64,000 bases of DNA, taken from Methanoculleus taiwanensis. GTDB lineage: Archaea; Halobacteriota; Methanomicrobia; Methanomicrobiales; Methanoculleaceae. The first letter of the stretch is position 1; the number at the start of each line of letters is the position of its first letter. The stretch lies in the NCBI RefSeq assembly GCF_004102725.1, contig NZ_LHQS01000003.1, forward strand, positions 245,889 to 309,888. The letters are read 5' to 3'. The notes under the pieces were generated by a model. It did not search any database, was not told where the DNA came from, and saw only the letters and a list, made by a program, of their open reading frames with translations. A program made the translations under genes and the position numbers. Of the stretch, positions 1-64,000 are shown one piece after another.

Positions 1-446
1 GGTTCATCGAGGTCTTCATCTGGATCGTGGCTATCGGCCAGATCTTCCAGAACGTGGCAAACCCTATCAACTACTTCGCCTACGCCGCAGGATTCGCCGC
101 CGGGAACTACGTCGGGATGGTCGTCGAAGAGCGGCTTGCCGTGGGTCTCACGCTCGTCCGGATCATCAGCCAGCGGGATGCGACGAACCTCATCGACTAC
201 CTCCGGGGATCGGGCTACGGGGTCACGGTCATCGACGCACAGGGAAAACAGGGGCCTGGCAAGATCATCTTCACCGTCATCAAGCGCAAAAACCTTCCCT
301 ACGTCCTCGACGCCATCCACCAGTACAACCCGAAGGCATTCTACGCCATCGAGGATGTCCGGCACGCGGCGGAAGGCACGTTCCCCATGATGCCGTCGCG
401 CCCGGGGCCGTTCCACCTCGGGAGAGTCGCCCGGAAAGGGAAGTGA
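1..446 (+). CDS. DUF2179/DUF5698 (UPF0316) membrane protein, 5' truncated
   Basis: The reading frame is open from base 3 to the stop at 444-446, so the gene begins outside the window; the GTG at 27 is internal. The visible part begins in a hydrophobic segment ([16 protein letters not shown]) followed by a glycine/alanine-rich one ([15 protein letters not shown]), as in UPF0316 proteins. The C-terminal half (about residues 55-120 of the visible part) has the soluble DUF2179 fold pattern of hydrophobic strands ([21 protein letters not shown]). Its biochemical role is unknown; the DUF2179 part is also found in YitT-type membrane proteins, where a small-ligand sensing role has been suggested. Confidence 0.85.
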
Positions 447-453
447 GCACCCT

Positions 454-1596
454 TTACTCCTCACCGGTGTACGCGATCCGGTAGACGGCGTTCGCGGTAT
501 CGTCCGAGACGGACAAAGCCCCGTCGGGCATCACCTGCACGTCGACCGGGCGCCCCCAGGCCTCCCTCCCCTGGAGCCAGCCCTCCGCGAAGACCTCGTA
601 TCCGACGGGTTTCCGGTTCTCGTCGAGCCGGACGAGGGTTACCCGATAGCCTATCGGAACGACGCGGTTCCAGGAGCCGTGCTCCGCGATGAAGATCTGG
701 TTTTGGTACTCCTCCGGGAACGTCTCGCCGGTGTAAAACCGCATCCCGAGCGCCGCGACATGGGGCCCGAGCTCCTGCACCGGCGGCGTAAACTCGCTGC
801 ACGATCGTTCGCCGCCGAACTCGGGGTCGGCGATGGCGGTGCCGTGGCAGTACGGGAACCCGAAGTCCAGTCCTGCCGTCGGCGCCCGGTTGAGTTCGTC
901 CGGCGGGCTGTCCTCGCCGAGCCAGTCGCGGCCGTTATCCGTAAACCACAAAACGCCCGTCTCCGGGTCCCAGGCGAACCCGACGGTGTTCCGGATCCCG
1001 CGTGCGAAGATCTCGAGGTCCGATCCGTCAGGGTTCATCCGCATAATCGTCGCGAACCGCTCGTCCTCCGGGTTGCAGGCGTTGCAGGGAGCGCCGACGG
1101 GGACGTAGAGTTTGCCGTCGGGGCCGAAGGCGATGAACTTCCAGCCGTGGATGGGCTCGTCCGGGAAGTCGTCGCTTACCACCACAGGCTCGGGCGGATC
1201 ATCGAGGCGGGCTTCGATGTCGTCGTAGCGGATGACGCGGCCGATCTCGGCGACGTAGAGCGAGCCGTTCAGGAACGCGACGCCGTTCGGGGAGTTCAAC
1301 CCATCCGCGACGACGAGCACCTCGTCGCCCACGCCGTTCCCGTCCCGGTCAGGGATGGCGTAGACGGCTCCCGGCGACCGGCTCCCGACAAAGAGCGTGC
1401 CGTCCGGGGAGAGCGTCATCGACCGGGCACCGGTGACGTTCCCGGCGTAGACCGAGATCGAAAAGCCCGGCGGGAGCGTGATCGTATCGAGCGGCAGGGC
1501 GGTCGCCGTCGCGGTCGGCGTCGAGGTGAGGACGAAGACCGCCAGCACGATGGAGATCGCAATCGTCAGCAGAATGACAAGACTCCTGTGCCGCAT
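454..1596 (-). CDS. Secreted sorbosone/glucose dehydrogenase-like beta-propeller (PQQ-type fold)
   Basis: 380 aa. Residues 1-30 form a signal peptide or anchor (MRHRSLVILLTIAISIVLAV), followed by a Thr/Pro-rich linker. The rest matches the six-bladed propeller family of soluble glucose/sorbosone dehydrogenases: LPPGFSISVYA, repeated blade motifs such as SPDGTLFVGSRSPGAVY, GWKFIAFGPDGKLYVPVG, RNTVGFAWDPETGVLWFTDNGRD and FIAEHGSWNR. In characterised relatives these strands hold PQQ; methanogens are not known to make PQQ, so the cofactor and substrate here are uncertain. It is probably an extracytoplasmic protein. A TATA-like TTTTATAT on the minus strand (about 1625-1636) lies roughly 30-40 nt before the ATG, implying a short leader. 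Confidence 0.8.
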   Translation of the reverse strand: MRHRSLVILLTIAISIVLAVFVLTSTPTATATALPLDTITLPPGFSISVYAGNVTGARSMTLSPDGTLFVGSRSPGAVYAIPDRDGNGVGDEVLVVADGLNSPNGVAFLNGSLYVAEIGRVIRYDDIEARLDDPPEPVVVSDDFPDEPIHGWKFIAFGPDGKLYVPVGAPCNACNPEDERFATIMRMNPDGSDLEIFARGIRNTVGFAWDPETGVLWFTDNGRDWLGEDSPPDELNRAPTAGLDFGFPYCHGTAIADPEFGGERSCSEFTPPVQELGPHVAALGMRFYTGETFPEEYQNQIFIAEHGSWNRVVPIGYRVTLVRLDENRKPVGYEVFAEGWLQGREAWGRPVDVQVMPDGALSVSDDTANAVYRIAYTGEE

Positions 1597-1741
1597 GGCT
1601 ATCGTCGCGGGTATCGGGATGAGGGGATATAAAATGAGCGGCGGGGATCGTGGGGGGTGACCGGCAGGCTATGTCGTTTGCGGCCGCCCGGATGAGCGCG
1701 GCTCTTTCGGATACGGTCTGCAAAAAAGTGGAGAGGATGAA

Positions 1742-2677
1742 TCAGGTGAGATACTGCATCTCTGACAGATCGACCGCCGGTACATATCGGACAACTTCTT
1801 CCGACTTGCCGTTCCAGGTGGCAGTGCACGAAAAGACGTACACCGGCACGATGTATTTCTGGGGCTCGGTTTTCGTCTCCATCCAGTACCCAAGCGAGAT
1901 ATTGGTTACCACAATTTTATCGTACTCCCACGGGAGTGGCTGTATCATGACGTTTCCGGAAGAAAGTCGCTGGTATGCCTGTTCCGGAGTCACGATCTTC
2001 ACATCGTGGACCGGTTTCGGATCGAATTCCCTGAGAGAACTTCCGGCACTCACCACTTCGCCGTTCTCCCCAATTGTCGCCCCGACGCCTGCATGATACA
2101 CCTGAAGTCCCTGTATTTCTTTGAAGAATGATACCTGCTTTGTGAGGGTATATACCGTTTGAGATGTCAAGGTGCTGCTTTCATACGAACATCCTATCCT
2201 CACCCCCTCAACGTGTACATCCTCAGGAAGAAAGCCTCGCTCCTTCAGGTAGGTCACCGCAATCACACGAGCCTCCTCGTCGGACGGGAGGTCCGGCTGC
2301 CTGTCAGGAGTATTGGGGTACTCTTTATCCGGAATAGAGTACCGGAACGCTCCGGAATTCGTATAATAATAAAATATCTCAGCAGAACCTTTTGAATCAT
2401 CGACAATCTTGGCCTCGCCGCTTGATGTTCGAGGTCCTCTCACATCTCCCGATACACCGAATAGATTGCCGATGCGCCGGATCTCCTCGGTACTGGTGTC
2501 GGGGGGAACCGTCCGATAGACCGGATACGAATCGTTCACGTCCGGGAACGGCGCGGCAAGGACATACAAACCAGACGATCCGACGATATTCGGAAGCAGA
2601 GGAATGTCGACGGCACCTACGACGATGATTCCCAGCACAATGACTGTGAATCCGGTTAATAACGCCTTTCTCTTCAT
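1742..2677 (-). CDS. Secreted/anchored protein of unknown function, paralogue 1 of a tandem pair
   Basis: 311 aa from the ATG at 2677, which has GAGGG seven bases upstream; a GTG one codon earlier is the alternative start. An N-terminal hydrophobic segment (residues about 4-25) indicates export or membrane anchoring, with the remainder outside. It resembles the next gene on this strand (3363-4310) in three places: DEEARVIAVTYLKERGFLPE versus DEECRKIAEAFLTSHDLMPE, a GxGxTIGENGEV strand versus TIGGGGDI, and YIVPVYVFSCTA...YVPAV versus YLTPTYYLYGTA...YVPAV. The repeated alpha-helix/beta-strand pattern recalls PepSY-like or YpeB-like domains, but I cannot assign a family. No catalytic motif is evident. 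Confidence 0.75.
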   Translation of the reverse strand: MKRKALLTGFTVIVLGIIVVGAVDIPLLPNIVGSSGLYVLAAPFPDVNDSYPVYRTVPPDTSTEEIRRIGNLFGVSGDVRGPRTSSGEAKIVDDSKGSAEIFYYYTNSGAFRYSIPDKEYPNTPDRQPDLPSDEEARVIAVTYLKERGFLPEDVHVEGVRIGCSYESSTLTSQTVYTLTKQVSFFKEIQGLQVYHAGVGATIGENGEVVSAGSSLREFDPKPVHDVKIVTPEQAYQRLSSGNVMIQPLPWEYDKIVVTNISLGYWMETKTEPQKYIVPVYVFSCTATWNGKSEEVVRYVPAVDLSEMQYLT

Positions 2678-3121
2678 CACTTATCCCTCACACCCGCTCT
2701 GCACCGGCACACGCCAAAACCCGTCCCTGTGGTGGAAGAAGATTCTCACGGTATAAATACATTGCCACGGTTGACCGCTCGTCAGACCGATGAGTTCGGA
2801 AATACGTATATTGTAACAGCGTTATTCCCTAGACCGGGCGCAGCCTGCGGATATTCCCGCCCACCTGCAGGACAGTTCACAGTGGGAGCACGCAGACCCG
2901 GCCGCCCGCGGGCGAGGGGAAACAGCCCTCTTCCCGTCCCGAACGGAGGGCAAATCGGCGCCCGTTCCCCAGTTTTCCCGGTAGTTCCGGATGCCAGAAC
3001 CCGCCAGAAAAATTCACCGAGAAATATCGCCCCAATTCCCTAAAAACGGCAGGATGGCAGGGACATATCGACCATATGAGCCAGAGTAATTTTCACAGGA
3101 TGGAGAGTATGGCTCGCCCCA

Positions 3122-3205
3122 AGATCGTCCGTCTGAGGGCTTCTGTGAGGGTCGAAATCTCGGAGGATCTGCCGCGGATTGCTGGTATTTAACGATTGCT
3201 TGACC
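3122..3205. repeat. Dispersed intergenic repeat, copy A
   Basis: This ~84-bp stretch aligns with 39389-39473 at roughly three-quarters identity (estimated by eye). Both contain GGGCTTCTRTGAGGGTCG (here 3137-3154), then a GC-rich block, and end in a TATA-like CTGGTATTTAACG (here 3183-3194). Read on the minus strand, the TATA-like sequence precedes the conserved block, as in a promoter followed by a transcript. It lies in the 685-bp gap between the two secreted paralogues, where I see no other feature. Confidence 0.55.
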
Positions 3206-3362
3206 GGTACCGCGTATTCATCTTCGCGATGGCCGGGAAGACGACGGCCTCCCCACCGGATGGAGCCGTCCCGGCAGCTGCCCGCCGGAAGAGCGGCCAA
3301 CCCGATTTTGCAATCTATATCATCATGGTATCGCCGTTTCATGAAAGGGAGGAGGGAGATCA

Positions 3363-4310
3363 TTACAGACTCTTTCCTAGTTCGGGAACCGCCGGGACGT
3401 ACTGGCAGAAGATTCCCGTTCCTTTATCCCCTATCGCGGTTCCGTAAAGGTAGTAGGTCGGTGTGAGGTAGGGCTGCCCGGGGCCGGGCGGAGCTGTATA
3501 ATAGCAGAGCCGGATCTCGTTGGCGATTGCTTTCTTTGGGAAACTTACCGTGGTGAAGATACCGGTCTCTCTGAGTTCTTCAAGCGCTTCTTCGGGAGAG
3601 AGGATCGCAAACTCCCTGTAGGGCTCGACACCGCACCAGTGTCTGCTGACCTCGAGAATATCGCCGCCCCCGCCGATGGTGACCCGGATCCCGCTTCCGA
3701 CCACGGGAAAGCCGCTCAGTGTGTCGGTGAAGAGGACATCACGATCCTCGTACGTGGCGATGGGTGTATCTCCCGAATGGTTCGAAAAGATTCTCTTACT
3801 ACCTTGAGACACACTTGAAAATACCGCCCCTTCGGGCATGAGGTCGTGCGAGGTGAGGAATGCCTCGGCGATCTTCCGGCACTCTTCGTCGGTCGGAAGG
3901 TTTTCAGGGCAGTCCCTTGGATCCGCACCACCACATCGACCATCCCAGATGTAGGCCATATCTCCAGTCTTTTTTTCAATCTCAAACGTGTAGGGATCGC
4001 CCGTGACGTAATACGCCAGTGCATCCTCCTCAAGCGGTCCGGTCATGCCGAACTTCTCCGCCGCCTTCAGGGCATCGTCCTTCGACACAGCGGTATCAAC
4101 CACCAGGTAGACCATGAGCTGCCTGGGGTATTCGGGTAAGGCGACAGCAGAGGTGATCGTAGAGACATCCCATAAACAGTATGGGTTGGCGACCTCCATC
4201 CTCTCGAATACGTCTCCATCCTCCTGCGGATATCCTGCCGGCAGCAGTGTCGTCCCGATAGCGATCAGCAGAAGGACCGCTAGGCCGATTGCAATCTCTC
4301 TCTTCACCAT
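3363..4310 (-). CDS. Secreted/anchored protein of unknown function, paralogue 2 of a tandem pair
   Basis: 315 aa from the ATG at 4310. GGTGGT four bases upstream supports this over the ATG seven codons earlier. Residues 5-22 (IAIGLAVLLLIAIGTTLLPA) form a signal or anchor helix. Domain layout follows the paralogue at 1742-2677: a first strand-rich part, a helix around residue 150 (TDEECRKIAEAFLTSHDLMPEG), a GSGIRVTIGGGGDILEVS strand pair, SPEEALEEL helix and a C-terminal YLTPTYYLYGTA strand. Four cysteines (WDGRCGGADPRDC, EECRK, HWCGV) could form disulfides outside the cell. Function unknown; duplication suggests a lineage-specific surface role. Confidence 0.75.
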   Translation of the reverse strand: MVKREIAIGLAVLLLIAIGTTLLPAGYPQEDGDVFERMEVANPYCLWDVSTITSAVALPEYPRQLMVYLVVDTAVSKDDALKAAEKFGMTGPLEEDALAYYVTGDPYTFEIEKKTGDMAYIWDGRCGGADPRDCPENLPTDEECRKIAEAFLTSHDLMPEGAVFSSVSQGSKRIFSNHSGDTPIATYEDRDVLFTDTLSGFPVVGSGIRVTIGGGGDILEVSRHWCGVEPYREFAILSPEEALEELRETGIFTTVSFPKKAIANEIRLCYYTAPPGPGQPYLTPTYYLYGTAIGDKGTGIFCQYVPAVPELGKSL

Positions 4311-4331
4311 GTTTACCACCCCTGTTCGCAC

Positions 4332-4827
4332 GGAGCCGTCTTATACCGAAAATCCGGCAGACCATCGGGCGGATTGATCGACTGCCCTGACCCGTTCGGG
4401 AGTCATCTGTCAGGCGGGAGACACCATGAGCGCACTCATACGTACGAAGAGATCCGACGCGTAATGCCTACGGGCTGTTTGAGGGTCGTTGTACGTTCGA
4501 CAGCTGGATGAAACCCGGCATCCGGCTCTTCTGGTCTTCACTCCGGTATTCGCGATCAACCGGTTCAGGTATAGCCAAGAGGGAAATTAACTATTTGCAG
4601 TTAATAAAGGAATCGATTTGAAGGCTGGGAATTCCTCGCTCGATAGGCGCTACTCATGCCTATTCGGCGAGCGTTGCGACGAGGGGATAGAAGAAAGCGC
4701 CATTCCGGTTCTGTGAAGTAGAGCCAGAACTTCACCGGGTTGACTTCAGGGTGTTCCGCAGGGCACTCCCAGCAGCCCTCATCCTGCGTATCCCGGCACG
4801 CCGGGAAGAGAGACCATGCCGCCGTCT
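4332..4827. other. Intergenic stretch without a recognisable gene
   Basis: About 500 bp between the minus-strand metallophosphoesterase and the secreted paralogue. The only structure I see is a perfect inverted repeat TTAACT-ATTTGC-AGTTAA at about 4587-4604 in an AT-rich patch. It could be an operator or the end of the upstream transcript, but nothing decides this. Confidence 0.3.
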
Positions 4828-5544
4828 TCACATCAGCCGCCGCATCTCCGCGAGGGGCGGGAAGATCACGACCTCGCGGTCGACCTCCACCACCGGCTGG
4901 AGCCTCCCCGCATCCACCCGCCGGAGGAGGGGAGAGAGGAAGTCGCGGCCTTTCGCGTAATTGATGATGACGCCCGGGGAGAGCGGGTTGAACGCGGGCA
5001 TCATGATAAGGTCCTTCCCGTTCACGACGCCCTGCCCGTAGAGGAAACAGGGGAACCGCTGCAGTTCGATCTCGATCACCGGGTGGTCGTGCCCCATCAC
5101 CAGAAATCCGTGGTCGGGGAACGTCTGGTCGCCGTGGATCACCGTATACTCCCCGGCATCGTAGCGTTCGACGCTCCCTGCCATCACCGACGGAAGCATG
5201 GTATCGTGCGACCCCCGGACGAAGACGACCTCGCACTCCGCCCGGAGCCGCTCAACGATCGTCACGAACTTCTTCTGCACGCTCCGGGCGATGCGGTCGA
5301 AGGAGTGGAAGATATCGCCGTCGAGGACGAATATCTCCGGACTGAACCGCTCGAGGATCGCCTCGAACCGGTCGAGGAGGGTCGCCCCCTCACGGAGCGG
5401 GAAGTGCAGCCCCTGTGCATAGAGTGTCTCTTCAAGGCCGATATGGATGTCGGAGACGACGCAGAGCTTCTTCTCGCGGATATAGAGGGCACCAGAGAAG
5501 AAGTCGAACCGCTCGAGGAGCTCCGCCTCCATCGCACAGTTCAC
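4828..5544 (-). CDS. Helicase-associated metallophosphoesterase
   Basis: 238 aa. Calcineurin-like phosphoesterase motifs appear in order: VVSDIHIG (about residue 30), LDGDIFHS (about 75), VRGSHDTM (about 107) and GHDHP (about 152). These provide the dinuclear metal site of DNA/RNA phosphoesterases. The gene starts with GTG at 5544 inside the stop of the Lhr helicase (GTGA overlap), with an ATG four codons later as alternative. Such metallophosphoesterases commonly sit beside Lhr-type helicases in archaea, and the translational coupling implies joint action in DNA repair or RNA processing; the exact substrate is unknown. Confidence 0.9.
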   Translation of the reverse strand: MNCAMEAELLERFDFFSGALYIREKKLCVVSDIHIGLEETLYAQGLHFPLREGATLLDRFEAILERFSPEIFVLDGDIFHSFDRIARSVQKKFVTIVERLRAECEVVFVRGSHDTMLPSVMAGSVERYDAGEYTVIHGDQTFPDHGFLVMGHDHPVIEIELQRFPCFLYGQGVVNGKDLIMMPAFNPLSPGVIINYAKGRDFLSPLLRRVDAGRLQPVVEVDREVVIFPPLAEMRRLM

Positions 5545-8177
5545 GCCGCCATCTCCCCCGCGATGCTGCTGATCACCCGGCGCTGGAATTCCCGCAGGAG
5601 CGAGAGCTTGTCCTTGACGTAGACGGCGTCGCTGATACCGAGGGTCGCTATCCCGAAGGCCATCGGGCTCGGCGAGGGAGCGGCCGTCTGCACCACCTCG
5701 ATCCCGCCGTCCCGGATGGCGGCGACGATCTGCTTGATATTCGCCACCTCAAACTTATCCTCGATAACCTCGCGGTAGGTCTCCTTCATTACCGCGAACT
5801 CCGGAAGGCTGCTTGCGAACGAGATCAGCATATCGGCGCTCACCTGCTGCCGCCGGGCGCTCCTCCGCCGTCCCATGTAGTTCCGGAGGATCATGTAGGA
5901 GCGGGACGCGTTGATCCGGAAGAGACGCTTCAGGAGCTGGGTGTTCTCGATCGCGACCTCGAGGATAGCCTCGCAGTCCTCGGGTCTGAGCCGGGCGAGG
6001 ATGGCGGGGAGATCAGCACTCTTCTCAAGCGGGATCGAGACGGCAAACCCCGTATCGCTGATCCCGACCGAGACGTTCGTCGTCACCTCCTGCGAGATGA
6101 GGTAGGCGACGATCCGGGAGAATCCATCGTTGAACCGGAGGCCGTAGTTGGTCATTACGTAGTAGAGGCGACGCTGATTCGTCGTGTCCGCCTGCTCCTC
6201 GACGACGATCCGCTCCGGCGTCGGGATCGCGTCGGTTCCGAGATATCCGGCCTGGTGCTCGAAGATCTCGCAGATGCTCCGGGCGCTGTTCCCGTCGATA
6301 GGATATCCGGCAAGCAGGTGATCGACGAGCTCCTCCCGTCCCATCTCCTGCATCAGCCCGATCATCCGCTCTTTGAAGAGGAGGACATGCCCGCCGAGGT
6401 CGAAGGAGAGGGGGAGCTTCTCCGAAAACCAGCTCGGTATCGTGGGGCGATCCCGCGTCGGGTCGACGTAGAGTTTTCCCCCGCGCCGGTAGACGAACGT
6501 GTAGCGCTGCCCGCCGAGGGTGAAGACATCGCCCTTGTTCATCCGCTCGAGGTACTTCTCGTCGAGCGTGCCGACCCGCACCTGGTCCCGGGTGAGGACG
6601 TCGCAGGAGAACTCGTCCGGGATCGTCCCCGAGTTTAAGAAGTAGATCATTCGTGCGTTCCGCCCGCGCTTGCCGAATGTCCGGCTTTCTGCGTCGTACC
6701 AGATCTTGGCGTAGATCTTCCGCTCCTCGAATCCCGCGTAGTCACCGGAGAGGTAGCGGATGACGCTCATGAACTCCTCCTCGTCGAGCGTGCGGTAGCA
6801 GTGGGAGCGCCGGACGACGGCGAGCGCGGTGTCGATATTCTGCCCGCCGTCGAGCGCCATCCCGAAGACGTGCTGGGTGAGGACGTCGAGGCAATTCTCC
6901 GGGATATGGATCCGGTCGACAAAACCGCCCCTTCCCTCGCGGAGCATCACCGCGCACTCCACGAGCTCGTCGCGGTCGAGGACGAGGATCCTCCCCTTCA
7001 CGACCTCGCCGAGCCGGTGGCCGGCCCTGCCGATCCGCTGGAGGAGCGCGGCGACCGATTTCGGGGAGCCCACCTGGAGGACGAGATCGATATAGGGCAT
7101 ATCGATCCCGAGTTCGAGCGAGGTCGAGGAGGTGGCGACCTTCAGTTCCCCGGACTTGAGTTTATCCTCGACGGTAAGCCGCCCTTCCGTCCCCATCGAC
7201 CCGTGGTGGCACCCGGTATTCTCGCCCGAGTAGTAGCCCGGATAGCGCACCCGGAGGTTATGGAGAACCCGCTCGGCACCGTTCCGCGTATTCGTGAAGA
7301 CGAGGGTGTTTTTGTGCTCCTGCACCATCTCATGGATAATAGCGTAGAGGCGGGCGTTCACCTCCTCGGGAGAGGCCTCGATGAGATCCGGAACCGGGCA
7401 GACGAGCTCGAGGTCGAACTCCCGGGCAAACCGGGTATCGACGATCGTCACGTCGCGCTCCGCCCCCGCAAGGAACCGGGCGATCTCGTCGAGCGGCTCT
7501 ATCGTCGCCGAACAGCCGATCCGCACGAACCCGCCGTCAGGTCTTCCGATGAGCTCCTCGAGCCGCTCAAGGCTGACCGAGAGGTGGACGCCCCGCTTCG
7601 AACCGGCGAGCGAGTGGATCTCGTCGACGACGACCCAGCGCACGGTCTTAAGCTTCTCCCGAAAGCGCGGGGAGTTTAAGAGGATAGCAAGCGTCTCCGG
7701 GGTGACGTTGAGAATGTGCGGAGCCTTCCGGCTCATCTTCGCCTTATCCGCCCGCGAGACGTCGCCGTGCCGGATGGCGTGCCGGATGGGCGTCGCGGCT
7801 ATACCGCGCTCCTCCATGATCTCCCTGACCCCGGCGAGGGGCTCGGCCAGATTCTTCTGGATATCGTTTGCGAGGGACTTTAAGGGCGATACGTAGAGGC
7901 AGTAGACGCTGTCGGCAAGCCCTTCCGTCCGCGAAAGGACGCAAAGCCCGTCGATGATCGCAAGAAACGAGGAGAGGGTCTTCCCCGAACCCGTCGGCGA
8001 GCAGATAAGGACGTTCTTCCCCTCGTGAATGAGGGGTACCGCCATCCGCTGCGGGGGTGTAAAGAGAGCGTCCCGCCCGCCAAATTTTCGTATACACCAC
8101 TCTCTGACATTCTCGTCCAGGAGCGCGAGGACTGCGCCGTCGCCCGCCTCCGTTGCTGCTGTCGTAACACTGCCCAT
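5541..8177 (-). CDS. Lhr-family superfamily 2 ATP-dependent helicase
   Basis: 878 aa. Superfamily 2 motifs are present: Q-motif region FTPPQRMAVP, Walker A SPTGSGKT (about 56-63), motif Ia SPLKSLANDI, motif II VVDEIH (about 195), motif III SATIEP, motif V TSSTSLELGIDMPYIDLVLQ and motif VI QRIGRAGHR. The C-terminal third matches the Lhr core beta-barrel and accessory domains. Lhr proteins are 3'-5' translocases linked to DNA repair and recombination. It is followed by the overlapping metallophosphoesterase. Length is normal for archaeal Lhr (about 850-950 aa), and no motif is missing. Confidence 0.93.
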   Translation of the reverse strand: MGSVTTAATEAGDGAVLALLDENVREWCIRKFGGRDALFTPPQRMAVPLIHEGKNVLICSPTGSGKTLSSFLAIIDGLCVLSRTEGLADSVYCLYVSPLKSLANDIQKNLAEPLAGVREIMEERGIAATPIRHAIRHGDVSRADKAKMSRKAPHILNVTPETLAILLNSPRFREKLKTVRWVVVDEIHSLAGSKRGVHLSVSLERLEELIGRPDGGFVRIGCSATIEPLDEIARFLAGAERDVTIVDTRFAREFDLELVCPVPDLIEASPEEVNARLYAIIHEMVQEHKNTLVFTNTRNGAERVLHNLRVRYPGYYSGENTGCHHGSMGTEGRLTVEDKLKSGELKVATSSTSLELGIDMPYIDLVLQVGSPKSVAALLQRIGRAGHRLGEVVKGRILVLDRDELVECAVMLREGRGGFVDRIHIPENCLDVLTQHVFGMALDGGQNIDTALAVVRRSHCYRTLDEEEFMSVIRYLSGDYAGFEERKIYAKIWYDAESRTFGKRGRNARMIYFLNSGTIPDEFSCDVLTRDQVRVGTLDEKYLERMNKGDVFTLGGQRYTFVYRRGGKLYVDPTRDRPTIPSWFSEKLPLSFDLGGHVLLFKERMIGLMQEMGREELVDHLLAGYPIDGNSARSICEIFEHQAGYLGTDAIPTPERIVVEEQADTTNQRRLYYVMTNYGLRFNDGFSRIVAYLISQEVTTNVSVGISDTGFAVSIPLEKSADLPAILARLRPEDCEAILEVAIENTQLLKRLFRINASRSYMILRNYMGRRRSARRQQVSADMLISFASSLPEFAVMKETYREVIEDKFEVANIKQIVAAIRDGGIEVVQTAAPSPSPMAFGIATLGISDAVYVKDKLSLLREFQRRVISSIAGEMAA

Positions 8178-8702
8178 GGGATACTCCTGCCATCACTGAA
8201 ACTTCTCTGCCATCTCTGCCCGCGGAACACGGGCGAAGGGCGGCTCGCTGCGTATGCTGCGTGCGGTCCGGCCGGCGGGGGATTTTTAGACAATGCTTTC
8301 GGCATTTTTATATTGAGTAAAGCATGATGTAATGAAACGCAATTCCCCGCAAAAACTACAGCCAGACGTTTCGTTCGTACCAATGTACTGAGGGACACTC
8401 TTTCATATTCTTTTTCCCGGAAACATACAGGATCCGGAGAGGCGTTACAGATTTTTACCAGATATAATAGACCAAAATAGAAAGAAGGCTCAAAAATAAC
8501 CGAAACGGCACAATCAAGCAGAGGGATCCGCCGAGAGATCGGCAGCAGAAGATGTACGCAAAAATAAGGGCACTTTCTGCACATTCGCCCCGGTCAGAGG
8601 ACTGCGCCCGGAACGCTCCGCCATACGCCCCCATGTCCGGCGTTAGGACAGAAGCAGATATTCTAATGTATGATCTGATGACAACGTGTAACAGGAAGTA
8701 CG
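8178..8702. other. Intergenic region between divergent genes
   Basis: 525 bp separating the minus-strand helicase from the plus-strand SIS gene, so it must carry both promoters. AT-rich patches lie at about 8285-8320 (ATTTTTATATTGAG, usable as a minus-strand TATA box) and about 8455-8500. A small hairpin AATGC-TTTCG-GCATT followed by T's lies near 8292-8310. I see no convincing ORF or RNA gene. Confidence 0.3.
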
Positions 8703-9302
8703 ATGACAAATCACCCGGTTAAGGACATGATGCGGCTTATGGCAACCAAGATACGCACGATCGCCGATGTCACGTCCGATGAAGAGATCGATGCGCTGCT
8801 GAACGAGATACTGAATGCAGACCGCATCTATACGATAGGCGCCGGCCGTTCCGGACTCGTGGCGAAAGGTTTTGCAATGCGGCTCATGCACCTCGGGCTG
8901 CAGTCCTTCGTCGTCGGCGAGACCGTCACCCCGGCGATGAGGAAGGGAGATATCATCATCGCGTTCTCCGGGTCGGGCGAGACGAAGACGGTTGCCGATA
9001 TCTCCGAGACCGTCAAGGAGATCGGCGGCAAAGTCTGCCTGATCTCATCGAAGCGGGATTCCCGGATCGGCCGCATGGCCGACTGCACCGTCATCATCGA
9101 GAGCCAGCGCGACAGGGTCACCGACGAGTCTGTGGAGTTCGAGATCAGGCAGATGATGGGCGAGCACAAATCGTTCGCACCTCTCGGCACCATCTTCGAG
9201 ACGACGGCCATGGTCTTTGCCGACGCCATCATCTCCCGCCTCATGGAGATCACCCAGTGCGACGTCGAAGATCTCCGGTGCCGGCACGCAAATATCGAGT
9301 GA
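8703..9302 (+). CDS. hxlB: SIS-domain isomerase, probable 6-phospho-3-hexuloisomerase
   Basis: 199 aa, the usual length of archaeal PHI proteins. The SIS fold is clear: RIYTIGAGRSGLVAKGFAMR (about 40-59), VVGETVTPAMRKGDIIIAFSGSGETKTV (about 70-97) and VCLISSKRDSRIG (about 111). In archaea HxlB isomerises 3-hexulose-6-phosphate to fructose-6-phosphate, the second half of reverse ribulose monophosphate synthesis of pentoses. The partner HxlA/Fae gene is not in this window, so related sugar-phosphate isomerase activity cannot be excluded. GGAAGT precedes the ATG. Confidence 0.85.
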   Translation: MTNHPVKDMMRLMATKIRTIADVTSDEEIDALLNEILNADRIYTIGAGRSGLVAKGFAMRLMHLGLQSFVVGETVTPAMRKGDIIIAFSGSGETKTVADISETVKEIGGKVCLISSKRDSRIGRMADCTVIIESQRDRVTDESVEFEIRQMMGEHKSFAPLGTIFETTAMVFADAIISRLMEITQCDVEDLRCRHANIE

Positions 9303-9323
9303 ACGGGGATACAAACGATCGAC

Positions 9324-10430
9324 ATGACGACACGACGATACGCCCGACGGGTTCTCGGGGTCGAGGCGTCGGGGATACGAAAACTCTTCGACGCGGGAGG
9401 GCCTGACGCGATCAATCTCGGCATCGGCCAGCCCGACTTCGATACGCCCGACCATATCAAGGAGGCGGCGATCCGCTCGATCCGCGAGGGGAAGACAGGC
9501 TACACCGCAAACGCCGGTATAATCGAGCTCCGGGACGCCATCTGCGAGAAACTGCAGCGGGAGAATACCCTCCCCTATACCCCGGAGCATATCATCGTCA
9601 CGGCGGGCGGGAGCGAGGCGCTGCACCTCGTGATGCAGACGCTCGTCGATACCGGCGATCGTGTCCTCTTCGCCGACCCCGGGTTCGTCGCCTACCCGAC
9701 ACTCGCAACCCTTGCCGGCGGGCGCCCAGAGGGGCTGGCGCTCGATGCGACGCTGCATATCGACGTCGAGGCGGCGAAAGAGCAGATGGACGGCGCACGC
9801 CTCTTCATCCTGAACACCCCCGCAAACCCCACGGGAATGGTCGAGAGCGAAGCGTCCATCCGGGCGCTCGTCGAGTACGCGAACGACCGGGGCGTCACCG
9901 TCGTGAGCGACGAGGTTTACGAACATTTCACCTACGAAAAAGAGCACTGCAGTGCCGCCCGCTACGGCGAGGACGTCATCACCATCAACGCCGCGAGCAA
10001 GACCTACGCCATGACCGGGTGGCGGGTAGGGTTCCTTGCAGGGCCTACCGAATACGTCGACCAGTGCATGAAAGTGCACCAGTACTGCCAGGCCTGCGCC
10101 ACCGCCGCCTCTCAGTACGCCGCCCTCGCCGCGTATACCGGCGACCAGACGCCGGTCGCAGCAATGCGGGACGAGTACCGCGCCCGCCGGGACATCCTCT
10201 ACGACGGGTTGACCGGTATCGGACTCGAGTTCCCGCGCCCCGAAGGCGCGTTTTATATGTTCGTCCCGATGGGGCGAACGCTTATACAACAGGCGATCGA
10301 GAAGGGAGTGGTCATCGTCCCGGGCGAGGCGTTCGGTCGGAACGCTGCAGGCTACGCCCGTTTCAGTTATGCAACCTCGCGGGAGAACCTCGTGCGGGCG
10401 GTCGAGAGACTGGAAAGACTCATGGAGTGA
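9324..10430 (+). CDS. PLP-dependent class I/II aminotransferase
   Basis: 368 aa, fold type I. Signatures: NLGIGQPDFDTP (about 31), YTANAGIIELRDAI (about 65), TAGGSEALHLVMQTL (about 92), NTPANPTGM (about 160), VVSDEVYEHF (about 195) and the PLP-binding lysine in NAASKTYAMTGWRVGF (about 225). This set places it near the archaeal aspartate/aromatic aminotransferases; the amino donor cannot be told from sequence. It begins 21 bp after hxlB and ends 6 bp before the M42 peptidase, so the three are probably co-transcribed. Confidence 0.9.
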   Translation: MTTRRYARRVLGVEASGIRKLFDAGGPDAINLGIGQPDFDTPDHIKEAAIRSIREGKTGYTANAGIIELRDAICEKLQRENTLPYTPEHIIVTAGGSEALHLVMQTLVDTGDRVLFADPGFVAYPTLATLAGGRPEGLALDATLHIDVEAAKEQMDGARLFILNTPANPTGMVESEASIRALVEYANDRGVTVVSDEVYEHFTYEKEHCSAARYGEDVITINAASKTYAMTGWRVGFLAGPTEYVDQCMKVHQYCQACATAASQYAALAAYTGDQTPVAAMRDEYRARRDILYDGLTGIGLEFPRPEGAFYMFVPMGRTLIQQAIEKGVVIVPGEAFGRNAAGYARFSYATSRENLVRAVERLERLME

Positions 10431-10436
10431 AAAATA

Positions 10437-11474
10437 ATGGTAAAAGAACTACTGCGAACGCTCTCCGATGCACACGGTCTGACGAGCAGCGAAGGGAACA
10501 TCAGGGAGATCGTCAGAAAAGAACTCGCCGGGCACGTCGACGAGATCCGCGAAGATACCATGGGCAACCTGATCGCCGTCAAACGCGGCGGGGATTTCTC
10601 GATCATGGTCGCCGCCCACATGGACGAGATCGGCCTGATGGTGCAGTATATCGATGACAAAGGGTTCATCCGGGTCGTCCCGCTCGGCGGCTGGTTCGGA
10701 CCTGTCCTCTATACCCAGCGCGTCGTGCTGCACGGTGCGAAGGGCCCGGTCCGCGGCGTCATCGGGGCGAAACCCCCGCACAAGATGAAGGACGAGGAGC
10801 GGAAGAAGGAGATCAAGATCGAGGATATGTTCATCGATATAGGTGCGGCGAGTGCCGACGAGGTGGCAGCGCTCGGCATCGAGATCGGAACGCCCATCAC
10901 CATCGACCGCGAGTTTGCCGACCTTGCAGGGAACCGGGTGACAGGTAAAGCGCTCGACAACCGCGTCGGCGTCGCGATGCTGATCCGGACGCTCCAGCAG
11001 GCAAAGTCCCCGCATACCATCTACGGCGTCTTCACCGTCCAGGAGGAGATCGGCCTGAAAGGCGCGAAGGTCAGCGCATATTCGCTGAACCCCGACTGCG
11101 CCATCGCAACCGACGTCACCATCCCCGGCGACCACCCGGGTATCGAGAAGCGTGACGCGAGCGTCGAGATGGGCAAAGGCCCGGTACTCGTCATCGTCAG
11201 CGCCAGCGGACGCGGGCTGATGGCCGATCCCAGGATGACCGCATGGCTCCGGGAGACCGGCAAGAAGAACGATATACCCGTGCAGATCGAGGTGGGGACA
11301 GGCGGAAACACCGACGCGACCATCATTCACCTGGAGCGGGAGGGCATTCCAAGCATCCCCCTCTCCATCGCTGCGCGCTACATTCACTCCCCGGTCGAGG
11401 TCATCGACATGGCAGATCTCGAGGCAGGCATCAGGCTGCTCGTCGAGGCGCTGAAGACCCGCCCTGCTCTCTAA
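10437..11474 (+). CDS. M42-family (TET-type) metallo-aminopeptidase
   Basis: 345 aa, normal for TET aminopeptidases. Zinc ligands and catalytic residues are visible in AAHMDEIGLMV (His/Asp, about 60), KALDNRVGVAM (Asp, about 178), TVQEEIGLKGA (catalytic and ligand Glu, about 210), ATDVTIPGDHPG (Asp, about 232) and the C-terminal YIHSPVEVID (His, about 318). These enzymes form dodecameric tetrahedral shells that trim short peptides in the cytoplasm after proteasomal degradation. A run of seven T's follows the stop (11475-11481), consistent with transcription ending here. Confidence 0.93.
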   Translation: MVKELLRTLSDAHGLTSSEGNIREIVRKELAGHVDEIREDTMGNLIAVKRGGDFSIMVAAHMDEIGLMVQYIDDKGFIRVVPLGGWFGPVLYTQRVVLHGAKGPVRGVIGAKPPHKMKDEERKKEIKIEDMFIDIGAASADEVAALGIEIGTPITIDREFADLAGNRVTGKALDNRVGVAMLIRTLQQAKSPHTIYGVFTVQEEIGLKGAKVSAYSLNPDCAIATDVTIPGDHPGIEKRDASVEMGKGPVLVIVSASGRGLMADPRMTAWLRETGKKNDIPVQIEVGTGGNTDATIIHLEREGIPSIPLSIAARYIHSPVEVIDMADLEAGIRLLVEALKTRPAL

Positions 11475-11503
11475 TTTTTTTGCTGCCTGCAAGCGGGCAT
11501 ACA

Positions 11504-11513
11504 GTTTATATAT
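11504..11513 (+). promoter_or_regulatory. TATA box for the YetF-like membrane protein
   Basis: TTTATATATT lies about 65-70 bp before the ATG at 11577, with a predicted start near 11535 and so a leader of about 40 nt. It follows the T-run after the M42 gene, supporting a separate transcript. Confidence 0.55.
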
Positions 11514-11576
11514 TCCAGGGAAAGTAGGGTTCCCTCCGTACGGCGGGCGCACGATACGGATACGGGGGGGCGGCAT

Positions 11577-12110
11577 ATGACCTGGATCGAGGATATTGTC
11601 ATCGGAAATCTCTTCGACTACGCGAGACTGCTCATCGTCGGCATCTTAGCCTACCTTGCTCTGGTGATCATTCTCCGCATCTCAGGTAAACGGACGCTCG
11701 CCGCGATGAACGCCTTCGACTTCATCGTCACCGTCGCCATCGGTTCGACCCTTGCAGCGGTCATTACGTCCACGACCGTATCGCTGCTCGAGGGAATCCT
11801 CGCACTCTTCATCCTCGTCGGCCTCCAGTACGTCGTCACCTGGTCATCGGTCAGATTTAATCTCGTCGAACGGATGGTCAAATCCGAACCGCGCCTCCTC
11901 TACTACGGGGGCGAACTGCTCCGGGACGCCATGAAGGCGGAACGGATCACCGAGGCGGAGATAGAGCAGGCGCTCAGGGCGCACGGGACAGACAGCCTTG
12001 CGAGCGTGCACGCGATCGTCCTCGAGACGAACGGGAACATATCGGTTCTCCCAGAGAGCGACAAAGGAAAGGTAACCTCACTCTCGAACGTCGTCGGACC
12101 GAGGCCATAG
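11577..12110 (+). CDS. YetF/DUF421-family membrane protein
   Basis: 177 aa. Two or three N-terminal helices (LLIVGILAYLALVIILRISGK, about 18-38; VAIGSTLAAVITSTTVSLLEGILALFILVGLQYVV, about 54-88) are followed by a soluble domain. The hallmark DUF421 sequences are GKRTLAAMNAFDFIVTVAIGS and, in the soluble part, EPRLLYYGGELLRDAMKAERITEAEIEQALRAHG. The family is widespread in Bacillus and in archaea; no enzymatic activity is established. It stands alone with its own promoter. Confidence 0.85.
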   Translation: MTWIEDIVIGNLFDYARLLIVGILAYLALVIILRISGKRTLAAMNAFDFIVTVAIGSTLAAVITSTTVSLLEGILALFILVGLQYVVTWSSVRFNLVERMVKSEPRLLYYGGELLRDAMKAERITEAEIEQALRAHGTDSLASVHAIVLETNGNISVLPESDKGKVTSLSNVVGPRP

Positions 12111-12207
12111 ACGGGCATAGGGCTTCCCACCGTTCTGAGCGGGAGGATTTCATCGCCTGGAATTGCACGGCAATCCGCAAGAGGCACAAGACTACTGAAA
12201 AGAACGG

Positions 12208-12350
12208 TGCCCGAGAGAGAAATGCATACCCTAGGTGCATTCCGGACTGCGGTGAGATGTCTTTGTCATGCATAAGTCTTGTACCGACTCGACTTATGCA
12301 TTCACCTCACCACGGCGATGCACCTTCAGGTGTGATCCCCCTCTCAGGCA
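12208..12350 (-). ncRNA. Candidate structured small RNA, copy 1 (143 nt)
   Basis: On the minus strand the RNA would start at 12350 with TGCCTGAGA and end with TCTCGGGCA, which pair as a 9-bp terminal helix (P1, one U-G). Inside are P2 (AGGTGCAT/ATGCACCT, 12318-12325 with 12233-12240), an 11-position P3, and P4, which closes on the loop GAGTCGGTACAA through TGCATAAGTC/GACTTATGCA (12269-12278 with 12291-12300). A TATA box (12371-12380) lies at the right distance for a start at about 12350. Copy 2 has the same helices with different bases. I do not recognise a known RNA family. Confidence 0.6.
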
Positions 12351-12370
12351 AACACTCCCATAGTCTCTAT

Positions 12371-12380
12371 ACTATATAAT
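12371..12380 (-). promoter_or_regulatory. TATA box for small RNA copy 1
   Basis: Minus-strand ATTATATAGT, centred about 25 nt before 12350, the first base of the conserved terminal helix of the RNA. Confidence 0.5.
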
Positions 12381-12686
12381 GATTTTTCAACAATTGCCAC
12401 AGCCAATACAACCAGGCATGACCAGGCCGCCCCTCACCCATCCGCGGCAGATCTGTGCAGAAACGATCGTTCCCACAGGGAGAGAACGCAAGGACGGTGA
12501 CAGGCGTCAGCAGCCAACCGGCATGGCGGCAGACCGTCAAGAGGCTCGCCACAGAAGGCGGGTATCCTAATAATCCCCCCTGTAATCTGCGATGCGGGAT
12601 TCAGGCGATTAAAAAGAACCGCGGCCTATGAGACAGCCCATCGACAGTGCCCCGGCAGAGTGCCGCACCATAACATAAGAAGAGGG

Positions 12687-12827
12687 TGCCCGAGAAATGA
12701 ATGCATACCAGAGGATGTATCCCGGATCAGGATATCGTGTCTTTGTCATTTACAGGCTTATACCGTCTCGACCTGTAAATTCACGGTATCCCGACGATGT
12801 ATCCCGGTCTGATCCTTTTCTCAGGCA
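12687..12827 (-). ncRNA. Candidate structured small RNA, copy 2 (141 nt)
   Basis: Same architecture as the copy at 12208-12350: terminal helix TGCCTGAGA/TCTCGGGCA (12819-12827 with 12687-12695), P3 GGATACCGTG/CACGATATCC (12782-12791 with 12730-12739, one A-C mismatch), and P4 ATTTACAGG/CCTGTAAAT (12748-12756 with 12772-12780) closing a loop almost identical to copy 1 (TCGAGACGGTATAAG). Single-stranded GACAAAGA and GGTATGCATT are also conserved. P4 differs from copy 1 at four positions, all compensated, and P3 at four more. A minus-strand TATA box lies at 12851-12860. In this copy P2 is weakened, and GGATCAG/CTGATCC could form instead. Confidence 0.6.
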
Positions 12828-12850
12828 GACACCCACAGGACGGCAGAACA

Positions 12851-12860
12851 CATATACTTT
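12851..12860 (-). promoter_or_regulatory. TATA box for small RNA copy 2
   Basis: Minus-strand AAAAGTATATGTG, centred about 27 nt before 12827, where the terminal helix of the RNA begins. The spacing matches copy 1 to within two bases. It is also downstream of the minus-strand ferredoxin gene, so it does not serve that gene. Confidence 0.5.
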
Positions 12861-12918
12861 TGTTGGCCATAACCTTGACAATTCCCTGCAAGCGGCACGG
12901 TGCCGTCCAGCAGCCCGA

Positions 12919-13146
12919 TCAATCCTCGACGAATATCACCGTCACCGGACACTGATCGGCGGCCTCACGGACACAATCCTCCTGCGATGCAGGTGCGTCC
13001 CCTTCTGCTGGGTCGTCCCCGAGCCGATACGGCTTGGTTACCTGGCTGAGCTCGTCGTTCGGATTCTGCTCAAAGAAATCGGGGCAGAGCAGCCAGCAGG
13101 CCTCGCAGCTGATACAGCCTTCCCGGTCGATCGTAACTTTCACCAT
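12919..13146 (-). CDS. Single-cluster [4Fe-4S] ferredoxin
   Basis: 75 aa. The cluster ligands are in ISCEACWLLCPDFF (CxxCxxxCP, residues about 11-18) and the distal CP (ADQCPVTVI, about 65); a second Cys (EDCVREA) lies shortly before. A 35-residue acidic insert separates the two halves, as in the Fer4_13-type ferredoxins of methanogens and halophiles with one cluster. It is a small cytoplasmic electron carrier with no redox partner next to it. GGAGG sits upstream of the ATG (around 13156). Confidence 0.88.
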   Translation of the reverse strand: MVKVTIDREGCISCEACWLLCPDFFEQNPNDELSQVTKPYRLGDDPAEGDAPASQEDCVREAADQCPVTVIFVED

Positions 13147-13286
13147 TGTTTCAGTCCTCCATGGTCATCCATCGTCAGGACACTCATCCCAGTTAAACGT
13201 AGCGCATCCCGCGAGGCACCCTGACCCCCCGGCACGGTTTGAAAATGCTTAACCGGAACCGTTCCGATACCGTACTCGGGAAAGAG

Positions 13287-14588
13287 ATGGATATACACTG
13301 TGAACGAAGAGACGGCGTCCTGATCGCCACCCTCACGGGAAGACTCGACGGATTCGGCGCCGGCCGCCTATCGGAGGGTATCGCCGCAGCCCTGCAGGAC
13401 GATGACCGTGCAATCGTCCTCGACTGCAGCGCCATGACCTACCTCAGCAGCGGAGGAATTCGCGTATTCATCGCTCTGCGGAAACGGATGAAAGAGCGCA
13501 GCGGCTCCGTCGCCCTTGCAGGAGTCGGCGACTACCCGCGAAAAGTCCTCGAGATGGCGGGAGTCCATACCATCCTCTTGATCTATCCGACGCGGCAGGA
13601 AGCGGTCGCCGCATCTTCCGCCCCGGGAGCGAGCCTCTCCGTCCTGCAGGAGATAGAGCGACCTTCGGCGGTGCAGAGCGGCGTGCGCTACTCGATAGAA
13701 CCCGTATCCCGGAAGAAGAGCGCACTCCGCGTCGTCGGGAGCCTTGAGAACGTACTCTATGCACGGCTCGGAGAGGAGGATATCCGCACCCTCCGCTTCT
13801 CCGACACCGGCTACGCTCTCGGCCTCGGGGCGCTCGGGGAGGATCTCTCCGATGCATTCTCCCTCCTCGGCGAGATGGTGTCCCTGCACGGCGCGATGGT
13901 CTGGCTGCCCACCGACGGCAATAACACACCGGATTTTTTCGCACCGGTGAAGGATACGGGAGACGTCCGGATCTACTCGGGGTTCAATGTCGCCCTCGAC
14001 GGCCCGTTCGCCGAGATAATCACCATAGAGACCGGAAGCGAAGACGGGATCACCCTTGCGGACCTCTACCGGCTGATCTTCAGCCTCGCTGAAGAGCGAA
14101 GGCTGGAACATGCCGGCGTCGTGGCCGTTGCCATGTGGTCGGTGGTCGCCGGGGTCTGCAGCTCCGGGGTGAAGCACGCCCCCGTCCGGAGGTGCGCCCC
14201 CGCGGACGGTTCGTCGATTATGGATCCGCAGAATATCGAAGAGTGGCTCGCAATCGATGAAGAGCCGAAGTACCGCGGGGATACGATGGTCAGTTTCGGC
14301 ATCGGCGTCAACCGTACCGGCGACCTCTCTTCCTTCGACCCCGGGTGCATCGCGTCGCTCTCCTATCGCCATCCGGCAAACCCCGGTGCCGAAGCGATGT
14401 ACCTGCATAACCACGGCGTCGTCTTCAGGAATGTTCCCTGGGACGGAACGCTCGATCTGGATACCCGTATCCGGTGGATCGTGAACGAGGGCGAGTTCGT
14501 CGATATGCGCCACCTTCTCGACAGCACCCGGATACGGCGAGCGAAACTCGGCGTGGCGTATATCACGGAGATCACGCGGGAACCCTGA
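13287..14588 (+). CDS. STAS-domain protein with a large C-terminal domain of unknown function
   Basis: 433 aa from the ATG at 13287; an in-frame TTG at 13239 would add 16 residues that lack STAS similarity. Residues 1-105 are a STAS (anti-anti-sigma) domain: ERRDGVLIATLTGRLDGFGA, DDDRAIVLDCSAMTYLSSGGIRVF and a final AGVHTILLIYPTRQEA. The serine of LSSGG is where SpoIIAA is phosphorylated. Residues about 125-430 form a globular domain (GYALGLGALGEDLSDAF; a late GVVFRNVPWDG) that I cannot place. No kinase or phosphatase partner lies nearby. A regulatory role is inferred only from the STAS part. Confidence 0.75.
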   Translation: MDIHCERRDGVLIATLTGRLDGFGAGRLSEGIAAALQDDDRAIVLDCSAMTYLSSGGIRVFIALRKRMKERSGSVALAGVGDYPRKVLEMAGVHTILLIYPTRQEAVAASSAPGASLSVLQEIERPSAVQSGVRYSIEPVSRKKSALRVVGSLENVLYARLGEEDIRTLRFSDTGYALGLGALGEDLSDAFSLLGEMVSLHGAMVWLPTDGNNTPDFFAPVKDTGDVRIYSGFNVALDGPFAEIITIETGSEDGITLADLYRLIFSLAEERRLEHAGVVAVAMWSVVAGVCSSGVKHAPVRRCAPADGSSIMDPQNIEEWLAIDEEPKYRGDTMVSFGIGVNRTGDLSSFDPGCIASLSYRHPANPGAEAMYLHNHGVVFRNVPWDGTLDLDTRIRWIVNEGEFVDMRHLLDSTRIRRAKLGVAYITEITREP

Positions 14589-14929
14589 CGGCTCTGCAAC
14601 CGCCTTTTTCAGAGTTCCGAGCCCTGAAGACCGTCACCTCTGCGGATGCCGGGAGGAGCCGGACGAATACACGTACTCTTTTTGTCGGAGGATCGTTCCT
14701 CGCAAACCCGAGCATTTCGGCGAACTCCATGGCTCCACCCGTGGCGCACCGCCATCGGTCGGCACGCTCTCCGGGAAGGCGGCTCAGATCCTCAACCCGG
14801 ATACTGATAACGGCAGTCTTGACCGCTCCTGCGGGCGAACGGTACCAGGAAAGAACCGGCAGTTCTCATTCATCGGGACACGATACAAAGAGCAGAAGGC
14901 TGTCGTAAGGAGATGAGAAAAATAAATGA
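14589..14929. other. Intergenic region before tRNA-Arg
   Basis: About 340 bp between the plus-strand STAS gene and the minus-strand tRNA. I find no supported gene or structured element. The short ORFs present have no start signals or recognisable sequence. Confidence 0.3.
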
Positions 14930-15001
14930 CGCCCCGGCCGGGACTTGAACCCGGGTCAAAAGCTCCGCAGGCTTCTAGGATATCCACTACCCTACCGGGA
15001 C
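14930..15001 (-). tRNA. tRNA-Arg (anticodon GCG)
   Basis: The minus strand folds as a 72-nt cloverleaf without encoded CCA. Acceptor GTCCCGG pairs with CCGGGGC (one U-G); the D arm starts GGGT with GG in the loop; the anticodon arm is GAAGC-CTGCGGA-GCTTT, giving GCG at positions 34-36; the T arm is CCGGG-TTCAAGT-CCCGG. Discriminator base is G, as expected for archaeal tRNA-Arg. It would read CGC/CGU. AT-rich boxes upstream (about 15028 and 15048) may be its promoter. Confidence 0.9.
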
Positions 15002-15193
15002 TTGAGGGCTGTTAGACCTGCCTAATAAGGTAGATCTTCCAGGGATAAAAAGCATTCCTCTCCGGGTGGAGCGCCCACACCCGGAGAACTGTTCGTTGCT
15101 TCACCAATGCTCCATGAATTGAGGAGATAGCCGGAGATGCGAGTGGATTCAGACGAGATCTTAAAAAAAGGCGACAGGGAACTGCAGCAGGAT

Positions 15194-15838
15194 CTACGGC
15201 GAACCTGCGCGCATCCTCACATCGACCTTGACCAGGTTGCCGGTCATCTCGATCAGGTACACGCCTGCCGTCCTCACCGTCACCTCTTTCCGGGCCTCGG
15301 TGCTGTACGTCTTTGCAAATCCATCCTGCAGAACGATCGCTCCGCTCCCCTGGTCGCGAACCGTCACGGTAAACCAGGCCTGATTATTGATGTTGGTCAC
15401 GGTCACGGTCTCTTCCTTCTGCGAACCGTACTGGCTGGTGACGGTCTTCGTCCGGGTGACCATATCGGGTGTCACCGCAAACGCAATCACAAGCGGCGGT
15501 GACGAGAGGTTGTAGACGAATGCGTCAGTCGTGTAGTTGTACCGTGCCGTGGCATTGTATATCTCAAGATACGTGCTATTTCCCTGACCCGCCTCGGGCG
15601 GTGCCCGGTACGTCGGTTGCGCAAGACCGCTGCCGCCCGCGGTGGTCGGGTAAGGCGTCGCCTGCGTGACGTACGTATGGGTGGGCGTAACCGACGATGT
15701 ACCCGAACTGCCGCTCCCCGACGACGACGCTGCCGACCAGAAGGAGGACTCTTCCGGCGGGAGATCAGCACACCCCGCCGATGCGAGCGCCAGAATCAGG
15801 ATGGCTACGAAAAATACCCCGCTGATTACCCTTTCCAT
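15194..15838 (-). CDS. Lipoprotein with Ser/Thr-rich linker, function unknown
   Basis: 214 aa from the ATG at 15838. Residues 1-22 are a signal peptide ending in a lipobox (LALASAGC, Cys about 23), so the protein is probably lipid-anchored outside the cell. A Ser/Gly/Thr linker (about 35-75) leads to a compact beta-rich domain: LEIYNATARYNYTTDAFVYNL, PPLVIAFAVTPDMV, TVTNINNQAWFTVTVRDQGSG and AGVYLIEMTGNLVKVDV, resembling an immunoglobulin-like fold. Several N-x-S/T sequons are present. The TATA box (GCATAAATAC, 15861-15870) implies an almost leaderless mRNA. Confidence 0.75.
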   Translation of the reverse strand: MERVISGVFFVAILILALASAGCADLPPEESSFWSAASSSGSGSSGTSSVTPTHTYVTQATPYPTTAGGSGLAQPTYRAPPEAGQGNSTYLEIYNATARYNYTTDAFVYNLSSPPLVIAFAVTPDMVTRTKTVTSQYGSQKEETVTVTNINNQAWFTVTVRDQGSGAIVLQDGFAKTYSTEARKEVTVRTAGVYLIEMTGNLVKVDVRMRAGSP

Positions 15839-15860
15839 GGAGTAGGAGTTGCACAATCGA

Positions 15861-15870
15861 GTATTTATGC
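15861..15870 (-). promoter_or_regulatory. TATA box for the lipoprotein gene
   Basis: Minus-strand GCATAAATAC about 25 nt before position 15840, giving a start within a few bases of the ATG at 15838. No Shine-Dalgarno sequence precedes that ATG, consistent with leaderless translation. Confidence 0.5.
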
Positions 15871-16088
15871 TTTTACTCTCGGAAAATCGGGGAAATAAAG
15901 AGACGGCGGCATACCTGCACCGTTCAACGGCATGCACGTTCATGAAACAGAACCCCCGCACCCGAAGGGTTGCGGGAAATAATGTTTCGAGGGGAGATAC
16001 GGCCGCAGCTCCGGGCCGGCAGGGTCGCAGAGGCAAACCGGCCTGATGCCGCCCAGCAACCATTATCTGCGCCCGCACCATAGATTTA

Positions 16089-17618
16089 ATGATTCTCATG
16101 AAGAAGAAGCAGGGGAGAGAGAAAAAAGAAAAGCCGTCTTCGTCGAACGTATTCTGTGACACAACACCCGGCGACGGAACTGCGATGGAGGAGACCTCGC
16201 TCCCCGGACGGATACTGACGCTCGCGAAGACCTGCCCGTACATGCAGATGCTCGCCGTCCTTACCGCCGTCGGGCTGCTCTTACGGTTATACAACCTCGG
16301 CTACAACTCCCTCTGGCTCGACGAGGCGTCGACGCTCTACTTTGCCCGCCAGTCACTTGCAGGCATCTGGGCGAGCACGGCAGGAGGCGAGTTCAACCCG
16401 CCCCTCTTCTACTGGATGGAGCATATCATGCTCGTCTTCGGAAACAGCGAGTTCATCCTCCGCCTTCTCCCCGCACTCCTCGGCGTACTGACGATACCGG
16501 TCTTTTACTTCGTCGGAGCGACGTTCCGGGATAAGAATACCGGCATCATTGCGGCGGCGCTCCTGACTTTCGCTCCGTTCCACATCACGTACTCCCAGGA
16601 GGCGCGTGCGTATGCACCGATGCTCTTCTTCTTCGCGCTCTCCCTCCCCTTCTACTTCAAGGCACTCCGGACGAACGACCTATCTTCCTGGATACTCTTC
16701 GGCATCCTCTCGTCCCTTGCCTTCTGGACACACTTCTACGCCTTCGTCCCGGTCGGCATTCTCCTGCTCTTCGGACTCGCCGCTCAGGCGGGAGAACTCA
16801 AGAAAGACCTCGGACAAATGAAAAACCTGATCATCGGCGGGCTGGCATTCGTCCTCGCCAGCCTCCCCCTCATCATCGTCACCGCAGGCCTCTTCGTGGA
16901 ACGGACGGCGGCCGCCCCGACCTACGGCATCCAGAGCCTCCCCATCATCTACGAAACGGTGCGGCAGGTCTCGGGGTACAACGAGTTCGTCATGATCCTG
17001 TTCCTGGTGCTCTTCGTCGTCGGCACCGCTTTTGTCTGGAGAGACAACAAACAGGGAGCACTGCTCCTCATTACCATGATGGTTCTCCCGCTGATCGTCA
17101 GCCTTCTGCTCTCGACGAGCATGCCGATGCTTCCGCGCTATCTCATCTACCTCCTGCCGTTCTACTTCGTCGGGATCGCCGCATCGTACCAGGCTCTCTT
17201 CACGGTATTCCCGGGGAAAAAAGCCATCTACCTCTTTATCGTGGTCATCATGCTGCTGAGCGTGCCGTTCCTTGCCTCGTACTATACCGAGTACCAGAAG
17301 AACGACTGGCGAGGCTTTTCGGCAGCCCTCGGAGAGAACACGGCGGCCGGGGACGTCGTCGTCGTGATGCCCGGCTATATGCACCAGCCACTCAACTACT
17401 ACTACGACAATACAACGGACAGCACTATCGAGTACGGGGCCACAACCTCCCAGGATCTTATATCGATACAGGACAGGCACGCTAATACCCGGACATTCTA
17501 TGTCGTGACCGGCGATCTCAATGCCGCAAACCCGAACGGAGACGCCCTTGCCTGGCTTCAGCAGAACACCAGGTATGCAGGACAGAATATGGGGATATAC
17601 CTCTTCGTATCGCCGTAA
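16089..17618 (+). CDS. GT39/ArnT-like membrane glycosyltransferase
   Basis: 509 aa. A 50-residue charged N-terminus is followed by about a dozen hydrophobic helices. The first extracytoplasmic loop has the catalytic-type motif SLWLDEASTLYFA (about 76) and FNPPLFYWMEH (about 98), typical of the GT-C fold enzymes that use polyprenyl-phosphate sugars (PMT/ArnT/GT39). A soluble C-terminal part (about 405-509) includes DWRGFSAALGENTAAGDVVVVMPGYMHQPLNYYY. The start could also be the ATG at 16098. It ends 15 bp before a GT2-GtrA gene that could supply dolichyl-phosphate sugar, so the pair probably modifies surface proteins or lipids. Confidence 0.87.
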   Translation: MILMKKKQGREKKEKPSSSNVFCDTTPGDGTAMEETSLPGRILTLAKTCPYMQMLAVLTAVGLLLRLYNLGYNSLWLDEASTLYFARQSLAGIWASTAGGEFNPPLFYWMEHIMLVFGNSEFILRLLPALLGVLTIPVFYFVGATFRDKNTGIIAAALLTFAPFHITYSQEARAYAPMLFFFALSLPFYFKALRTNDLSSWILFGILSSLAFWTHFYAFVPVGILLLFGLAAQAGELKKDLGQMKNLIIGGLAFVLASLPLIIVTAGLFVERTAAAPTYGIQSLPIIYETVRQVSGYNEFVMILFLVLFVVGTAFVWRDNKQGALLLITMMVLPLIVSLLLSTSMPMLPRYLIYLLPFYFVGIAASYQALFTVFPGKKAIYLFIVVIMLLSVPFLASYYTEYQKNDWRGFSAALGENTAAGDVVVVMPGYMHQPLNYYYDNTTDSTIEYGATTSQDLISIQDRHANTRTFYVVTGDLNAANPNGDALAWLQQNTRYAGQNMGIYLFVSP

Positions 17619-17633
17619 ACGAGGAGACGGAAT

Positions 17634-18749
17634 ATGAATACCGACTATGACCTCTCCGTCATCATCCCCACCTTTAACGAAGAAGAAAATATCGCGGCGA
17701 TCGTCGAAGCAGTGGATGACGTTCTTACCGCGAGCGGTCTTCGCGGCGAGATCCTCATCGTGGACGACAACTCCCGTGACGGCACTATCGGGATTGCAGA
17801 GGGACTTGCAGCACGCAAAACCAACGTGCGGCTCATCGTCCGGATGCACGATCACGGCCTGTCGCAGTCGGTCGTCGACGGCTTTTCGCATGCCCGGTCA
17901 GGGATCTTTCAGGTGATAGACGCCGACTTCTCCCATCCTCCGGAGCTCATCCCCAGCTTCTACGAAGCGATTCAGCGGAGTAACGACGTCGCTATCGGCA
18001 GCAGGTACATGAAAGGAGGGAGCATCGAAGCGTGGCCGCTGAAACGGCGCATCATCTCCCTCGGTGCGACGGCTTTCGGCCGGGCGCTCTTCCCGGATAT
18101 CACCGACCCGGTGAGCGGCTTTTTTGCCGTCCGCCGGAGCGTCGTTGCCGATGCACCGCTCAAACCGCGGGGCTATAAAATTCTCATGGAGGTTCTCGGC
18201 AAGGGACGCTGGGACTCATTCGTCGAGATCCCCTTCGTCTTCAAAGACCGGGAAGAAGGCGAGAGCAAACTGAAACCCGCAACGATACTCGACTACCTCA
18301 AACAGTGCAGCGATATCGCGTTCTTCTCGCTCCGGCACCGTAACGGGGCGGTCTGGCATGAGTGGAAGAAGATCTTCAGTTTCGGGCTCGTCGGGATATC
18401 GGGAATTCTCGTCAACATGGGGCTGCTCTATCTCCTGACCGAATACGCAGGACTCTACTACCTTCTCTCGGCTCTCATCGCCATCGAACTCTCCATCATG
18501 AACAACTTCTTCTGGAACGACGTCTGGACGTTTAAATCGCCGAAGAACCTCCGACTCGAGCGGAAACTGCATCGCTTCGCATCGTTCCAGTTCGTCGCGA
18601 TCGGCGGCCTCCTGATCAACCTGACCGTTCTGTACGTGCTGACCGAGATCGCAGGGGTATACTACCTGCTCGCAAACCTTGCAGGAATCCTCATCGCATT
18701 CGCCTGGAACTACATGGTCAACAGGCACTATACCTGGAAGTCCGCATAG
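17634..18749 (+). CDS. GT2 polyprenyl-phosphate sugar synthase fused to GtrA membrane domain
   Basis: 371 aa. Residues 1-225 are a DPM1-type family 2 glycosyltransferase: LSVIIPTFNEEENIAAIVEAV, LIVDDNSRDGT, VIDADFSHPPELIP (DxD-like), SRYMKGGSIEAWPLKRRIIS and DPVSGFFAVRR. Residues about 240-371 form a four-helix GtrA domain (FGLVGISGILVNMGLLYLLTE; NFFWNDVWTF; FAWNYMVNRHYTW). The architecture makes a lipid-linked monosaccharide on the inner leaflet, and GtrA-like domains are associated with its translocation. The adjacent GT39 enzyme could use the product. Confidence 0.9.
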   Translation: MNTDYDLSVIIPTFNEEENIAAIVEAVDDVLTASGLRGEILIVDDNSRDGTIGIAEGLAARKTNVRLIVRMHDHGLSQSVVDGFSHARSGIFQVIDADFSHPPELIPSFYEAIQRSNDVAIGSRYMKGGSIEAWPLKRRIISLGATAFGRALFPDITDPVSGFFAVRRSVVADAPLKPRGYKILMEVLGKGRWDSFVEIPFVFKDREEGESKLKPATILDYLKQCSDIAFFSLRHRNGAVWHEWKKIFSFGLVGISGILVNMGLLYLLTEYAGLYYLLSALIAIELSIMNNFFWNDVWTFKSPKNLRLERKLHRFASFQFVAIGGLLINLTVLYVLTEIAGVYYLLANLAGILIAFAWNYMVNRHYTWKSA

Positions 18750-18779
18750 TCACAGTAAAAAGAGAGCGCCTCTTCCCTT

Positions 18780-19949
18780 TCAGGAAGAGTATGCCCCAAT
18801 AATGCCTTTGTAGACCCTGACGGCATTCTCGAGGTCGGTGATCGCGATACGTTCGTCCACGGCGTGAAGAGTCCTGATATCGCCCGGCCCGTAATCGACG
18901 ACATTAAAACCCGCCCACCGGAGATACCGGGCATCGGTCGCCGCCCACTGGAGGATCGGGGCGGCGGGCTTACCGTAGACCTGCTCGATAGCATTGCAGA
19001 CGACCCCGACGAGCGGTGTTGCGGCCGGCGTCAGCGTCGGTTCCGCCACATTGATCTCGCGTATCACGGCGTTCTCTGCATGGGCGGCTATCGCCGCAAG
19101 GAGAGACTCCGCCGAACAGCCCCAGGGAAGACGGATATCGAGCTCCATCCTGCACCGTTCCGCGACGATATTCGCCTTCTCCCCGCCCTCGATCCGGCCG
19201 GGGTTGTACATGATCCGGGTCAGGACATCGCGAAGCCCCTCTATCCCGAAGATCTCCTGGAGAACCTGCGACGACCGCTCCACGATCGCCTGCATCTCGC
19301 CTCCCGCCGCATACTCGCGTGCATGAAGTTCCTTCATGTACTCGATCAGCGAGACCGCCTCCATAATCGCGCTCCTGCCGACGGCAGGATAAAGAGAACT
19401 ATGGCCGGGCTCCCCTGAAAAACAGAGTTCCAGACGGCAGAGCCCCTTCTGTCCGATACAGGGGTTGAGCGGAGGCGTCGGCTCGGCGATCAGGCAGTCC
19501 CGGGGCGTGAGCAGACCTTCCTTCAGCAGGGAAGATATACCAAACTCGCCTCCCGTCTCCTCGTCGCAGACGAAGGCGAACTGCACCTTCGGCTCCTCCC
19601 CGGCATCCACGAGATCCTTATACGCCGCAAGGAGCGCCGCACAACCGCCCTTCATATCTGTGGCGCCCCGCCCCCATACAAACCCTCCGGCAATCTCGCC
19701 GCCGTACGGGTCATGCACCCAGGCATCGGCTATCGCCGGAACGACATCGACGTGCCCGCAGAGAAGGAGTCGGGAATCCGGTTCCGTCGTAACGAGGTTC
19801 TCCCTGCCGCCCGGGTACGACAGAACCCGGCTCCGGACACCGAGCGCATCGAGATACTCCCGGATATACTCGATGACCCCGGCCGTCCCACCGGGGGGAT
19901 TCTCACTCTTGATCCGGACGAGCGACGAACAGAGGTGGGCGACATCCAT
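18780..19949 (-). CDS. M20-family metallopeptidase/deacylase (ArgE/DapE/CPG2-like)
   Basis: 389 aa. Metal and catalytic motifs: LLCGHVDVVP (about 63), WGRGATDMKGGCAALLAA (about 92) and VCDEETGGEFG (about 126), plus a C-terminal histidine region (GDIRTLHAVDERI, about 358). The central dimerisation (lid) domain is present, giving the full family length. Substrates in the family include N-acetylornithine, N-succinyl-diaminopimelate and dipeptides; sequence alone does not separate them. DapE is conceivable given dapA/dapB nearby, but not shown. It is 11 bp downstream of the hypothetical gene 19961-20473. Confidence 0.88.
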   Translation of the reverse strand: MDVAHLCSSLVRIKSENPPGGTAGVIEYIREYLDALGVRSRVLSYPGGRENLVTTEPDSRLLLCGHVDVVPAIADAWVHDPYGGEIAGGFVWGRGATDMKGGCAALLAAYKDLVDAGEEPKVQFAFVCDEETGGEFGISSLLKEGLLTPRDCLIAEPTPPLNPCIGQKGLCRLELCFSGEPGHSSLYPAVGRSAIMEAVSLIEYMKELHAREYAAGGEMQAIVERSSQVLQEIFGIEGLRDVLTRIMYNPGRIEGGEKANIVAERCRMELDIRLPWGCSAESLLAAIAAHAENAVIREINVAEPTLTPAATPLVGVVCNAIEQVYGKPAAPILQWAATDARYLRWAGFNVVDYGPGDIRTLHAVDERIAITDLENAVRVYKGIIGAYSS

Positions 19950-19960
19950 GCCGTATCACC

Positions 19961-20473
19961 TCACAGGGCAGGCCGTGTTCTGACGAACTCGTCGAAGAGG
20001 TTGGCGAGGGCCGAACCGCGGTAGAGCCGGCGCAGGAACGCCTGGTCGAATAACTGATCGACGATTACGGAGAGATACCCCGCCGGGATAGGCCTTTTCT
20101 CCTCGGGATTCAGCACGATGCGGAAACCCCGGTACGAGGCGGGATCATCGTTGTCATAGATGCCGCTCCAGAGGAGGGGAAGCGACTCGAATGTATCGGG
20201 ATGCTCCACCTTCAGCCAGTTGATGAACTCCGGGAAGAGAGCACGCTCACCCTGCTTCTCCTGGTCGAGTCGCCACCGCAGGTATTCCATATTCATGATG
20301 TTCTTCGGCGACATATAGTTGAAAGACAGCATTCCGAGCGTAAAATCGATATGGGCGAGTGAATCGACGAAGTAAAAATACAGCACCGGATGGAAGTCAG
20401 AAGGATCCTCAAGTATCAGCGACTTGTTGTACATCTGCTTCATGACACCGACATATTCGTTCTCTTCCAGCAT
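19961..20473 (-). CDS. Conserved-looking hypothetical protein
   Basis: 170 aa, soluble, no signal peptide, mixed alpha/beta. It is rich in aromatic residues (HPVLYFYFVDSLAHIDFTLG, RWRLDQEKQGERALFPEFINW, LPLLWSGIYDN). I do not recognise a family. It begins the minus-strand pair with the M20 peptidase, with only 11 bp between them, so co-expression is likely. Codon use and composition match the neighbours. Confidence 0.65.
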   Translation of the reverse strand: MLEENEYVGVMKQMYNKSLILEDPSDFHPVLYFYFVDSLAHIDFTLGMLSFNYMSPKNIMNMEYLRWRLDQEKQGERALFPEFINWLKVEHPDTFESLPLLWSGIYDNDDPASYRGFRIVLNPEEKRPIPAGYLSVIVDQLFDQAFLRRLYRGSALANLFDEFVRTRPAL

Positions 20474-20588
20474 ACCAATCTATTGGAGAGAGAGTTAAAA
20501 AACATTGCTTTCGCGGAAAAATAAGAGCAGGCGGGAGGGTTTTCCGGAGAGAGCCAGGCCGGGTCAGTCCGGGAGGCCGAAAATGAAT

Positions 20589-21467
20589 CTACCGGAAGAA
20601 CGGTTCACGAATGCTCACAGCCTCTCTGAAAGCCGCTTCGAGGTCTTCGCCATGCTTTCCCCGGATCGGGATCAGGTTATCGCTCCGGAGAAGGCAGGGT
20701 TTGAGCTTCCCGTCCGAGGTGACGCGAAGCCGGTTGCAGAATTCGCAGAACTCCGTATTGTGGAGCGGCCGGACAACCTCGACCTCGGCATCGTCAAGGC
20801 AGTACTTCTTGCGGTGGTGCATCCTCCGCGTCACGATCTGCTCCGCCCGGGTATTTAGATCGCGCTCGACGCCGTCGACGTCTCCGTGGAACTTACAGCC
20901 GTGAAAGTCCATCAGCTCGATGACCTGCAGGATGAGGTTGCGGTTTCCCCGGACAAACTCCATGAAGTCATCGAACTCGTCGTCGTTGATCCCCTCAAGG
21001 AGCACCATATTGAGCTTCACCGGCGTGAGACCGGCATCGATGGCCGCCCGGATACCTGCAAGCACCCGGTCGAGTTGATCCCGTCCGGTAATCTCCCGGT
21101 ATCGATCGGGTCTGAGCGTATCGAGACTGACATTTACCCGGGAGAGACCTGCCTCCTTGAGCGCGGCAGCCTTTCCTGCAAGCAGGGTGCCGTTCGTCGT
21201 CATCGACGACTCGATGCCCGGCGGCACCGCCCGGATAATATCAAGGAGATCCGGGCGGAGCATCGGCTCTCCCCCGGTAAACTTGATACTCCGGATGCCA
21301 AACTTCGCCGCGACCTGCATCAGTTCGGCGATCTCCTCGGTGCTCATCTGCTCTTTCGGGTTGACCTCACCTTCTGCGTGGCAGTAGATGCACCGGAGAT
21401 TGCACTCCGATATCAGGCTTATCCGGAGATTCGTTACGGTACGGCCGTATGTGTCCTTAAGCGCCAT
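20589..21467 (-). CDS. moaA: GTP 3',8-cyclase (molybdenum cofactor biosynthesis)
   Basis: 292 aa, the short archaeal form. The radical SAM cluster motif CNLRCIYCHAEG (CxxxCxxC, about 23-30) is followed by KFTGGEPMLRPDL, MTTNGTLL and VSLDTLRPDRY. The C-terminal second cluster is CEFCNRLRVTSDGKLKPCLL (about 240). MoaA converts GTP to 3',8-cyclo-7,8-dihydro-GTP, the first step to molybdopterin, needed in methanogens for formylmethanofuran dehydrogenase and formate dehydrogenase. The C-terminal GG tail of bacterial MoaA is not obvious. It overlaps the end of rlmE by 11 bp. Confidence 0.93.
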   Translation of the reverse strand: MALKDTYGRTVTNLRISLISECNLRCIYCHAEGEVNPKEQMSTEEIAELMQVAAKFGIRSIKFTGGEPMLRPDLLDIIRAVPPGIESSMTTNGTLLAGKAAALKEAGLSRVNVSLDTLRPDRYREITGRDQLDRVLAGIRAAIDAGLTPVKLNMVLLEGINDDEFDDFMEFVRGNRNLILQVIELMDFHGCKFHGDVDGVERDLNTRAEQIVTRRMHHRKKYCLDDAEVEVVRPLHNTEFCEFCNRLRVTSDGKLKPCLLRSDNLIPIRGKHGEDLEAAFREAVSIREPFFR

Positions 21468-22053
21468 CCTTTCGCCCTATGAAACTTTTCGCGATGATAT
21501 ACGTCTCGGTACTCCCTCTCCGCGTGCTTTTCGTCCGGTAGCCCCTGACAGAATGGAAGTGCTCTTTGATATCGTTCATCAGGTCGGCGAAAAGCTCGCC
21601 CTGGAACGACTTTATCACAAAGTTACCTCCCGGCTTGAGGACATTGCAGGCGAACGCGAGTGCTTCTTCGCCGAGCCCGATCGCTCGTGCCTGATCGTAG
21701 CTCTTCTGCCCGGAGAGCTTCGGAGATACGTCGGAGACCACAACGTTCACGACGTCGAGCTCGGCCAGAACCCGCTCCTGCACCTCCTTCTGCGTAAAGT
21801 CGCCGACGATCGTAGTGACGCCTTCGAGGGGTGCGATGGGGTTTAAGTCGATACCGACGATCTTCCCGTCCGTGAGCTCGCGCAGTACCTGCAGCCAGCT
21901 CCCCGGTGCCGCACCCAGATCCACCACATTGTCGTCGGGACGGATGATACCGTTTCTCTCCTGGATCTCCAGGAGTTTATATGCGGCACGGGATCGGTAC
22001 CCGGCCTTCATGGCCCGGTTGTAGACCTTATCTCTCGACCACTGAGAACCCAT
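21457..22053 (-). CDS. rlmE: FtsJ/RlmE-type 23S rRNA 2'-O-ribose methyltransferase
   Basis: 198 aa. The FtsJ fold is clear: N-terminal RAAYKLLEI with the first lysine of the K-D-K-E tetrad, VVDLGAAPGSWLQVL (SAM-binding, about 44), GIDLNPIAPLEGVTTIVGDFT, VVVSDVSPKLSG (catalytic Asp, about 110), GGNFVIKSFQGE (Lys, about 148) and STETYIIAK (Glu). It methylates the 2'-OH of a large-subunit rRNA residue (U2552 in E. coli). It is transcribed with moaA; a minus-strand TATA-like AGCATATAG lies at about 22132-22140. Confidence 0.92.
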   Translation of the reverse strand: MGSQWSRDKVYNRAMKAGYRSRAAYKLLEIQERNGIIRPDDNVVDLGAAPGSWLQVLRELTDGKIVGIDLNPIAPLEGVTTIVGDFTQKEVQERVLAELDVVNVVVSDVSPKLSGQKSYDQARAIGLGEEALAFACNVLKPGGNFVIKSFQGELFADLMNDIKEHFHSVRGYRTKSTRRGSTETYIIAKSFIGRKDGA

Positions 22054-22230
22054 TCTGCAAACACTCCTCCCGTATACGACCGGTGCGAACGATTAACCCA
22101 CCGGCAGATCAACAAAAGATCACTGACACTATATGCTTTCGTGCAACATCAAAGTATGGGATTCCTGCAAAGTCGGTGCATTCCCCCGACCATTAAATGC
22201 GCAATCGTAAAACACTATAATTAAAAGTAT

Positions 22231-22266
22231 GATTATATAGGTTATAATTGATTTTGATAAGGGGTC
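22231..22266 (+). promoter_or_regulatory. Promoter and RBS region of pcn-priL
   Basis: Overlapping AT-rich boxes TTAAAAGTAT (22221-22230) and GATTATATAGG (22231-22241) lie 30-45 bp before the first ATG of pcn, and AAGGGGT (22259-22265) provides a ribosome binding site. It is divergent from rlmE. Confidence 0.5.
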
Positions 22267-23013
22267 ATGATGTTAAAGGCAACGATTGATGCGGAGATAT
22301 TCAGGGAGTCTATCGACGCAATGGCGGCTCTTGTCACCGAGTGCCGACTTCATACTGAGGAGGATACGCTTCGAACACGGGCAGTCGATACCGCAAATGT
22401 GGCTATGGTCTCGCTTGAGCTGAAGAGCGGAGCCTTTGAATCGTATACGGCAACGCCGGGAGAACTCGGTCTTGATATCGCGAAGATGAAGAACGTCCTC
22501 GGGATGATGGGCAAGGGCGACACGCTGACGATGGATCTCCCCGAAGAGGAGCGCAAACTCGAGATATCGTTCAAGGGATACCGCTACTCCATCACGCTCC
22601 TCGATGTCAACACGATCAGGAAGGACCCGAACCCGCCGACGATAGAATTGCCGGGCAGAGTGATCATCTCCGGGAACGCGCTGAACAACGCGATCAAGGC
22701 TGCCGCAGTCATATCCGATAAAATAGCTCTCGGCATCGATCCCGATGCGATGACATTCTACATGGAGGCAGAGGGCGATACCGATCATATCAAGCTCGCT
22801 CTCGGCGAGGACGAACTCGTGAGTTTAAACCCGGTCTCCGCCCGGTCCCTCTTCTCGCTCGACTATCTCAAGGATATGGGCAAGGTCATGGCAAAAGCGG
22901 CAGAGGTCGAAGTCCACCTCGGCGTCGATCATCCGGTCAGGTTTGCGTTCGATATCGCCGACGGCAATGGTCGCGTCGAGTATCTCCTTGCACCCCGGAT
23001 AGAGGCTGATTGA
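22267..23013 (+). CDS. pcn: DNA polymerase sliding clamp (PCNA)
   Basis: 248 aa, the standard PCNA length, with two tandem clamp domains joined near residue 120. Typical sequences: MLKATIDAEIFRESIDAM at the start, DTANVAMVSLELKSGAFESY (about 40), GLDIAKMKNVLGMMGKGDTL, then YLKDMGKVMAKAAEVEVHLG and the C-terminal GRVEYLLAPRIEAD. It forms a trimeric ring that tethers polymerase, ligase and Fen1. Two consecutive ATG codons (22267, 22270) could serve as start. The stop overlaps the start of priL (TGATG), so clamp and primase subunit are translationally coupled. Confidence 0.96.
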   Translation: MMLKATIDAEIFRESIDAMAALVTECRLHTEEDTLRTRAVDTANVAMVSLELKSGAFESYTATPGELGLDIAKMKNVLGMMGKGDTLTMDLPEEERKLEISFKGYRYSITLLDVNTIRKDPNPPTIELPGRVIISGNALNNAIKAAAVISDKIALGIDPDAMTFYMEAEGDTDHIKLALGEDELVSLNPVSARSLFSLDYLKDMGKVMAKAAEVEVHLGVDHPVRFAFDIADGNGRVEYLLAPRIEAD

Positions 23014-24017
23014 TGGTAATCGCTCTTGATATTAAAGAGCTTGTCAAATACCCTTTTTTAAAAGAATCGGAACAGCTCGTCAGGAAACAGTTCGAATCGC
23101 TCGACCGGTTTCTCGCAGGGCCTCGCGGCGGTGAAGCCCTGAAACACGCCGAGGAGCGCGTCCTTGACGCCCTCGCCGGGAAGAAAGAGTTTCGCGACGA
23201 CGAAGCGCACCAGGTATCTCCCGAGATCGAGATCGCAAGTTACGCGCTCGCCCGCATGCTGGTCTCCTGCAACGGCGACCGTATGCTCATCGACCGCCTC
23301 ACACGATTCGAGGCAAGGCGGGCATTGCACTTCCTTGAAGCCGAAGAGCCTGAAAAGAAGCAGTACATTGCACAGAGCGTCGGCCTCGATATCGGCAGGG
23401 GAACGATACCGGTCTCCGGGTACGTCGAGCTCGTCGCGCAGCTCCGGGACTCCCGCTGGCGGCTGATCAACCGTGACGTACGTGCAGGTATCGTTACCCT
23501 CGATACGGACGAACGCGACGAACTGCTCCGCGAACGCATCCGGGTCGTTCTTACCCGCCAGCTGCCCCTGAAAGTGCCGAAATCGCTCTGCGAACAGTTC
23601 GCCCCGATAACCGCCGGGATAACCGCGGCATACCAGCAGCAGATCCTGGAGCAGTTCGGCGCGGTCGAAGAGAATGCATTCCCGCCCTGCATAGGGAGCC
23701 TCATTGCAGCGATCACCGCAGGCACGAACCTCCCCCACATGGGCAGGTTTGCGGTAACCGCATTCCTCCACACGATCGGACTGAGCCCGACAGAGATTGT
23801 CGGCATGTTTCAAAGAGCTCCGGACTTCGACGTCGGAAAAACGATGTACCAGGTGGAGCATATCTCCGGGCGGAGCGGGACAGAATATACGCCGCCGTCA
23901 TGCGCGACCATGCGCACGTTCGGGCTCTGCGTCAACCGGGAGAAACTCTGCGAGCGTGTCAGCCACCCCCTCTCCTACTACAGAATAAAGAAGAACGATA
24001 AGAAGAAGCAGCCTTAA
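23013..24017 (+). CDS. priL: DNA primase large subunit
   Basis: 334 aa from the ATG at 23013. The N-terminal helical part starts LDIKELVKYPFLKESEQLVRK; the C-terminal domain carries the iron-sulfur cysteines FPPCIGSLIAAI (about 226), PPSCATMRTFGLC (two, about 301-310) and LCERVSH (about 315), with HMGRFAVTAFL between. PriL binds the catalytic PriS and helps start RNA/DNA primers; PriS is not in the window. The gene follows pcn with a one-base overlap. An archaeal DnaG is encoded separately at 48086-49315. Confidence 0.94.
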   Translation: MVIALDIKELVKYPFLKESEQLVRKQFESLDRFLAGPRGGEALKHAEERVLDALAGKKEFRDDEAHQVSPEIEIASYALARMLVSCNGDRMLIDRLTRFEARRALHFLEAEEPEKKQYIAQSVGLDIGRGTIPVSGYVELVAQLRDSRWRLINRDVRAGIVTLDTDERDELLRERIRVVLTRQLPLKVPKSLCEQFAPITAGITAAYQQQILEQFGAVEENAFPPCIGSLIAAITAGTNLPHMGRFAVTAFLHTIGLSPTEIVGMFQRAPDFDVGKTMYQVEHISGRSGTEYTPPSCATMRTFGLCVNREKLCERVSHPLSYYRIKKNDKKKQP

Positions 24018-24196
24018 GCCACTCTTTTATCGAGGGCGGAACCCGCCGCACTCAGCGTGAGGATGAAGACCACCAGAGCGAGAAGGTACGCTAAGCCCTG
24101 AAACTCCGCCATAACCGGGGGCAACAGGATGAGCAGCGCGATGAAGAGCGCGAGACTCGCGATCGCGGTCACTACCTCGAGAATTCGTATATTCAT
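24014..24196 (-). CDS. Small two-helix membrane protein
   Basis: 60 aa with two hydrophobic helices (residues about 9-29, TAIASLALFIALLILLPPVM, and about 36-53, LAYLLALVVFILTLSAAG) separated by a short loop, and a charged C-terminus. It overlaps the last 4 bp of priL tail to tail. It has an ATG, but no strong ribosome binding site. No family is recognised. The clean amphipathic pattern makes it likely to be real. Confidence 0.55.
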   Translation of the reverse strand: MNIRILEVVTAIASLALFIALLILLPPVMAEFQGLAYLLALVVFILTLSAAGSALDKRVA

Positions 24197-24299
24197 AGTA
24201 TCAGATCATCGTCAGGACGGGGTAAATCATTATGCTTTCTCCGCCCCGGGGAGACCGGACACCGCCACCGTTATGGCGTCCGGTGAGAACCTTATCTTC

Positions 24300-24848
24300 A
24301 TGGACAGCGCTGAAGCGGAGAGGCTCCTCCACCAGCATGTGACGACCGGGTCGCTCCTCGTCCACAGTTACGCCACGGCGGCGGTGATGGCGAAGATCGC
24401 AGAACACCTCGGCGAGGATGCGGAGACCTTCCGGGTGATCGGCCTGCTGCACGATATCGACTACGAACGTACGGGAGGCGACATGACCCGCCACGGCCTC
24501 GAAGGATACCATATCCTGATCGAAGCAGGTCTTCCGGAAGAGCAGGCACGAGTGATCATGCGGCATAATCACATGCTCTTTGGCGACTACACTGAGCCCG
24601 TCGAGATAGCCCTGCAGGCGGCGGACAGCGTCTCCGGGCTGGTTCTCGCCTGCGCACGGGTCAAGGGCGGAAAGATAGACGAAGTCTCGCCAAAGACCGT
24701 CCGGAAAAAGTTCAAGGAAAAGTCCTTCGCCGCCGGGTGCGAGCGCGAGCGGATCGCAGCCATCGAACCCCTGATGGATACGGATACCCTGTACCGCCTC
24801 GCCATCGAAGGCCTTGCAGAAGTGAAAGACCGGGTCGGTCTCGTATAG
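24300..24848 (+). CDS. HD-domain metal-dependent phosphohydrolase
   Basis: 182 aa from the ATG at 24300; GGTGAG at 24282 and the family's usual start favour it over the in-frame ATG at 24273. The HD residues are spread as H in LLVHSYATAAVMAKIA, HD in GLLHDIDYERTG (about 57), RHGLEGYHIL, and H in IMRHNH (about 90), then AADSVSGLVLACARVKGG (D, about 107). This is the YedJ/HDIG-like stand-alone form, usually a nucleotide phosphohydrolase; the substrate is unknown. Its C-terminus has EVSPKTVRKKFKEKSFAAG. Confidence 0.87.
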   Translation: MDSAEAERLLHQHVTTGSLLVHSYATAAVMAKIAEHLGEDAETFRVIGLLHDIDYERTGGDMTRHGLEGYHILIEAGLPEEQARVIMRHNHMLFGDYTEPVEIALQAADSVSGLVLACARVKGGKIDEVSPKTVRKKFKEKSFAAGCERERIAAIEPLMDTDTLYRLAIEGLAEVKDRVGLV

Positions 24849-24888
24849 ACGCTACCCTTATCCCGCTCGCCTGCGAAAGGTATGTGCT

Positions 24889-25440
24889 ATGGCTCCAGAT
24901 GAACGCGCAGAAGTCGTCCGGAAACTCGGGGAGGCCGTCACGATGCTGACGGACCGGATGGACGTGCGGCTCATCCCCGAGGTGGGCATGAACATCGCCT
25001 ACGCGCTTCCCGACCCACGGAGCAGAGAAGACGTCGCGGCCGTCCTCGGCAGAATCGTGCGGCTCGGCACGGCGGTTCATCCGGTCGGCGAGATCGCCTT
25101 CGGTGCCAGCGATCACGTCGCGCGTATCGTCATGACGGCGATGAAGTTCGATTCCGCCATACGGAGCGCGGCGAATATCCGCTACTCGGAGGCGGTGATC
25201 GACGAACTCGAGAACCTCATGTTCGAGATCTGCTCCTTCGACCGAACACACGAACCCCCCGGCATCCGGACGATGGACTGGGGCGTGGCATCCTGCTGCA
25301 GAGACGGTGTGCCGGACGTGATCTACGATACCGGAGCCGCCGGGAAAGAGCCGATGATTCGCATTCTCGGTGAAGACCCGGTCGTAGTCGCACATAATAT
25401 TCTTAAACTGTCGAACCGCATAACATATACACAAGTTTAG
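24889..25440 (+). CDS. Stand-alone ThiN-type thiamine-phosphate synthase
   Basis: 183 aa. The ThiN domain spans almost all of it: VGMNIAYALPDPRSREDVAAVLGRI (about 35), FGASDHVARIVMTAMKFDSAIRSAANIRYSE (about 70) and MDWGVASCCRDGVPDVIYDTG (about 127). In archaea ThiN, alone or fused to ThiD, condenses the thiazole and pyrimidine phosphates to thiamine phosphate in place of ThiE. The short N-terminal segment may be a degenerate helix-turn-helix, as in ThiR regulators, so a repressor role is the alternative. It lies 12 bp before S17e. Confidence 0.8.
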   Translation: MAPDERAEVVRKLGEAVTMLTDRMDVRLIPEVGMNIAYALPDPRSREDVAAVLGRIVRLGTAVHPVGEIAFGASDHVARIVMTAMKFDSAIRSAANIRYSEAVIDELENLMFEICSFDRTHEPPGIRTMDWGVASCCRDGVPDVIYDTGAAGKEPMIRILGEDPVVVAHNILKLSNRITYTQV

Positions 25441-25452
25441 GGAAGGTCAATA

Positions 25453-25641
25453 ATGGGAATTAAACCGTCTTACATCAAGAACCTCGGCGAAGAGCTGATG
25501 GAGAAACATGGCGAAAAGTTCAGCAACAACTTCGACGAGAACAAGCATGCAGTTCTTGAAGCGGCAGTGATAGACAGCAAGCGCGTCCGGAACCGCGTCG
25601 CCGGGTATATCTCAAGAAAGATTAATAGAAGAAGACGGTAA
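25453..25641 (+). CDS. rps17e: 30S ribosomal protein S17e
   Basis: 62 aa, the archaeal length. MGIKPSYIKNLGEELMEKHG is followed by FSNNFDENKHAVLEAA and VRNRVAGYISRKINRRRR, the standard S17e helical bundle with a basic tail. GGAAGG precedes the ATG. It is 10 bp upstream of dapA. Confidence 0.97.
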   Translation: MGIKPSYIKNLGEELMEKHGEKFSNNFDENKHAVLEAAVIDSKRVRNRVAGYISRKINRRRR

Positions 25642-25651
25642 CCCTCATAGT

Positions 25652-26527
25652 ATGTTTGAGGGAGTTCTTCCGGCAATCATCACCCCTTTTGAAAGGAGTT
25701 CGACGCTGGATCTCGATATTGGAGGGTTACGCTCAAATATCGAATTTTTAGTGCAGAACGGCATTCACGGCATCGTCCCGTGCGGCTCAACCGGCGAGTC
25801 GGCCACACTCAGTTTTGAAGAGCACGAGCGCGTCGTCAGCGAGACCGTCGATGTCGTGAACGGCCGGATCCCCGTGCTTGCCGGAACGGGATCGAACAAC
25901 ACCGAAGAGGCCGTAAGGCTTACCCGGTCCGCAAAGGATGCCGGGGCGGACGGCGCCCTTATCATCAGCCCGTACTATAACAAGCCGAACCGCTCAGGAC
26001 TCGTCAAACACTTCACCCGGCTTGCGGATCTCGATATTCCCCTGATTCTGTACAACGTGCCGGGGCGGACGGGTCAGAACCTGCAGCCGGATCTCATCGC
26101 GGAGCTTGCGCGCCACCCGAACATCGTCGGGGTCAAGGAAGCAAGCGGCGACATTACCCAGATCTCGGAGATCATCGAAAAGACGCGGGACGAGGATTTC
26201 ATAGTGCTCTCGGGAGATGACGCCATGACACTCCCTATCCTCTCGCTCGGCGGAGCAGGCGTCATCTCGGTCGCGGCGAACATCGATCCCGGCCGGATGG
26301 TCGCGATGTACGAGTCCTTCAACGCCGGAGATATCAAAAAAGCGCAGCAGCTCCACTATACGCTCTCGCCGCTCTTCCGTGCCATGTTCATCGATACGAA
26401 CCCGATCCCGGTGAAGAAAGCAGTCGGGCTTAAGGGCATGGCGGCAGGGCCGGTGCGGCTGCCGCTCGATAACCTCGACGACGCAAAGACCCGCGCTCTT
26501 TCGGAGGTGCTTGTGCAGTATGACTAA
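25652..26527 (+). CDS. dapA: 4-hydroxy-tetrahydrodipicolinate synthase
   Basis: 291 aa TIM barrel. Signature residues: GIHGIVPCGSTGESATLS (the substrate-binding Thr-Thr/Ser region, about 37), YYNKPNRSGLVKHF (about 110), LILYNVPGRTGQNL (Tyr about 136) and the Schiff-base lysine in IVGVKEASGD (about 165). It condenses pyruvate and aspartate semialdehyde, the first committed step to diaminopimelate and lysine. The dapA stop overlaps the start of dapB by 8 bp; asd follows 1.1 kb later. Confidence 0.96.
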   Translation: MFEGVLPAIITPFERSSTLDLDIGGLRSNIEFLVQNGIHGIVPCGSTGESATLSFEEHERVVSETVDVVNGRIPVLAGTGSNNTEEAVRLTRSAKDAGADGALIISPYYNKPNRSGLVKHFTRLADLDIPLILYNVPGRTGQNLQPDLIAELARHPNIVGVKEASGDITQISEIIEKTRDEDFIVLSGDDAMTLPILSLGGAGVISVAANIDPGRMVAMYESFNAGDIKKAQQLHYTLSPLFRAMFIDTNPIPVKKAVGLKGMAAGPVRLPLDNLDDAKTRALSEVLVQYD

Positions 26528-27278
26528 GATAGTAATAGCCGGTGCTCTCGGCCGGATGGGAACGACGATCGCGAGGATCGTGGACGAATCCCCGGGCCTC
26601 GAGCTGGTCGGCGGAGTCGACATCAAAGAGGGGACGCTGCTTGGAACCGACGTGGTGACGCCGGATCGGATCGACGAACTCCTGCAGTCACGGCGGCCCG
26701 ACGTCCTGATCGATTTCACGGTCGCCGATGCCGCCGTGGAGAATATCAAGGCAGCCACACGAAACGGCGTGGCGCTCGTCGTCGGGACGACGGGTTTTTC
26801 ACCGGAGCAGCGTGCGGTTATTGAGGAGGCCGTCGTCGGCACCGTTCCCGCCGTGATCTCGAGCAACTACAGCGTCGGCGTCAATATCTTCTGGCAGCTC
26901 GTCCGGCAGGCCGCACGTATGCTCGCCGACTACGACGTCGAGGTGACCGAGGCTCACCACCGGTACAAGAAGGATGCGCCGAGCGGTACGGCAAAGACCA
27001 TCCTCGAGATCCTCGACCAGGAGCTCGGGAGCCGTGAGAAGGTGTACGGAAGAGAGGGAATGAGCGAGCGGAAGGACGAGATAGGCGTCCACGTCATCCG
27101 GGGAGGCGACATCGTCGGCGATCACTCGGTTCTCTTCGCCGGAAACTACGAGTGCATCGAGGTATCTCACCGCGCCTACGACCGTGCGGTCTTTGCAGAA
27201 GGAGCGGTGCGGGCGGCGGCATGGGTGCATGGAAAAGAGAAGCGGATCCACTCGATGCAGGATGTTCTCGGCATCTGA
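26520..27278 (+). CDS. dapB: 4-hydroxy-tetrahydrodipicolinate reductase
   Basis: 252 aa from the ATG at 26520 (a TTG nine bases earlier is less likely). Rossmann motif IVIAGALGRMGTTIARIV, then VLIDFTVADAAVENI, VVGTTGFSPEQ, ISSNYSVGVNIFWQL, and the signature VEVTEAHHRYKKDAPSGTAK (about 139) with the catalytic His and substrate-binding Lys. It reduces the DapA product with NAD(P)H in lysine/diaminopimelate synthesis. A hairpin ACTGCT/AGCAGT follows the stop at 27307-27326 and may end the transcript. Confidence 0.96.
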   Translation: MTKIVIAGALGRMGTTIARIVDESPGLELVGGVDIKEGTLLGTDVVTPDRIDELLQSRRPDVLIDFTVADAAVENIKAATRNGVALVVGTTGFSPEQRAVIEEAVVGTVPAVISSNYSVGVNIFWQLVRQAARMLADYDVEVTEAHHRYKKDAPSGTAKTILEILDQELGSREKVYGREGMSERKDEIGVHVIRGGDIVGDHSVLFAGNYECIEVSHRAYDRAVFAEGAVRAAAWVHGKEKRIHSMQDVLGI

Positions 27279-27333
27279 TCGAGATCAAAACCCCGTAACA
27301 GAAAAAACTGCTGCCCGCCGAGCAGTAAACCGA

Positions 27334-27350
27334 AATATATTTTTAACATT
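27334..27350 (+). promoter_or_regulatory. Strong TATA box for the 2[4Fe-4S] ferredoxin
   Basis: AATATATTTTTAACATT, centred about 45 bp before the TTG start at 27382, predicts a start near 27364. The ribosome binding site GGAGG follows at 27370-27374. The lack of a matching box before asd suggests that ferredoxin and asd may share this promoter. Confidence 0.55.
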
Positions 27351-27381
27351 TTGCCGCACATATAGAGTCGGAGGAAATAAA

Positions 27382-27555
27382 TTGGTCGCAATTGTAGATG
27401 TAGAGAAGTGTACGGGCTGTGAGACCTGCGTTGGCATCTGCCCCGCCGAAGCGATTCGGATGGAAGGCGACAAAGCAGTAATCGACATCGACCTTTGTGT
27501 CGATTGCGAGTCCTGCGTCGACGAATGTCCCGCCGAAGCAATCTCAATGGAATAA
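27382..27555 (+). CDS. Two-cluster [4Fe-4S] ferredoxin
   Basis: 57 aa from a TTG start preceded by GGAGG seven bases upstream; a longer upstream frame lacks ferredoxin similarity. Two complete CxxCxxCxxxCP motifs are visible: CTGCETCVGICP (about 10-21) and CVDCESCVDECP (about 39-50). This is a clostridial-type low-potential carrier, common in methanogens for reactions at the level of formylmethanofuran and pyruvate metabolism. It sits between dapB and asd with its own strong promoter. Confidence 0.93.
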   Translation: MVAIVDVEKCTGCETCVGICPAEAIRMEGDKAVIDIDLCVDCESCVDECPAEAISME

Positions 27556-27600
27556 GAATCACATTCTTTAATAACACCAAGACTACAGATACTTTTGTCT

Positions 27601-28617
27601 ATGATAAATGTAGGAGTGCTTGGTGCCACAGGAGCGGTGGGACAGCGCTTCGTTCAGCTTCTGGCTGACCACCCCTGGTTTCATCTGGAGGCGCTCACCG
27701 CTTCTGAACGAAGTGCGGGAAAGAAATTCGGTAACGTGGTAAACTGGCGCCTTGATGCGCCGTTTCCGGAGTCGATAGGCGATATCGCCGTCACTCCGAC
27801 TACCGTCGAGAGCGTCAAGAACTGTGATCTCGTCTTCTCGGCGCTTCCTGCCGATATTGCAACCTCGATCGAGGCCGACATAGCAGCCGCCGGGGTCGCC
27901 GTATGCAGCAACGCCCGGTCGCACAGGATGGATCCGATCGTCCCGCTCGTCGTCCCGGAGGTCAACCCCGATCACCTGGGTCTTATCGACGTGCAGCGCG
28001 ATAGAGGCCGGGACGGATTCATCGTAACGAACCCTAACTGCTCCACCATTGTTCTCGTCATGGCACTTGCACCCCTGCGTTCATTCGCATTCCGTGACGT
28101 ACGCGTGGCAACCATGCAGGCGATCTCGGGAGGAGGATTCTCCGGGGTATCCGCAATGGATATCTATGATAATGTCGTCCCCTACATCGGCTCTGAAGAA
28201 GAGAAGATGGAGACCGAGACGCTGAAGATCATGGGAACCTTTGACGGGGCTGAGGTGCAGGACGCTCCGTTCAGCGTGAGTGCGAGCTGCCACCGGGTTC
28301 CGGTCGTCGACGGACATACCCTTGCGGTATGGGTCGACGTGGAGAACCCTGTCGATGAAGTGAAAAAAGCTTACGCAAGCTTTAAATCCCCGTTCAGCAA
28401 TCTTCCATTACAACCGGCAAAGCCTGTTGAGATCTTCGACCAGCCCGATCGTCCGCAGCCCCGCCTTGACCGCAATAGAGGCAGGGGTATGACGGTCTCG
28501 GTCGGCAGAATCCGGGAAGGACTGCGGTTCGTTGCACTCGGTCACAACACCATCCGGGGTGCCGCAGGTGCTTCCGTCCTCAACGCCGAGCTGATATACT
28601 CGAAAAAGTATCTCTAA
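27601..28617 (+). CDS. asd: Aspartate-semialdehyde dehydrogenase
   Basis: 338 aa from the ATG at 27601. NADP-binding GVLGATGAVGQRFVQLL (about 4), the substrate part VTNPNCSTIVLVMAL (catalytic Cys about 147) and SASCHRVPVVDGHTL (His about 233) identify the archaeal/fungal-type enzyme. It makes aspartate semialdehyde, which feeds DapA as well as threonine and methionine synthesis. It completes the dap cluster after the ferredoxin. Confidence 0.95.
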   Translation: MINVGVLGATGAVGQRFVQLLADHPWFHLEALTASERSAGKKFGNVVNWRLDAPFPESIGDIAVTPTTVESVKNCDLVFSALPADIATSIEADIAAAGVAVCSNARSHRMDPIVPLVVPEVNPDHLGLIDVQRDRGRDGFIVTNPNCSTIVLVMALAPLRSFAFRDVRVATMQAISGGGFSGVSAMDIYDNVVPYIGSEEEKMETETLKIMGTFDGAEVQDAPFSVSASCHRVPVVDGHTLAVWVDVENPVDEVKKAYASFKSPFSNLPLQPAKPVEIFDQPDRPQPRLDRNRGRGMTVSVGRIREGLRFVALGHNTIRGAAGASVLNAELIYSKKYL

Positions 28618-28632
28618 TGAGGTGAGCCAACA

Positions 28633-28908
28633 ATGATTAAGGATAACACAGTATTCGTTGGGAATAAACCTGTCATGAACTACGTACTCGCGGTGGTTAC
28701 CCAGTTCAACAATGGAGCGGACGAGGTTGCTATCAAAGCACGGGGGAAGGCCATATCACGTGCCGTTGATACGGCCGAGATAGCCCTGAACCGGTTTTTA
28801 GCAAATGTCAGTAAGAAAGAGATCTTTACCTCCACTGAGATGATTGATACCGATACCGGCAAGACCAATGTGTCGAGCATCGAGATCGTCCTCTTCCAGG
28901 CGCGGTAG
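28633..28908 (+). CDS. albA: Alba DNA/RNA-binding protein
   Basis: 91 aa. [46 protein letters not shown] is the Alba core, including the DNA-binding lysine loop before VMNYV and the beta-hairpin ending in [12 protein letters not shown]. Alba dimers coat DNA and also bind RNA. It is 15 bp downstream of asd with GAGGTGAG as ribosome binding site. A GC stem with eight T's follows (28939-28981). Confidence 0.96.
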
Positions 28909-28938
28909 ACGCCTCCCCGGCGTCCTATTTTCGAAATT

Positions 28939-28981
28939 TCCCGGGAGACGAACTGCCGGAACAGACCCGGGACTTTTTTTT
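28939..28981 (+). terminator. Hairpin plus T8 after alba
   Basis: TCCCGGG (28939-28945) pairs perfectly with CCCGGGA (28966-28972), followed at once by C and eight T's (28974-28981). This fits transcription termination after the asd-alba unit. Confidence 0.6.
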
Positions 28982-29130
28982 GCGAAGCGTCCACGAGCAG
29001 CCCCGCGAACCGGCTTGACGCCCTATCCAGCGCAATACGCGGGAAAGAACCCCGTATCACTCGAATATCCCCAGGCCATCCCGAGTGAGACCATAAAGGA
29101 TTTATCACCTTCACAATAATGTACTGAGCA

Positions 29131-29583
29131 ATGCGATGGGGAGCGCTCGGGATTGTTCTGATGCTCATCTGCGTACTCGCCGTCCCTGCATTTGCAGGCG
29201 ACGATGCTACGCGATACAGTTATATCACGATTAAAAGCGTTTCCGTCAACCTTGTCGAGGAGCACGCCGTCATAACCGTCGATTACACTATCGACGACGG
29301 AATCAGCCTTCTCGTATTTCTTCTCGGGCAGTCGGACTTAAAGAAGAAGGTGCTGCAGATCCTCGACTTTGAAAATGCACGCATCCAGCGGATCGACCTT
29401 AACCGTGCCCTGATCATCGTCAACAATGCGTCGCAGGACTACGGAAACAACGCCTATTGGTTCCCCGCCCACACCTTCAACGTGGAAGTGCCCTCGCTCA
29501 CCATAACGACGCCACAGGAGACCAGGCACTATGAGAACGTACAGGCATTTCCAGGCGGCATCGGATACTTCGCCGCCCCCTGA
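29131..29583 (+). CDS. Secreted small protein of unknown function
   Basis: 150 aa with a clear signal peptide (residues 1-22, ALGIVLMLICVLAVPAFAG). The mature part is beta-rich: YITIKSVSVNLVEEHAVITVDYTIDDGISLLVFLLGQSDLKKK, LNRALIIVNNASQDYG and FNVEVPSLTIT. I do not recognise the family. It has its own upstream AT-rich box (GGATTTATC, about 29098). Codon use matches its neighbours. Confidence 0.7.
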   Translation: MRWGALGIVLMLICVLAVPAFAGDDATRYSYITIKSVSVNLVEEHAVITVDYTIDDGISLLVFLLGQSDLKKKVLQILDFENARIQRIDLNRALIIVNNASQDYGNNAYWFPAHTFNVEVPSLTITTPQETRHYENVQAFPGGIGYFAAP

Positions 29584-29790
29584 ACCTTCACAGGATCGGC
29601 CGGGCGGTACGGCAACACCACTTTTCGGAGTCCGACACGTCGGAGCAGTGTCTCCGGATGCAGGTTAGTCGCCAGGAAAGGATCATCCGGCCGCGCCCGT
29701 TCAGGAATGCCAGATAACAATCCTCCGATAGTGGGGCTTGCAGTCTCCGGGTTAAAAACCGGGCGTGCCCCTCACACCGGCGGGGCGGAG

Positions 29791-30915
29791 TCACGCCTCT
29801 CTCTCGATCGCCGTCGTTCCATGCTCCCCCGCCCACCTGCCGAGAAGGGACTGGAGATACACTCCGAAGAAGGCGAGGAAGAGTCCACCGATCGTCGCAA
29901 AGACAATGTAGCGTATCCCGACATCTTCGGCGATCGGAAACTGCGGAATCTCGCTGATCGAGAGCGTATAGATGCTGGCGCCGTAGGCGATCGCCCCGAG
30001 TGCCAGAACGAAGAACGGCAGGGCAACAACTCTTCTGAGATTCTCCCGTTCGTTCAGGAAGATATCGATCATCTTACCGACCGATGCGACGAGTCCCGCT
30101 GCGGTGAACCAGACGATTGCGCCGTAGATGAACGTCAGGATATAGAAGAAGATACCGGAGGTCTTGTAGAGGGCGAGGAGGCTCGTAAAGCCCATGACAA
30201 TCCCGACGATAACCATCAGTATCGCCGCGATGTAAGACACAAACGTAAAACGCCCGCCCTGCAGAGATACCTGCAGCGACGTGACGAAGTAGTGGAAGAT
30301 CTCGTCGACGCCAAACCCCTTGAAGAGCAGATACGTGCCGATGACTCCGACCACGACGATGGTGGCGCCTTCCGGATACCCGAGCAGGTATGCGGTCGCG
30401 TAGAGCAGCATGGCAAGACCGAGCGGGACGAGGACGATCTTTGCTATCTTGGGATCGTCGAGGAGACGCTTTAAGATATAGTAGGTGCCCTCGAGGTTCG
30501 GCATCTGGTTGACGACGACTCTCCTCACGCTGCTGACCGGCACCCGGGACTGGATGATCGGCATGACGTACTCGTCTTCGGCACCGTCCGTCACCAGGAT
30601 ACAGGACGTGGCGCCCGTCGCCCCGAGGATAGTATCGAGACCCGACGCTATCCGGCGATCGCCCTCAAGGAGGTTCGTGTGGTTGCCGCTGATGACCGCT
30701 ATGGCGACCTCTTCTCCACGGCCGTGGAGGAGGTCGTAGATCTTGACGGTCTCGAAGATGGCGTTGACGTCCGAGTCCTCAGGGTCAACGAGGGCGAGAG
30801 CGTTTGCCGTCTTCAGGCACGCCTCCCTCCCGACCACCGGACCTTCGATCCCGGCCTTATAGCCGATATCGTCGTCGCGATCGACACAGAGGACTAGCGT
30901 CCGGTCTCTGGACAT
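29791..30915 (-). CDS. DUF373-family membrane protein
   Basis: 374 aa. The N-terminal ~145 residues are soluble: LVLCVDRDDDIGYKAGIEGPVVGREACLKTAN, then GRGEEVAIAVISGNHTN, ILVTDGAEDEYVMPIIQSRVP and VVVNQMPNLEGTYYILKRLL. The rest contains about six hydrophobic helices (from IVLVPLGLAMLLYATAYLLG on). The pattern is that of DUF373, a euryarchaeal family of unknown role. The N-terminal D-R-D-D and the TDGAEDE acidic motif could bind metal or nucleotide; this is speculation. It is monocistronic. Confidence 0.85.
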   Translation of the reverse strand: MSRDRTLVLCVDRDDDIGYKAGIEGPVVGREACLKTANALALVDPEDSDVNAIFETVKIYDLLHGRGEEVAIAVISGNHTNLLEGDRRIASGLDTILGATGATSCILVTDGAEDEYVMPIIQSRVPVSSVRRVVVNQMPNLEGTYYILKRLLDDPKIAKIVLVPLGLAMLLYATAYLLGYPEGATIVVVGVIGTYLLFKGFGVDEIFHYFVTSLQVSLQGGRFTFVSYIAAILMVIVGIVMGFTSLLALYKTSGIFFYILTFIYGAIVWFTAAGLVASVGKMIDIFLNERENLRRVVALPFFVLALGAIAYGASIYTLSISEIPQFPIAEDVGIRYIVFATIGGLFLAFFGVYLQSLLGRWAGEHGTTAIEREA

Positions 30916-31008
30916 CTCAATAGAGATCGCTTCAAATCTATTAAATGATTTTCAACCCTTTGAAGAATCATTCACAGATTTCTGCCTTTCGTGCGGGAAA
31001 AATAGGGA

Positions 31009-31869
31009 TTATATAAGTTTTGCGCGCTGAAGAAGGAGCAGATCGTCGGTCGTGAGCTTCTCGCCACTGCGGAAATTCTGGAAGATCTGTTCTGCTTCTT
31101 TTCTGACGGCTTTCTGTTCTTTGGTGACCTTCGTCTTCTTCGTCTTCTTGCGAAGGCCCGAGATGACCTTATCGTAGTCGCGAAGCTCCTTCTGACAGGC
31201 GATGAACTGCTTGTGCTCCTCGTCTGCGGACTCCTGCGCCTCGACGAAGAGCTGGTGGGACTGATCTGCAGCCTCGCGGGATTTGTCGGCCTTGCGGTAC
31301 GACTCCACCATCAGGTCGTGGTGCTGCTGTGCAAGCTCGGCCTTCTCGGTCACTTCCTTATGGATCTCGGATGCGAGCCGGCGAAACTCGCGGGCATCGG
31401 TCAGCTTCGTCCGCATCTCTTTATTCTGTTCAAGCTCCGCTTCCTGCTCTTTCACGGAGGCTTTGAGCTGCTTGATCTTATCGATCAGTTCGCGCTCTTT
31501 ATCGGTGCTGTAGACCTCCGTCTGCTGCTTGAACTCAAGGTGCTCGATCTGCTTCTGAACTTCCTTGATGCCGCGGTTCTTCAGGTTCCCGTGCTCTTTC
31601 TTGAATGCTTCAAGATCCTCGAAGAGTACGTTCGCCTTATCGTTGTAGTCGTTGCGCTCCTCTTTCAGTCTCTGAACGTCTCCGTTGTTCTGGTCACGGA
31701 GCTCTTTGTGCTTCTGCGCCTCCTCAACGAACTCGCGGGTCTGGTTGTTCAGCGTGTTACGCTCCCGGGCGTACTTGCTGGCAAGCGCATTCAGCTCGTT
31801 CCTTCGGTTTTTATGCTGTTCAGACTCTGCGAGAAACTTCTTTCTCTTATCAACTAAATCGTTCAACAT
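31009..31869 (-). CDS. Coiled-coil protein, archaeal phosphoserine-phosphatase-annotated type
   Basis: 286 aa, almost entirely heptad-patterned Lys/Glu-rich helix from residue 1 to about 250, with few hydrophobic clusters. It ends in KTKVTKEQKAVRKEAEQIF and the conserved C-terminus SGEKLTTDDLLLLQRAKLI. Euryarchaeal homologues are often labelled phosphoserine phosphatase in databases, but no phosphatase motif is present. A structural, ribosome-associated or chromosome-associated role is possible; nothing in the sequence decides. Confidence 0.8.
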   Translation of the reverse strand: MLNDLVDKRKKFLAESEQHKNRRNELNALASKYARERNTLNNQTREFVEEAQKHKELRDQNNGDVQRLKEERNDYNDKANVLFEDLEAFKKEHGNLKNRGIKEVQKQIEHLEFKQQTEVYSTDKERELIDKIKQLKASVKEQEAELEQNKEMRTKLTDAREFRRLASEIHKEVTEKAELAQQHHDLMVESYRKADKSREAADQSHQLFVEAQESADEEHKQFIACQKELRDYDKVISGLRKKTKKTKVTKEQKAVRKEAEQIFQNFRSGEKLTTDDLLLLQRAKLI

Positions 31870-32254
31870 CCACTACCAATCCTCAACGTTCGCTACCTGT
31901 CCGGTGTAACCCCGCCGAAGTGGATAGGTCGATACCGGAGACTCCGGAGTTAGTGACAACGTAACAAAAGACGGCTCGCCGGACAGAATCGTCCAGGCCG
32001 ATATGCATCCATCTGCTCATGGTTGTTCAACCCCCGGTACCTCGCGGCATCTCCCGATGACTGGTGTAACCGGGAGCACCACCATTCCACCCATATTAGG
32101 CGGGATTTTACAGGATCGTTCTATTATTCAAATGTCATCCGCACTATTAAGTATTTCGGGAGGACGTGCATACCCGTTCAACACCGCCGTCAGGAGCGGC
32201 GCGGCACGGAACGGGCCACCGGTACCACCGGAAAAAGAAATGAGGAGAATATAT
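31870..32254. other. 385-bp intergenic region upstream of the coiled-coil gene
   Basis: It lies between ftsZ and the coiled-coil gene, both on the minus strand. AT-rich patches at about 32135-32160 (minus strand GAAATACTTAATAG) could be a promoter, which would leave a leader of roughly 250 nt. GGTGTAACC occurs twice (about 31903 and 32063). No ORF or stable fold is convincing. Confidence 0.3.
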
Positions 32255-33391
32255 TCAGAGGAAGTCGATGAGATGTCCGCTGGTCGCGTCCCGTGAAGGG
32301 GTGCGGCGTCCGGACGGCGTGGCCTGGCGGTTCACGACGGGTTCGAATGCACGCTGCTGCCCGAGAATCTGTGCACTCTTGACACCGGTCATGATGGCCA
32401 TGACACGGACGCGGCCTTCGTACTCGCTGTTGACACGCGCTCCCCAGATAACGTCTGCATGCGGGTCGAGCTCGTAGGTGAGGGAACTTGCGATCTCCTC
32501 GGCATCCTGGAGCGTCAGATCGTTTCCGCCGGTGATGTGGATGAGGCTACCGGTCGCTCCGCGGTAATCGATGTCGAGGAGCGGGTGGTTCAGGCACTCG
32601 TGCACGACGCTCTCCGCCTTGTTCTGCTGCTTGCTCTCACCGACGAGCATCACCGCGACGCCACCCTTGCTCATGATCGCACGGACGTCGGCGTAGTCGA
32701 TGTTGATGAGCGAGGGCTCGGTGATCGTCTCGCTGATACCCTTAACGGTCTCGGCGATGAGCTGATCCATGACCGAGAAGGCCTGTCCGAGCGGCAGGTT
32801 CGGCACGAATTTGATAAGGCGGTTGTTGTCGAGAACGATCACCGAGTCGGCGGCCGCGGCAAGCGCTTCCATGCCTTCCTCGGCCCGGAGAAGCCTCGCC
32901 TTCTCGACCTGGAAGGGATAGCTGACCATTCCGACGACGATGGCTCCCTGCTCTTTTGCTATCTGCGCCACGACCGGAGCAGTTCCGGTGCCGGTACCGC
33001 CACCCATACCCGCAGTGATGAAGACGAGGTCGGCGTCGGCGAGCAGACCCTCGAGCGTCGGGCGTGCCATCTCTGCAGCCCTTCTCCCGACATCGGGGAA
33101 CCCGCCGGCACCGAGACCCTTCGTCAGGGATTTGCCCACGAGCACCCTCTTATCAGCCTGGATCATATCCAGGTGCTGCTTGTCGGTGTTGATCGCAATC
33201 GTCTCTGCACCGTTGACCTGCATGTGGTATAAACGGTTGATCGTGTTGTTACCGGCACCACCGCACCCGACGATAACAATACGCGGCTGGCCGATCATGT
33301 CGTCGCCATCATCGTTCATGGCGTTCTTGGTAAATCTCTCTCGCTCTGCGTGTTTCAAAGCTTCATTAATGATAGTCTGCATAGATTGCAT
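32255..33391 (-). CDS. ftsZ: Cell division GTPase FtsZ
   Basis: 378 aa. The tubulin/FtsZ signature is complete: [16 protein letters not shown] (about 38), the GTP-binding [14 protein letters not shown] (about 128), VLDNNRL, and the T7 loop region [13 protein letters not shown] (about 232). An N-terminal extension of ~35 residues and a C-terminal tail ending SGHLIDFL could contact partners such as SepF. It polymerises at mid-cell. A small ribbon-helix-helix gene lies 6 bp upstream, an arrangement known from haloarchaeal cdrS-ftsZ2. Confidence 0.96.
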
Positions 33392-33397
33392 TACCCC

Positions 33398-33577
33398 CTA
33401 AACTTTGAAGGAAACCTGATCGATCTCGCGAAGGACGCGGTTGCCGTGCTTCTCGAGAAGCTCCCGGACGGAATATCGTACAGCCTCCGAAACGGTAGGG
33501 AACTCCCCGGCCTCTACCAGTTTCTCAAGCATCTCAACCTGCTGCCTGGGCAATCTGATCGTGATTCGGTCCATCAT
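33398..33577 (-). CDS. cdrS: Ribbon-helix-helix regulator, CdrS-like
   Basis: 59 aa from the ATG at 33577 with GAGTGAT upstream; ATG at 33574 and GTG at 33586 are alternatives. The RHH fold is visible: beta-strand [18 protein letters not shown], helix turn [22 protein letters not shown]. It is 6 bp upstream of ftsZ. In Haloferax the short RHH protein CdrS is co-transcribed with ftsZ2 and controls cell-division genes (established for that organism). Inverted TCTGACAA repeats in its own promoter suggest autoregulation here. Confidence 0.82.
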
Positions 33578-33600
33578 CGTTATCACTCATATCCGACACA

Positions 33601-33662
33601 TGACAGACAAGAGTCTGCTATTTGTCAGACCACGGTCACCTTATTATCTGACAACATCAGAT
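33601..33662. promoter_or_regulatory. Candidate RHH operator of cdrS-ftsZ
   Basis: TTGTCAGA (33622-33629) and TCTGACAA (33647-33654) face each other with centres 25 bp apart. The second belongs to a perfect palindrome ATCTGA-CAACA-TCAGAT (33646-33662), and another half-site TGACAGAC starts at 33601. The minus-strand TATA element (TTTTTATACC, about 33685-33694) would start transcription close to 33665, so the sites lie at or just downstream of the start, where a repressor would block it. Confidence 0.5.
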
Positions 33663-33774
33663 AAACCCAAATAACATCCCGATGGTATAAAAACTTTTTT
33701 AAATTGCTCCAGGAGTTCTCAAAACCGTTTTATGCATTGCAATCTACAATCTACCTGCGATAAGTGCCATCATT

Positions 33775-34773
33775 ATGAGTAAAAAATTTCCGACGAAAGT
33801 GGTGCACGGCGGAACCGTGCAGTGGCACAAAAGCCGTGGAAGCGGAGAACTGCTCGATTTTAGTGCAAACATCAATCCGTTCTCCCCCGAAATCGACTGG
33901 AAGCCCAACCCTGCAACACTCGCAGACTACCCCGACGACCGGTACGAAACCCTCAAAGGGGTCATCGGGCGGACTTTTTCGCGGAGTCCCGAGGAGATTG
34001 CCGTGGGCAACGGATCGGTCGAGCTTATCCGGGCATTCTGCGCGGTCGTTCTCGGCGAAGGCGACGCCGTCTTCCTTGAAAAGCCCACCTTTGGCGAGTA
34101 CGAACTCGCGGCCCGCATGGCGGGAGCGACGCCCACGCCCGATGAGCAGGCGGCATCGGTGCGCTTCTGCTGCAACCCGAATAACCCGACTGGCTCACTT
34201 CGTATGCGCGGCACCGTCACCACGCTTCTCGAAGAGACGGCCGCGACCGGTGCATACCTCTTTCTCGACGAGGCCTTTATAGAACTCTCCGATCCCTGCC
34301 AGAGCCTCGTCGATCTCCGGCACGAGAATCTCTTCCTCCTGCGCTCCCTCACAAAATGCTTTGCCGTTCCCGGAATACGATTCGGCTACGGGTTTTCCGA
34401 CCCCGATCTCATCGAGCAGATCGAGGCGGCACGCCTCCCCTGGACGGTCAACGCATTTGCCGAAGCCTATGCAATCGAGGCGTTCGCACACTACCACGAG
34501 CTCGAACACTCACGAGAGTGTATCGCCGGCGAACGCCGATGGCTCTGCGAACGGCTCGGCGAGATGGATCTTCCTTATGGCGAACCGTCCGCAAACTATA
34601 TCCTCATCGCACTCCCGCTTCCGGCACCGGGCGTCGTGGAGCGGCTCCTGCACCGGGGAATCCTTGTCAGGGACTGCTCGTCGTTCGGGCTTCCGAAGCA
34701 TATCCGGATCGCGGTCAGAACCCACGAGGAGAACCGACAGCTCATTGAGGCGCTCGAGGCATGCTTGCGCTGA
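33775..34773 (+). CDS. cobD: Probable L-threonine-O-3-phosphate decarboxylase (CobD/HisC-like)
   Basis: 332 aa, PLP fold type I. Motifs: HGGTVQWHKSRGSGELLDFSANINPFSP at the start, a CobD hallmark; ADYPDDRYETLKGVIG; VGNGSVELIRAF; NPNNPTGS (about 141); YLFLDEAFIEL; and the PLP lysine in RSLTKCFAVPGIRFGYG (about 197). CobD decarboxylates threonine phosphate to the aminopropanol linker of cobamides. The stop overlaps the start of cobY, supporting this over histidinol-phosphate aminotransferase. A TATA-like TTTTATGC lies at about 33729. Confidence 0.85.
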   Translation: MSKKFPTKVVHGGTVQWHKSRGSGELLDFSANINPFSPEIDWKPNPATLADYPDDRYETLKGVIGRTFSRSPEEIAVGNGSVELIRAFCAVVLGEGDAVFLEKPTFGEYELAARMAGATPTPDEQAASVRFCCNPNNPTGSLRMRGTVTTLLEETAATGAYLFLDEAFIELSDPCQSLVDLRHENLFLLRSLTKCFAVPGIRFGYGFSDPDLIEQIEAARLPWTVNAFAEAYAIEAFAHYHELEHSRECIAGERRWLCERLGEMDLPYGEPSANYILIALPLPAPGVVERLLHRGILVRDCSSFGLPKHIRIAVRTHEENRQLIEALEACLR

Positions 34774-35351
34774 TCATGGCCGGGGGGGCCGGCTCGCGCC
34801 TCGGGATGGCGGAAAAACCGCTCGTCACCATCGGCACCAGGCCGATGATAGCCTACGTTCTTGACGCCTTCGCATCCGCAGGGCATGAGACACTGGTCGT
34901 CACCTCGCCACGGACGCCGGTTACCAAGAACTGGTGTCGTGCAAACGGGATCGAACGATACGACGCCGAAGGCTCCGGATACATCGACGACCTCGAAGAG
35001 ACGGTACTCGCACTCGATCTCGGCGAACCCCTCTTCACCTGCGTTGCCGACCTCCCGTGCCTGAATGCCCGGATCATCCATACAATAGAAGAGCGCTACC
35101 GCACCGCCGGCACGCCGGCCTGCTCGACCTGGGTTCCCCACGACCTCTGCAGGGAGTACGGGTGCAGGACGCAGTATACGGCGATCGTGGACGGCGTGGA
35201 CGCCTGCCCGGTCGGGATCAATATCGTCGACGGGACGCGTATAGGGAGTGCGCAGGAGGAGGTGGCGGTGCTGATCCGCGATCGACGACTGGCCTTTAAT
35301 ATCAATACCCGCGAGGAGCTCGCCCTGGTACGGTCATACCTCTGCAGATGA
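34761..35351 (+). CDS. cobY: Adenosylcobinamide-phosphate guanylyltransferase, archaeal CobY
   Basis: 196 aa. The nucleotidyltransferase motif LIMAGGAGSRLGMAEKPLVTIG (about 4) binds GTP. FTCVADLPCLNA (about 93) holds the metal-binding Asp, and PVGINIVDG follows. CobY is the archaeal replacement for bacterial CobU in nucleotide-loop assembly of cobamides such as factor III, cofactors of methyl-coenzyme M-forming methyltransferases. It overlaps cobD by 13 bp. Confidence 0.92.
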   Translation: MLALIMAGGAGSRLGMAEKPLVTIGTRPMIAYVLDAFASAGHETLVVTSPRTPVTKNWCRANGIERYDAEGSGYIDDLEETVLALDLGEPLFTCVADLPCLNARIIHTIEERYRTAGTPACSTWVPHDLCREYGCRTQYTAIVDGVDACPVGINIVDGTRIGSAQEEVAVLIRDRRLAFNINTREELALVRSYLCR

Positions 35352-35442
35352 AAGATCGCTTCCCGACTTTTCCGCACACGCGGGTTCAACGGCCTGTTTT
35401 TTGAGAGAAACACTATTATCGCATCATCACCGACCTATCAGT

Positions 35443-36684
35443 ATGGAGCTCTGCCGGGAAATCGAACTTGAGGGCCATATCATCGATTCCGGCATCATGA
35501 CCCTCGTATTCGATAAGATCATGGACATGGGCGGGGAGTTTGAGATCCTCACCTTCAACGTAGGAAAACATAAAAAAGACCCGAGCTATGCGCGGCTTCG
35601 TATCACCGCCGCCGAAGACCAGCAGCTCGACTCCATCCTCTCCGAGCTGCACCGCCTCGGTGCACGCTCACCCGAGATTAAGGATGTCACCCTCAAACCG
35701 GCAGAGGGCGACAGGATTGTTCCGAAGGGCTTTTACTCGACCACCAACCACCCGACGTTCGTCAAGTACCGGGACGAATGGCTCCCGGTCGAGGGGATCG
35801 AGATGGACTGTCTCATCGTCGTTCTGGAGGATGCGAAGCGAGCGATCTGCACCCCCCTCTCAAAGCTTAAGGCGGGAGACGCCGTTGTCATCGGTGAGAA
35901 CGGCGTCCGGGTCGTGTACCCCGAACGCCCCCGGAAAGTAAGCACGTTTGAGTTCATGCACGGCACGGTATCCTCCGAACGGCCGAGCGAGACGATCATC
36001 GCCAAGCTCGCACGGGAGATCCTCGCCCTGAAGAAGAAGGGCGGGAAGATCGCCATCGTCGGCGGCCCGGCGATCGTGCATACCGGTGCGGCGGACTCTC
36101 TCGCGAAGATGATACGGGAAGGCTACATCGACGTCCTCTTTGCCGGCAATGCCCTTGCAACCCACGACATCGAGTACAACCTCTTCGGCACGTCGCTCGG
36201 CATGGATCTCAAGACCGGGACGCTCGTCACGGGCGGCCACAAGCACCACATCTATGCCATCAGCGAGATCATGCGTGCCGGTTCGATCAAGAACGCGGTC
36301 GACCTCGGTATCGTCACCGGCGGAATCATGTACGAGTGCGTGAAGAACGGCGTTCCGTTCGTGCTTGCAGGTTCCATCAGGGACGACGGCCCTCTTCCCG
36401 ACGTCATCACCGACGCCATGGAGGCGCAGGATGCCATGCGGGAACTCATTCAAAAAGATGTCGGGATGGTCCTGATGATCGGGACACTACTCCACTCGGT
36501 CGCCGTAGGGAACTGCCTCCCCTCCTACGTCAAGACCATCTGTGTCGATATCAATCCCGCATCCGTCACCAAGCTGATGGACCGCGGCACGATGCAGGCG
36601 GTCGGCGTGGTGAGCGATGCGGGTGCGTTCCTGCCCCTGCTCGCCAAGCAGCTCGACGAACAGAGTAGTTCATCTACCGCGTAA
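35443..36684 (+). CDS. Archaeal ornithine cyclodeaminase / LOR-SDH family (TIGR00300)
   Basis: 413 aa from the ATG at 35443. The N-terminal LOR/SDH domain (ELCREIELEGHIIDSGIMTLVFDKIMDMGGEFEI) is followed by KGFYSTTNHPTFVKYRDEWLPVE, then the Rossmann half IAIVGGPAIVHTGAADSLAKMI (about 199), DVLFAGNALATHDIEYNLFGTSLG and VCDINPASVTKLMDRG-type sequences. A methanococcal member has been shown to convert ornithine to proline with NAD; older annotation called it lysine-ketoglutarate reductase. It gives the organism a proline route unrelated to the gene at 57907-58842. Confidence 0.88.
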   Translation: MELCREIELEGHIIDSGIMTLVFDKIMDMGGEFEILTFNVGKHKKDPSYARLRITAAEDQQLDSILSELHRLGARSPEIKDVTLKPAEGDRIVPKGFYSTTNHPTFVKYRDEWLPVEGIEMDCLIVVLEDAKRAICTPLSKLKAGDAVVIGENGVRVVYPERPRKVSTFEFMHGTVSSERPSETIIAKLAREILALKKKGGKIAIVGGPAIVHTGAADSLAKMIREGYIDVLFAGNALATHDIEYNLFGTSLGMDLKTGTLVTGGHKHHIYAISEIMRAGSIKNAVDLGIVTGGIMYECVKNGVPFVLAGSIRDDGPLPDVITDAMEAQDAMRELIQKDVGMVLMIGTLLHSVAVGNCLPSYVKTICVDINPASVTKLMDRGTMQAVGVVSDAGAFLPLLAKQLDEQSSSSTA

Positions 36685-37669
36685 GCGGCATGCAGTAGGG
36701 GCGCTCCTCCCGGAGCACGAACTCCCACTCCTGCTTGCAGGCGCAGTCCTCTTCTGCGAGAACCCGAAGGAGTTCCTTATCCCCGGTGAGCGAGTACTCG
36801 CCGATTCCCTTCACAATCGGGCGGTCGCAGGCACCGCAGTTATGCGGCCCCCGCATCTGCCCGCCGCCGACAGGGTCGCAGAGGATGTGAACGGGCGAGC
36901 GGATCAGCACGTCAAGAGCGCTCCAGAGATACGGCGGGCGATAGGCGTTCTGTTTCCAGAGCCGCTCCACGTCGGTTCTGGTCTGGACGGTGCAGAGGTT
37001 CATCGAGATCATATCGGCAACAGGCGAGACCTCTTCTATCGAGCGCAGCATATCATCCCGCGCCTCGGCTTCGGTCAGGAACGGGGGCTTCATCATCAGG
37101 TAGGCCTTAACGCCCGCCCCGGCGCGACGGGCGGTTGAAGCCGCCTGCAGGAAATCGGCGTAGGTAAAACCCTTATCGATGCTCTTCTCCCGGATAGCGT
37201 CGTTCGTGGTCTCAAGGCCCATCGCAACATGAAGAGGGGTAGACCAGGTGCCGTCGTCGATACAGGCGACGAACTCCGCCAGGCTATCCTCGCTCACGTA
37301 CTCCGGCCTTGTCTCCGCAACGACCAGCTTGCCGCGGAACGCCAGGCCGGCGGCAGTCAGCACCGCCGGAGGGACCTCCGCAGGGTCGAAGAAACTCCCC
37401 GAGGTGAAGATCTTCACCATCTGGTAGTCGTCATCGGCGAACGACTCTTTCACCCAGGCGATCTGCCCGAGGAGACGGTCGACAAGTTCGCTTTCGGAGA
37501 GCGGCGGGTAGCGTTCGTGACGGTATCCGCACATCAGGCACCGGTTCCAGGAACAGCCCGCCGTCCTGAAGATGACGGTCACCGTTTCGAGAACCTGTCC
37601 ATCGTAGAGGTCTTTTCCCCGCCAACAGGCCAGAGGTTTCAGAGCACTTTTGGATATCATTAACACCAT
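36674..37669 (-). CDS. Archaeosine biosynthesis radical SAM protein RaSEA
   Basis: 331 aa. The radical SAM motif is CSWNRCLMCGYRH (CxxxxCxxC, about 39-47), followed by KIFTSGSFFDP, VVAETRPEYVSED, VAMGLETTNDAIREKSIDKGF and a C-terminal Cys set (CGACDRPIVKG, DCACKQEW). This matches the archaeal RaSEA family, which with ArcS turns preQ0-lysine-modified tRNA into archaeosine at position 15. Its start is only ~13 bp from the divergent gene at 37683, so one of the two true starts may be a little further in (ATG at 37660). Its 3' end overlaps the previous gene by 11 bp. Confidence 0.9.
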   Translation of the reverse strand: MVLMISKSALKPLACWRGKDLYDGQVLETVTVIFRTAGCSWNRCLMCGYRHERYPPLSESELVDRLLGQIAWVKESFADDDYQMVKIFTSGSFFDPAEVPPAVLTAAGLAFRGKLVVAETRPEYVSEDSLAEFVACIDDGTWSTPLHVAMGLETTNDAIREKSIDKGFTYADFLQAASTARRAGAGVKAYLMMKPPFLTEAEARDDMLRSIEEVSPVADMISMNLCTVQTRTDVERLWKQNAYRPPYLWSALDVLIRSPVHILCDPVGGGQMRGPHNCGACDRPIVKGIGEYSLTGDKELLRVLAEEDCACKQEWEFVLREERPYCMPLTR

Positions 37670-37682
37670 ACCAGTTCATTCT

Positions 37683-38789
37683 ATGATTATGAAAAGGATC
37701 GCATGGCTATCACTCATAAGCATGCTGCTGATCGTGGGCACCGCATCGGCGGCATACATCGGCATCAGCGCGCCCGATCGTGTCGAGGCAGGCGCCCCGC
37801 TCATTGTGACGGGAACCACGATGCCCGAAGGCCTGACGAAGCCGTCGCTCAATCCGGGCTTCTCGACAGATGTCGTCCTCTACTACGCGGTCGGAACAAA
37901 ACAGGAGGTTGCACGAAACACCATCGTCATCCAGCAGGACGGGACGTTCAGAACGACGTTCGAGACGGCGGGACTCCGGAGCGGCCAGTACACCGTCGAG
38001 ATCATCGACCCGACAAAGACGACCTTCGGCGGGAGCTCCACCACCCTGCAGTTCGTTACCATCGTCAATAGAGCCGAGGAGATTAAGCTCACCGCACCCA
38101 CCACCCAGATCTACGACGGCACCCTGAACCTCGCCGGCTCGGTCCCGGCCCTCGGAGATGCAGGCATCCAGATCGAGGTCAGCCACGAAGCAGCAACGGC
38201 TTTTGGTCCCGCGTACATCAAGACCGACAAGAACGGGGCTTTCTCGCTCGAAGTTCCCATCTCGGAGGGCGGGACATACCGGGTGCAGTATGCCGACTAT
38301 AAAGGGTTCATCACCGCCGTCGACTACACCGTCACCGGAGGCTTCGTGAACCCCACAGGCCCTACGCCGACGATACTCCCCGATGCCATGACCGCCTCTG
38401 CCGGCGCCTCGCGTGACTCCCCTGCATACTTCGTCATCGATACGAAACCAGGACAGGTAACAGTCACCACCTCGCCCGGCATCGACTGGGTGATCGAGTA
38501 CGCCGATGAAGACCAGGCCACCCATAAGGTAAACAATAAAGGCCTCGTCGAGGGAGAAGAAGCCTCGTTCACCACCCGGGGCGGCGTGGTCTACGTCAAG
38601 GTATATCCCATGAGTTATACGGACAGCGGCACCGTCCGCCTCACGGTCGAGAACGCAGAGACCGTTCAGGCAAGCCAGACGGTACCGCCGGTCTTCGGTG
38701 ACGTCCCGACGACGACGCAAGCGACCCCGATACCCGTGGCGCTCGGTATCTTCGCCCTGCTCATCCTGCTTGTGATCAGGCAGCGGTGA
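37683..38789 (+). CDS. Secreted, C-terminally anchored surface protein
   Basis: 368 aa. Signal peptide residues 1-24 (KRIAWLSLISMLLIVGTASAAY); a series of beta-sandwich segments, the first GISAPDRVEAGAPLIVTGTT with Ig-like repeats to about 225; a Thr/Pro-rich linker near residue 235; a second domain (SPAYFVIDTKPGQVTVTTSPGIDWVIEY); then a Thr-rich stalk and a C-terminal helix (PIPVALGIFALLILLVI) followed by RQR. The layout is that of methanogen surface-layer-associated or adhesin-like proteins. Start may be the ATG at 37683 or 37689. Confidence 0.8.
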   Translation: MIMKRIAWLSLISMLLIVGTASAAYIGISAPDRVEAGAPLIVTGTTMPEGLTKPSLNPGFSTDVVLYYAVGTKQEVARNTIVIQQDGTFRTTFETAGLRSGQYTVEIIDPTKTTFGGSSTTLQFVTIVNRAEEIKLTAPTTQIYDGTLNLAGSVPALGDAGIQIEVSHEAATAFGPAYIKTDKNGAFSLEVPISEGGTYRVQYADYKGFITAVDYTVTGGFVNPTGPTPTILPDAMTASAGASRDSPAYFVIDTKPGQVTVTTSPGIDWVIEYADEDQATHKVNNKGLVEGEEASFTTRGGVVYVKVYPMSYTDSGTVRLTVENAETVQASQTVPPVFGDVPTTTQATPIPVALGIFALLILLVIRQR

Positions 38790-38829
38790 CCAATCTATTT
38801 TTACCCGGAGAACCCACACTATAAGGCGA

Positions 38830-38914
38830 GCCGGGATAGTCTAGTCCGGAAAGGCGGTGGCCTTGAAAGCCTCTGGTGCTCGGCACCTCGGGAGTTCAAA
38901 TCTCCCTCCCGGCG
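38830..38914 (+). tRNA. tRNA-Ser (anticodon TGA)
   Basis: 85-nt class II tRNA without encoded CCA. Acceptor GCCGGGA pairs with TCCCGGC; the anticodon loop is CTTGAAA giving TGA; a long variable arm (TGGTGCTCGGCACC) forms a stem; the T arm is GGGAG-TTCAAAT-CTCCC. Discriminator is G. A TATA-like CTATTTTTACC lies about 33 bp upstream. Confidence 0.93.
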
Positions 38915-39388
38915 TTCTTACTTTTGTGCATGTTCACTGTTTCAGAGCGGAGCCGCCGGCACCCCGCATACCTTCCTGTTTGAATACGACGTGACTGTTG
39001 CCCGCCGCGACACGTTTCCGCAGACACGCTCCCTCATACAGCTGAAGCGCCGCGATCCGATAGCGGGGTCACGTCAGGTCACGGACAATAAGAATGCTGT
39101 TCGGATCACGAATACAGAGAACAACGCCGTCCGCCACCGCGCCTCTGACGCCTCCGGCGGACGGCGTACCAGTGCTCGGATGAGGGAAAACATGCACATC
39201 CCCATCCCGGAAAAGGCTCGTTTGATGCTATTTTCCGGTTTTTAACCCAGATCCCTGAAGGCTGAATTTAGTCGGGAGATTTCGCGGAGGATATCGACCT
39301 GATTCCCGAAATACTGGAGATACTTAGAGTTACAACGGCAATATGAGGGGCAGTACGTTCTGGAGGATAGATCCCCCGCCTCACTCCG
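38915..39388. other. Intergenic stretch after tRNA-Ser
   Basis: About 470 bp without a supported gene. An 84-codon frame (38991-39245) lacks a ribosome binding site and protein-like composition. A pyrimidine-rich TTCTTACTTTTGTG directly after the tRNA may end its transcript. Confidence 0.3.
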
Positions 39389-39473
39389 GGATCAGCCGTC
39401 TGTGGGCTTCTATGAGGGTCGGTTTTCCGGCGGATTCTCCCGGAACTGCTGGGATATAAGCGTTGCTGAGCCT
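39389..39473. repeat. Dispersed intergenic repeat, copy B
   Basis: Second copy of the element at 3122-3205. It shares GGGCTTCTATGAGGGTCG (39404-39421) and ends in a TATA-like CTGGGATATAAGCG (39448-39461). The two copies lie 36 kb apart in non-coding DNA and are similar along the full ~84 bp with only one obvious indel. Confidence 0.55.
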
Positions 39474-39638
39474 GAGCGACGGGCAGGAGACGCTCCTCAC
39501 GACGCGAGGCCGTGTCGGCCGGGTGAGGGCGCAGGCGTACCGGATATCGAGAGGAACCGGTGCAAGGATTGGAAACTTCCTGCCGGAGCATAGCCGCCGA
39601 TGCCCGAAAAGGAAGGCCTGGTATCTCCCGCCTCTTGA

Positions 39639-39743
39639 TCAGGAGCAGTAAGCGCACCCCGACCGTTTTCCGGCCTTCCTCATTATGGCGAGGGCTATAC
39701 CTGCCAGAACGACCAGCCCCAGCCCTATAATAACGATCTTCAT
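39639..39743 (-). CDS. 34-aa single-pass membrane peptide
   Basis: A short frame starting ATG at 39743 with GAGGGTG just upstream. The first 20 residues are a hydrophobic helix (KIVIIGLGLVVLAGIALAIM), then a basic stretch RKAGKRSG and a C-terminus with two cysteines (CAYCS). The layout resembles small Cys-tailed membrane peptides such as those near FeoB, but no such partner is here. It lies 143 bp downstream of the frameshifted pfk on the same strand. Moderately convincing because of the ribosome binding site and the clean helix. Confidence 0.45.
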   Translation of the reverse strand: MKIVIIGLGLVVLAGIALAIMRKAGKRSGCAYCS

Positions 39744-39886
39744 CACCCTCACATGCACTCCCTCCACAATTGAGAGATCTTTCCAATCAGGTTCATTTCA
39801 GGCCTCCGTGCCTATCCTCCATGCCCGCACCTGGGGGCGGCAGCATCGGCACCACGGTGCATAAACCTTGCGGGCACCATTCACTC

Positions 39887-40854
39887 CTACTCGGAGAGGA
39901 GCGGGAATATACTCATCAGGCCAGGATCGAGCGGTTTTTTCTTCTGCCAGGCCTCTTCAAGCGGCGTATAAGTAACCTCTCCCCTCACCTCTCCGGCCAT
40001 GCACCCGCTCCGGCCTTCGAGGAGTGCCGTAACGGCCGCAACACCGAGCTTGCTGCCGAGCACGCGGTCACGTACCGTAGGCGGCCCCCCCGCTGGAGGT
40101 GCCCGAGAACGACGACACGTGACTCGAACTCGAGATACTCCCGGAGGGATTCGGCTATCTCAAAGGATCTCCCCGGCCGGTCGCCTTCAGCCACGACAAC
40201 GATCGCGCTCTTCTTGCCGATGGCAAGCCCCTCTTCAAGTCGGGCGGCTATCTTTGCAAGCGCTATCGATTCTTCGGGGATAATCAGCTCCTCAGCACCG
40301 CCGGCAATACCGCTCTCGAGCGCAAGGTAGCCGCTCTCCCGGCCCATCACCTCGACAAAGAAGAGGCGATCGTGCGACCGTGCCGTATCACGGATCCGAT
40401 CGATTGCATTGAGGGCGCAGTTCGCGGCAGTATCGAACCCGATGCAGTAGTCGGTACCGTAGACGTCGTTGTCGATGCTCGCCGGCACCCCGATAAGCGC
40501 TACCCCCCACTCTTCGGCGAGAATGCTTCCGCCGTGGAAAGTCCCGTCGCCCCCGATCAGGAGCAGCCCGTCCAGCTCCGCCTGTTGAACGGTCTCTGCA
40601 GCCTTTGCCCTCCCTTCCCGGGTTTGAAACTCCGGGGAGCGGGACGTCTCGAGAATCGTTCCGCCGAGGTGGATGGTGTTCCGGATCGCCGTCCGGTCGA
40701 GCGGCATCGTCTCGCCCTCAATAAGCCCGGCATACCCTCTGCGTACCCCGACCACCTCCACCCCGCCTGCAAGCCCGGTGCGCACCGCAGCCCGGATACA
40801 GGCATTCATACCCGGCGCATCACCGCCGCTCGTCAGTACGCCTATCCGCTTCAT
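39887..40854 (-). pseudogene. pfkA: ATP-type 6-phosphofructokinase, frameshifted near the 3' end
   Basis: From the ATG at 40854 the frame encodes a bacterial-type PfkA: GVLTSGGDAPGMNACIRA, LLIGGDGTFHGG (Gly at the position that distinguishes ATP from PPi use), PASIDNDVYGTDYCIGFDTA with the catalytic Asp, VEVMGRESGYLALESGIAGG and VVVLGHLQRGG. There, in a run of seven G's (minus strand; plus-strand C's at about 40085-40091), the frame shifts. With eight G's it continues as PPTVRDRVLGSKLGVAAVTALLEG to a stop at 39887, giving the expected length of ~323 aa. As read, the protein instead ends at 39985 with an unrelated tail. pgk lies just upstream. Confidence 0.85.
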
Positions 40855-40879
40855 CGAGATTCCCCGAAATGCCGGACGA

Positions 40880-42091
40880 TCAGGCTCGCTTCTCCATGAG
40901 CTCCGGCATCGCATCCTGGAGCGCCTCGACCCCGGGCAACGGTTTTCCCGCAAGGAGTTCCAGTACGGCTCCGCCGCCCGTCGATATATGCGAGATCCGA
41001 TCCGCAAACCCAAACCGCTCGACCGCCTCGATAGTCGAACCGCCACCGACTGCCGTGGTTCCCCGGATCGAGGCAATAGCCTCCGCGACCTGCCGGGTTC
41101 CCGTTGCAAACTCGGGGATCTCAAAGATACCCATGGGTCCGTTCCAGATGGCGGTACGGCAGCGGGAGAGCGCCTCCGAAAAGTCATGAACCGTCTCCGG
41201 TCCGATATCGGCAATGCGGCATCCCTCCGGAATCGCGGTTATCGGAACGGTGCGTGTCTTTGCGCCCGCCTCCAGCAGATCGGCCACGACGACGTCGCGC
41301 GGGAGGAGGAGGGTGACCGGCAGCGATTCGGCCTTCTTCTCGATCTGCCGGACCGAATCGAGCTGATCCGCTTCCACACGCGATGCTCCGACGCGGAATC
41401 CCTCACTCGTGATGAAGGTGGATGCCATGCCTCCCCCGATGATCAACAGATCCACCTTCGTGATGACATTCTCAAGGACAGCGAGTTTGTCGCTCACTTT
41501 CGCACCGCCGATAACCGCAGCAAACGGCCGCTCTGGGTGTTCGAGAAGATCTGCAAAGAGATCGAGCTCCCGCTGCAGGAGCAGCCCCGCCACCGCAGGC
41601 AGGTAGTTCGGAACGCCGACCACCGATGCCTGGACACGGTGGGAGACTCCGAAAGCATCGTTGACGTACACGTCGGCAAGACGTGCAAGATCTCTGGCAA
41701 ACCCGGGGTCGTTTGCTTTCTCTCCCTTGTGGAACCGGAGATTCTCGAGCAGCACGACATCCCCGTTTCTCATGCCGGAGACAGCTGCCTCGACCTCCGG
41801 CCCGACACAGTCGCGGAGCGCCGCGACGGGTTTATCCAGCAACTCGGAGAGGCGTTCGGCGACCGGGGCGAGTCGGAGAGAGTCCACCGCCTTTCCACCC
41901 GGCCGGCCGAGGTGAGAACAGAGAATGATCCGTGCATTCCTCTCGAGCAGGTAACGTATCGTCGGCAGTGTTGCACGTATCCGGGTATCATCGGAGATAG
42001 CCCCGCTGCTGTCCAGCGGGACGTTGTAATCGACCCGGATAAGTAAACGCTTTCCATGCACATCGATATCCTGTATGGATTTTTTCCTCAT
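40880..42091 (-). CDS. pgk: Phosphoglycerate kinase
   Basis: 403 aa from the ATG at 42091, with GGTG just upstream; an ATG at 42109 is possible. Substrate and nucleotide motifs: RLLIRVDYNVPLD (about 15), SHLGRPGGK, VVLLENLRFHKGE, DVYVNDAFGVSHR, AVIGGAKVSDKL, TAIWNGPMGIFE and TTAVGGGSTIEAVERFG, all canonical. It interconverts 1,3-bisphosphoglycerate and 3-phosphoglycerate; in methanogens this mostly runs in gluconeogenesis. The frameshifted pfk follows 25 bp downstream, so both were probably one operon. Confidence 0.95.
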   Translation of the reverse strand: MRKKSIQDIDVHGKRLLIRVDYNVPLDSSGAISDDTRIRATLPTIRYLLERNARIILCSHLGRPGGKAVDSLRLAPVAERLSELLDKPVAALRDCVGPEVEAAVSGMRNGDVVLLENLRFHKGEKANDPGFARDLARLADVYVNDAFGVSHRVQASVVGVPNYLPAVAGLLLQRELDLFADLLEHPERPFAAVIGGAKVSDKLAVLENVITKVDLLIIGGGMASTFITSEGFRVGASRVEADQLDSVRQIEKKAESLPVTLLLPRDVVVADLLEAGAKTRTVPITAIPEGCRIADIGPETVHDFSEALSRCRTAIWNGPMGIFEIPEFATGTRQVAEAIASIRGTTAVGGGSTIEAVERFGFADRISHISTGGGAVLELLAGKPLPGVEALQDAMPELMEKRA

Positions 42092-42109
42092 TTTCACCAC
42101 TCCCGGCAT

Positions 42110-42694
42110 GTTGTTCGCCCCCGGCGGGACGAGGAAGCGTCCGACATCTGCATCCGCATCATATACTACAGATCCGTGCCGTAGCCACGGATACCGACAT
42201 CAGCCACTGGTTCTTCGGGATGCGCCCCGTAGCATATAATGCTGTTGCTCACAGATCGTCCGGGACAAAAGACGGTGATCCGGATACCCCCTCTCACTTC
42301 GCAAAAGAACTTCTGCCGGGATTTCAGCAAAAGACCTGCAGAAACGGACTTTGCAGGGCACCTCCTGCAACGGTCCGAACGCCCGTCCAAGGCCGTCGAT
42401 GTGGATCGAAATCCGGCAACGTCCGCATCCCGCGCCGCACCTGTACACCACACGGGGAGGCTGCCCAAACAGAACCTGCCCGGCAGAAAAATGAAACATT
42501 GTGCCCCGGGATCGACCCCGGCGGTCTCGCGCATACTTTTTTTACGTGACGGAACGAAACGTACGTATACCGGAAAGCGAAAAGCTCGAGGACGGTACGC
42601 CGCATCACCACAGGATTGCGCCCATCCCTTTTCAGGTAGCAGTATACATCGCCATCGGGCCCGGTCAACCGGATATAACGAGGAGTGAAGAGAC
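42110..42694. promoter_or_regulatory. Intergenic region with the hypC promoter
   Basis: 585 bp between divergent pgk and hypC. The recognisable element is a TATA box GTATACATC at 42642-42650, about 50 bp before hypC, with ribosome binding site GGAGTGAAGAG immediately upstream of the ATG. The long frame on the opposite strand (42166-42732) has no protein-like composition. I see nothing else. Confidence 0.45.
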
Positions 42695-42922
42695 ATGTGC
42701 ATCGCAATGCCCGCTGAAGTACTGGAGATCAAGGACGAGAATATCGGGGTCGTGGACTTCGGCGACCTGCGGCAGGAAGTCAGGCTCGATCTCGTGGACG
42801 TGGAGGTCGGCGAGTTCGTGCTGGTTCACGTCGGGTTTGCAATTCAGAAACTCTCGAGAGAGGAAGGGCTCGAGACCCGTGAGATCTTCCGGCAGGTTCA
42901 TGCAGCGATGATGGAGGAGTAA
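42695..42922 (+). CDS. hypC: Hydrogenase maturation chaperone HypC
   Basis: 75 aa. Starts MCIAMPAEVLEI; the second-position Cys holds the Fe(CN)2CO precursor with HypD. The remainder is the usual beta-barrel (VVDFGDLRQEVRLDLV, GEFVLVHVGFAIQKL). HypC delivers the iron unit to the hydrogenase large subunit (55444-56820 is a possible client). It overlaps hypA by one base. Confidence 0.95.
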   Translation: MCIAMPAEVLEIKDENIGVVDFGDLRQEVRLDLVDVEVGEFVLVHVGFAIQKLSREEGLETREIFRQVHAAMMEE

Positions 42923-43260
42923 TGCACGAGTACAGCATTGCCCACGACATCTACGCGACCGCACGCCGCGCTGCCCTCGAGAACAAAGCAGACCAGGTGA
43001 AATGCGTCCACATCGATTTCGGCGAGATGGCAATGGTGAACCCGGAGCAGGTGAAGTTTCTCTTCGAGGTTATCATCGAGGAGGATCCGCTCTTTGCCGG
43101 GGCGACGCTCGACTGCCGGAACGTCGCGATCAGATCCCGTTGCGCCTGCGGATACGAAGGGAACGAGCGGTTCGTCTGTCCGGAATGCGGGAAACTTCCC
43201 GAGATCGTCGACGGCAGGGAAGTCGTCGTCACTAACATCGAGATTGAAGTCGCGGACTGA
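42922..43260 (+). CDS. hypA: Hydrogenase nickel-insertion protein HypA
   Basis: 112 aa. MHEYSIAHDIYATARRAA supplies the nickel-binding N-terminal MHE, and the zinc site is CACGYEG...CPECG (two Cys pairs, about 73-91). The E-rich middle (FEVIIEEDPLFAGATL) is standard. HypA passes nickel to the large subunit. HypB, HypD and HypF are not in the window. Confidence 0.95.
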   Translation: MHEYSIAHDIYATARRAALENKADQVKCVHIDFGEMAMVNPEQVKFLFEVIIEEDPLFAGATLDCRNVAIRSRCACGYEGNERFVCPECGKLPEIVDGREVVVTNIEIEVAD

Positions 43261-43488
43261 AAGGCGCGGCTCAGCAGGGCAGGATACGGATCCTTTTTCA
43301 GACACTCTTCTTCTCTGCAGGGAGCAACTCATATCGGGCAGCGGATGCCACTCTGCGACGCGCATATGCTGCACTGTCCGGCCTAGCTCTTCCCGGCGGA
43401 TCTCCGATTGCCGTTTTTCCATCATAGCCCGCGGAGCACGCCGCCGCGCAGTACCGGGACACTGACCGCTCCGAAGAAGAGATACTTT
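43261..43488. other. Gap between hypA and the micro-ORF before hypE
   Basis: About 230 bp. No gene is supported. The region is GC-rich except GATACTTTATG at the end, which runs into the micro-ORF. Confidence 0.3.
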
Positions 43489-43602
43489 ATGGGGTGCCGG
43501 ATCAAACGTACTAAGAATCAGTCATACTTCCGGACTTCTATCGAGGATCCGGTTCAGATCGAATATTCGGAATTATTTCTCAGAGAAGTGGATGCACGAT
43601 GA
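43489..43602 (+). CDS. 37-aa micro-ORF translationally coupled to hypE
   Basis: MGCRIKRTKNQSYFRTSIEDP starts at 43489 and ends with TGA inside the hypE start (ATGA overlap at 43599-43602). The basic N-terminus and acidic C-terminus (YSELFLREVDAR) look protein-like. The overlap is of the type used elsewhere in this window (hydrogenase, pyrC, argF), so a real small protein or a translational leader for hypE is plausible. No family is recognised, and the ribosome binding site is weak (GAAGAGAT). Confidence 0.4.
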   Translation: MGCRIKRTKNQSYFRTSIEDPVQIEYSELFLREVDAR

Positions 43603-44594
43603 AAGTTAACCTCATGCACGGAGCCGGTGGAGAGGTGATGGGCGAACTCCTCAGGACCATTACCAATCTGAAAAATAACAACGCCGGTGGAATCGGGCTC
43701 GAATCACTGGATGACGGTGCAGTGATCCCCATTAACGGCCAGAACATCGTTTTTACTACCGACAGCCATGTCGTCTCCCCGATATTCTTCCCGGGCGGCG
43801 ACATCGGCAGGATCGCCGTCTGCGGAACCATCAACGATCTTGCCATGATGGGGGGGAGGCCTATCGCACTTTCGTGCGGGATGATCATACCGGAGGGATT
43901 CGAGATCGCCGACCTCGAGCGGATCGTTGCGTCGATGGATGCCGCCCTCGGAGAATGCGGTGCAAGCCTTGTCACCGGCGATACCAAAGTGCTCGAGCGA
44001 AGCGCCCTTGATACCATCATCGTCAACACCGCCGGAATAGGCATCGTTGAGCGGCCCGTGCGTGATAACGGACTTGCCATCGGCGACCGCATCATCGTCA
44101 GCGGCACCCTCGGCGATCACGGCGTCGCCATTATGGCGCACCGGGAAGGATTCGAGTTCGGAGACCAGATCCGCTCGGACGTATCGCCGCTCTGGTCGCT
44201 CGTCGAGAGTGCGATGGCGGCGGGAGAGATCCATGCGATGAAGGATCCCACGCGGGGCGGGTTTGCAAACGCCATCAACGAGATGGCCAGAAAGAGCGGG
44301 CACGGCGTCGTCATCGAGGAGGAATCGCTTCCGCTTCGGAAGAGTGTCAGGAGTGCGGCAGGCATGCTCGGCATCGACCCGCTCGAAGTGGCGAACGAAG
44401 GGAAGGTGATCCTCGGCGTGAAACCGGAGGACGCCGAGGCTGTTCTCGAAGCAATCCGTTCACACCCCTACGGTCGGGACGCCGCTATCGTCGGCACCGT
44501 CGTCGAGGGGTCGAATGTCGTTATGAAGACCGCCATAGGGGGAGAGCGGTTCATCGAGCCGCCGATCGGCGACCCCGTTCCAAGAGTCTGTTAG
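43599..44594 (+). CDS. hypE: Carbamoyl dehydratase HypE (CN ligand synthesis)
   Basis: 331 aa. N-terminal LMHGAGGEVMGELL, then DGAVIPINGQNIVFTTDSHVV, GTINDLAMMGGRPIALSCGMIIPEG, TGDTKVLER and DPTRGGFANAINEMA are the AIR-synthase-like ATP-binding features. The carboxy terminus ends in PRVC, with the terminal cysteine that is carbamoylated and dehydrated to thiocyanate. It starts within the stop of the micro-ORF. It serves the same maturation route as hypC and hypA upstream. Confidence 0.96.
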   Translation: MKVNLMHGAGGEVMGELLRTITNLKNNNAGGIGLESLDDGAVIPINGQNIVFTTDSHVVSPIFFPGGDIGRIAVCGTINDLAMMGGRPIALSCGMIIPEGFEIADLERIVASMDAALGECGASLVTGDTKVLERSALDTIIVNTAGIGIVERPVRDNGLAIGDRIIVSGTLGDHGVAIMAHREGFEFGDQIRSDVSPLWSLVESAMAAGEIHAMKDPTRGGFANAINEMARKSGHGVVIEEESLPLRKSVRSAAGMLGIDPLEVANEGKVILGVKPEDAEAVLEAIRSHPYGRDAAIVGTVVEGSNVVMKTAIGGERFIEPPIGDPVPRVC

Positions 44595-44687
44595 AGCGAT
44601 ACCCGCAGATACCCTTTTTGAGTTGCCGTGCCGTAACCCTGCGAATCGGACAGGAATGATAGAGCTGCAGACGGGGGGAGAAATACG

Positions 44688-44697
44688 GATATAAAGC
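44688..44697 (+). promoter_or_regulatory. TATA box of the GNAT-DUF2156-pyrC operon
   Basis: GGATATAAAG with predicted start near 44718, three bases before the ATG at 44721, so the first gene is probably leaderless. Confidence 0.5.
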
Positions 44698-44720
44698 AGG
44701 GAACAGGGATCGAGATACGG

Positions 44721-45119
44721 ATGGTGAACACCTGGGACGAAGAGGTGATCGCCGATCTCTATCGCGCAGGAGGATGGTGGAACGAACGGTGGGATCCGGC
44801 CGGGCTCGACGCCCTCGTTCGGGGGAGCTTTGCCTTCGCCGTCGCCGTCGAGAGAGAGAGCGGCCGGGCGGTCGGCATGGGCCGGGTCATCTCGGACGGG
44901 GTCTCCGACGGATATATTCAGGATCTCGTCGTCCTGCCCGACTACCGCGGACGGGGCATCGGGAAGATGCTTGTTGCAGCGCTGCTCGAGCAGTGCAAAA
45001 CTGCGGGTCTCGGATGGATAGGGCTGATCGCCGAGCCCGGAACAGAAGAATTTTATCAGCCGATGGGCTTTTCGAGACTCGAAGGCTTCGTCCCCATGCG
45101 ATATTACGGAGAGCAGTGA
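44721..45119 (+). CDS. GNAT-family N-acetyltransferase
   Basis: 132 aa. The acetyl-CoA loop is DLVVLPDYRGRGIGKMLVAALLEQ (RGxGIG type, about 70-93), followed by GWIGLIAEPGTEEFYQPMGF (the Y..GF helix). Substrate unknown. It begins a likely operon with the DUF2156 gene (2 bp apart) and pyrC. Confidence 0.87.
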   Translation: MVNTWDEEVIADLYRAGGWWNERWDPAGLDALVRGSFAFAVAVERESGRAVGMGRVISDGVSDGYIQDLVVLPDYRGRGIGKMLVAALLEQCKTAGLGWIGLIAEPGTEEFYQPMGFSRLEGFVPMRYYGEQ

Positions 45120-45121
45120 AG

Positions 45122-46036
45122 ATGCTGTCACTGGATGATTTCAAACCGGTTACCCTGGATGACAGGGACACATTTACGAAACAGTACGCACTGTACCCGC
45201 AGGTACACAGCGATAATACGTTTGCAAACATGGTCTGCTGGAACCACTATGCGGACTACCGCTACGCCTGCATCGGCGATGCGATTATCATCTCGAGCAC
45301 GATCGACGGCGAGACGACGTTCCGCCCGCCGATAGGCCCAAAGAATCCCGATCTCCTCCGTGAAGTGCTGGAACTTGCCGCATCGGCAGGCGGCAGAAAC
45401 CCGCTCATCTCGCTCGACCCGGACTCGACGGCATGGATACAGACGCTCTACCCGGATCTTCTCCTGCACCCGGATCGGGACTTCTTCGATTACATCTACC
45501 GCGCCGAGGATCTCGCCGAACTCCCCGGCGGTGAGTACCTCTCCATACGCCGGAACCTCAACAAGTTCCGGCGCGAATTTTCGTATACGACCGATGCGAT
45601 CACGCCGGATACTATTGATGAGGTACTTGAGTTCCTCATCGAGTGGTGCGAGTGGAAGGACTGCGACTCGGTTCCCATCCTCGCCTACGAAAAAGACGCC
45701 ATCCTCTATGCCATGGAACACTTCTTCGATCTGGAGCTCCGCGGCACTATTATCAGGGTCGGAGAGAATATCGGCGCAATATCGGTGGTGGGACGGCTGA
45801 ACGAGAATACCGCGGTGGTGCACTTCGAAAAGGCGCTGCCCGACGTGTACCGGGGCATCTATCGTGCGATCAACGCCGAGACCGCGGCCGGCCTCGTGAA
45901 CGAGTACCTCTGCATCGACCGGGAATGCGACATGGGGGTTCCGGGACTCCGGGAGGCGAAGATGCGGTACAAACCCGACCATATGGTCGAGGTGCACTAC
46001 GTGCAGAAAGACGACCTGAAGGCGAGCCTCTCATGA
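45122..46036 (+). CDS. DUF2156-family (GNAT-fold lysyltransferase-like) protein
   Basis: 304 aa from the ATG at 45122. The DUF2156 layout shows two GNAT-like halves: LYPQVHSDNTFANMVCWNHYADYRY with GDAIIISS..FRPPIGP, then RRNLNKFRREFSY, SVPILAYEKDAILYAMEHFFDLELRGTIIRVGENIGAISVVGRLN and LVNEYLCIDRECDMGVPGLREAKMRYKP. Bacterial relatives (MprF C-terminus) transfer amino acids from tRNA to lipids; the archaeal stand-alone form is uncharacterised. It overlaps pyrC by ATGA. Confidence 0.85.
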   Translation: MLSLDDFKPVTLDDRDTFTKQYALYPQVHSDNTFANMVCWNHYADYRYACIGDAIIISSTIDGETTFRPPIGPKNPDLLREVLELAASAGGRNPLISLDPDSTAWIQTLYPDLLLHPDRDFFDYIYRAEDLAELPGGEYLSIRRNLNKFRREFSYTTDAITPDTIDEVLEFLIEWCEWKDCDSVPILAYEKDAILYAMEHFFDLELRGTIIRVGENIGAISVVGRLNENTAVVHFEKALPDVYRGIYRAINAETAAGLVNEYLCIDRECDMGVPGLREAKMRYKPDHMVEVHYVQKDDLKASLS

Positions 46037-47307
46037 CCCGACCGGTCGATCTCCTCCTCGAGAATGTGACGCTCCCGGACGGGCGGATCGCCGATGTAGC
46101 CATCGATCGCGGGATCGTGAGGCACGTCGGGGCGCCGCTCAGGGCGTACGAATCCGTCGACTGCAGCCGTCTGATCTGCATGCCTGGAGCGATCGATATG
46201 CACGTCCATATGCGGGGCGGAGAGCAGGCGTACAAAGAGGACTTTGCCAGCGGCACGGCAAGCGCCGTCGCCGGCGGGGTGACGGTCGTCGTCGATCAGC
46301 CGAACACCATCCCTCCCCTCACCACCGGAGAGCGCATCACCGCGCGGATACGGGATGCGGCGGAGCATGCCGTCTGCGGTTTTGCGGTGAACGCCGGCGT
46401 CACGGCGGATGCGGATCTCGAGGGGATGTGGCGTGCGGGCGCACTTGCTTTCGGGGAGACGTTTGCAGCTCCCTCGAGCTACGGCGAGGCGCTTTCGCCC
46501 GAGGAACTCAGCGGTGCCCTCCAGCGGATTGCCCGGATCGGTGGAGTCGCCACAATCCACGCAGAGGAGATCGTTTCCGGAAAACTGCCGCAGACCCTCG
46601 CCGATCACGACCGGATGCGTCCGGCGGACGGGGAGGCGCGTGCGGTCGCGATCGTCGGCGGGCTTGCACCCCCCGGGTCACGGATCCACTTCTGCCACCT
46701 GAGCACCGCCGCGGCCGTCAAGACCGCACGAGGCTCGGTCGAGGTGACGCCGCACCACCTCTTTCTCTCCCGCGAACGGTTCGACCCGGAGGATGCGGCC
46801 GGGAAGGTAAACCCCCCGCTTCGGAGCGAGACCGACCGGCGGCATCTCTGGTCGTGCTGGGAGAAGATCGATGTCGTTGCATCCGATCATGCCCCGCATA
46901 CGGCGGAGGAGAAGCGCCGCGCTCTCGCCGAAGCACCGTCTGGGATTCCCGGCGTCGAGACGATGGCTCCCCTGCTCATGGCAGCGGTGCAGAAACGGGA
47001 GATCTCGCGGATCTCGGTGATGGAAAAGACGTCCTGGACACCGGCAGTCCTCCTCGGCATCCCGGTCGCCGGGTTTGCCCCCGGCGATCGGGCAGACTAC
47101 GCCCTGTATCCCCGTGAGATCGCGAGCGTCGATCCGGACGCCCTGCACTCCCGCGCCGGGTGGTCGCCGTACGCGGGCTATGAAGCGGTCTTCCCGGTGG
47201 AGGTTATCATGCAGGGAGTTCGCGCATATAAAGACGGCGACCACCTGGCCGCACTCCCACGGTGGTACCCCGGGGATGGATATAATATCCCGGAGAACAA
47301 ATACTAG
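46033..47307 (+). CDS. pyrC: Dihydroorotase
   Basis: 424 aa from the ATG at 46033. Amidohydrolase motifs: MPGAIDMHVHMRGGEQAYKEDFASGT (metal HxH and substrate Arg, about 53), IHFCHLSTAAAV, VEVTPHHLFLS, AGKVNPPLRSETDR, and ASDHAPHTAEEKRRALAEAPSGIPGVET (catalytic Asp, about 287). It closes carbamoyl-aspartate to dihydroorotate in UMP synthesis. The gene starts within the DUF2156 stop. pyrE lies separately at 60992. Confidence 0.94.
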   Translation: MTRPVDLLLENVTLPDGRIADVAIDRGIVRHVGAPLRAYESVDCSRLICMPGAIDMHVHMRGGEQAYKEDFASGTASAVAGGVTVVVDQPNTIPPLTTGERITARIRDAAEHAVCGFAVNAGVTADADLEGMWRAGALAFGETFAAPSSYGEALSPEELSGALQRIARIGGVATIHAEEIVSGKLPQTLADHDRMRPADGEARAVAIVGGLAPPGSRIHFCHLSTAAAVKTARGSVEVTPHHLFLSRERFDPEDAAGKVNPPLRSETDRRHLWSCWEKIDVVASDHAPHTAEEKRRALAEAPSGIPGVETMAPLLMAAVQKREISRISVMEKTSWTPAVLLGIPVAGFAPGDRADYALYPREIASVDPDALHSRAGWSPYAGYEAVFPVEVIMQGVRAYKDGDHLAALPRWYPGDGYNIPENKY

Positions 47308-47514
47308 TCTGCCGATACAGCGCACTTTATAGGTCCCCGTGTGATCATCTGGCGAGATGCCCGGATATGAACCTCGGGACAACCCAGGTGCGCGACAGGC
47401 AACGCCCGGCATAGGGTTAAAAAGCGGGTGAGGTACGGCACCAGCCACCGGTGATCTCTGCTTGTTAGTGTCGGGCGACACTTCTGATTATCCTCTTGAG
47501 AGAGCCGTGGTCCT

Positions 47515-47835
47515 ATGAATTCCTTTGCAGAAGCCGTAACAGAGACCGATAGCGGGGTACGTATCGCACTCGACGTCTCGGCCGGTGCGAAGAAGAATGC
47601 TTTTCCTGCAGGATACAACGAATGGCGAAAGAGCATCCGCTGTCAGATAGCAGCTCCTGCCGTGGGCGGAAAAGCGAATCGGGCGATCATCGCCCTCGTC
47701 GCAGAAACCCTCAGCGTGCCGCGCACCTCCGTGACGATTGCATCGGGAGCCGCATCATCTACAAAGACTCTTCTTATCGCGGGTCTGCAGCGTCCGACAG
47801 TTCTGGCAGCCCTGGAGTCAGCCGAAAAACAGTAG
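47515..47835 (+). CDS. DUF167/YggU-family protein
   Basis: 106 aa. IALDVSAGAKKNAFPAGYN at the N-terminus, then IRCQIAAPAVGGKANRAIIALVAETLSVPRTSVTIASGAASSTKTLLIAGL, the DUF167 signature ending in the K-x-x-x-I strand. Structures of the family show a small alpha/beta fold, but the function is unknown. It appears monocistronic. Confidence 0.9.
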   Translation: MNSFAEAVTETDSGVRIALDVSAGAKKNAFPAGYNEWRKSIRCQIAAPAVGGKANRAIIALVAETLSVPRTSVTIASGAASSTKTLLIAGLQRPTVLAALESAEKQ

Positions 47836-48085
47836 AAATCCAGGTCTCGGACTGGAATGGCCGCCATTCACCACGCTGCATTAAAACACCAATATAATTC
47901 AGCAATAATCTAAATAACTGGCGGATATTCGAGGAATCCGCATTTCATCTCAGGATGGATTCATGATATGGCTGCCACTTAATTTAAGTAATTTCACTAT
48001 AGATATATAGCTTGACCTATGTTCAGGCTTATGAATGTTTGCATGACATATGGCGATTATCTTCCCGTTCTATGGGGGGTTTTAC
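47836..48085 (+). promoter_or_regulatory. Intergenic region with the dnaG promoter
   Basis: AT-rich stretch of 250 bp. The best TATA element is AGATATATAG at 48001-48010, with a predicted start near 48031, and GGGGGG (48074-48079) acts as ribosome binding site before the ATG at 48086. Confidence 0.45.
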
Positions 48086-49315
48086 ATGTATTCACCGGAA
48101 ACTACGAAGTACCTTATTCACCTTACTTTGCAGACAGAGGGGGTGGTCGACAAACCTGATGTCGTAGGCGCAATATTCGGCCAGACAGAAGGTTTACTCG
48201 GCGAAGACCTCGATCTGCGTGACTTACAGAGGACCGGGCGGGTCGGACGGATAGACGTCCAGACCGTCACAAAACGCGGGGAGACAAAAGGCGAGATCCT
48301 GATATCTTCCTCGCTCGATCGTGCGGAGACCGCGCTGCTTGCATCGTCGCTGGAAACGATCGATCGCGTGGGACCGTGCGCAGCGCACGTTACCGTCGAC
48401 CGGATCGAGGATATCCGCGTAACAAAACGCCGGAAGATCGTCGACCGGGCAAAGGAGCTGCTGCTCGAACACTTCGACGAGGGCGAGATCAACAGCGACG
48501 AACTGCTCGACGAAGTGCGCGAAGTTATCAGAATAGAGAAACTCGAACTGCTCGGCAGCGAAAAGGTACCGGCAGGTCCGAACGTCATCGATTCGGATGC
48601 TATCATCGTCGTCGAGGGGCGGGCGGACGTCATCAACCTCCTCCGCTACGGCATCAAGAACGCCGTAGCCGTCGAAGGCACCAATGTTCCGGATATCATC
48701 ATCGATCTCTGCTCCCGAAAGACCGCGACGGCGTTCCTCGACGGCGACCGCGGCGGTGAACTGATCCTGCGCGAGCTCTTACAGGTAGCCGATATCGATT
48801 TCGTGTCGTACTGCCAGCGCGGAAAGAGCGTCGAAGGGATGACCAGAAAGGAGATCATCAAAGCGCTCCGGAACAAAGTGCCGGCGGAATTTACCGCTGA
48901 ATACACAGGAAAAATCGACCAGGAGCAGCCGGAAAAAGCAATTCCGGCTGAGGCGACAGCACCGGCAGACGAAAAGGCTCCGGGTGCACAGGCCCGGGAA
49001 CCGGAGAAGAAACAGGAAGAAACGGAGCAGGGAGTCCCGACAACGCTCGCAGACCACATTACGAACGTGAAAGGCCGTAACCTCGCCCGATTCCTCTCTT
49101 CCGACACCGCCGTCCTTATGGAGTCGAATGCCGCAGATCTGGAGACGGCTCTCGAGAGCTTGAATGGGAAGGTGGAAGGGCTCGTCGTCGACCGTGTGGT
49201 CGATCAGAGACTCCTCGACCGCCTCTGCGGGAAGAACCTCGAGTACGTCGCCGCCCGTGACTTCAAGGGAATCACCAAGCGGCCGGCATCCATCAGGCTT
49301 ATAAAGATGGGGTAG
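48086..49315 (+). CDS. dnaG: Archaeal DnaG-type primase
   Basis: 409 aa from the ATG at 48086 with GGGGGG six bases upstream. The N-terminus (YSPETTKYLIHLTLQTEGVVDKPDVVGAIFGQTEGLLG) is characteristic of archaeal DnaG. The TOPRIM core follows: AIIVVEGRADVINLLRYGIKN (about 173) and TATAFLDGDRGGELI (about 214). A low-complexity Pro/Ala/Glu linker (about 290-330) precedes a conserved C-terminal helical part. The protein is a primase homologue that associates with the archaeal exosome, so it may act in RNA degradation. Confidence 0.95.
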   Translation: MYSPETTKYLIHLTLQTEGVVDKPDVVGAIFGQTEGLLGEDLDLRDLQRTGRVGRIDVQTVTKRGETKGEILISSSLDRAETALLASSLETIDRVGPCAAHVTVDRIEDIRVTKRRKIVDRAKELLLEHFDEGEINSDELLDEVREVIRIEKLELLGSEKVPAGPNVIDSDAIIVVEGRADVINLLRYGIKNAVAVEGTNVPDIIIDLCSRKTATAFLDGDRGGELILRELLQVADIDFVSYCQRGKSVEGMTRKEIIKALRNKVPAEFTAEYTGKIDQEQPEKAIPAEATAPADEKAPGAQAREPEKKQEETEQGVPTTLADHITNVKGRNLARFLSSDTAVLMESNAADLETALESLNGKVEGLVVDRVVDQRLLDRLCGKNLEYVAARDFKGITKRPASIRLIKMG

Positions 49316-49332
49316 CGGATTTTGGCGTGCAA

Positions 49333-49345
49333 ATTTATATATGTT
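49333..49345 (+). promoter_or_regulatory. TATA box of the UPF0058 gene
   Basis: TTTATATATGTTT, about 40 bp before the ATG at 49378, directly after the dnaG stop. Confidence 0.5.
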
Positions 49346-49377
49346 TATATTTACAATTTTTATTTCAGGGAGAGAAT

Positions 49378-49662
49378 ATGCACAAGGAAGAGCTTATACC
49401 GCTACATGGGATGCTTACCGAGATAAAAGACTTTTTTGAAATGATGAACCCTGAGTTGAAATTCTCACAGTATTACTCCCTCAAGATCGACCCGACGCAG
49501 GTTCATAAAAGTAAGATGGAGCACAAATACGCGATATTCGTCCTTGGAACCGAACTTGCAAACGCAATGAAAGATGTCGAGTTTTCGTCATCAGGCAGGA
49601 TTTCGGCACGCATGCGGGAGCTCGCCGAAAAAACGTTGAAGGAAATCGAATATCTCCAGTAA
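49378..49662 (+). CDS. UPF0058-family small protein
   Basis: 94 aa from the ATG at 49378. MHKEELIPLHGMLTEIKDFFE is followed by HKSKMEHKYAIFVLGTELANAM and MRELAEKTLKEIEYLQ, the helical pattern of archaeal UPF0058 proteins. Function unknown. It is separate from dnaG because of its own TATA box. Confidence 0.9.
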   Translation: MHKEELIPLHGMLTEIKDFFEMMNPELKFSQYYSLKIDPTQVHKSKMEHKYAIFVLGTELANAMKDVEFSSSGRISARMRELAEKTLKEIEYLQ

Positions 49663-49763
49663 TCGGAAAGACACCGTTTCTCTGCATGGACTCCCTCACT
49701 GAGGGCGTCCTATGCCCCCTCCACCCGGTTCCGTCCGAACGGGCGCGCAGGGGCAGATCACTC

Positions 49764-50558
49764 TTAAGACCTCATCTCCCGTTCCTTCCCGATAAGGAAC
49801 CCGGCAAGGAGCTTCGGGATGGGGGCTGCCATACAGTGCCAGTTCGGCGTCCCGTTCACTTCGAGAACGGTGTAATCCCGGCCGTCGAGGAGCAGGTCTA
49901 CGCCGCAGTAATCGATCCCGACAGCGCGGGCTGCGGCCTCGGCGATCGAGGCCATCTCCGGGTCGACCGGGAGAGCCCTTCCGATCCCTCCCTGGTGGAT
50001 ATTATGCGTCAGGCTGTCGGAGACGCGCTCGATCGCGCCCACGGCCTCGCCGTCGATGACGAAGACCCGGAAATCCCGGTCGTTCCAGACGTACTCCTGC
50101 AGGTACCACGGCGGCGCCTCGAGATCGGCGACGTCGGTTATCAGCCGGATCCCGTTTCCGTCAAAGCCGTAGAGAGGCTTGTAGACGACTTTTCCGCACT
50201 CCTCGATGAAGGAGCGGGCTCTCTCGCACGAAGGTGTAAACAGCGTCCGGGGCGTATTCACGCCCTGGCGGAGGAGAAGCGCCGTCGTCGTCACCTTACA
50301 GGCACAGGTCACGATACTCTCCGGGGTATTCACGACGCAGTTGTCGAGAGCGAGAACGTTCAATGCCTCGAAATCATGGCCATTCTGCCGGATACCGCAT
50401 GCCCAGATGAGCTCGCGCTCAAGGTTGCTCTCGAGCGGATCGAGGGAATCGAGATCGAGGATCCCGTATCCCGCTCCGGCCTTCTCAAGTTCGCTGATTA
50501 CCTGCCCTGTGGAGTTATCGGTGGGCGTATCGGTCGGTTTTGGAACAATGTAGATCAT
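49764..50558 (-). CDS. ATP-grasp ligase, RimK/MptN-like
   Basis: 264 aa from the ATG at 50558 (11 codons inside the longest frame). ATP-grasp features: STGQVISELEKAGAGYGILDLD at the start, KVVYKPLYGFDGNGIRLITD (phosphate loop, about 125), LQEYVWNDRDFRVFVIDGEAVGAIER, and the metal site DLLLDGRDYTVLEVNGTPNW (about 220). In methanogens this subfamily includes MptN and CofF, which add glutamate to tetrahydromethanopterin or coenzyme F420. The exact acceptor cannot be told. It is divergent from the hydrogenase protease gene. Confidence 0.85.
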   Translation of the reverse strand: MIYIVPKPTDTPTDNSTGQVISELEKAGAGYGILDLDSLDPLESNLERELIWACGIRQNGHDFEALNVLALDNCVVNTPESIVTCACKVTTTALLLRQGVNTPRTLFTPSCERARSFIEECGKVVYKPLYGFDGNGIRLITDVADLEAPPWYLQEYVWNDRDFRVFVIDGEAVGAIERVSDSLTHNIHQGGIGRALPVDPEMASIAEAAARAVGIDYCGVDLLLDGRDYTVLEVNGTPNWHCMAAPIPKLLAGFLIGKEREMRS

Positions 50559-50645
50559 GCTGTTCACGCCGTTCCCGGCCAGGGGCATACCATCTGCACC
50601 TGAACGGTTTGTACATACCCTTTTCTACCTGGGACAATAAAACCG

Positions 50646-51110
50646 GTGGTGAGGAAAAACGTGACCGAGACCCGGAGACGAGTAATTGCATGCGGAAATC
50701 CGCTCATGGGAAACGACGGAGCGGGAGCTTCCGTGCTACACCTCCTTATGGAGCTGAATCCCGAGATCGATGCGGTAGACGGCGGAACCGGCGGGCTCGG
50801 TCTCATCCCCCTCATGGAGGGTTACGATAAGATCGTGATTGTGGATGCCATGGTCGGGATCGGAGAACGCGCCGGGGACGTGCGGGTCTTCCGCGAACCG
50901 CCACCGGTGCGTCACGGAACACTCGCCCTCCATGAAGTCGGTGTCGGCGAGGCAGTCACCATTGCACGCGAACTCGGCCTTGCTCTCGATGTAGTAACCA
51001 TCGGCATAGAGGTCGGCAGAGTGGAGCAGTACTCACCGGTGCTCGACCCTGCCGTGGAAGACGGCGTAAAGGCGGCATATGCGCTTGTTCTTCATGAACT
51101 CGCGGAGTAG
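50646..51110 (+). CDS. [NiFe]-hydrogenase maturation endopeptidase
   Basis: 154 aa. RRVIACGNPLMGNDGAGASVLHLL has the family's GNxLxxDDG-like loop with a metal-binding Asp (about 24), and DKIVIVDAMVGIGERAGDVRVF (about 60) supplies the second acidic site. The third (His) is likely in TLALHEVGVGEAV. These HycI/FrcD-type proteases remove the C-terminal peptide of the large subunit after nickel insertion. The large subunit encoded 4.3 kb downstream has an uncleaved tail after DPCISCATH that fits as substrate. Confidence 0.9.
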   Translation: MVRKNVTETRRRVIACGNPLMGNDGAGASVLHLLMELNPEIDAVDGGTGGLGLIPLMEGYDKIVIVDAMVGIGERAGDVRVFREPPPVRHGTLALHEVGVGEAVTIARELGLALDVVTIGIEVGRVEQYSPVLDPAVEDGVKAAYALVLHELAE

Positions 51111-51203
51111 AACCGTCCCCGGCAGAACCGTTACCCAAAAGAGAAGAGGTGTCTTTGGAGAATAGGGCAATCTTTCCCCACATCCGCTATTATCGACGAC
51201 AAA

Positions 51204-51222
51204 AGAATAAATATCGCATATA
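51204..51222 (+). promoter_or_regulatory. TATA region of the DUF2226/MinD operon
   Basis: ATAAATATC (about 51206-51213) and a second box ATATATTAAATATC just after it lie 30-45 bp before the ATG at 51251. GTGAAGTGG acts as ribosome binding site. Confidence 0.45.
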
Positions 51223-51250
51223 TTAAATATCAGTGACGTGAAGTGGTCGT

Positions 51251-51871
51251 ATGCAGCTGCCGCGCGGAACGTTTCACCGCCTTTATAAATCAGTCACCCT
51301 TCGTTCACTGAAGGATGAACTTGCGAGTACGCAGTTCACCGGATACTGTTCGATCGCACTCGGGAAGGAAAGCGCCATATTGGTATTCGATAGGGGGCAG
51401 GTGCTGCTTGCCGAGTGCGGTGCGGAGAAGGGACAGCAGGCGCTGGACGATCTGCGGAGAAACGAAGAACGCGAGGCAGCGGCAGAGCTGAACCATCTCA
51501 CACCTGAACAGATCAATCTCGCACAGGAGTTCAACCGCCCCTGCAGCACCGAGTCGCCGAAGGCCGGTGATTCCGGGAGAGCATCGCGGGTCCGGAGCGA
51601 GAGACAGAGACAGGCAAGCTCCCCAAAACCGGGGCAGGGAGCAAAGCCGCCCGCACCACCTGCAGCAGCGCCGCACGTTCGGCCGGGCAAAGCGACGGGC
51701 GGCAGTATAGGGGCACCTCCGGCTCAAGAGAACCAGGAAGACCTCAACTCGGTCATGCAGACGATCGAAGAGATGGATCTTGAGAAACTCAATAGTACGT
51801 TCAGGGCAAACTGCAAGGATATGCTGCGGAGGATTAACCTCGAGCATCTCATTCAAGATGGTGACATGTAG
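51251..51871 (+). CDS. DUF2226-like protein with Pro/Ala linker
   Basis: 206 aa. Residues 1-95 form a compact domain: LPRGTFHRLYKSVTLRSL, FTGYCSIALGKESAILVFDRGQVLLAECGAEKGQQALDDL, HLTPEQINLAQEF. A disordered Pro/Ala/Ser/Arg linker (about 100-160) leads to an acidic helical tail (EDLNSVMQTIEEMDLEKLN). The N-terminal domain aligns with the N-terminal domain of the gene at 57178 (LPEGTTLGK, FTGALTI, FLVVEGGQPIAARF, ALDYL), tying the two operons together. It is the first gene of a four-gene cluster ending at 53474. Confidence 0.75.
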   Translation: MQLPRGTFHRLYKSVTLRSLKDELASTQFTGYCSIALGKESAILVFDRGQVLLAECGAEKGQQALDDLRRNEEREAAAELNHLTPEQINLAQEFNRPCSTESPKAGDSGRASRVRSERQRQASSPKPGQGAKPPAPPAAAPHVRPGKATGGSIGAPPAQENQEDLNSVMQTIEEMDLEKLNSTFRANCKDMLRRINLEHLIQDGDM

Positions 51872-51889
51872 AAGGAGTTGACGCCAGTT

Positions 51890-52459
51890 ATGGATCCAAC
51901 GGGATATACAACATTCCTTATGACCTTTATCGCAATCACCACGGTAATTCTGGTGATCGCCTGTGCAGGATGCCTCTACTTCATCGTAGATCTTCACAGG
52001 AACCTCTCCACGATCGTGGATCTCCACAGGAGAGTTACGGTAGACGCCGGGCTCGCAATCTCGCATCCGAAACGGCCATTCGTGCAGGCCACGGGGGGTT
52101 TGAAGGAAGAAGAGCCGGAAAGCAGCATAAGAACCGATATCGATCTGGCCGCCGCGGGGAGCCTGCAGGAGCATCTTGCCGCTATCGCAGAGAAGTACAG
52201 CCTTACGTCCTTCACGCTTGCCACCACGGATGGTCTTGTCATCGGATCGACGCGTTCCGACCCGCAGAAAGAGGCGGCGGAATGGAGTTACCTCTACCAG
52301 CAGGGAGAGAGACCGGAGAATGAGGATGTCAGGCTTATCGGTGTTTCCCACAAGGGAGAGACGGTGATCGGTATCGCCCGTCCGGTGCGGAAGGTTTCTT
52401 CCGATGCTCTGCCGGTGCTTGAACAGGACGTCGGAGAAGCCCTCCGGAGATGGGTATGA
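51890..52459 (+). CDS. Membrane-anchored roadblock-like protein
   Basis: 189 aa from the ATG at 51890 with AGGAG 11 bases upstream. One transmembrane helix (residues about 10-32, MTFIAITTVILVIACAGCLYFIV) is followed by a linker and, from about residue 85, a roadblock/longin-type domain: LQEHLAAIAEKYSLTSFTLATTDGLVIGSTR, GVSHKGETVIGIARPVRKV. Related domains bind small GTPases or ATPases; the next gene encodes a MinD-like ATPase. The family was not identified with certainty. Confidence 0.65.
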   Translation: MDPTGYTTFLMTFIAITTVILVIACAGCLYFIVDLHRNLSTIVDLHRRVTVDAGLAISHPKRPFVQATGGLKEEEPESSIRTDIDLAAAGSLQEHLAAIAEKYSLTSFTLATTDGLVIGSTRSDPQKEAAEWSYLYQQGERPENEDVRLIGVSHKGETVIGIARPVRKVSSDALPVLEQDVGEALRRWV

Positions 52460-52491
52460 TCTACCCGAGACAGAACGGGGAATGAGCTACA

Positions 52492-53283
52492 ATGGTGTAT
52501 GTATATACAATTGCATCCGGTAAGGGCGGTACGGGAAAGACGACCGTTACGGCAAACCTCGGCCCGATGCTTGCAAAGTACGGCAAGAAGACCTGCATTC
52601 TGGATGCTGATGTCGGGATGGCAAATCTCGGACTCATCCTGGGACTTGAAAATCTCCCGGTAACACTCCACGAAGTGCTCGGGGGGAAGGCATCTGTTCG
52701 GGACGCCATCTACGACGGCCCGCTCGGGGTGAAGGTCGTTCCAAGCGGCCTCTCGCTCCAGGGGTTTCAGAACTCCGATCCGGATCGCCTCCGCGACGTC
52801 ATGAGCGAGCTCGTCGGTGACTTCGATGTGATGCTCATCGATGCTCCTGCGGGGATCAGCAGAGACGGCATCATTCCGCTGACCGTTGCCGACGGAGTGG
52901 TCCTCGTGGTCAATCCGGAGATATCGTCCATCGTCGACGCCCTGAAGACCAAGATACTGACCGAGACCGTCGGCGGCCATATAGAGGGGGCGATACTCAA
53001 TCGCGTCACCACGAACAACGACGAGTTCAACCGGGCGCAGATGGAGAAGCTGCTCGGCGTCCGGATCCTCGGGATCATCCCCGAAGATCCGAACGTCCGG
53101 CGTGCGTCCGCAGGCCGTCACCCAATCGTGGTAAAATACCCGTCTTCTGATGCATCACGGGCGTTCAGGCGCATTTCTGCGGGCATTGCAGGGATCGAGA
53201 GTCAGGACGACGAACTTGACCGCCCGGCGCGGGAGGGGTTCGTCGACAGGCTTGCGAGGACACTCTTCAGAGGGAAACGATGA
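52492..53283 (+). CDS. MinD/ParA-family ATPase
   Basis: 263 aa. Deviant Walker A ASGKGGTGKTTVTANLG (about 8-24), switch I-like ILDADVGMANLGLILGL, Walker B VMLIDAPAGISRDGI (about 116) and LNRVTTNNDEFNRAQMEKLLGVRILGIIPEDPNVRRAS are all MinD-type. The C-terminus (EGFVDRLARTLFRGKR) could be an amphipathic membrane-targeting helix. MinD proteins position partners on the membrane; here the neighbours are a membrane roadblock-like protein and a small membrane protein. It overlaps the next gene by 4 bp. Confidence 0.92.
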   Translation: MVYVYTIASGKGGTGKTTVTANLGPMLAKYGKKTCILDADVGMANLGLILGLENLPVTLHEVLGGKASVRDAIYDGPLGVKVVPSGLSLQGFQNSDPDRLRDVMSELVGDFDVMLIDAPAGISRDGIIPLTVADGVVLVVNPEISSIVDALKTKILTETVGGHIEGAILNRVTTNNDEFNRAQMEKLLGVRILGIIPEDPNVRRASAGRHPIVVKYPSSDASRAFRRISAGIAGIESQDDELDRPAREGFVDRLARTLFRGKR

Positions 53284-53474
53284 CGCTTGGGAGCATACTG
53301 CTCGCACTCTTCGGTATCATCATACTCTTTCAGCTCTTCATGATGTACGTCATGTACCGCTGTATCCGGCAGCAGCAGGACGAGATCGACCTCCTGCAGG
53401 GGAAGACGTCATTCTCCGAGGACGATCTTGAAATGCTCATCAAGGCCGCCAGAAACGTTGCAGACCTCAGGTGA
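53280..53474 (+). CDS. Small single-pass membrane protein of the MinD cluster
   Basis: 64 aa. A helix spans residues about 5-27 (SILLALFGIIILFQLFMMYVMY), followed by a soluble tail with the acidic segment DEIDLLQGKTSFSEDDLEMLIKAARNVADLR. It starts within the last codons of the MinD gene (ATGA overlap), so stoichiometric production with MinD is likely. Unknown family; it could be a membrane receptor or activator of the ATPase by analogy with MinE-like partners. Confidence 0.7.
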   Translation: MTLGSILLALFGIIILFQLFMMYVMYRCIRQQQDEIDLLQGKTSFSEDDLEMLIKAARNVADLR

Positions 53475-53653
53475 TCCATCCCCTCCCTCCAAAAAAAGCG
53501 GGGGGCAAGCGGGTCTTCCGGGGCGGTCGTACCGGCCGCCCCCCTACTCTTGAAAACAGCAAACTGCCACTTATTGTACGTGCCTCGCCATCCGACCTCC
53601 GAAAAACGGCATAATCGGGAGAGAAGTTTTTTCCTCGAATGGCAGAAAACACA

Positions 53654-53682
53654 ATGTATAAATATCGGAGGATTTTTATATC
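53654..53682 (+). promoter_or_regulatory. TATA region of the hydrogenase operon
   Basis: ATGTATAAATATC (53654-53666) and TTTTTATATC (53672-53681) lie 35-60 bp before the ATG at 53715. They separate the hydrogenase cluster from the preceding MinD cluster. Confidence 0.5.
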
Positions 53683-53714
53683 ACAGTGATTGAATCTACC
53701 AAGAGGCTCATGAG

Positions 53715-53957
53715 ATGGATATACGTGTAGATAAGGACGCGTGTCTCGGATGTGGTCTCTGTGTCAAGGATTGTCCCATGGACGTCTACGAGCTCCAGGA
53801 GGGGATAAGCGTCCCCGTAAAACCTAAGAACTGCATGGGCTGCCTCTCCTGCCACGAGATCTGCCCGTCCCAGGCACTGGAGCACCGCGGGATCTATCCT
53901 GCCCGGAGGCACTACATCGACATACGGGTCTGTGAAATGTTGAATAGGGTGATCTGA
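53715..53957 (+). CDS. Two-cluster [4Fe-4S] ferredoxin of the hydrogenase operon
   Basis: 80 aa. Clusters: CLGCGLCVKDCP (about 10-21) and CMGCLSCHEICP (about 40-51), then a C-terminal tail with one more Cys (RVCEMLNRVI). It probably passes electrons between the hydrogenase small subunit and another redox partner. It overlaps the V4R gene by one base. Confidence 0.92.
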   Translation: MDIRVDKDACLGCGLCVKDCPMDVYELQEGISVPVKPKNCMGCLSCHEICPSQALEHRGIYPARRHYIDIRVCEMLNRVI

Positions 53958-54520
53958 TGACGGCAAGTTATATCGACGAGCTGCATGAGAGTTTCCATAC
54001 CGATATCGTCTACCTCTCCGAGGACATCCCCCTCGACTGCACACCGCGACCGAGAGAGATGGAACAGACGCTCCACGGAGTTATGAAACTCAACGGGCTC
54101 ATCATCCGTTCACTCGAAGAGATCGCAGGCCGGGGGGCAAATGCGGTCACGTACCGGGCTGGAAAAAAGTTCGGCCATGAAACTGCCAAATACTTCCAGA
54201 AGCGTGAAGATGTCGAAGGAGCACTTCACGAGCTCTCGGATCTCCTCTCAGGGCAGTACACCTTCGAGGTCTGGAAACCCGAGGATAAAGAGAGTTTCAT
54301 CATCGAAGAGAACGGCGAGACGTTCATCTACCTTGTATTCCACGACTGCATCGTTCGCCAGACGCTTCGCCGGAACGGTCTGGAACAAGGCGGCCCGCTC
54401 TGTCAGACACTCTTCGGGTACGTCGTCGGCGCAATCGAAGAGATAACGGGGCGGCGTGCGAAGCTCGAGATCGTCCACACCGGGCCGAACGCCTGCTTAA
54501 AGAAACTCATTCTGAAATGA
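53957..54520 (+). CDS. V4R-domain protein
   Basis: 187 aa. V4R features appear in ANAVTYRAGKKFGHETAKYF (about 55), EGALHELSDLLSGQYTFEVW, FIYLVFHDCIVRQTLRRNGLEQGGPLCQTLFGYVVGAIEEITGRRAKLEIVHTGPNACLKKLIL. Its Cys residues (DCIVRQ, PLC, AC) are those used by some V4R proteins to bind zinc. V4R domains bind small hydrophobic ligands or serve in multisubunit assembly; here it sits between ferredoxin and hydrogenase small subunit, so it may sense a ligand or assist assembly. Confidence 0.85.
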   Translation: MTASYIDELHESFHTDIVYLSEDIPLDCTPRPREMEQTLHGVMKLNGLIIRSLEEIAGRGANAVTYRAGKKFGHETAKYFQKREDVEGALHELSDLLSGQYTFEVWKPEDKESFIIEENGETFIYLVFHDCIVRQTLRRNGLEQGGPLCQTLFGYVVGAIEEITGRRAKLEIVHTGPNACLKKLILK

Positions 54521-54529
54521 GGTGACCCT

Positions 54530-55447
54530 GTGAAGATAGCCATTGAAGAACTTGCAGGGTGCTCGGGGTGCACGATCGCCGTGCTCGACCTCCACGAGAT
54601 GATCCTCGACCTCGTTGAGAAGGCCGATATCGTCTACTCGCCGGTGATTATGGACGTCAAGGAACCGCCGGAAGGTATCGACATCGCGTTCGTAACCGGA
54701 GCAATACGGAACACCGAGAACCAGGAGCGGTTGAATCTCCTCCGCAAAAGGGCAAAGAAGATCGTCGCCTTCGGCACCTGCGCCTGTTACGGCGGCGTCT
54801 CGGGGCTCTCGATGCTCAGCAGCAATGCCGAACTCTTCGACTACGTCTACCGCGGCGTGGAGACGGCACACCCGGACGGCACCGTCCCCAAGGATGTACC
54901 GCCGTTCCTGTACCGGGCATTCGCCGTCGGGGATATGACGAAGATCGACTACTACATCACCGGGTGCCCGCCGAAAGAAGCACTCCTAAAACAGATTATT
55001 CCGGCGCTGATCGCCGGCGATACGCTTGAGCTCTCCCGGAAGTCCGTCTGCGCCGAGTGCGACCGGACGATGGGGCCTGTCGAGAACTGGTCGATGAAAC
55101 GGCGGTATGAGGGGATACCCGATCGTGAACACTGCCTGCTCGGCCAGGGGTACCTCTGCCTCGGGAGCGTGACCTTCGGGAGGTGCGCAGCGGCGTGCCC
55201 GAAGAATAACGTGCCGTGCCACGGGTGCAACGGGCCTTCGCTCGATATCCTCCGCGAACCGTGCCGGGACATCTACAATATGATGGTGCGGCGGATCTCC
55301 GATCTGACGGATAAACCGCAGAAAGAGGTTGAAAAAGAACTCTACGACGTCGCCCATACAATGTACGCGTTCACCATCGGAAGCCTGATCATGGAAGACA
55401 AAGAGAACTCGAAGATTCGCGACCTGATCAAGGAGAGGAGCGGATGA
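54530..55447 (+). CDS. [NiFe]-hydrogenase small subunit (MvhG/F420-nonreducing type)
   Basis: 305 aa with a GTG start at 54530 and GAGGTGA upstream. Proximal cluster ligands: ELAGCSGCTIAVLD (about 10-13), AFGTCACYGGVSGLSM (about 82), DYYITGCPPKEA (about 146). Further Cys in KSVCAECDRTMG, HCLLGQGYLCLGSVTFGRCAAACPKNNVPCHGC give two more clusters, so it belongs to the three-cluster small subunits of group 3. It has no Tat signal, so it is cytoplasmic. Overlaps the large subunit by ATGA. Confidence 0.93.
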   Translation: MKIAIEELAGCSGCTIAVLDLHEMILDLVEKADIVYSPVIMDVKEPPEGIDIAFVTGAIRNTENQERLNLLRKRAKKIVAFGTCACYGGVSGLSMLSSNAELFDYVYRGVETAHPDGTVPKDVPPFLYRAFAVGDMTKIDYYITGCPPKEALLKQIIPALIAGDTLELSRKSVCAECDRTMGPVENWSMKRRYEGIPDREHCLLGQGYLCLGSVTFGRCAAACPKNNVPCHGCNGPSLDILREPCRDIYNMMVRRISDLTDKPQKEVEKELYDVAHTMYAFTIGSLIMEDKENSKIRDLIKERSG

Positions 55448-56820
55448 AAGAGATCACCATCAGCCCGGTCACGAGGATTGAAGGGCATGCAGGAGTCAAG
55501 ATCTACGTAAACGACGCCGGCGAGGTCGATTCCGCCCACTTTCAGGTCGTCGAACTCAGAGGGTTTGAGAAATTCCTCATCGGGGCGGCCGTCGAAGAGG
55601 CGCCCCGGATCACGCCCCGGATATGCGGCATCTGCCCTTCGGCCCACCATCTCGCCGCAGCGAAAGCGACGGATCAGATCTTCGGCGTCGAACCGCCGGA
55701 GACGGGGAGAAAACTCCGCGAACTTCTCAACGTCGGGCAGTTCGTCCACTCGCACGCCCTGCACTTCTTCATGCTCGCAGCACCCGACTTCCTCATCGGC
55801 CACGAGGCTCCGCCGGAGGAACGCAACGTCATCGGGCTTGCGAAGAAATCGCCCGAGATCGCAAAGAAAGCGATTGCAGTCAGGAAGTTCGGGCAGCGCC
55901 TGACCGAAGCCGTCGGCGGCAAGCCCATCCACCCGGGGAACGCACTGCCGGGCGGGATGAGCGCGCCTCTGAGCGAGAGCAGGCGCGCCGACCTTCTTTC
56001 GATGGCAAAGGAATCGCTCGCCATCGCGGAGGAGGGATGGGAGATCGCCCGCACACTCCTCGACGACGTCGACCAATCGTTCGGTGCCGTCGAAACGGCA
56101 TTCGTCGGCCTCTCCGATAACGGGACATTCACGACGTATGACGGCACCGCAGAGGTGCTCGGAGCCGGAGGAGAGCGGATCGGATCCTTCTCGGGAGAGG
56201 ACTACACGAAGTACATCGACGAGTACTCGGAACCCTGGTCGTACCTGAAGTTCGCCCGGCTCAAATCAGGCGGTTACTACCGCGTCGGGCCACTGGCGCG
56301 GCTCAACATCGTCCGGGAGATGGGAACCGAGCGTGCCGACGAAGCACTCACCGAGTACCGCCGGAAATTCGGTATGCAGAGCCAGACCACCCTGGCCTAC
56401 AACATCGCCCGGTACATCGAGTTCATTGCATCGTGCGAAAAGGCGGTCGCCTATCTTTCGGATACGGGCATCACCGGGCAGGATATCAGAACGCCTGCAA
56501 AGGAGGTCGCATCCAGACGCGGCGTCGGTATCATCGAAGCGCCGCGGGGCACCCTGATCCACGACTACTCCGTGAGCGAGGACGGACTGATCGAGCGGTG
56601 CAACCTGATCGTGGCGACATGCCAGAACAACTATGCGATGGACAGGGGGGTTGAAGACATGGCGCGCAGGGTCGTGCAGAACGGCACCCTGACCGAGAGT
56701 GCGGCAAACCGGATAGAGATGGTGATCCGTGCGTACGATCCCTGCATCTCGTGCGCAACCCATGCCATCGGAGAGATGCCCATCAGGATAGAGGTTGAAA
56801 ACGTTAACGAGAGGAGATGA
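55444..56820 (+). CDS. [NiFe]-hydrogenase large subunit (MvhA/F420-nonreducing type)
   Basis: 458 aa. L1 motif RITPRICGICPSAHHLAAAKA (about 60) and L2 motif YDPCISCATHAIGE (about 433) supply the four cysteines of the Ni-Fe site. An 18-residue tail follows the final His (AIGEMPIRIEVENVNERR), to be removed by a maturation protease such as that at 50646-51110. SPVTRIEGHAGVKIYV at the start is typical. No MvhD, Hdr or FrhB gene lies next to it, so its electron acceptor is unclear. The cluster continues with a roadblock gene 4 bp later. Confidence 0.95.
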   Translation: MKEITISPVTRIEGHAGVKIYVNDAGEVDSAHFQVVELRGFEKFLIGAAVEEAPRITPRICGICPSAHHLAAAKATDQIFGVEPPETGRKLRELLNVGQFVHSHALHFFMLAAPDFLIGHEAPPEERNVIGLAKKSPEIAKKAIAVRKFGQRLTEAVGGKPIHPGNALPGGMSAPLSESRRADLLSMAKESLAIAEEGWEIARTLLDDVDQSFGAVETAFVGLSDNGTFTTYDGTAEVLGAGGERIGSFSGEDYTKYIDEYSEPWSYLKFARLKSGGYYRVGPLARLNIVREMGTERADEALTEYRRKFGMQSQTTLAYNIARYIEFIASCEKAVAYLSDTGITGQDIRTPAKEVASRRGVGIIEAPRGTLIHDYSVSEDGLIERCNLIVATCQNNYAMDRGVEDMARRVVQNGTLTESAANRIEMVIRAYDPCISCATHAIGEMPIRIEVENVNERR

Positions 56821-56824
56821 AGAG

Positions 56825-57172
56825 ATGTTAAAACAGATTCTTGGAGAGTTCTTGAAACTCGACGGCGTGACCGCTGCCGTCGTCGCCGGACGGGACGGCT
56901 TTGTCATTGAAAGTGTGGTTGCAGGCGATGTGGACATCGAAGCGCTCGGAGCGATGGCGTCGACCGGCATGGGAACATCGGAGGCGATGAGCATGGAACT
57001 CGGGCAGGGGGAGATGCACCAGATGCTGGTCGAACTTGAGAACGGCCCGATCCTTCTCTCGCCGCTCTCCGAAGACGAGCTGATCGCTATCGTCGCGAAT
57101 GCGAACGTCAACGTGGGCAGGATCAGATACGAGCTGAAGAAGAACCGTGACCGGATAACCGCCGCACTGTGA
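56825..57172 (+). CDS. Roadblock/LC7-domain protein
   Basis: 115 aa from the ATG at 56825. LKQILGEFLKLDGVTAAVVAGRDGFVIESVVAGD, GAMASTGMGTSEAMSMELGQGEMHQMLVELENGPILLSPLSEDELIAIVANANVNVGRIRYELKK is the full roadblock fold. These small proteins dimerise and in bacteria (MglB) activate the GTPase MglA. Four bases after the hydrogenase large subunit; 5 bp before the next gene, itself carrying a roadblock domain. Confidence 0.9.
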   Translation: MLKQILGEFLKLDGVTAAVVAGRDGFVIESVVAGDVDIEALGAMASTGMGTSEAMSMELGQGEMHQMLVELENGPILLSPLSEDELIAIVANANVNVGRIRYELKKNRDRITAAL

Positions 57173-57177
57173 GACCG

Positions 57178-57855
57178 ATGCTGCCTGAAGGGACAACGCT
57201 TGGCAAGATGCAGAGCACTCTCGCAAACATCATGACCGTCAGCCCCGGGTTCACCGGAGCACTCACCATCACCGGCCCGGACGGCGGCGGATTTCTCGTC
57301 GTCGAAGGGGGGCAGCCCATCGCCGCGAGGTTCGAGGAGGAGGAGCGGGTTTACATTATCAACGGCGAAAAAGCGCTCGATTATCTCTACGGCAGGCCGA
57401 CGCTCGACTGCACGATGATGGCATACACCCCCGAGGAACTCGACGCGGCATGGGAGTACTGCAGGGATAGCGGCTGCCTTGCCGTCGAAGAGGAACCTGA
57501 CGGGGAAGAACCCGCCAGTCCCGAACCGATGATGAGCGAAGAGAGGCTGGCACAGATAGGTAAGCAGCCGGGCGTGATTGCCGTCTCGGTATTCCATGAG
57601 GGATTTGCGCTCCAGTCCATCGGTAACGCAGACGTCGAACAGGTTGCCGCCGTCGCGGAGGATCTCCTCCGGGCAGGCGTGAAGATCGTCTCGGATATGG
57701 AGATGGGCGATTTAAACCAGATGATCCTCGAGTCTCCCGACGGCAAGCTGATCATCGCGCCGTACGGCGATCTCTATATCTGCGTCTTCACCGGGCCCGA
57801 TGCACACCTCGGACTCATCAGGCTGGCCATCCGGGGCATCCAGGAAGAGACCTGA
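57178..57855 (+). CDS. DUF2226-like plus roadblock two-domain protein
   Basis: 225 aa from the ATG at 57178, chosen because the paralogous domain at 51251 begins in the same way; a GTG at 57169 overlapping the previous stop is the alternative. Residues 1-95 match the N-terminal domain of the gene at 51251 (LPEGT, FTG, ARFEEEERVYIINGEKALDYL, YTPEEL). Residues about 115-225 form a roadblock domain (RLAQIGKQPGVIAVSVFHEGFALQSIGNADVEQVAAVAEDLL, LESPDGKLIIAPYG, HLGLIRLAIRGI). It closes the hydrogenase operon. Partner of the preceding roadblock protein is likely. Confidence 0.78.
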   Translation: MLPEGTTLGKMQSTLANIMTVSPGFTGALTITGPDGGGFLVVEGGQPIAARFEEEERVYIINGEKALDYLYGRPTLDCTMMAYTPEELDAAWEYCRDSGCLAVEEEPDGEEPASPEPMMSEERLAQIGKQPGVIAVSVFHEGFALQSIGNADVEQVAAVAEDLLRAGVKIVSDMEMGDLNQMILESPDGKLIIAPYGDLYICVFTGPDAHLGLIRLAIRGIQEET

Positions 57856-57906
57856 GTCCGGAACCAACCAGACCCTTTTTCTTCTCGCATGCGGATAATC
57901 GAAAGT

Positions 57907-58842
57907 ATGCGATACTATTCCGGCGGCGAAGAGCAGATCCGCTACGCCGACGTGAACCGTGCCGTCGAAGCGGCGTTTGCCGAGGCCGGCAGAGGGAATG
58001 TCCGGATGCCGCCGAAGGTCTACGTCGATTTCGATTCCGGGGATCTCCGGACTATGCCCGCCTACCTGCCGGCGCTCGGCATTGCAGGGGTGAAACTCGT
58101 CACCGTCCATCCAGAGAACCGCTCCCGCGGCCTTCCGACCGTGATGGCGCTCACCGTCATCATCGACCCCGGCACCGGCCTACCGAAGGCCGTCATCAAT
58201 GCAACCGGGCTCACCGCCATGCGTACCGGGGCGGCAGGAGCCGTGGCGGCGAAACACCTCTCGGCGAAGAGATCGGTGACGCTCGGCCTCATCGGAAGCG
58301 GCAGGCAGGCCGAGGCGCAGCTCGAAGCGATCGCTGCAGAGCTCGCCGTCGAGGAGGTAAAGGTCTGGACACGGAACGCAGGGCATGCCGAGGCGTTTGC
58401 CGGGCGGTATGCCCGGTACCACGCTCGCAGCGTCTCGCTAGAGGAGGCATGCGACTGTGACGTGCTCGTGACCACCACCCCGTCGACCACGCCGGTCGTG
58501 CGTTCGGAATGGATCCGGGACGGCACGCATATCAACGCCATCGGTGCGGACGCTCCCGGCAAACAGGAGCTCGACCCCGCTCTTCTCCGGCGGGCGAGCG
58601 TCTACGTGGACGACCGGGAGCAGGCCATCCACTCCGGCGAGATCAACGTACCCGTAAGCCAGGGACTCTATACACAGGGAGAGATCGCCGGCACCCTCGG
58701 GGAGGTGGTTCTCGGAGAGAAGCGGCGGGAGTCGCCTGAAGAGATTACCATCTTCGACTCGACGGGGCTTGCCATTCAGGACCTTGCCGTCGCCAGTATC
58801 GCCATGCAGAAGATGGCGAGCGTGACGCTGCCGTTCCCGTGA
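57907..58842 (+). CDS. Ornithine cyclodeaminase/mu-crystallin family, archaeal alanine dehydrogenase-like
   Basis: 311 aa from the ATG at 57907 (the family usually starts MRY-L/Y-S); 57889 is the alternative. Motifs: VNRAVEAAFAEAGRGNVRMPPKVYVD, AGVKLVTVHPENRSRGLPTVMALTVIID with active Lys, NATGLTAMRTGAAGAVAAKHL, NAD-binding GLIGSGRQAEAQLEAI (about 131) and NAIGADAPGKQELDP. Archaeal members include the NAD-dependent alanine dehydrogenase of Archaeoglobus. It is unrelated to the TIGR00300 cyclodeaminase in this window. Confidence 0.87.
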   Translation: MRYYSGGEEQIRYADVNRAVEAAFAEAGRGNVRMPPKVYVDFDSGDLRTMPAYLPALGIAGVKLVTVHPENRSRGLPTVMALTVIIDPGTGLPKAVINATGLTAMRTGAAGAVAAKHLSAKRSVTLGLIGSGRQAEAQLEAIAAELAVEEVKVWTRNAGHAEAFAGRYARYHARSVSLEEACDCDVLVTTTPSTTPVVRSEWIRDGTHINAIGADAPGKQELDPALLRRASVYVDDREQAIHSGEINVPVSQGLYTQGEIAGTLGEVVLGEKRRESPEEITIFDSTGLAIQDLAVASIAMQKMASVTLPFP

Positions 58843-58885
58843 CCGAACGCGGGTGCTGCTCTGGAAAAAGGGATAGAAGAAGAGC

Positions 58886-60355
58886 CTACTCTTTCTCGGG
58901 CGGTTGTGCGAAGGCCTTCCAGACCTGTTCGCGGTAGACAGGGCCGCTATTGTAGCTGCAGAACGGAATAAGGCGGCCGTCCGGTGTCGCATAGTGGATG
59001 CAGCAGCGCCGGACACGCTGGAGATCGTAGTTGAAGTTGTCCATGAAATGCATCGTGCCGATGAAGAGAGCATTCCAGTGGAACTCCCGCAGCGCTTCGA
59101 AGTTATGCAGTACAAGCGCCTTTGCGATCAGCTTCCAGAACTCCGTGGTGTTGCCGCTCTCGGCCTTCTTCACGGAGACGTGCAAGTCCCGCACGCCTTC
59201 GACAAGAGTCACGTACTTATTGATCGATCCGCCTTTCCGGAGTTTCGTCTCCATCTTCTTGATCGAATCGAAGAAAGTATCGACGTCGAGCATTCTGTTT
59301 ACCGGAACCATGCCGTCATCGGTGACAAAGACGTACGTCGCAGCTCCGCAGTGCTGATGCGCCGTGAAGACGAGCTGCGGTTTACCGGTATAGGCTTCTA
59401 CGAGCTCCGATACCGGGACGACGCAGGGTACCGGGTAGAAGTAGTCTTTCTTGATGATGCCGCCGGTCTGCTCGTCGATGCAGTCGGCGAGATCCGGTAT
59501 GGTGATCCGCTCTTTTGCGACGTCGTCGTCGCTGGCGGCTCCGGTGAACGCCACCGGCTGGAAGTTCACGCCGCGGACGACGTTGATCCGTTCCGCCGCG
59601 TACCGGATGATATCGCCAAGCTCGTGATCGTTTCTGCCCCGGATAACCGTCGGCACCAGCACGACACCCAGACCGACTTCTGCACAGTTACGGAGCGCTT
59701 TCTCACTGGTCGGGAGGATAGGATTCGTCTTTCTGGAGACCCCGTCAAAATGGAGATATACCGTGCTGAGGCCGGCATCCTTCAGCTCCTGGACATAGTG
59801 CACGTCCTTTGCGAGGTTCAATCCGTTCGTCGCGATCTGCACCTGCTGGAACCCAAGTTCCTTGGCCTTTCTGACGATCTCCGGCAGATCGTCACGCATA
59901 GTCGGCTCTCCGCCAGAAAACTGGACAGCGGGAGCCGGCACAGGCTTTTCTCCACGCAGGAGCCGCATCATGTCCACAATCTGTTCGAAAGTCGGTTCGT
60001 ATATAAAACCGCACGCACGGGCATTGGCAAAGCAGAAGTCGCAGTTTAAGTTGCAGCGGTTGGTCAGGTCGATATTCGCAAGCAGGGTCGTTGAAGAGTG
60101 ATTATTGCAAAGACCGCAGGCGGTGGGGCATTCGTTCTCGGACGCGGATACCTGCGGGTTCGAAACGCCGTTGCCAACAACCTCGTACTCTTCGAACCGC
60201 CTGAACATCGCCGAGTCGGACCAGTACAGACCACGGTATGTCCCATGCTCCGGGCACGTCCGCACCAGCCAGATCTTCCCGTCCTCTTCTACGACATCCG
60301 CGTCCAGCACCATGCGGCATGTGGGACAGAGGCTCTTTGTCTTCTTGATAATCAT
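58886..60355 (-). CDS. tes: Tes-like radical SAM protein (tetraether lipid synthase family)
   Basis: 489 aa from the ATG at 60355, with AGGTGAT five bases upstream. The N-terminal CPTC (about 11-14) and CPEHG, ECPTACGLC (about 75-83) precede the radical SAM site LTNRCNLNCDFCFANAR (CxxxCxxC, about 97-104), then VQFSGGEPTMRDD, VQIATNGLNLA, YLHFDGV. C-terminal Cys residues (HQHCGAA; RRCCIHYATPDGRLIPFCSYNSGP) bind a further cluster. This matches the MJ0619/Tes family, which couples two archaeol tails to make macrocyclic or tetraether lipids. It is divergent from carS, another lipid gene. Confidence 0.87.
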   Translation of the reverse strand: MIIKKTKSLCPTCRMVLDADVVEEDGKIWLVRTCPEHGTYRGLYWSDSAMFRRFEEYEVVGNGVSNPQVSASENECPTACGLCNNHSSTTLLANIDLTNRCNLNCDFCFANARACGFIYEPTFEQIVDMMRLLRGEKPVPAPAVQFSGGEPTMRDDLPEIVRKAKELGFQQVQIATNGLNLAKDVHYVQELKDAGLSTVYLHFDGVSRKTNPILPTSEKALRNCAEVGLGVVLVPTVIRGRNDHELGDIIRYAAERINVVRGVNFQPVAFTGAASDDDVAKERITIPDLADCIDEQTGGIIKKDYFYPVPCVVPVSELVEAYTGKPQLVFTAHQHCGAATYVFVTDDGMVPVNRMLDVDTFFDSIKKMETKLRKGGSINKYVTLVEGVRDLHVSVKKAESGNTTEFWKLIAKALVLHNFEALREFHWNALFIGTMHFMDNFNYDLQRVRRCCIHYATPDGRLIPFCSYNSGPVYREQVWKAFAQPPEKE

Positions 60356-60389
60356 TGAATCACCTGTGCCATCGTCCATTCTGATCTCA

Positions 60390-60430
60390 TGTTTCGATAC
60401 CTTAATCTTTATATTTACTCTTTATACTAG
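60390..60430. promoter_or_regulatory. Shared divergent promoter of tes and carS
   Basis: AT-rich TTAATCTTTATATTTACTCTTTATAC spans the middle of the 94-bp tes-carS gap. It contains TATA elements usable in both directions: CTTTATATTT toward carS, and minus-strand TAGTATAAAG/AAATATAAAG toward tes. Confidence 0.55.
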
Positions 60431-60449
60431 ACTATTGGCGACCAGAAGC

Positions 60450-60998
60450 TTGGATATCGCTTACATTGCGCTCTCACTATTGTCAGCGATATGGATAATG
60501 ATTCCGGCATACGTGCCAAACTCCGCTGCCGCTCTCTTCGGGGGCGGCAGGCCGATTGACTTCGGAAAGACATTTTCCGACGGCAGGAGAATATTTGGCG
60601 ATGGAAAGACCTACCGCGGTTTCATCGGCGGGGTGACCGCCGGAGTGCTCGCAGGAGTCGCCGAGATCCTGCTTCGTAATCTCGCGGGCTGGACGTTCCT
60701 CCCGGAGCTGACACCCCTCTCGGTCGTGCTGCTTGCCGCAGGAGCTCTCCTCGGCGATCTCGCCAAGAGTTTCATCAAGCGGCGCCTCGGCAAAGACCGG
60801 GGAGAGAAGTGGCCGGTCGCCGACCAGTACGATCTGGTGGTCGGGGCGTTTGTTCTCGTCCTTATAGGGAATCCTGCGTGGTTTTTTGAGACCATAACCC
60901 CGGCAATCGCGATATGGATTCTCATTCTGACACCCCTGCTCCACCGGCTCGCAAACATTATAGGATATCTTACAGGAGTGAAGGACGTACCATGGTAA
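60450..60998 (+). CDS. carS: CDP-archaeol synthase
   Basis: 182 aa from a TTG at 60450, about 25 nt after the TATA TTTATAC (so possibly leaderless); a TTG at 60435 is the alternative and no suitable ATG exists. Hydrophobic helices surround the family motif YVPNSAAALFGGGRPIDFGKTFSDGRRIFGDGKTYRGFIGG (about 16-55), LLGDLAKSFIKRRLGKDRGEKWPVADQYDLVVGAF (the CDP-binding DxxxSxxKR, about 110). CarS activates digeranylgeranylglyceryl ether with CTP for polar head-group attachment. It overlaps pyrE by 7 bp. Confidence 0.92.
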   Translation: MDIAYIALSLLSAIWIMIPAYVPNSAAALFGGGRPIDFGKTFSDGRRIFGDGKTYRGFIGGVTAGVLAGVAEILLRNLAGWTFLPELTPLSVVLLAAGALLGDLAKSFIKRRLGKDRGEKWPVADQYDLVVGAFVLVLIGNPAWFFETITPAIAIWILILTPLLHRLANIIGYLTGVKDVPW

Positions 60999-61504
60999 CT
61001 ACTATTCAGGAGATGCTGCTCGAAAGCGGAGCAATAGAGTTCGGAGACTTTCTCCTCGCTTCGGGAGCACGGAGCAGATACTACATCGACATCAAGACAG
61101 CCACAACCAATCCGGTCATTCTCGGAGCAATTGGAGAAGAGATTGCAAAAGCCCAGGATTTCGACGTCGTAGCCGGAGTCGCGGTAGGAGCGGTTCCGAT
61201 AGCAGTAGCGGTCTCGCTCGCGAGCGGTAAGCCCTTTGCCATCATACGCAAGACCGAGAAGGAGCACGGCAAATCAGGCGCCATAATAGGGGACGTGAAG
61301 GATAAAAAGGTGCTCCTTGTCGAAGATGTAACGACATCGGGCAGAAGCGCTCTCTACGGTGTGGAGGCGCTCCGCTCCGCCGGTGCAGAGGTCGGAGCCG
61401 TGGTGACCGTCGTCGATCGCGAGGCCGGCGCTGCCGAAATGTTCCGGCGCCAGGGAGTCCGATTCGATGCTCTCGTGCGTGTCAGTGAGGTTCTGAACGA
61501 ATAA
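60992..61504 (+). CDS. pyrE: Orotate phosphoribosyltransferase
   Basis: 170 aa, the short archaeal form. GAIEFGDFLLASGARSRYYIDIKTATTNP at the start, AGVAVGAVPIAVAVSLASGKPFAIIRKTEKEHGKSG in the middle and the PRPP loop VLLVEDVTTSGRSALYGVEALRSAGA (about 109). It makes OMP from orotate in the same pathway as pyrC at 46033. It overlaps the end of carS and is followed by purD after 27 bp. Confidence 0.95.
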   Translation: MVTTIQEMLLESGAIEFGDFLLASGARSRYYIDIKTATTNPVILGAIGEEIAKAQDFDVVAGVAVGAVPIAVAVSLASGKPFAIIRKTEKEHGKSGAIIGDVKDKKVLLVEDVTTSGRSALYGVEALRSAGAEVGAVVTVVDREAGAAEMFRRQGVRFDALVRVSEVLNE

Positions 61505-61531
61505 CCATTAAACAACATGCGGTTCATATAG

Positions 61532-62824
61532 ATGGATATGAAAATACTTGTTGTAGGTGGTGGTGGCAGGGAACATGCGATCACCAGAGCGCTTTCCTGC
61601 AACAGCGACGTAAGAATTTTTTCTGTGATGGCCAGGAGGAATCCCGGGATAGCCCGGCTCTCCGAAAACGTGCTGATCGGAAGAGAGACCGACGTTTCGA
61701 AGATAACGCAGTTTGCCACCGAATCCGGTGTGGAGAGCGCAGTCATCGGTCCTGAAGCCCCCCTCGAAGCAGGCATCGTCGATATGCTCGAAGAAGCGGG
61801 CATCCCCTGTATGGGTCCAAACCGCACCGCGGCACGCCTCGAGACGGACAAATCCTTCTGCCGGGAAATGATGGAACGGCATGGTATCGCCGGATGTCCG
61901 CAATACCGCGTCTTCCACGATGTAGAAGCGGCACGCGAATTCATCGAAGGCTACGACGGCGACCTCGCCATCAAACCGATCGGGCTCACCGGAGGAAAAG
62001 GAGTCCGCATCATGGGCGAGCATGTCGATACCAGAGGTGCCGTCGAGTATGCAGAGAGCCTCGGCGGCGATCTCATCGTCGAGGAGCGGCTGATCGGCGA
62101 GGAATTCACCCTGCAGGCGTTCGTCGACGGCACCCACCTCGTACCGATGCCGCTCGTTCAGGATCACAAACGCGCGTACGAAGGCGACATGGGCCCGAAC
62201 ACCGGCGGGATGGGATCGTATTCGCTCCCCGACCATCGGCTCCCCTTCGTCAGCGCTAACGACTACGAAAAGGCTCTTTCCATCATGCAGGACGTCGTCG
62301 CGGCAATGAAAGGTCGCGGCACGCCGTATCGGGGCATTCTGTACGGCCAGTTCATGAACACCCGGGAGGGGCCGAAGGTCATCGAGTTTAATGCACGGTT
62401 CGGAGACCCCGAGGCGATGAACGTCCTTTCACTCCTCGAATCCGACTTCTCCGAGGTCGTCTGCCACCTCGTCGAAGGAAATCTCTCCGCTTCGAGCGTC
62501 AGGTTCGCGAGGAAGGCAACGGTCTGCAAGTACCTCGTTCCGGAAGGATACCCCGACAACCCGATCTCCGGCCGCCCTCTTACCATAGGCGACGCCGGGA
62601 AGGCGCTGACGTACTACGCGAACGTAGAGGAGCAGAACGGCACACTTCATACCCTGACCTCCCGTACGCTCGCCTTTGTCGGCATCGGCGATACACTCGA
62701 AGAGGCGGAAGCAGTTGCGGAAGGCGCAGCCGCCTCGGTCAGCGGCCCGGTCTTCCACCGGCGGGATATCGGAACCCGCGAGCTCCTCGACCGGCGGTGC
62801 AGGCATATGCAGGAGATTCTATGA
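61532..62824 (+). CDS. purD: Phosphoribosylamine-glycine ligase
   Basis: 430 aa. Start [69 protein letters not shown]-grasp [22 protein letters not shown] (about 147); and [18 protein letters not shown] (about 288). All ATP-grasp and product-binding features are in place. It makes GAR in de novo purine synthesis. It overlaps argF by ATGA, so it is co-translated with it. Confidence 0.96.
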
Positions 62825-63747
62825 AGAAAGATTTCGTCTCGATCATCGACCTCGACCGGGAAGAACTCGAGTCCCTTATCACCGAGGCGCGGCGGCTGAA
62901 GACGCTGAAACAGGAGGGCACGCTGCACGAGCTCCTGCCGGGGCGAAACCTCGCCATGATCTTCGAGAAGGCCTCGACCCGGACACGGGTCTCCTTCGAG
63001 GTCGGGATGACCGATCTCGGCGGGCACGCTCTCTTCTTAAACCCGCACGACATGCAGCTCGGCCGGGGCGAGGAGATCCGCGACACCGCCCGGGTACTTT
63101 CACGCTACGTCGACGCGGTCATGATCCGGGCGTACCATCACGAAACCATCGAGGAGTTTGCCCGCTACTCGACGGTTCCGGTCATCAACGGACTCTCCGA
63201 CAGGCTGCACCCCTGCCAGGTGCTCTCCGACATCCTGACGATGAGAGAACACTTCACCTCGCTCGAGGGACTCCGCCTTGCCTGGATCGGTGACGGGAAC
63301 AATGTCTGCAATTCACTGATACTCGCTTCCGCGCTCACCGGAATGGAGATTGCCGTGGCAAGTCCACCCGGGTACCAGCCGAAGGACGATATCGTCGAAA
63401 TGGCACGCAAAGCAGGAGGGCACGTCAGTATCGGCAGTGACCCGATGGTTGCAGCGCAGGATGCGGATATCCTCTATACGGACATCTGGGTCTCGATGGG
63501 CGATGAACCCGAACGCGCCGCACGCCTGCGGGCATTCTCCGGATACACCATCGATACCGCACTCGTCAGGCATGCTTCCCCGGACGCCATCGTCATGCAT
63601 TGCCTGCCCGCACACCGGGGCGAGGAGATCACAGGCGAAGTGCTCGAAAGTCCGCAGAGCATCGTATGGGATCAGGCAGAGAACCGCCTCCACGCCCAGA
63701 AGGCGCTGCTCGCAAGGCTGATCGGCGGCTCCCGGCAGGAACAATAA
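62821..63747 (+). CDS. argF: Ornithine carbamoyltransferase
   Basis: 308 aa from the ATG at 62821. Carbamoyl-phosphate loop [15 protein letters not shown] (about 49), [19 protein letters not shown] (about 130), [13 protein letters not shown], and the ornithine-binding SMGDEPE and [12 protein letters not shown] (about 262) are canonical. It makes citrulline for arginine. The start codon lies in the purD stop. Confidence 0.96.
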
Positions 63748-63762
63748 AAAAAAGAATATTCT

Positions 63763-63999
63763 TTACTCTTCTTTTATGAACTCGGCGAGCTCGGTGAAGA
63801 GGTACTGCTGCACCTCCTCGACGACCTCACGTCGTCCGCGGAAAGCCAGCAGTTCCCGCGCATCGCCGTCCATATTGGCAAAGTACATCTTTCTCGGGCG
63901 CTTCACGACTTCGACATCGAATTTTTCCGGAATCTTGAAAATTATCGACCGGGGCACGCCCGGCGGAACGAGTAAATCAAAGAGTTCTTCGTCTGTCAC
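63763..63999 (-). CDS. Short unknown protein at the window edge
   Basis: 78 codons read from GTG at 63999 to a stop at 63763. It begins TDEELFDLLVPPGVPRSIIFKIPEKFDVEVVKRPRKMYFANMDGDARELLAFRG and ends in an acidic helix (REVVEEVQQYLFTELAEFIKEE). The N-terminal sequence looks like a complete start, but the frame could continue upstream past the window. It is convergent with argF, 15 bp away. No family is recognised. Confidence 0.6.
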   Translation of the reverse strand: MTDEELFDLLVPPGVPRSIIFKIPEKFDVEVVKRPRKMYFANMDGDARELLAFRGRREVVEEVQQYLFTELAEFIKEE

Positions 64000-64000
64000 C

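Follow-up and report, generated by a model that had tools for sequence, protein, structure and literature searches.

What kind of gene, if any, occupies the protein-free gap between a YetF gene (11577-12110, plus strand) and a ferredoxin gene (12919-13146, minus strand) of Methanoculleus taiwanensis? The gap lies within the window, by which we mean the whole 64,000-nt stretch of DNA analysed (G000:C3:245889-309888 of a 2.75-Mb archaeal genome). A first-pass annotation had placed in this gap two tandem, structurally conserved RNA elements of ~142 nt, probably on the minus strand and 480 bp apart. Both elements are found on that strand at these places, with lengths of 143 and 141 nt and with first bases 477 bp apart, and they are almost certainly functional stand-alone RNA genes. 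The description of a tandem pair holds for this locus and is incomplete for the RNA at large, since the pair is local to the genus and the family to which it belongs is larger and mostly three-module elsewhere. The features of the locus are listed below in window coordinates; R1 denotes a covariance model built from 12 sequences and R2 a model of the module.

11577..12110, plus strand: YetF (DUF421) gene, assigned by Pfam and synteny; convergent downstream neighbour in many relatives
12197..12206, minus strand: T-rich stretch GTTCTTTTC directly past the 3' end of copy 1, a likely terminator
12208..12350, minus strand: RNA gene copy 1, a single-module form of 143 nt whose terminal helix has its first base at 12350; assigned by fold, covariance-model match and covariation in the 36-sequence alignment A5
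12240..12316, minus strand: module of copy 1, comprising outer helix P3, inner helix P4, loop, A-rich one-sided bulge and tail; R2 match at G000:C3:258128-258204, E 3.2e-16
12243..12246, minus strand: tail UCCG of copy 1, the 3' side of the loop-tail pseudoknot
12258..12267, minus strand: A-rich bulge GACAAAGACA of copy 1, between P4 and P3; conserved in alignments A3, A5 and A7
12283..12286, minus strand: loop CGGU of copy 1, the 5' side of the loop-tail pseudoknot
12372..12387, minus strand: promoter of copy 1, a TATA box with an A-rich element immediately upstream, at a position common to 52 aligned genes
12673..12685, minus strand: T-rich stretch CTCTTCTTATG past copy 2, a likely terminator
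12687..12827, minus strand: RNA gene copy 2, of 141 nt, whose terminal helix has its first base at 12827; assigned by fold, model match and compensated pairs relative to copy 1
12720..12795, minus strand: module of copy 2; R2 match at G000:C3:258608-258683, E 2.1e-13
12851..12861, minus strand: promoter of copy 2, a TATA box with an A-rich element immediately upstream
12919..13146, minus strand: ferredoxin gene (Fer4_15/Fer4_13), assigned by Pfam; constant same-strand upstream neighbour in Methanoculleus-type genomes

On the minus strand, copy 1 folds at -75.8 kcal/mol (z -9.15) and copy 2, over a 143-nt span, at -54.8 kcal/mol (z -5.25), energies that none of 200 shuffles equals in either case; folding of the plus strand is weaker (z -7.5 and -2.9 for copies 1 and 2, respectively). 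Covariance-model scores are 149 bits for copy 1 and 103.8 bits for copy 2. The terminal helix TGCCTGAGA/TCTCGGGCA is the same in the two copies, just as first described, and nine pairs are doubly changed between them with pairing kept (four in P4, three in P3, one in P1 and one in P2). The four compensated pairs originally counted in P4 are therefore all recovered, and those in P3 number three rather than the four claimed, accompanied by one-sided changes. A protein-coding origin was considered and rejected, as the lengths of such single-module genes run from 138 to 147 nt and a reading frame is not kept.

The minus strand of the window is the one that encodes the RNA, because cells with G-U pairs outnumber those with A-C, which correspond to G-U on the other strand, by 118 to 35 in one alignment and by 142 to 31 in another. 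This count, together with the position of the promoter, disfavours a plus-strand transcript and settles an assignment that had been given as probable. In each copy a TATA box stands 24-29 nt before the first helix base, where the first-pass annotation had noted one, and the arrangement is general: an A-rich stretch with a TATA-like box occupies -34 to -24 relative to the first base of P1 in all 52 aligned genes, the promoter lying about 26 nt ahead of that base, and a T-rich stretch follows within a few bases of the end of P1 in most of these 52 homologues.

The locus pair is accompanied by a third copy in the same genome (G000:C2:851037-851179), 91% identical to copy 1 and absent from the first description. 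Its promoter region is nearly identical to that of copy 1, and the ferredoxin and YetF neighbours are missing (L002 1450-1670), which suggests that a transcription unit was duplicated. The other sampled genome of the source genus (G001) likewise carries two tandem copies, and most genomes of Methanoculleus (genus g5 of family f1, the Methanoculleus family) have one or two copies by covariance model. A pattern search also finds the gene in M. sediminis S3Fa and M. chikugoensis. Homologues with covarying helices, which had been anticipated for related genomes, are found by covariance model in the Methanomicrobiales: a search of the order with R1 matches most genomes of family f1 with E values down to 1e-30, and other families more weakly. 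At E <= 0.01, the R2 module model finds a match in 77 of the order's 232 genomes, covering 14 of 40 genera and five families; family f6 gives no R2 match at this threshold among the same 232 genomes. In an even sample of the phylum (394 genomes), all 36 matches fall within the order and none outside it; the class holds just this order, so that the class-level and order-level samples are the same. Alignment A4 contained antisense matches and was left out of the counts. The RNA usually occupies a single locus per genome. That 155 of the 232 genomes are without a detected RNA indicates that it is not universally essential or that it has diverged beyond the models. Four nearly complete genomes of RNA-bearing genera (G005, G006 and G034 of genus g5, and G052 of genus g8) have no RNA found by any model used.

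Most of the weak R1 matches proved to be modules within a longer gene, which was likewise outside the first description. The RNA thus exists in two forms. The short form, of 138-147 nt, contains one module of about 75 nt, in which the A-rich bulge GACAAAGA, on one side only, separates the outer helix from the inner one, and the inner helix is capped by a hairpin loop. The long form, found in families f4 and f5, measures 313-349 nt and has three copies of the module, spaced about 100 nt apart, within the same closing helix P1; it starts with TGCCTCAG and finishes with GGGGCA, with small variations, and f5 genomes usually carry all three modules by R2. We infer for it the order P1, P2, module 1, hairpin, module 2, hairpin and module 3. 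Comparative support for the helices is strong in both forms. In the short forms (A5, n=36), 94.5% of cells are in standard pairs, compared with 29-43% when the partners are slid, and 23 of 38 pairs are doubly changed. The corresponding values for the long forms (A7, n=21) are 88.8% of cells paired, against 36-43% when slid, and 47 of 99 pairs doubly changed, with 234 doubly changed cells where shuffling leads to an expectation of 80. Each of the six module helices of the long form is independently supported; the evidence for P1, P2 and the pair of short linker hairpins, which show little variation in this form, is mainly complementarity. Across genomes, modules that share a position are more alike (0.64-0.68 identity) than modules at different positions (0.54-0.55), from which it follows that each of the three has been maintained in its own right from a time before the sampled genera split, as is expected if each does a job. 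This natural series of one and three modules offers a ready system for studying gain and loss of function of a repeated RNA module.

A further feature beyond the original description is a pairing between the conserved CGGY of the hairpin loop and an RCCG tail just past the base of the module, which covariation supports. Pairs of this pseudoknot were scored by alignment columns, and a few alignment-shifted rows were read by eye from the sequences. Most long-form modules have CGGC/GCCG and the Methanoculleus family mostly CGGU/ACCG; in the source genus, as in copy 1 (CGGU/UCCG), it consists of three Watson-Crick pairs plus a U-U. The pairing takes place within a module, because only the matching module's own tail changes (module 1 of L068, CGGU/ACCG; module 3 of L064, CAGC/GCUG; module 3 of L069, UGGC/GCCA), and it allows a clean test of the structure by compensatory mutation. 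As the tip pairs with its own base across a hairpin of roughly 20 bp, the module probably bends sharply, and the one-sided bulge GACAAAGA would be the natural hinge of such a bend. On inspection by hand, the A-rich bulge does not fit the GA/GA pattern of a canonical kink-turn; given this lack of resemblance, no known RNA-binding protein can be named for it.

Gene neighbourhoods bear on whether the RNA acts on an adjacent gene or by itself. At the loci checked in family f1, with L002 and L053 as exceptions, the RNA, or the first copy of a tandem, is preceded at a distance of 71-120 nt by a same-strand ferredoxin gene. In one genome (G011), a joint duplication of ferredoxin and RNA has left two such pairs about 3.8 kb from each other (L071 1721-1861 and 5555-5695), which indicates that the pair is kept as a unit. 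These two observations favour the reading that the RNA belongs to the ferredoxin message, as its 3' untranslated or terminator element, and controls that gene in cis; we nevertheless consider this very improbable, because a TATA box of its own stands between the ferredoxin gene and each RNA, and ferredoxin is not nearby at the third copy or at any locus outside the Methanoculleus family. The neighbours there are unrelated and include a sodium symporter, a prismane protein, a 2-thiouracil desulfurase and an amino-acid permease, among others. Since the neighbours differ between genera, the RNA is best described as a stand-alone gene, neither a cis-element nor the remnant of a transposon, and as one whose product acts in trans. 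A riboswitch or other cis-regulatory RNA is rejected on the same grounds, as there is no constant position upstream of related genes and the RNA has its own promoter.

A small mobile element, with the terminal helix serving as terminal inverted repeats, would account for three copies in this genome, one of them dispersed together with its promoter. This reading we judge to be still more remote than the ferredoxin one, as most genomes have one locus in a syntenic place, compensatory change within the hairpins is strong, and the promoter is conserved. A transposon-derived miniature element in particular was rejected, the many dispersed, near-identical copies typical of such an element being absent. 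In a narrow test, two exact sequence patterns from the RNA found no match in viral contigs. Separately, the long-form RNA of genus g9 is followed on its 3' side by another conserved element, non-coding and with a strong hairpin, AAGGAGGCRTCCACCCTG...CAGGG...CCATGGATTGRAACGTTCAGTCGGTGACTTAGTTGGACACTAATAC (L056 around 2060-2190; also L057, L058, L065, L066, L075 and L097), which has no Rfam match in the loci searched.

Is the stand-alone RNA a member of a known family? The first-pass annotation did not recognise one, and neither do we. Neither the window region nor any of 13 loci from other families has a match to Rfam 15 (4227 families) at the gathering threshold, permissive searches with the short and long forms return chance-level matches only, and searches of the literature found no description of the RNA. 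Archaeal SRP RNA (RF01857) and RNase P RNA (RF00373) are structured housekeeping RNAs near the length of the long form; they have loci of their own, and the genome's own genes for both score over the cut-off elsewhere (G000:C1:166034-166344 and G000:C3:27545-27867). What is new is the RNA class, which no known family fits; genes for stand-alone structured RNAs are in themselves well known. In bacteria, the CsrB/RsmZ-type RNAs are stand-alone, protein-sequestering molecules with several similar hairpin modules, the number of which differs among relatives. The present RNA resembles them in standing alone and in its repeated modules of varying number, and would work alike if its module binds a protein. 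It differs in that its modules are large, two-helix and pseudoknotted, are held within one closing helix and are archaeal; GGA motifs of the CsrA/RsmA type are absent from its hairpin loops, where the motif is AACGGY or close to it, and no test made indicates homology. A second likeness is to GOLLD, ROOL and OLE, elaborate stand-alone bacterial RNAs with internal pairings that form RNA homo-oligomers (PMC12286853); the RNA described here shares the elaborate stand-alone character and the internal pairings, but is archaeal and has no Rfam match. The flpD motif (RF01737), a structured RNA candidate from Euryarchaeota (PMC2864571), is comparable in being a structured RNA of that group, but Rfam gives no match of the present RNA to it. 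The absence from Rfam of a promoter-driven, strongly covarying RNA carried by five families of one methanogen order suggests that RNAs as elaborate as the cores of known RNPs still lie hidden in archaea.

As to function, we propose that this new family of structured RNAs of the Methanomicrobiales is built on a self-pinned, bent module and serves in trans as a scaffold or sink for protein, an explanation that, taken as a whole, seems to us evenly poised between right and wrong. Every gene carries a TATA promoter of its own, P1 closes the RNA and the CGGY loop is pinned to the RCCG tail; a sharp bend at the A-rich bulge would then yield a compact unit exposing conserved unpaired bases. In trans, such an RNA may be the scaffold for an RNA-binding protein, or a sink for it, with one site per module, the long form offering three sites and the short form one. 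This protein-scaffold mechanism, drawn from sequence comparison, is somewhat less secure than the whole, and we favour it because the modules are repeated, are kept distinct by position and present conserved unpaired purines. The module number itself (one or three) is compatible with a scaffold and also with other roles. More tentatively still, the long form may be an archaeal RNA machine of roughly 340 nt, with three pseudo-symmetric self-pinned modules round a multi-way junction and with a single-module counterpart in the Methanoculleus family, that organises an order-specific protein complex, possibly with RNase III.

Two other roles in trans compete with a protein scaffold. The RNA could be a base-pairing regulator, in which the unpaired GACAAAGA and the flanks of the loop anneal to target messages, the helices serving only to stabilise and present these stretches; in its favour are the stand-alone gene, which has a promoter of its own and probably a T-rich terminator, and the conservation of single-stranded stretches. 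We regard it as unlikely, given that the pseudoknot takes up most of the conserved loop and that such a regulator would not usually carry one unpaired sequence three times over. A compact pseudoknotted fold with invariant unpaired bases could also belong to a ribozyme or a small-molecule-sensing RNA working alone, but the downstream gene is not constant and no Rfam ribozyme or riboswitch matches, so that we give this reading distinctly less credence than base pairing.

A candidate partner emerges from gene content. RNase III domains occur in 211 of the order's 232 genomes and in none of four archaeal control genomes. We defined full-length RNase III as the catalytic domain plus a C-terminal region resembling a double-strand-binding domain, and RNA-bearing genomes as the 77 with an R2 match plus G037 from R1 (n=78). 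Full-length RNase III is present in 66 of these 78 genomes, compared with 12 of the 154 others, and the genus majority table (8/5/1/26) gives p 1.3e-4, uncorrected for shared ancestry. Furthermore, in five genera of f5 a single contig carries both the RNA gene and the RNase III gene, at a distance of about 19-69 kb, and in the f4 genus the divergent neighbour of the RNA encodes a short RNase III-domain protein. On this basis the RNA could be a substrate, decoy or regulator of full-length RNase III, a role we rate as improbable, a little below base pairing and a little above a ribozyme or sensor. RNase III was a single candidate picked after its neighbouring position had been seen, with no control genes or species tree; p-values overstate the association because the choice of gene was post hoc, there was no control gene and ancestry was uncorrected. 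Among genomes at least 94% complete, three have the RNA without full-length RNase III (G046, G055 and G098) and five have full-length RNase III without the RNA (G005, G006, G034, G044 and G052), and there is no linkage in Methanoculleus or in complete f4 genomes. We offer the co-occurrence as a lead to a hypothetical link only; if true, the link would join a dedicated RNA to a nuclease of bacterial type that the four archaeal control genomes lack. Genomes of the order carry several RNase III-domain proteins, both short and full-length (loci L131-L150).
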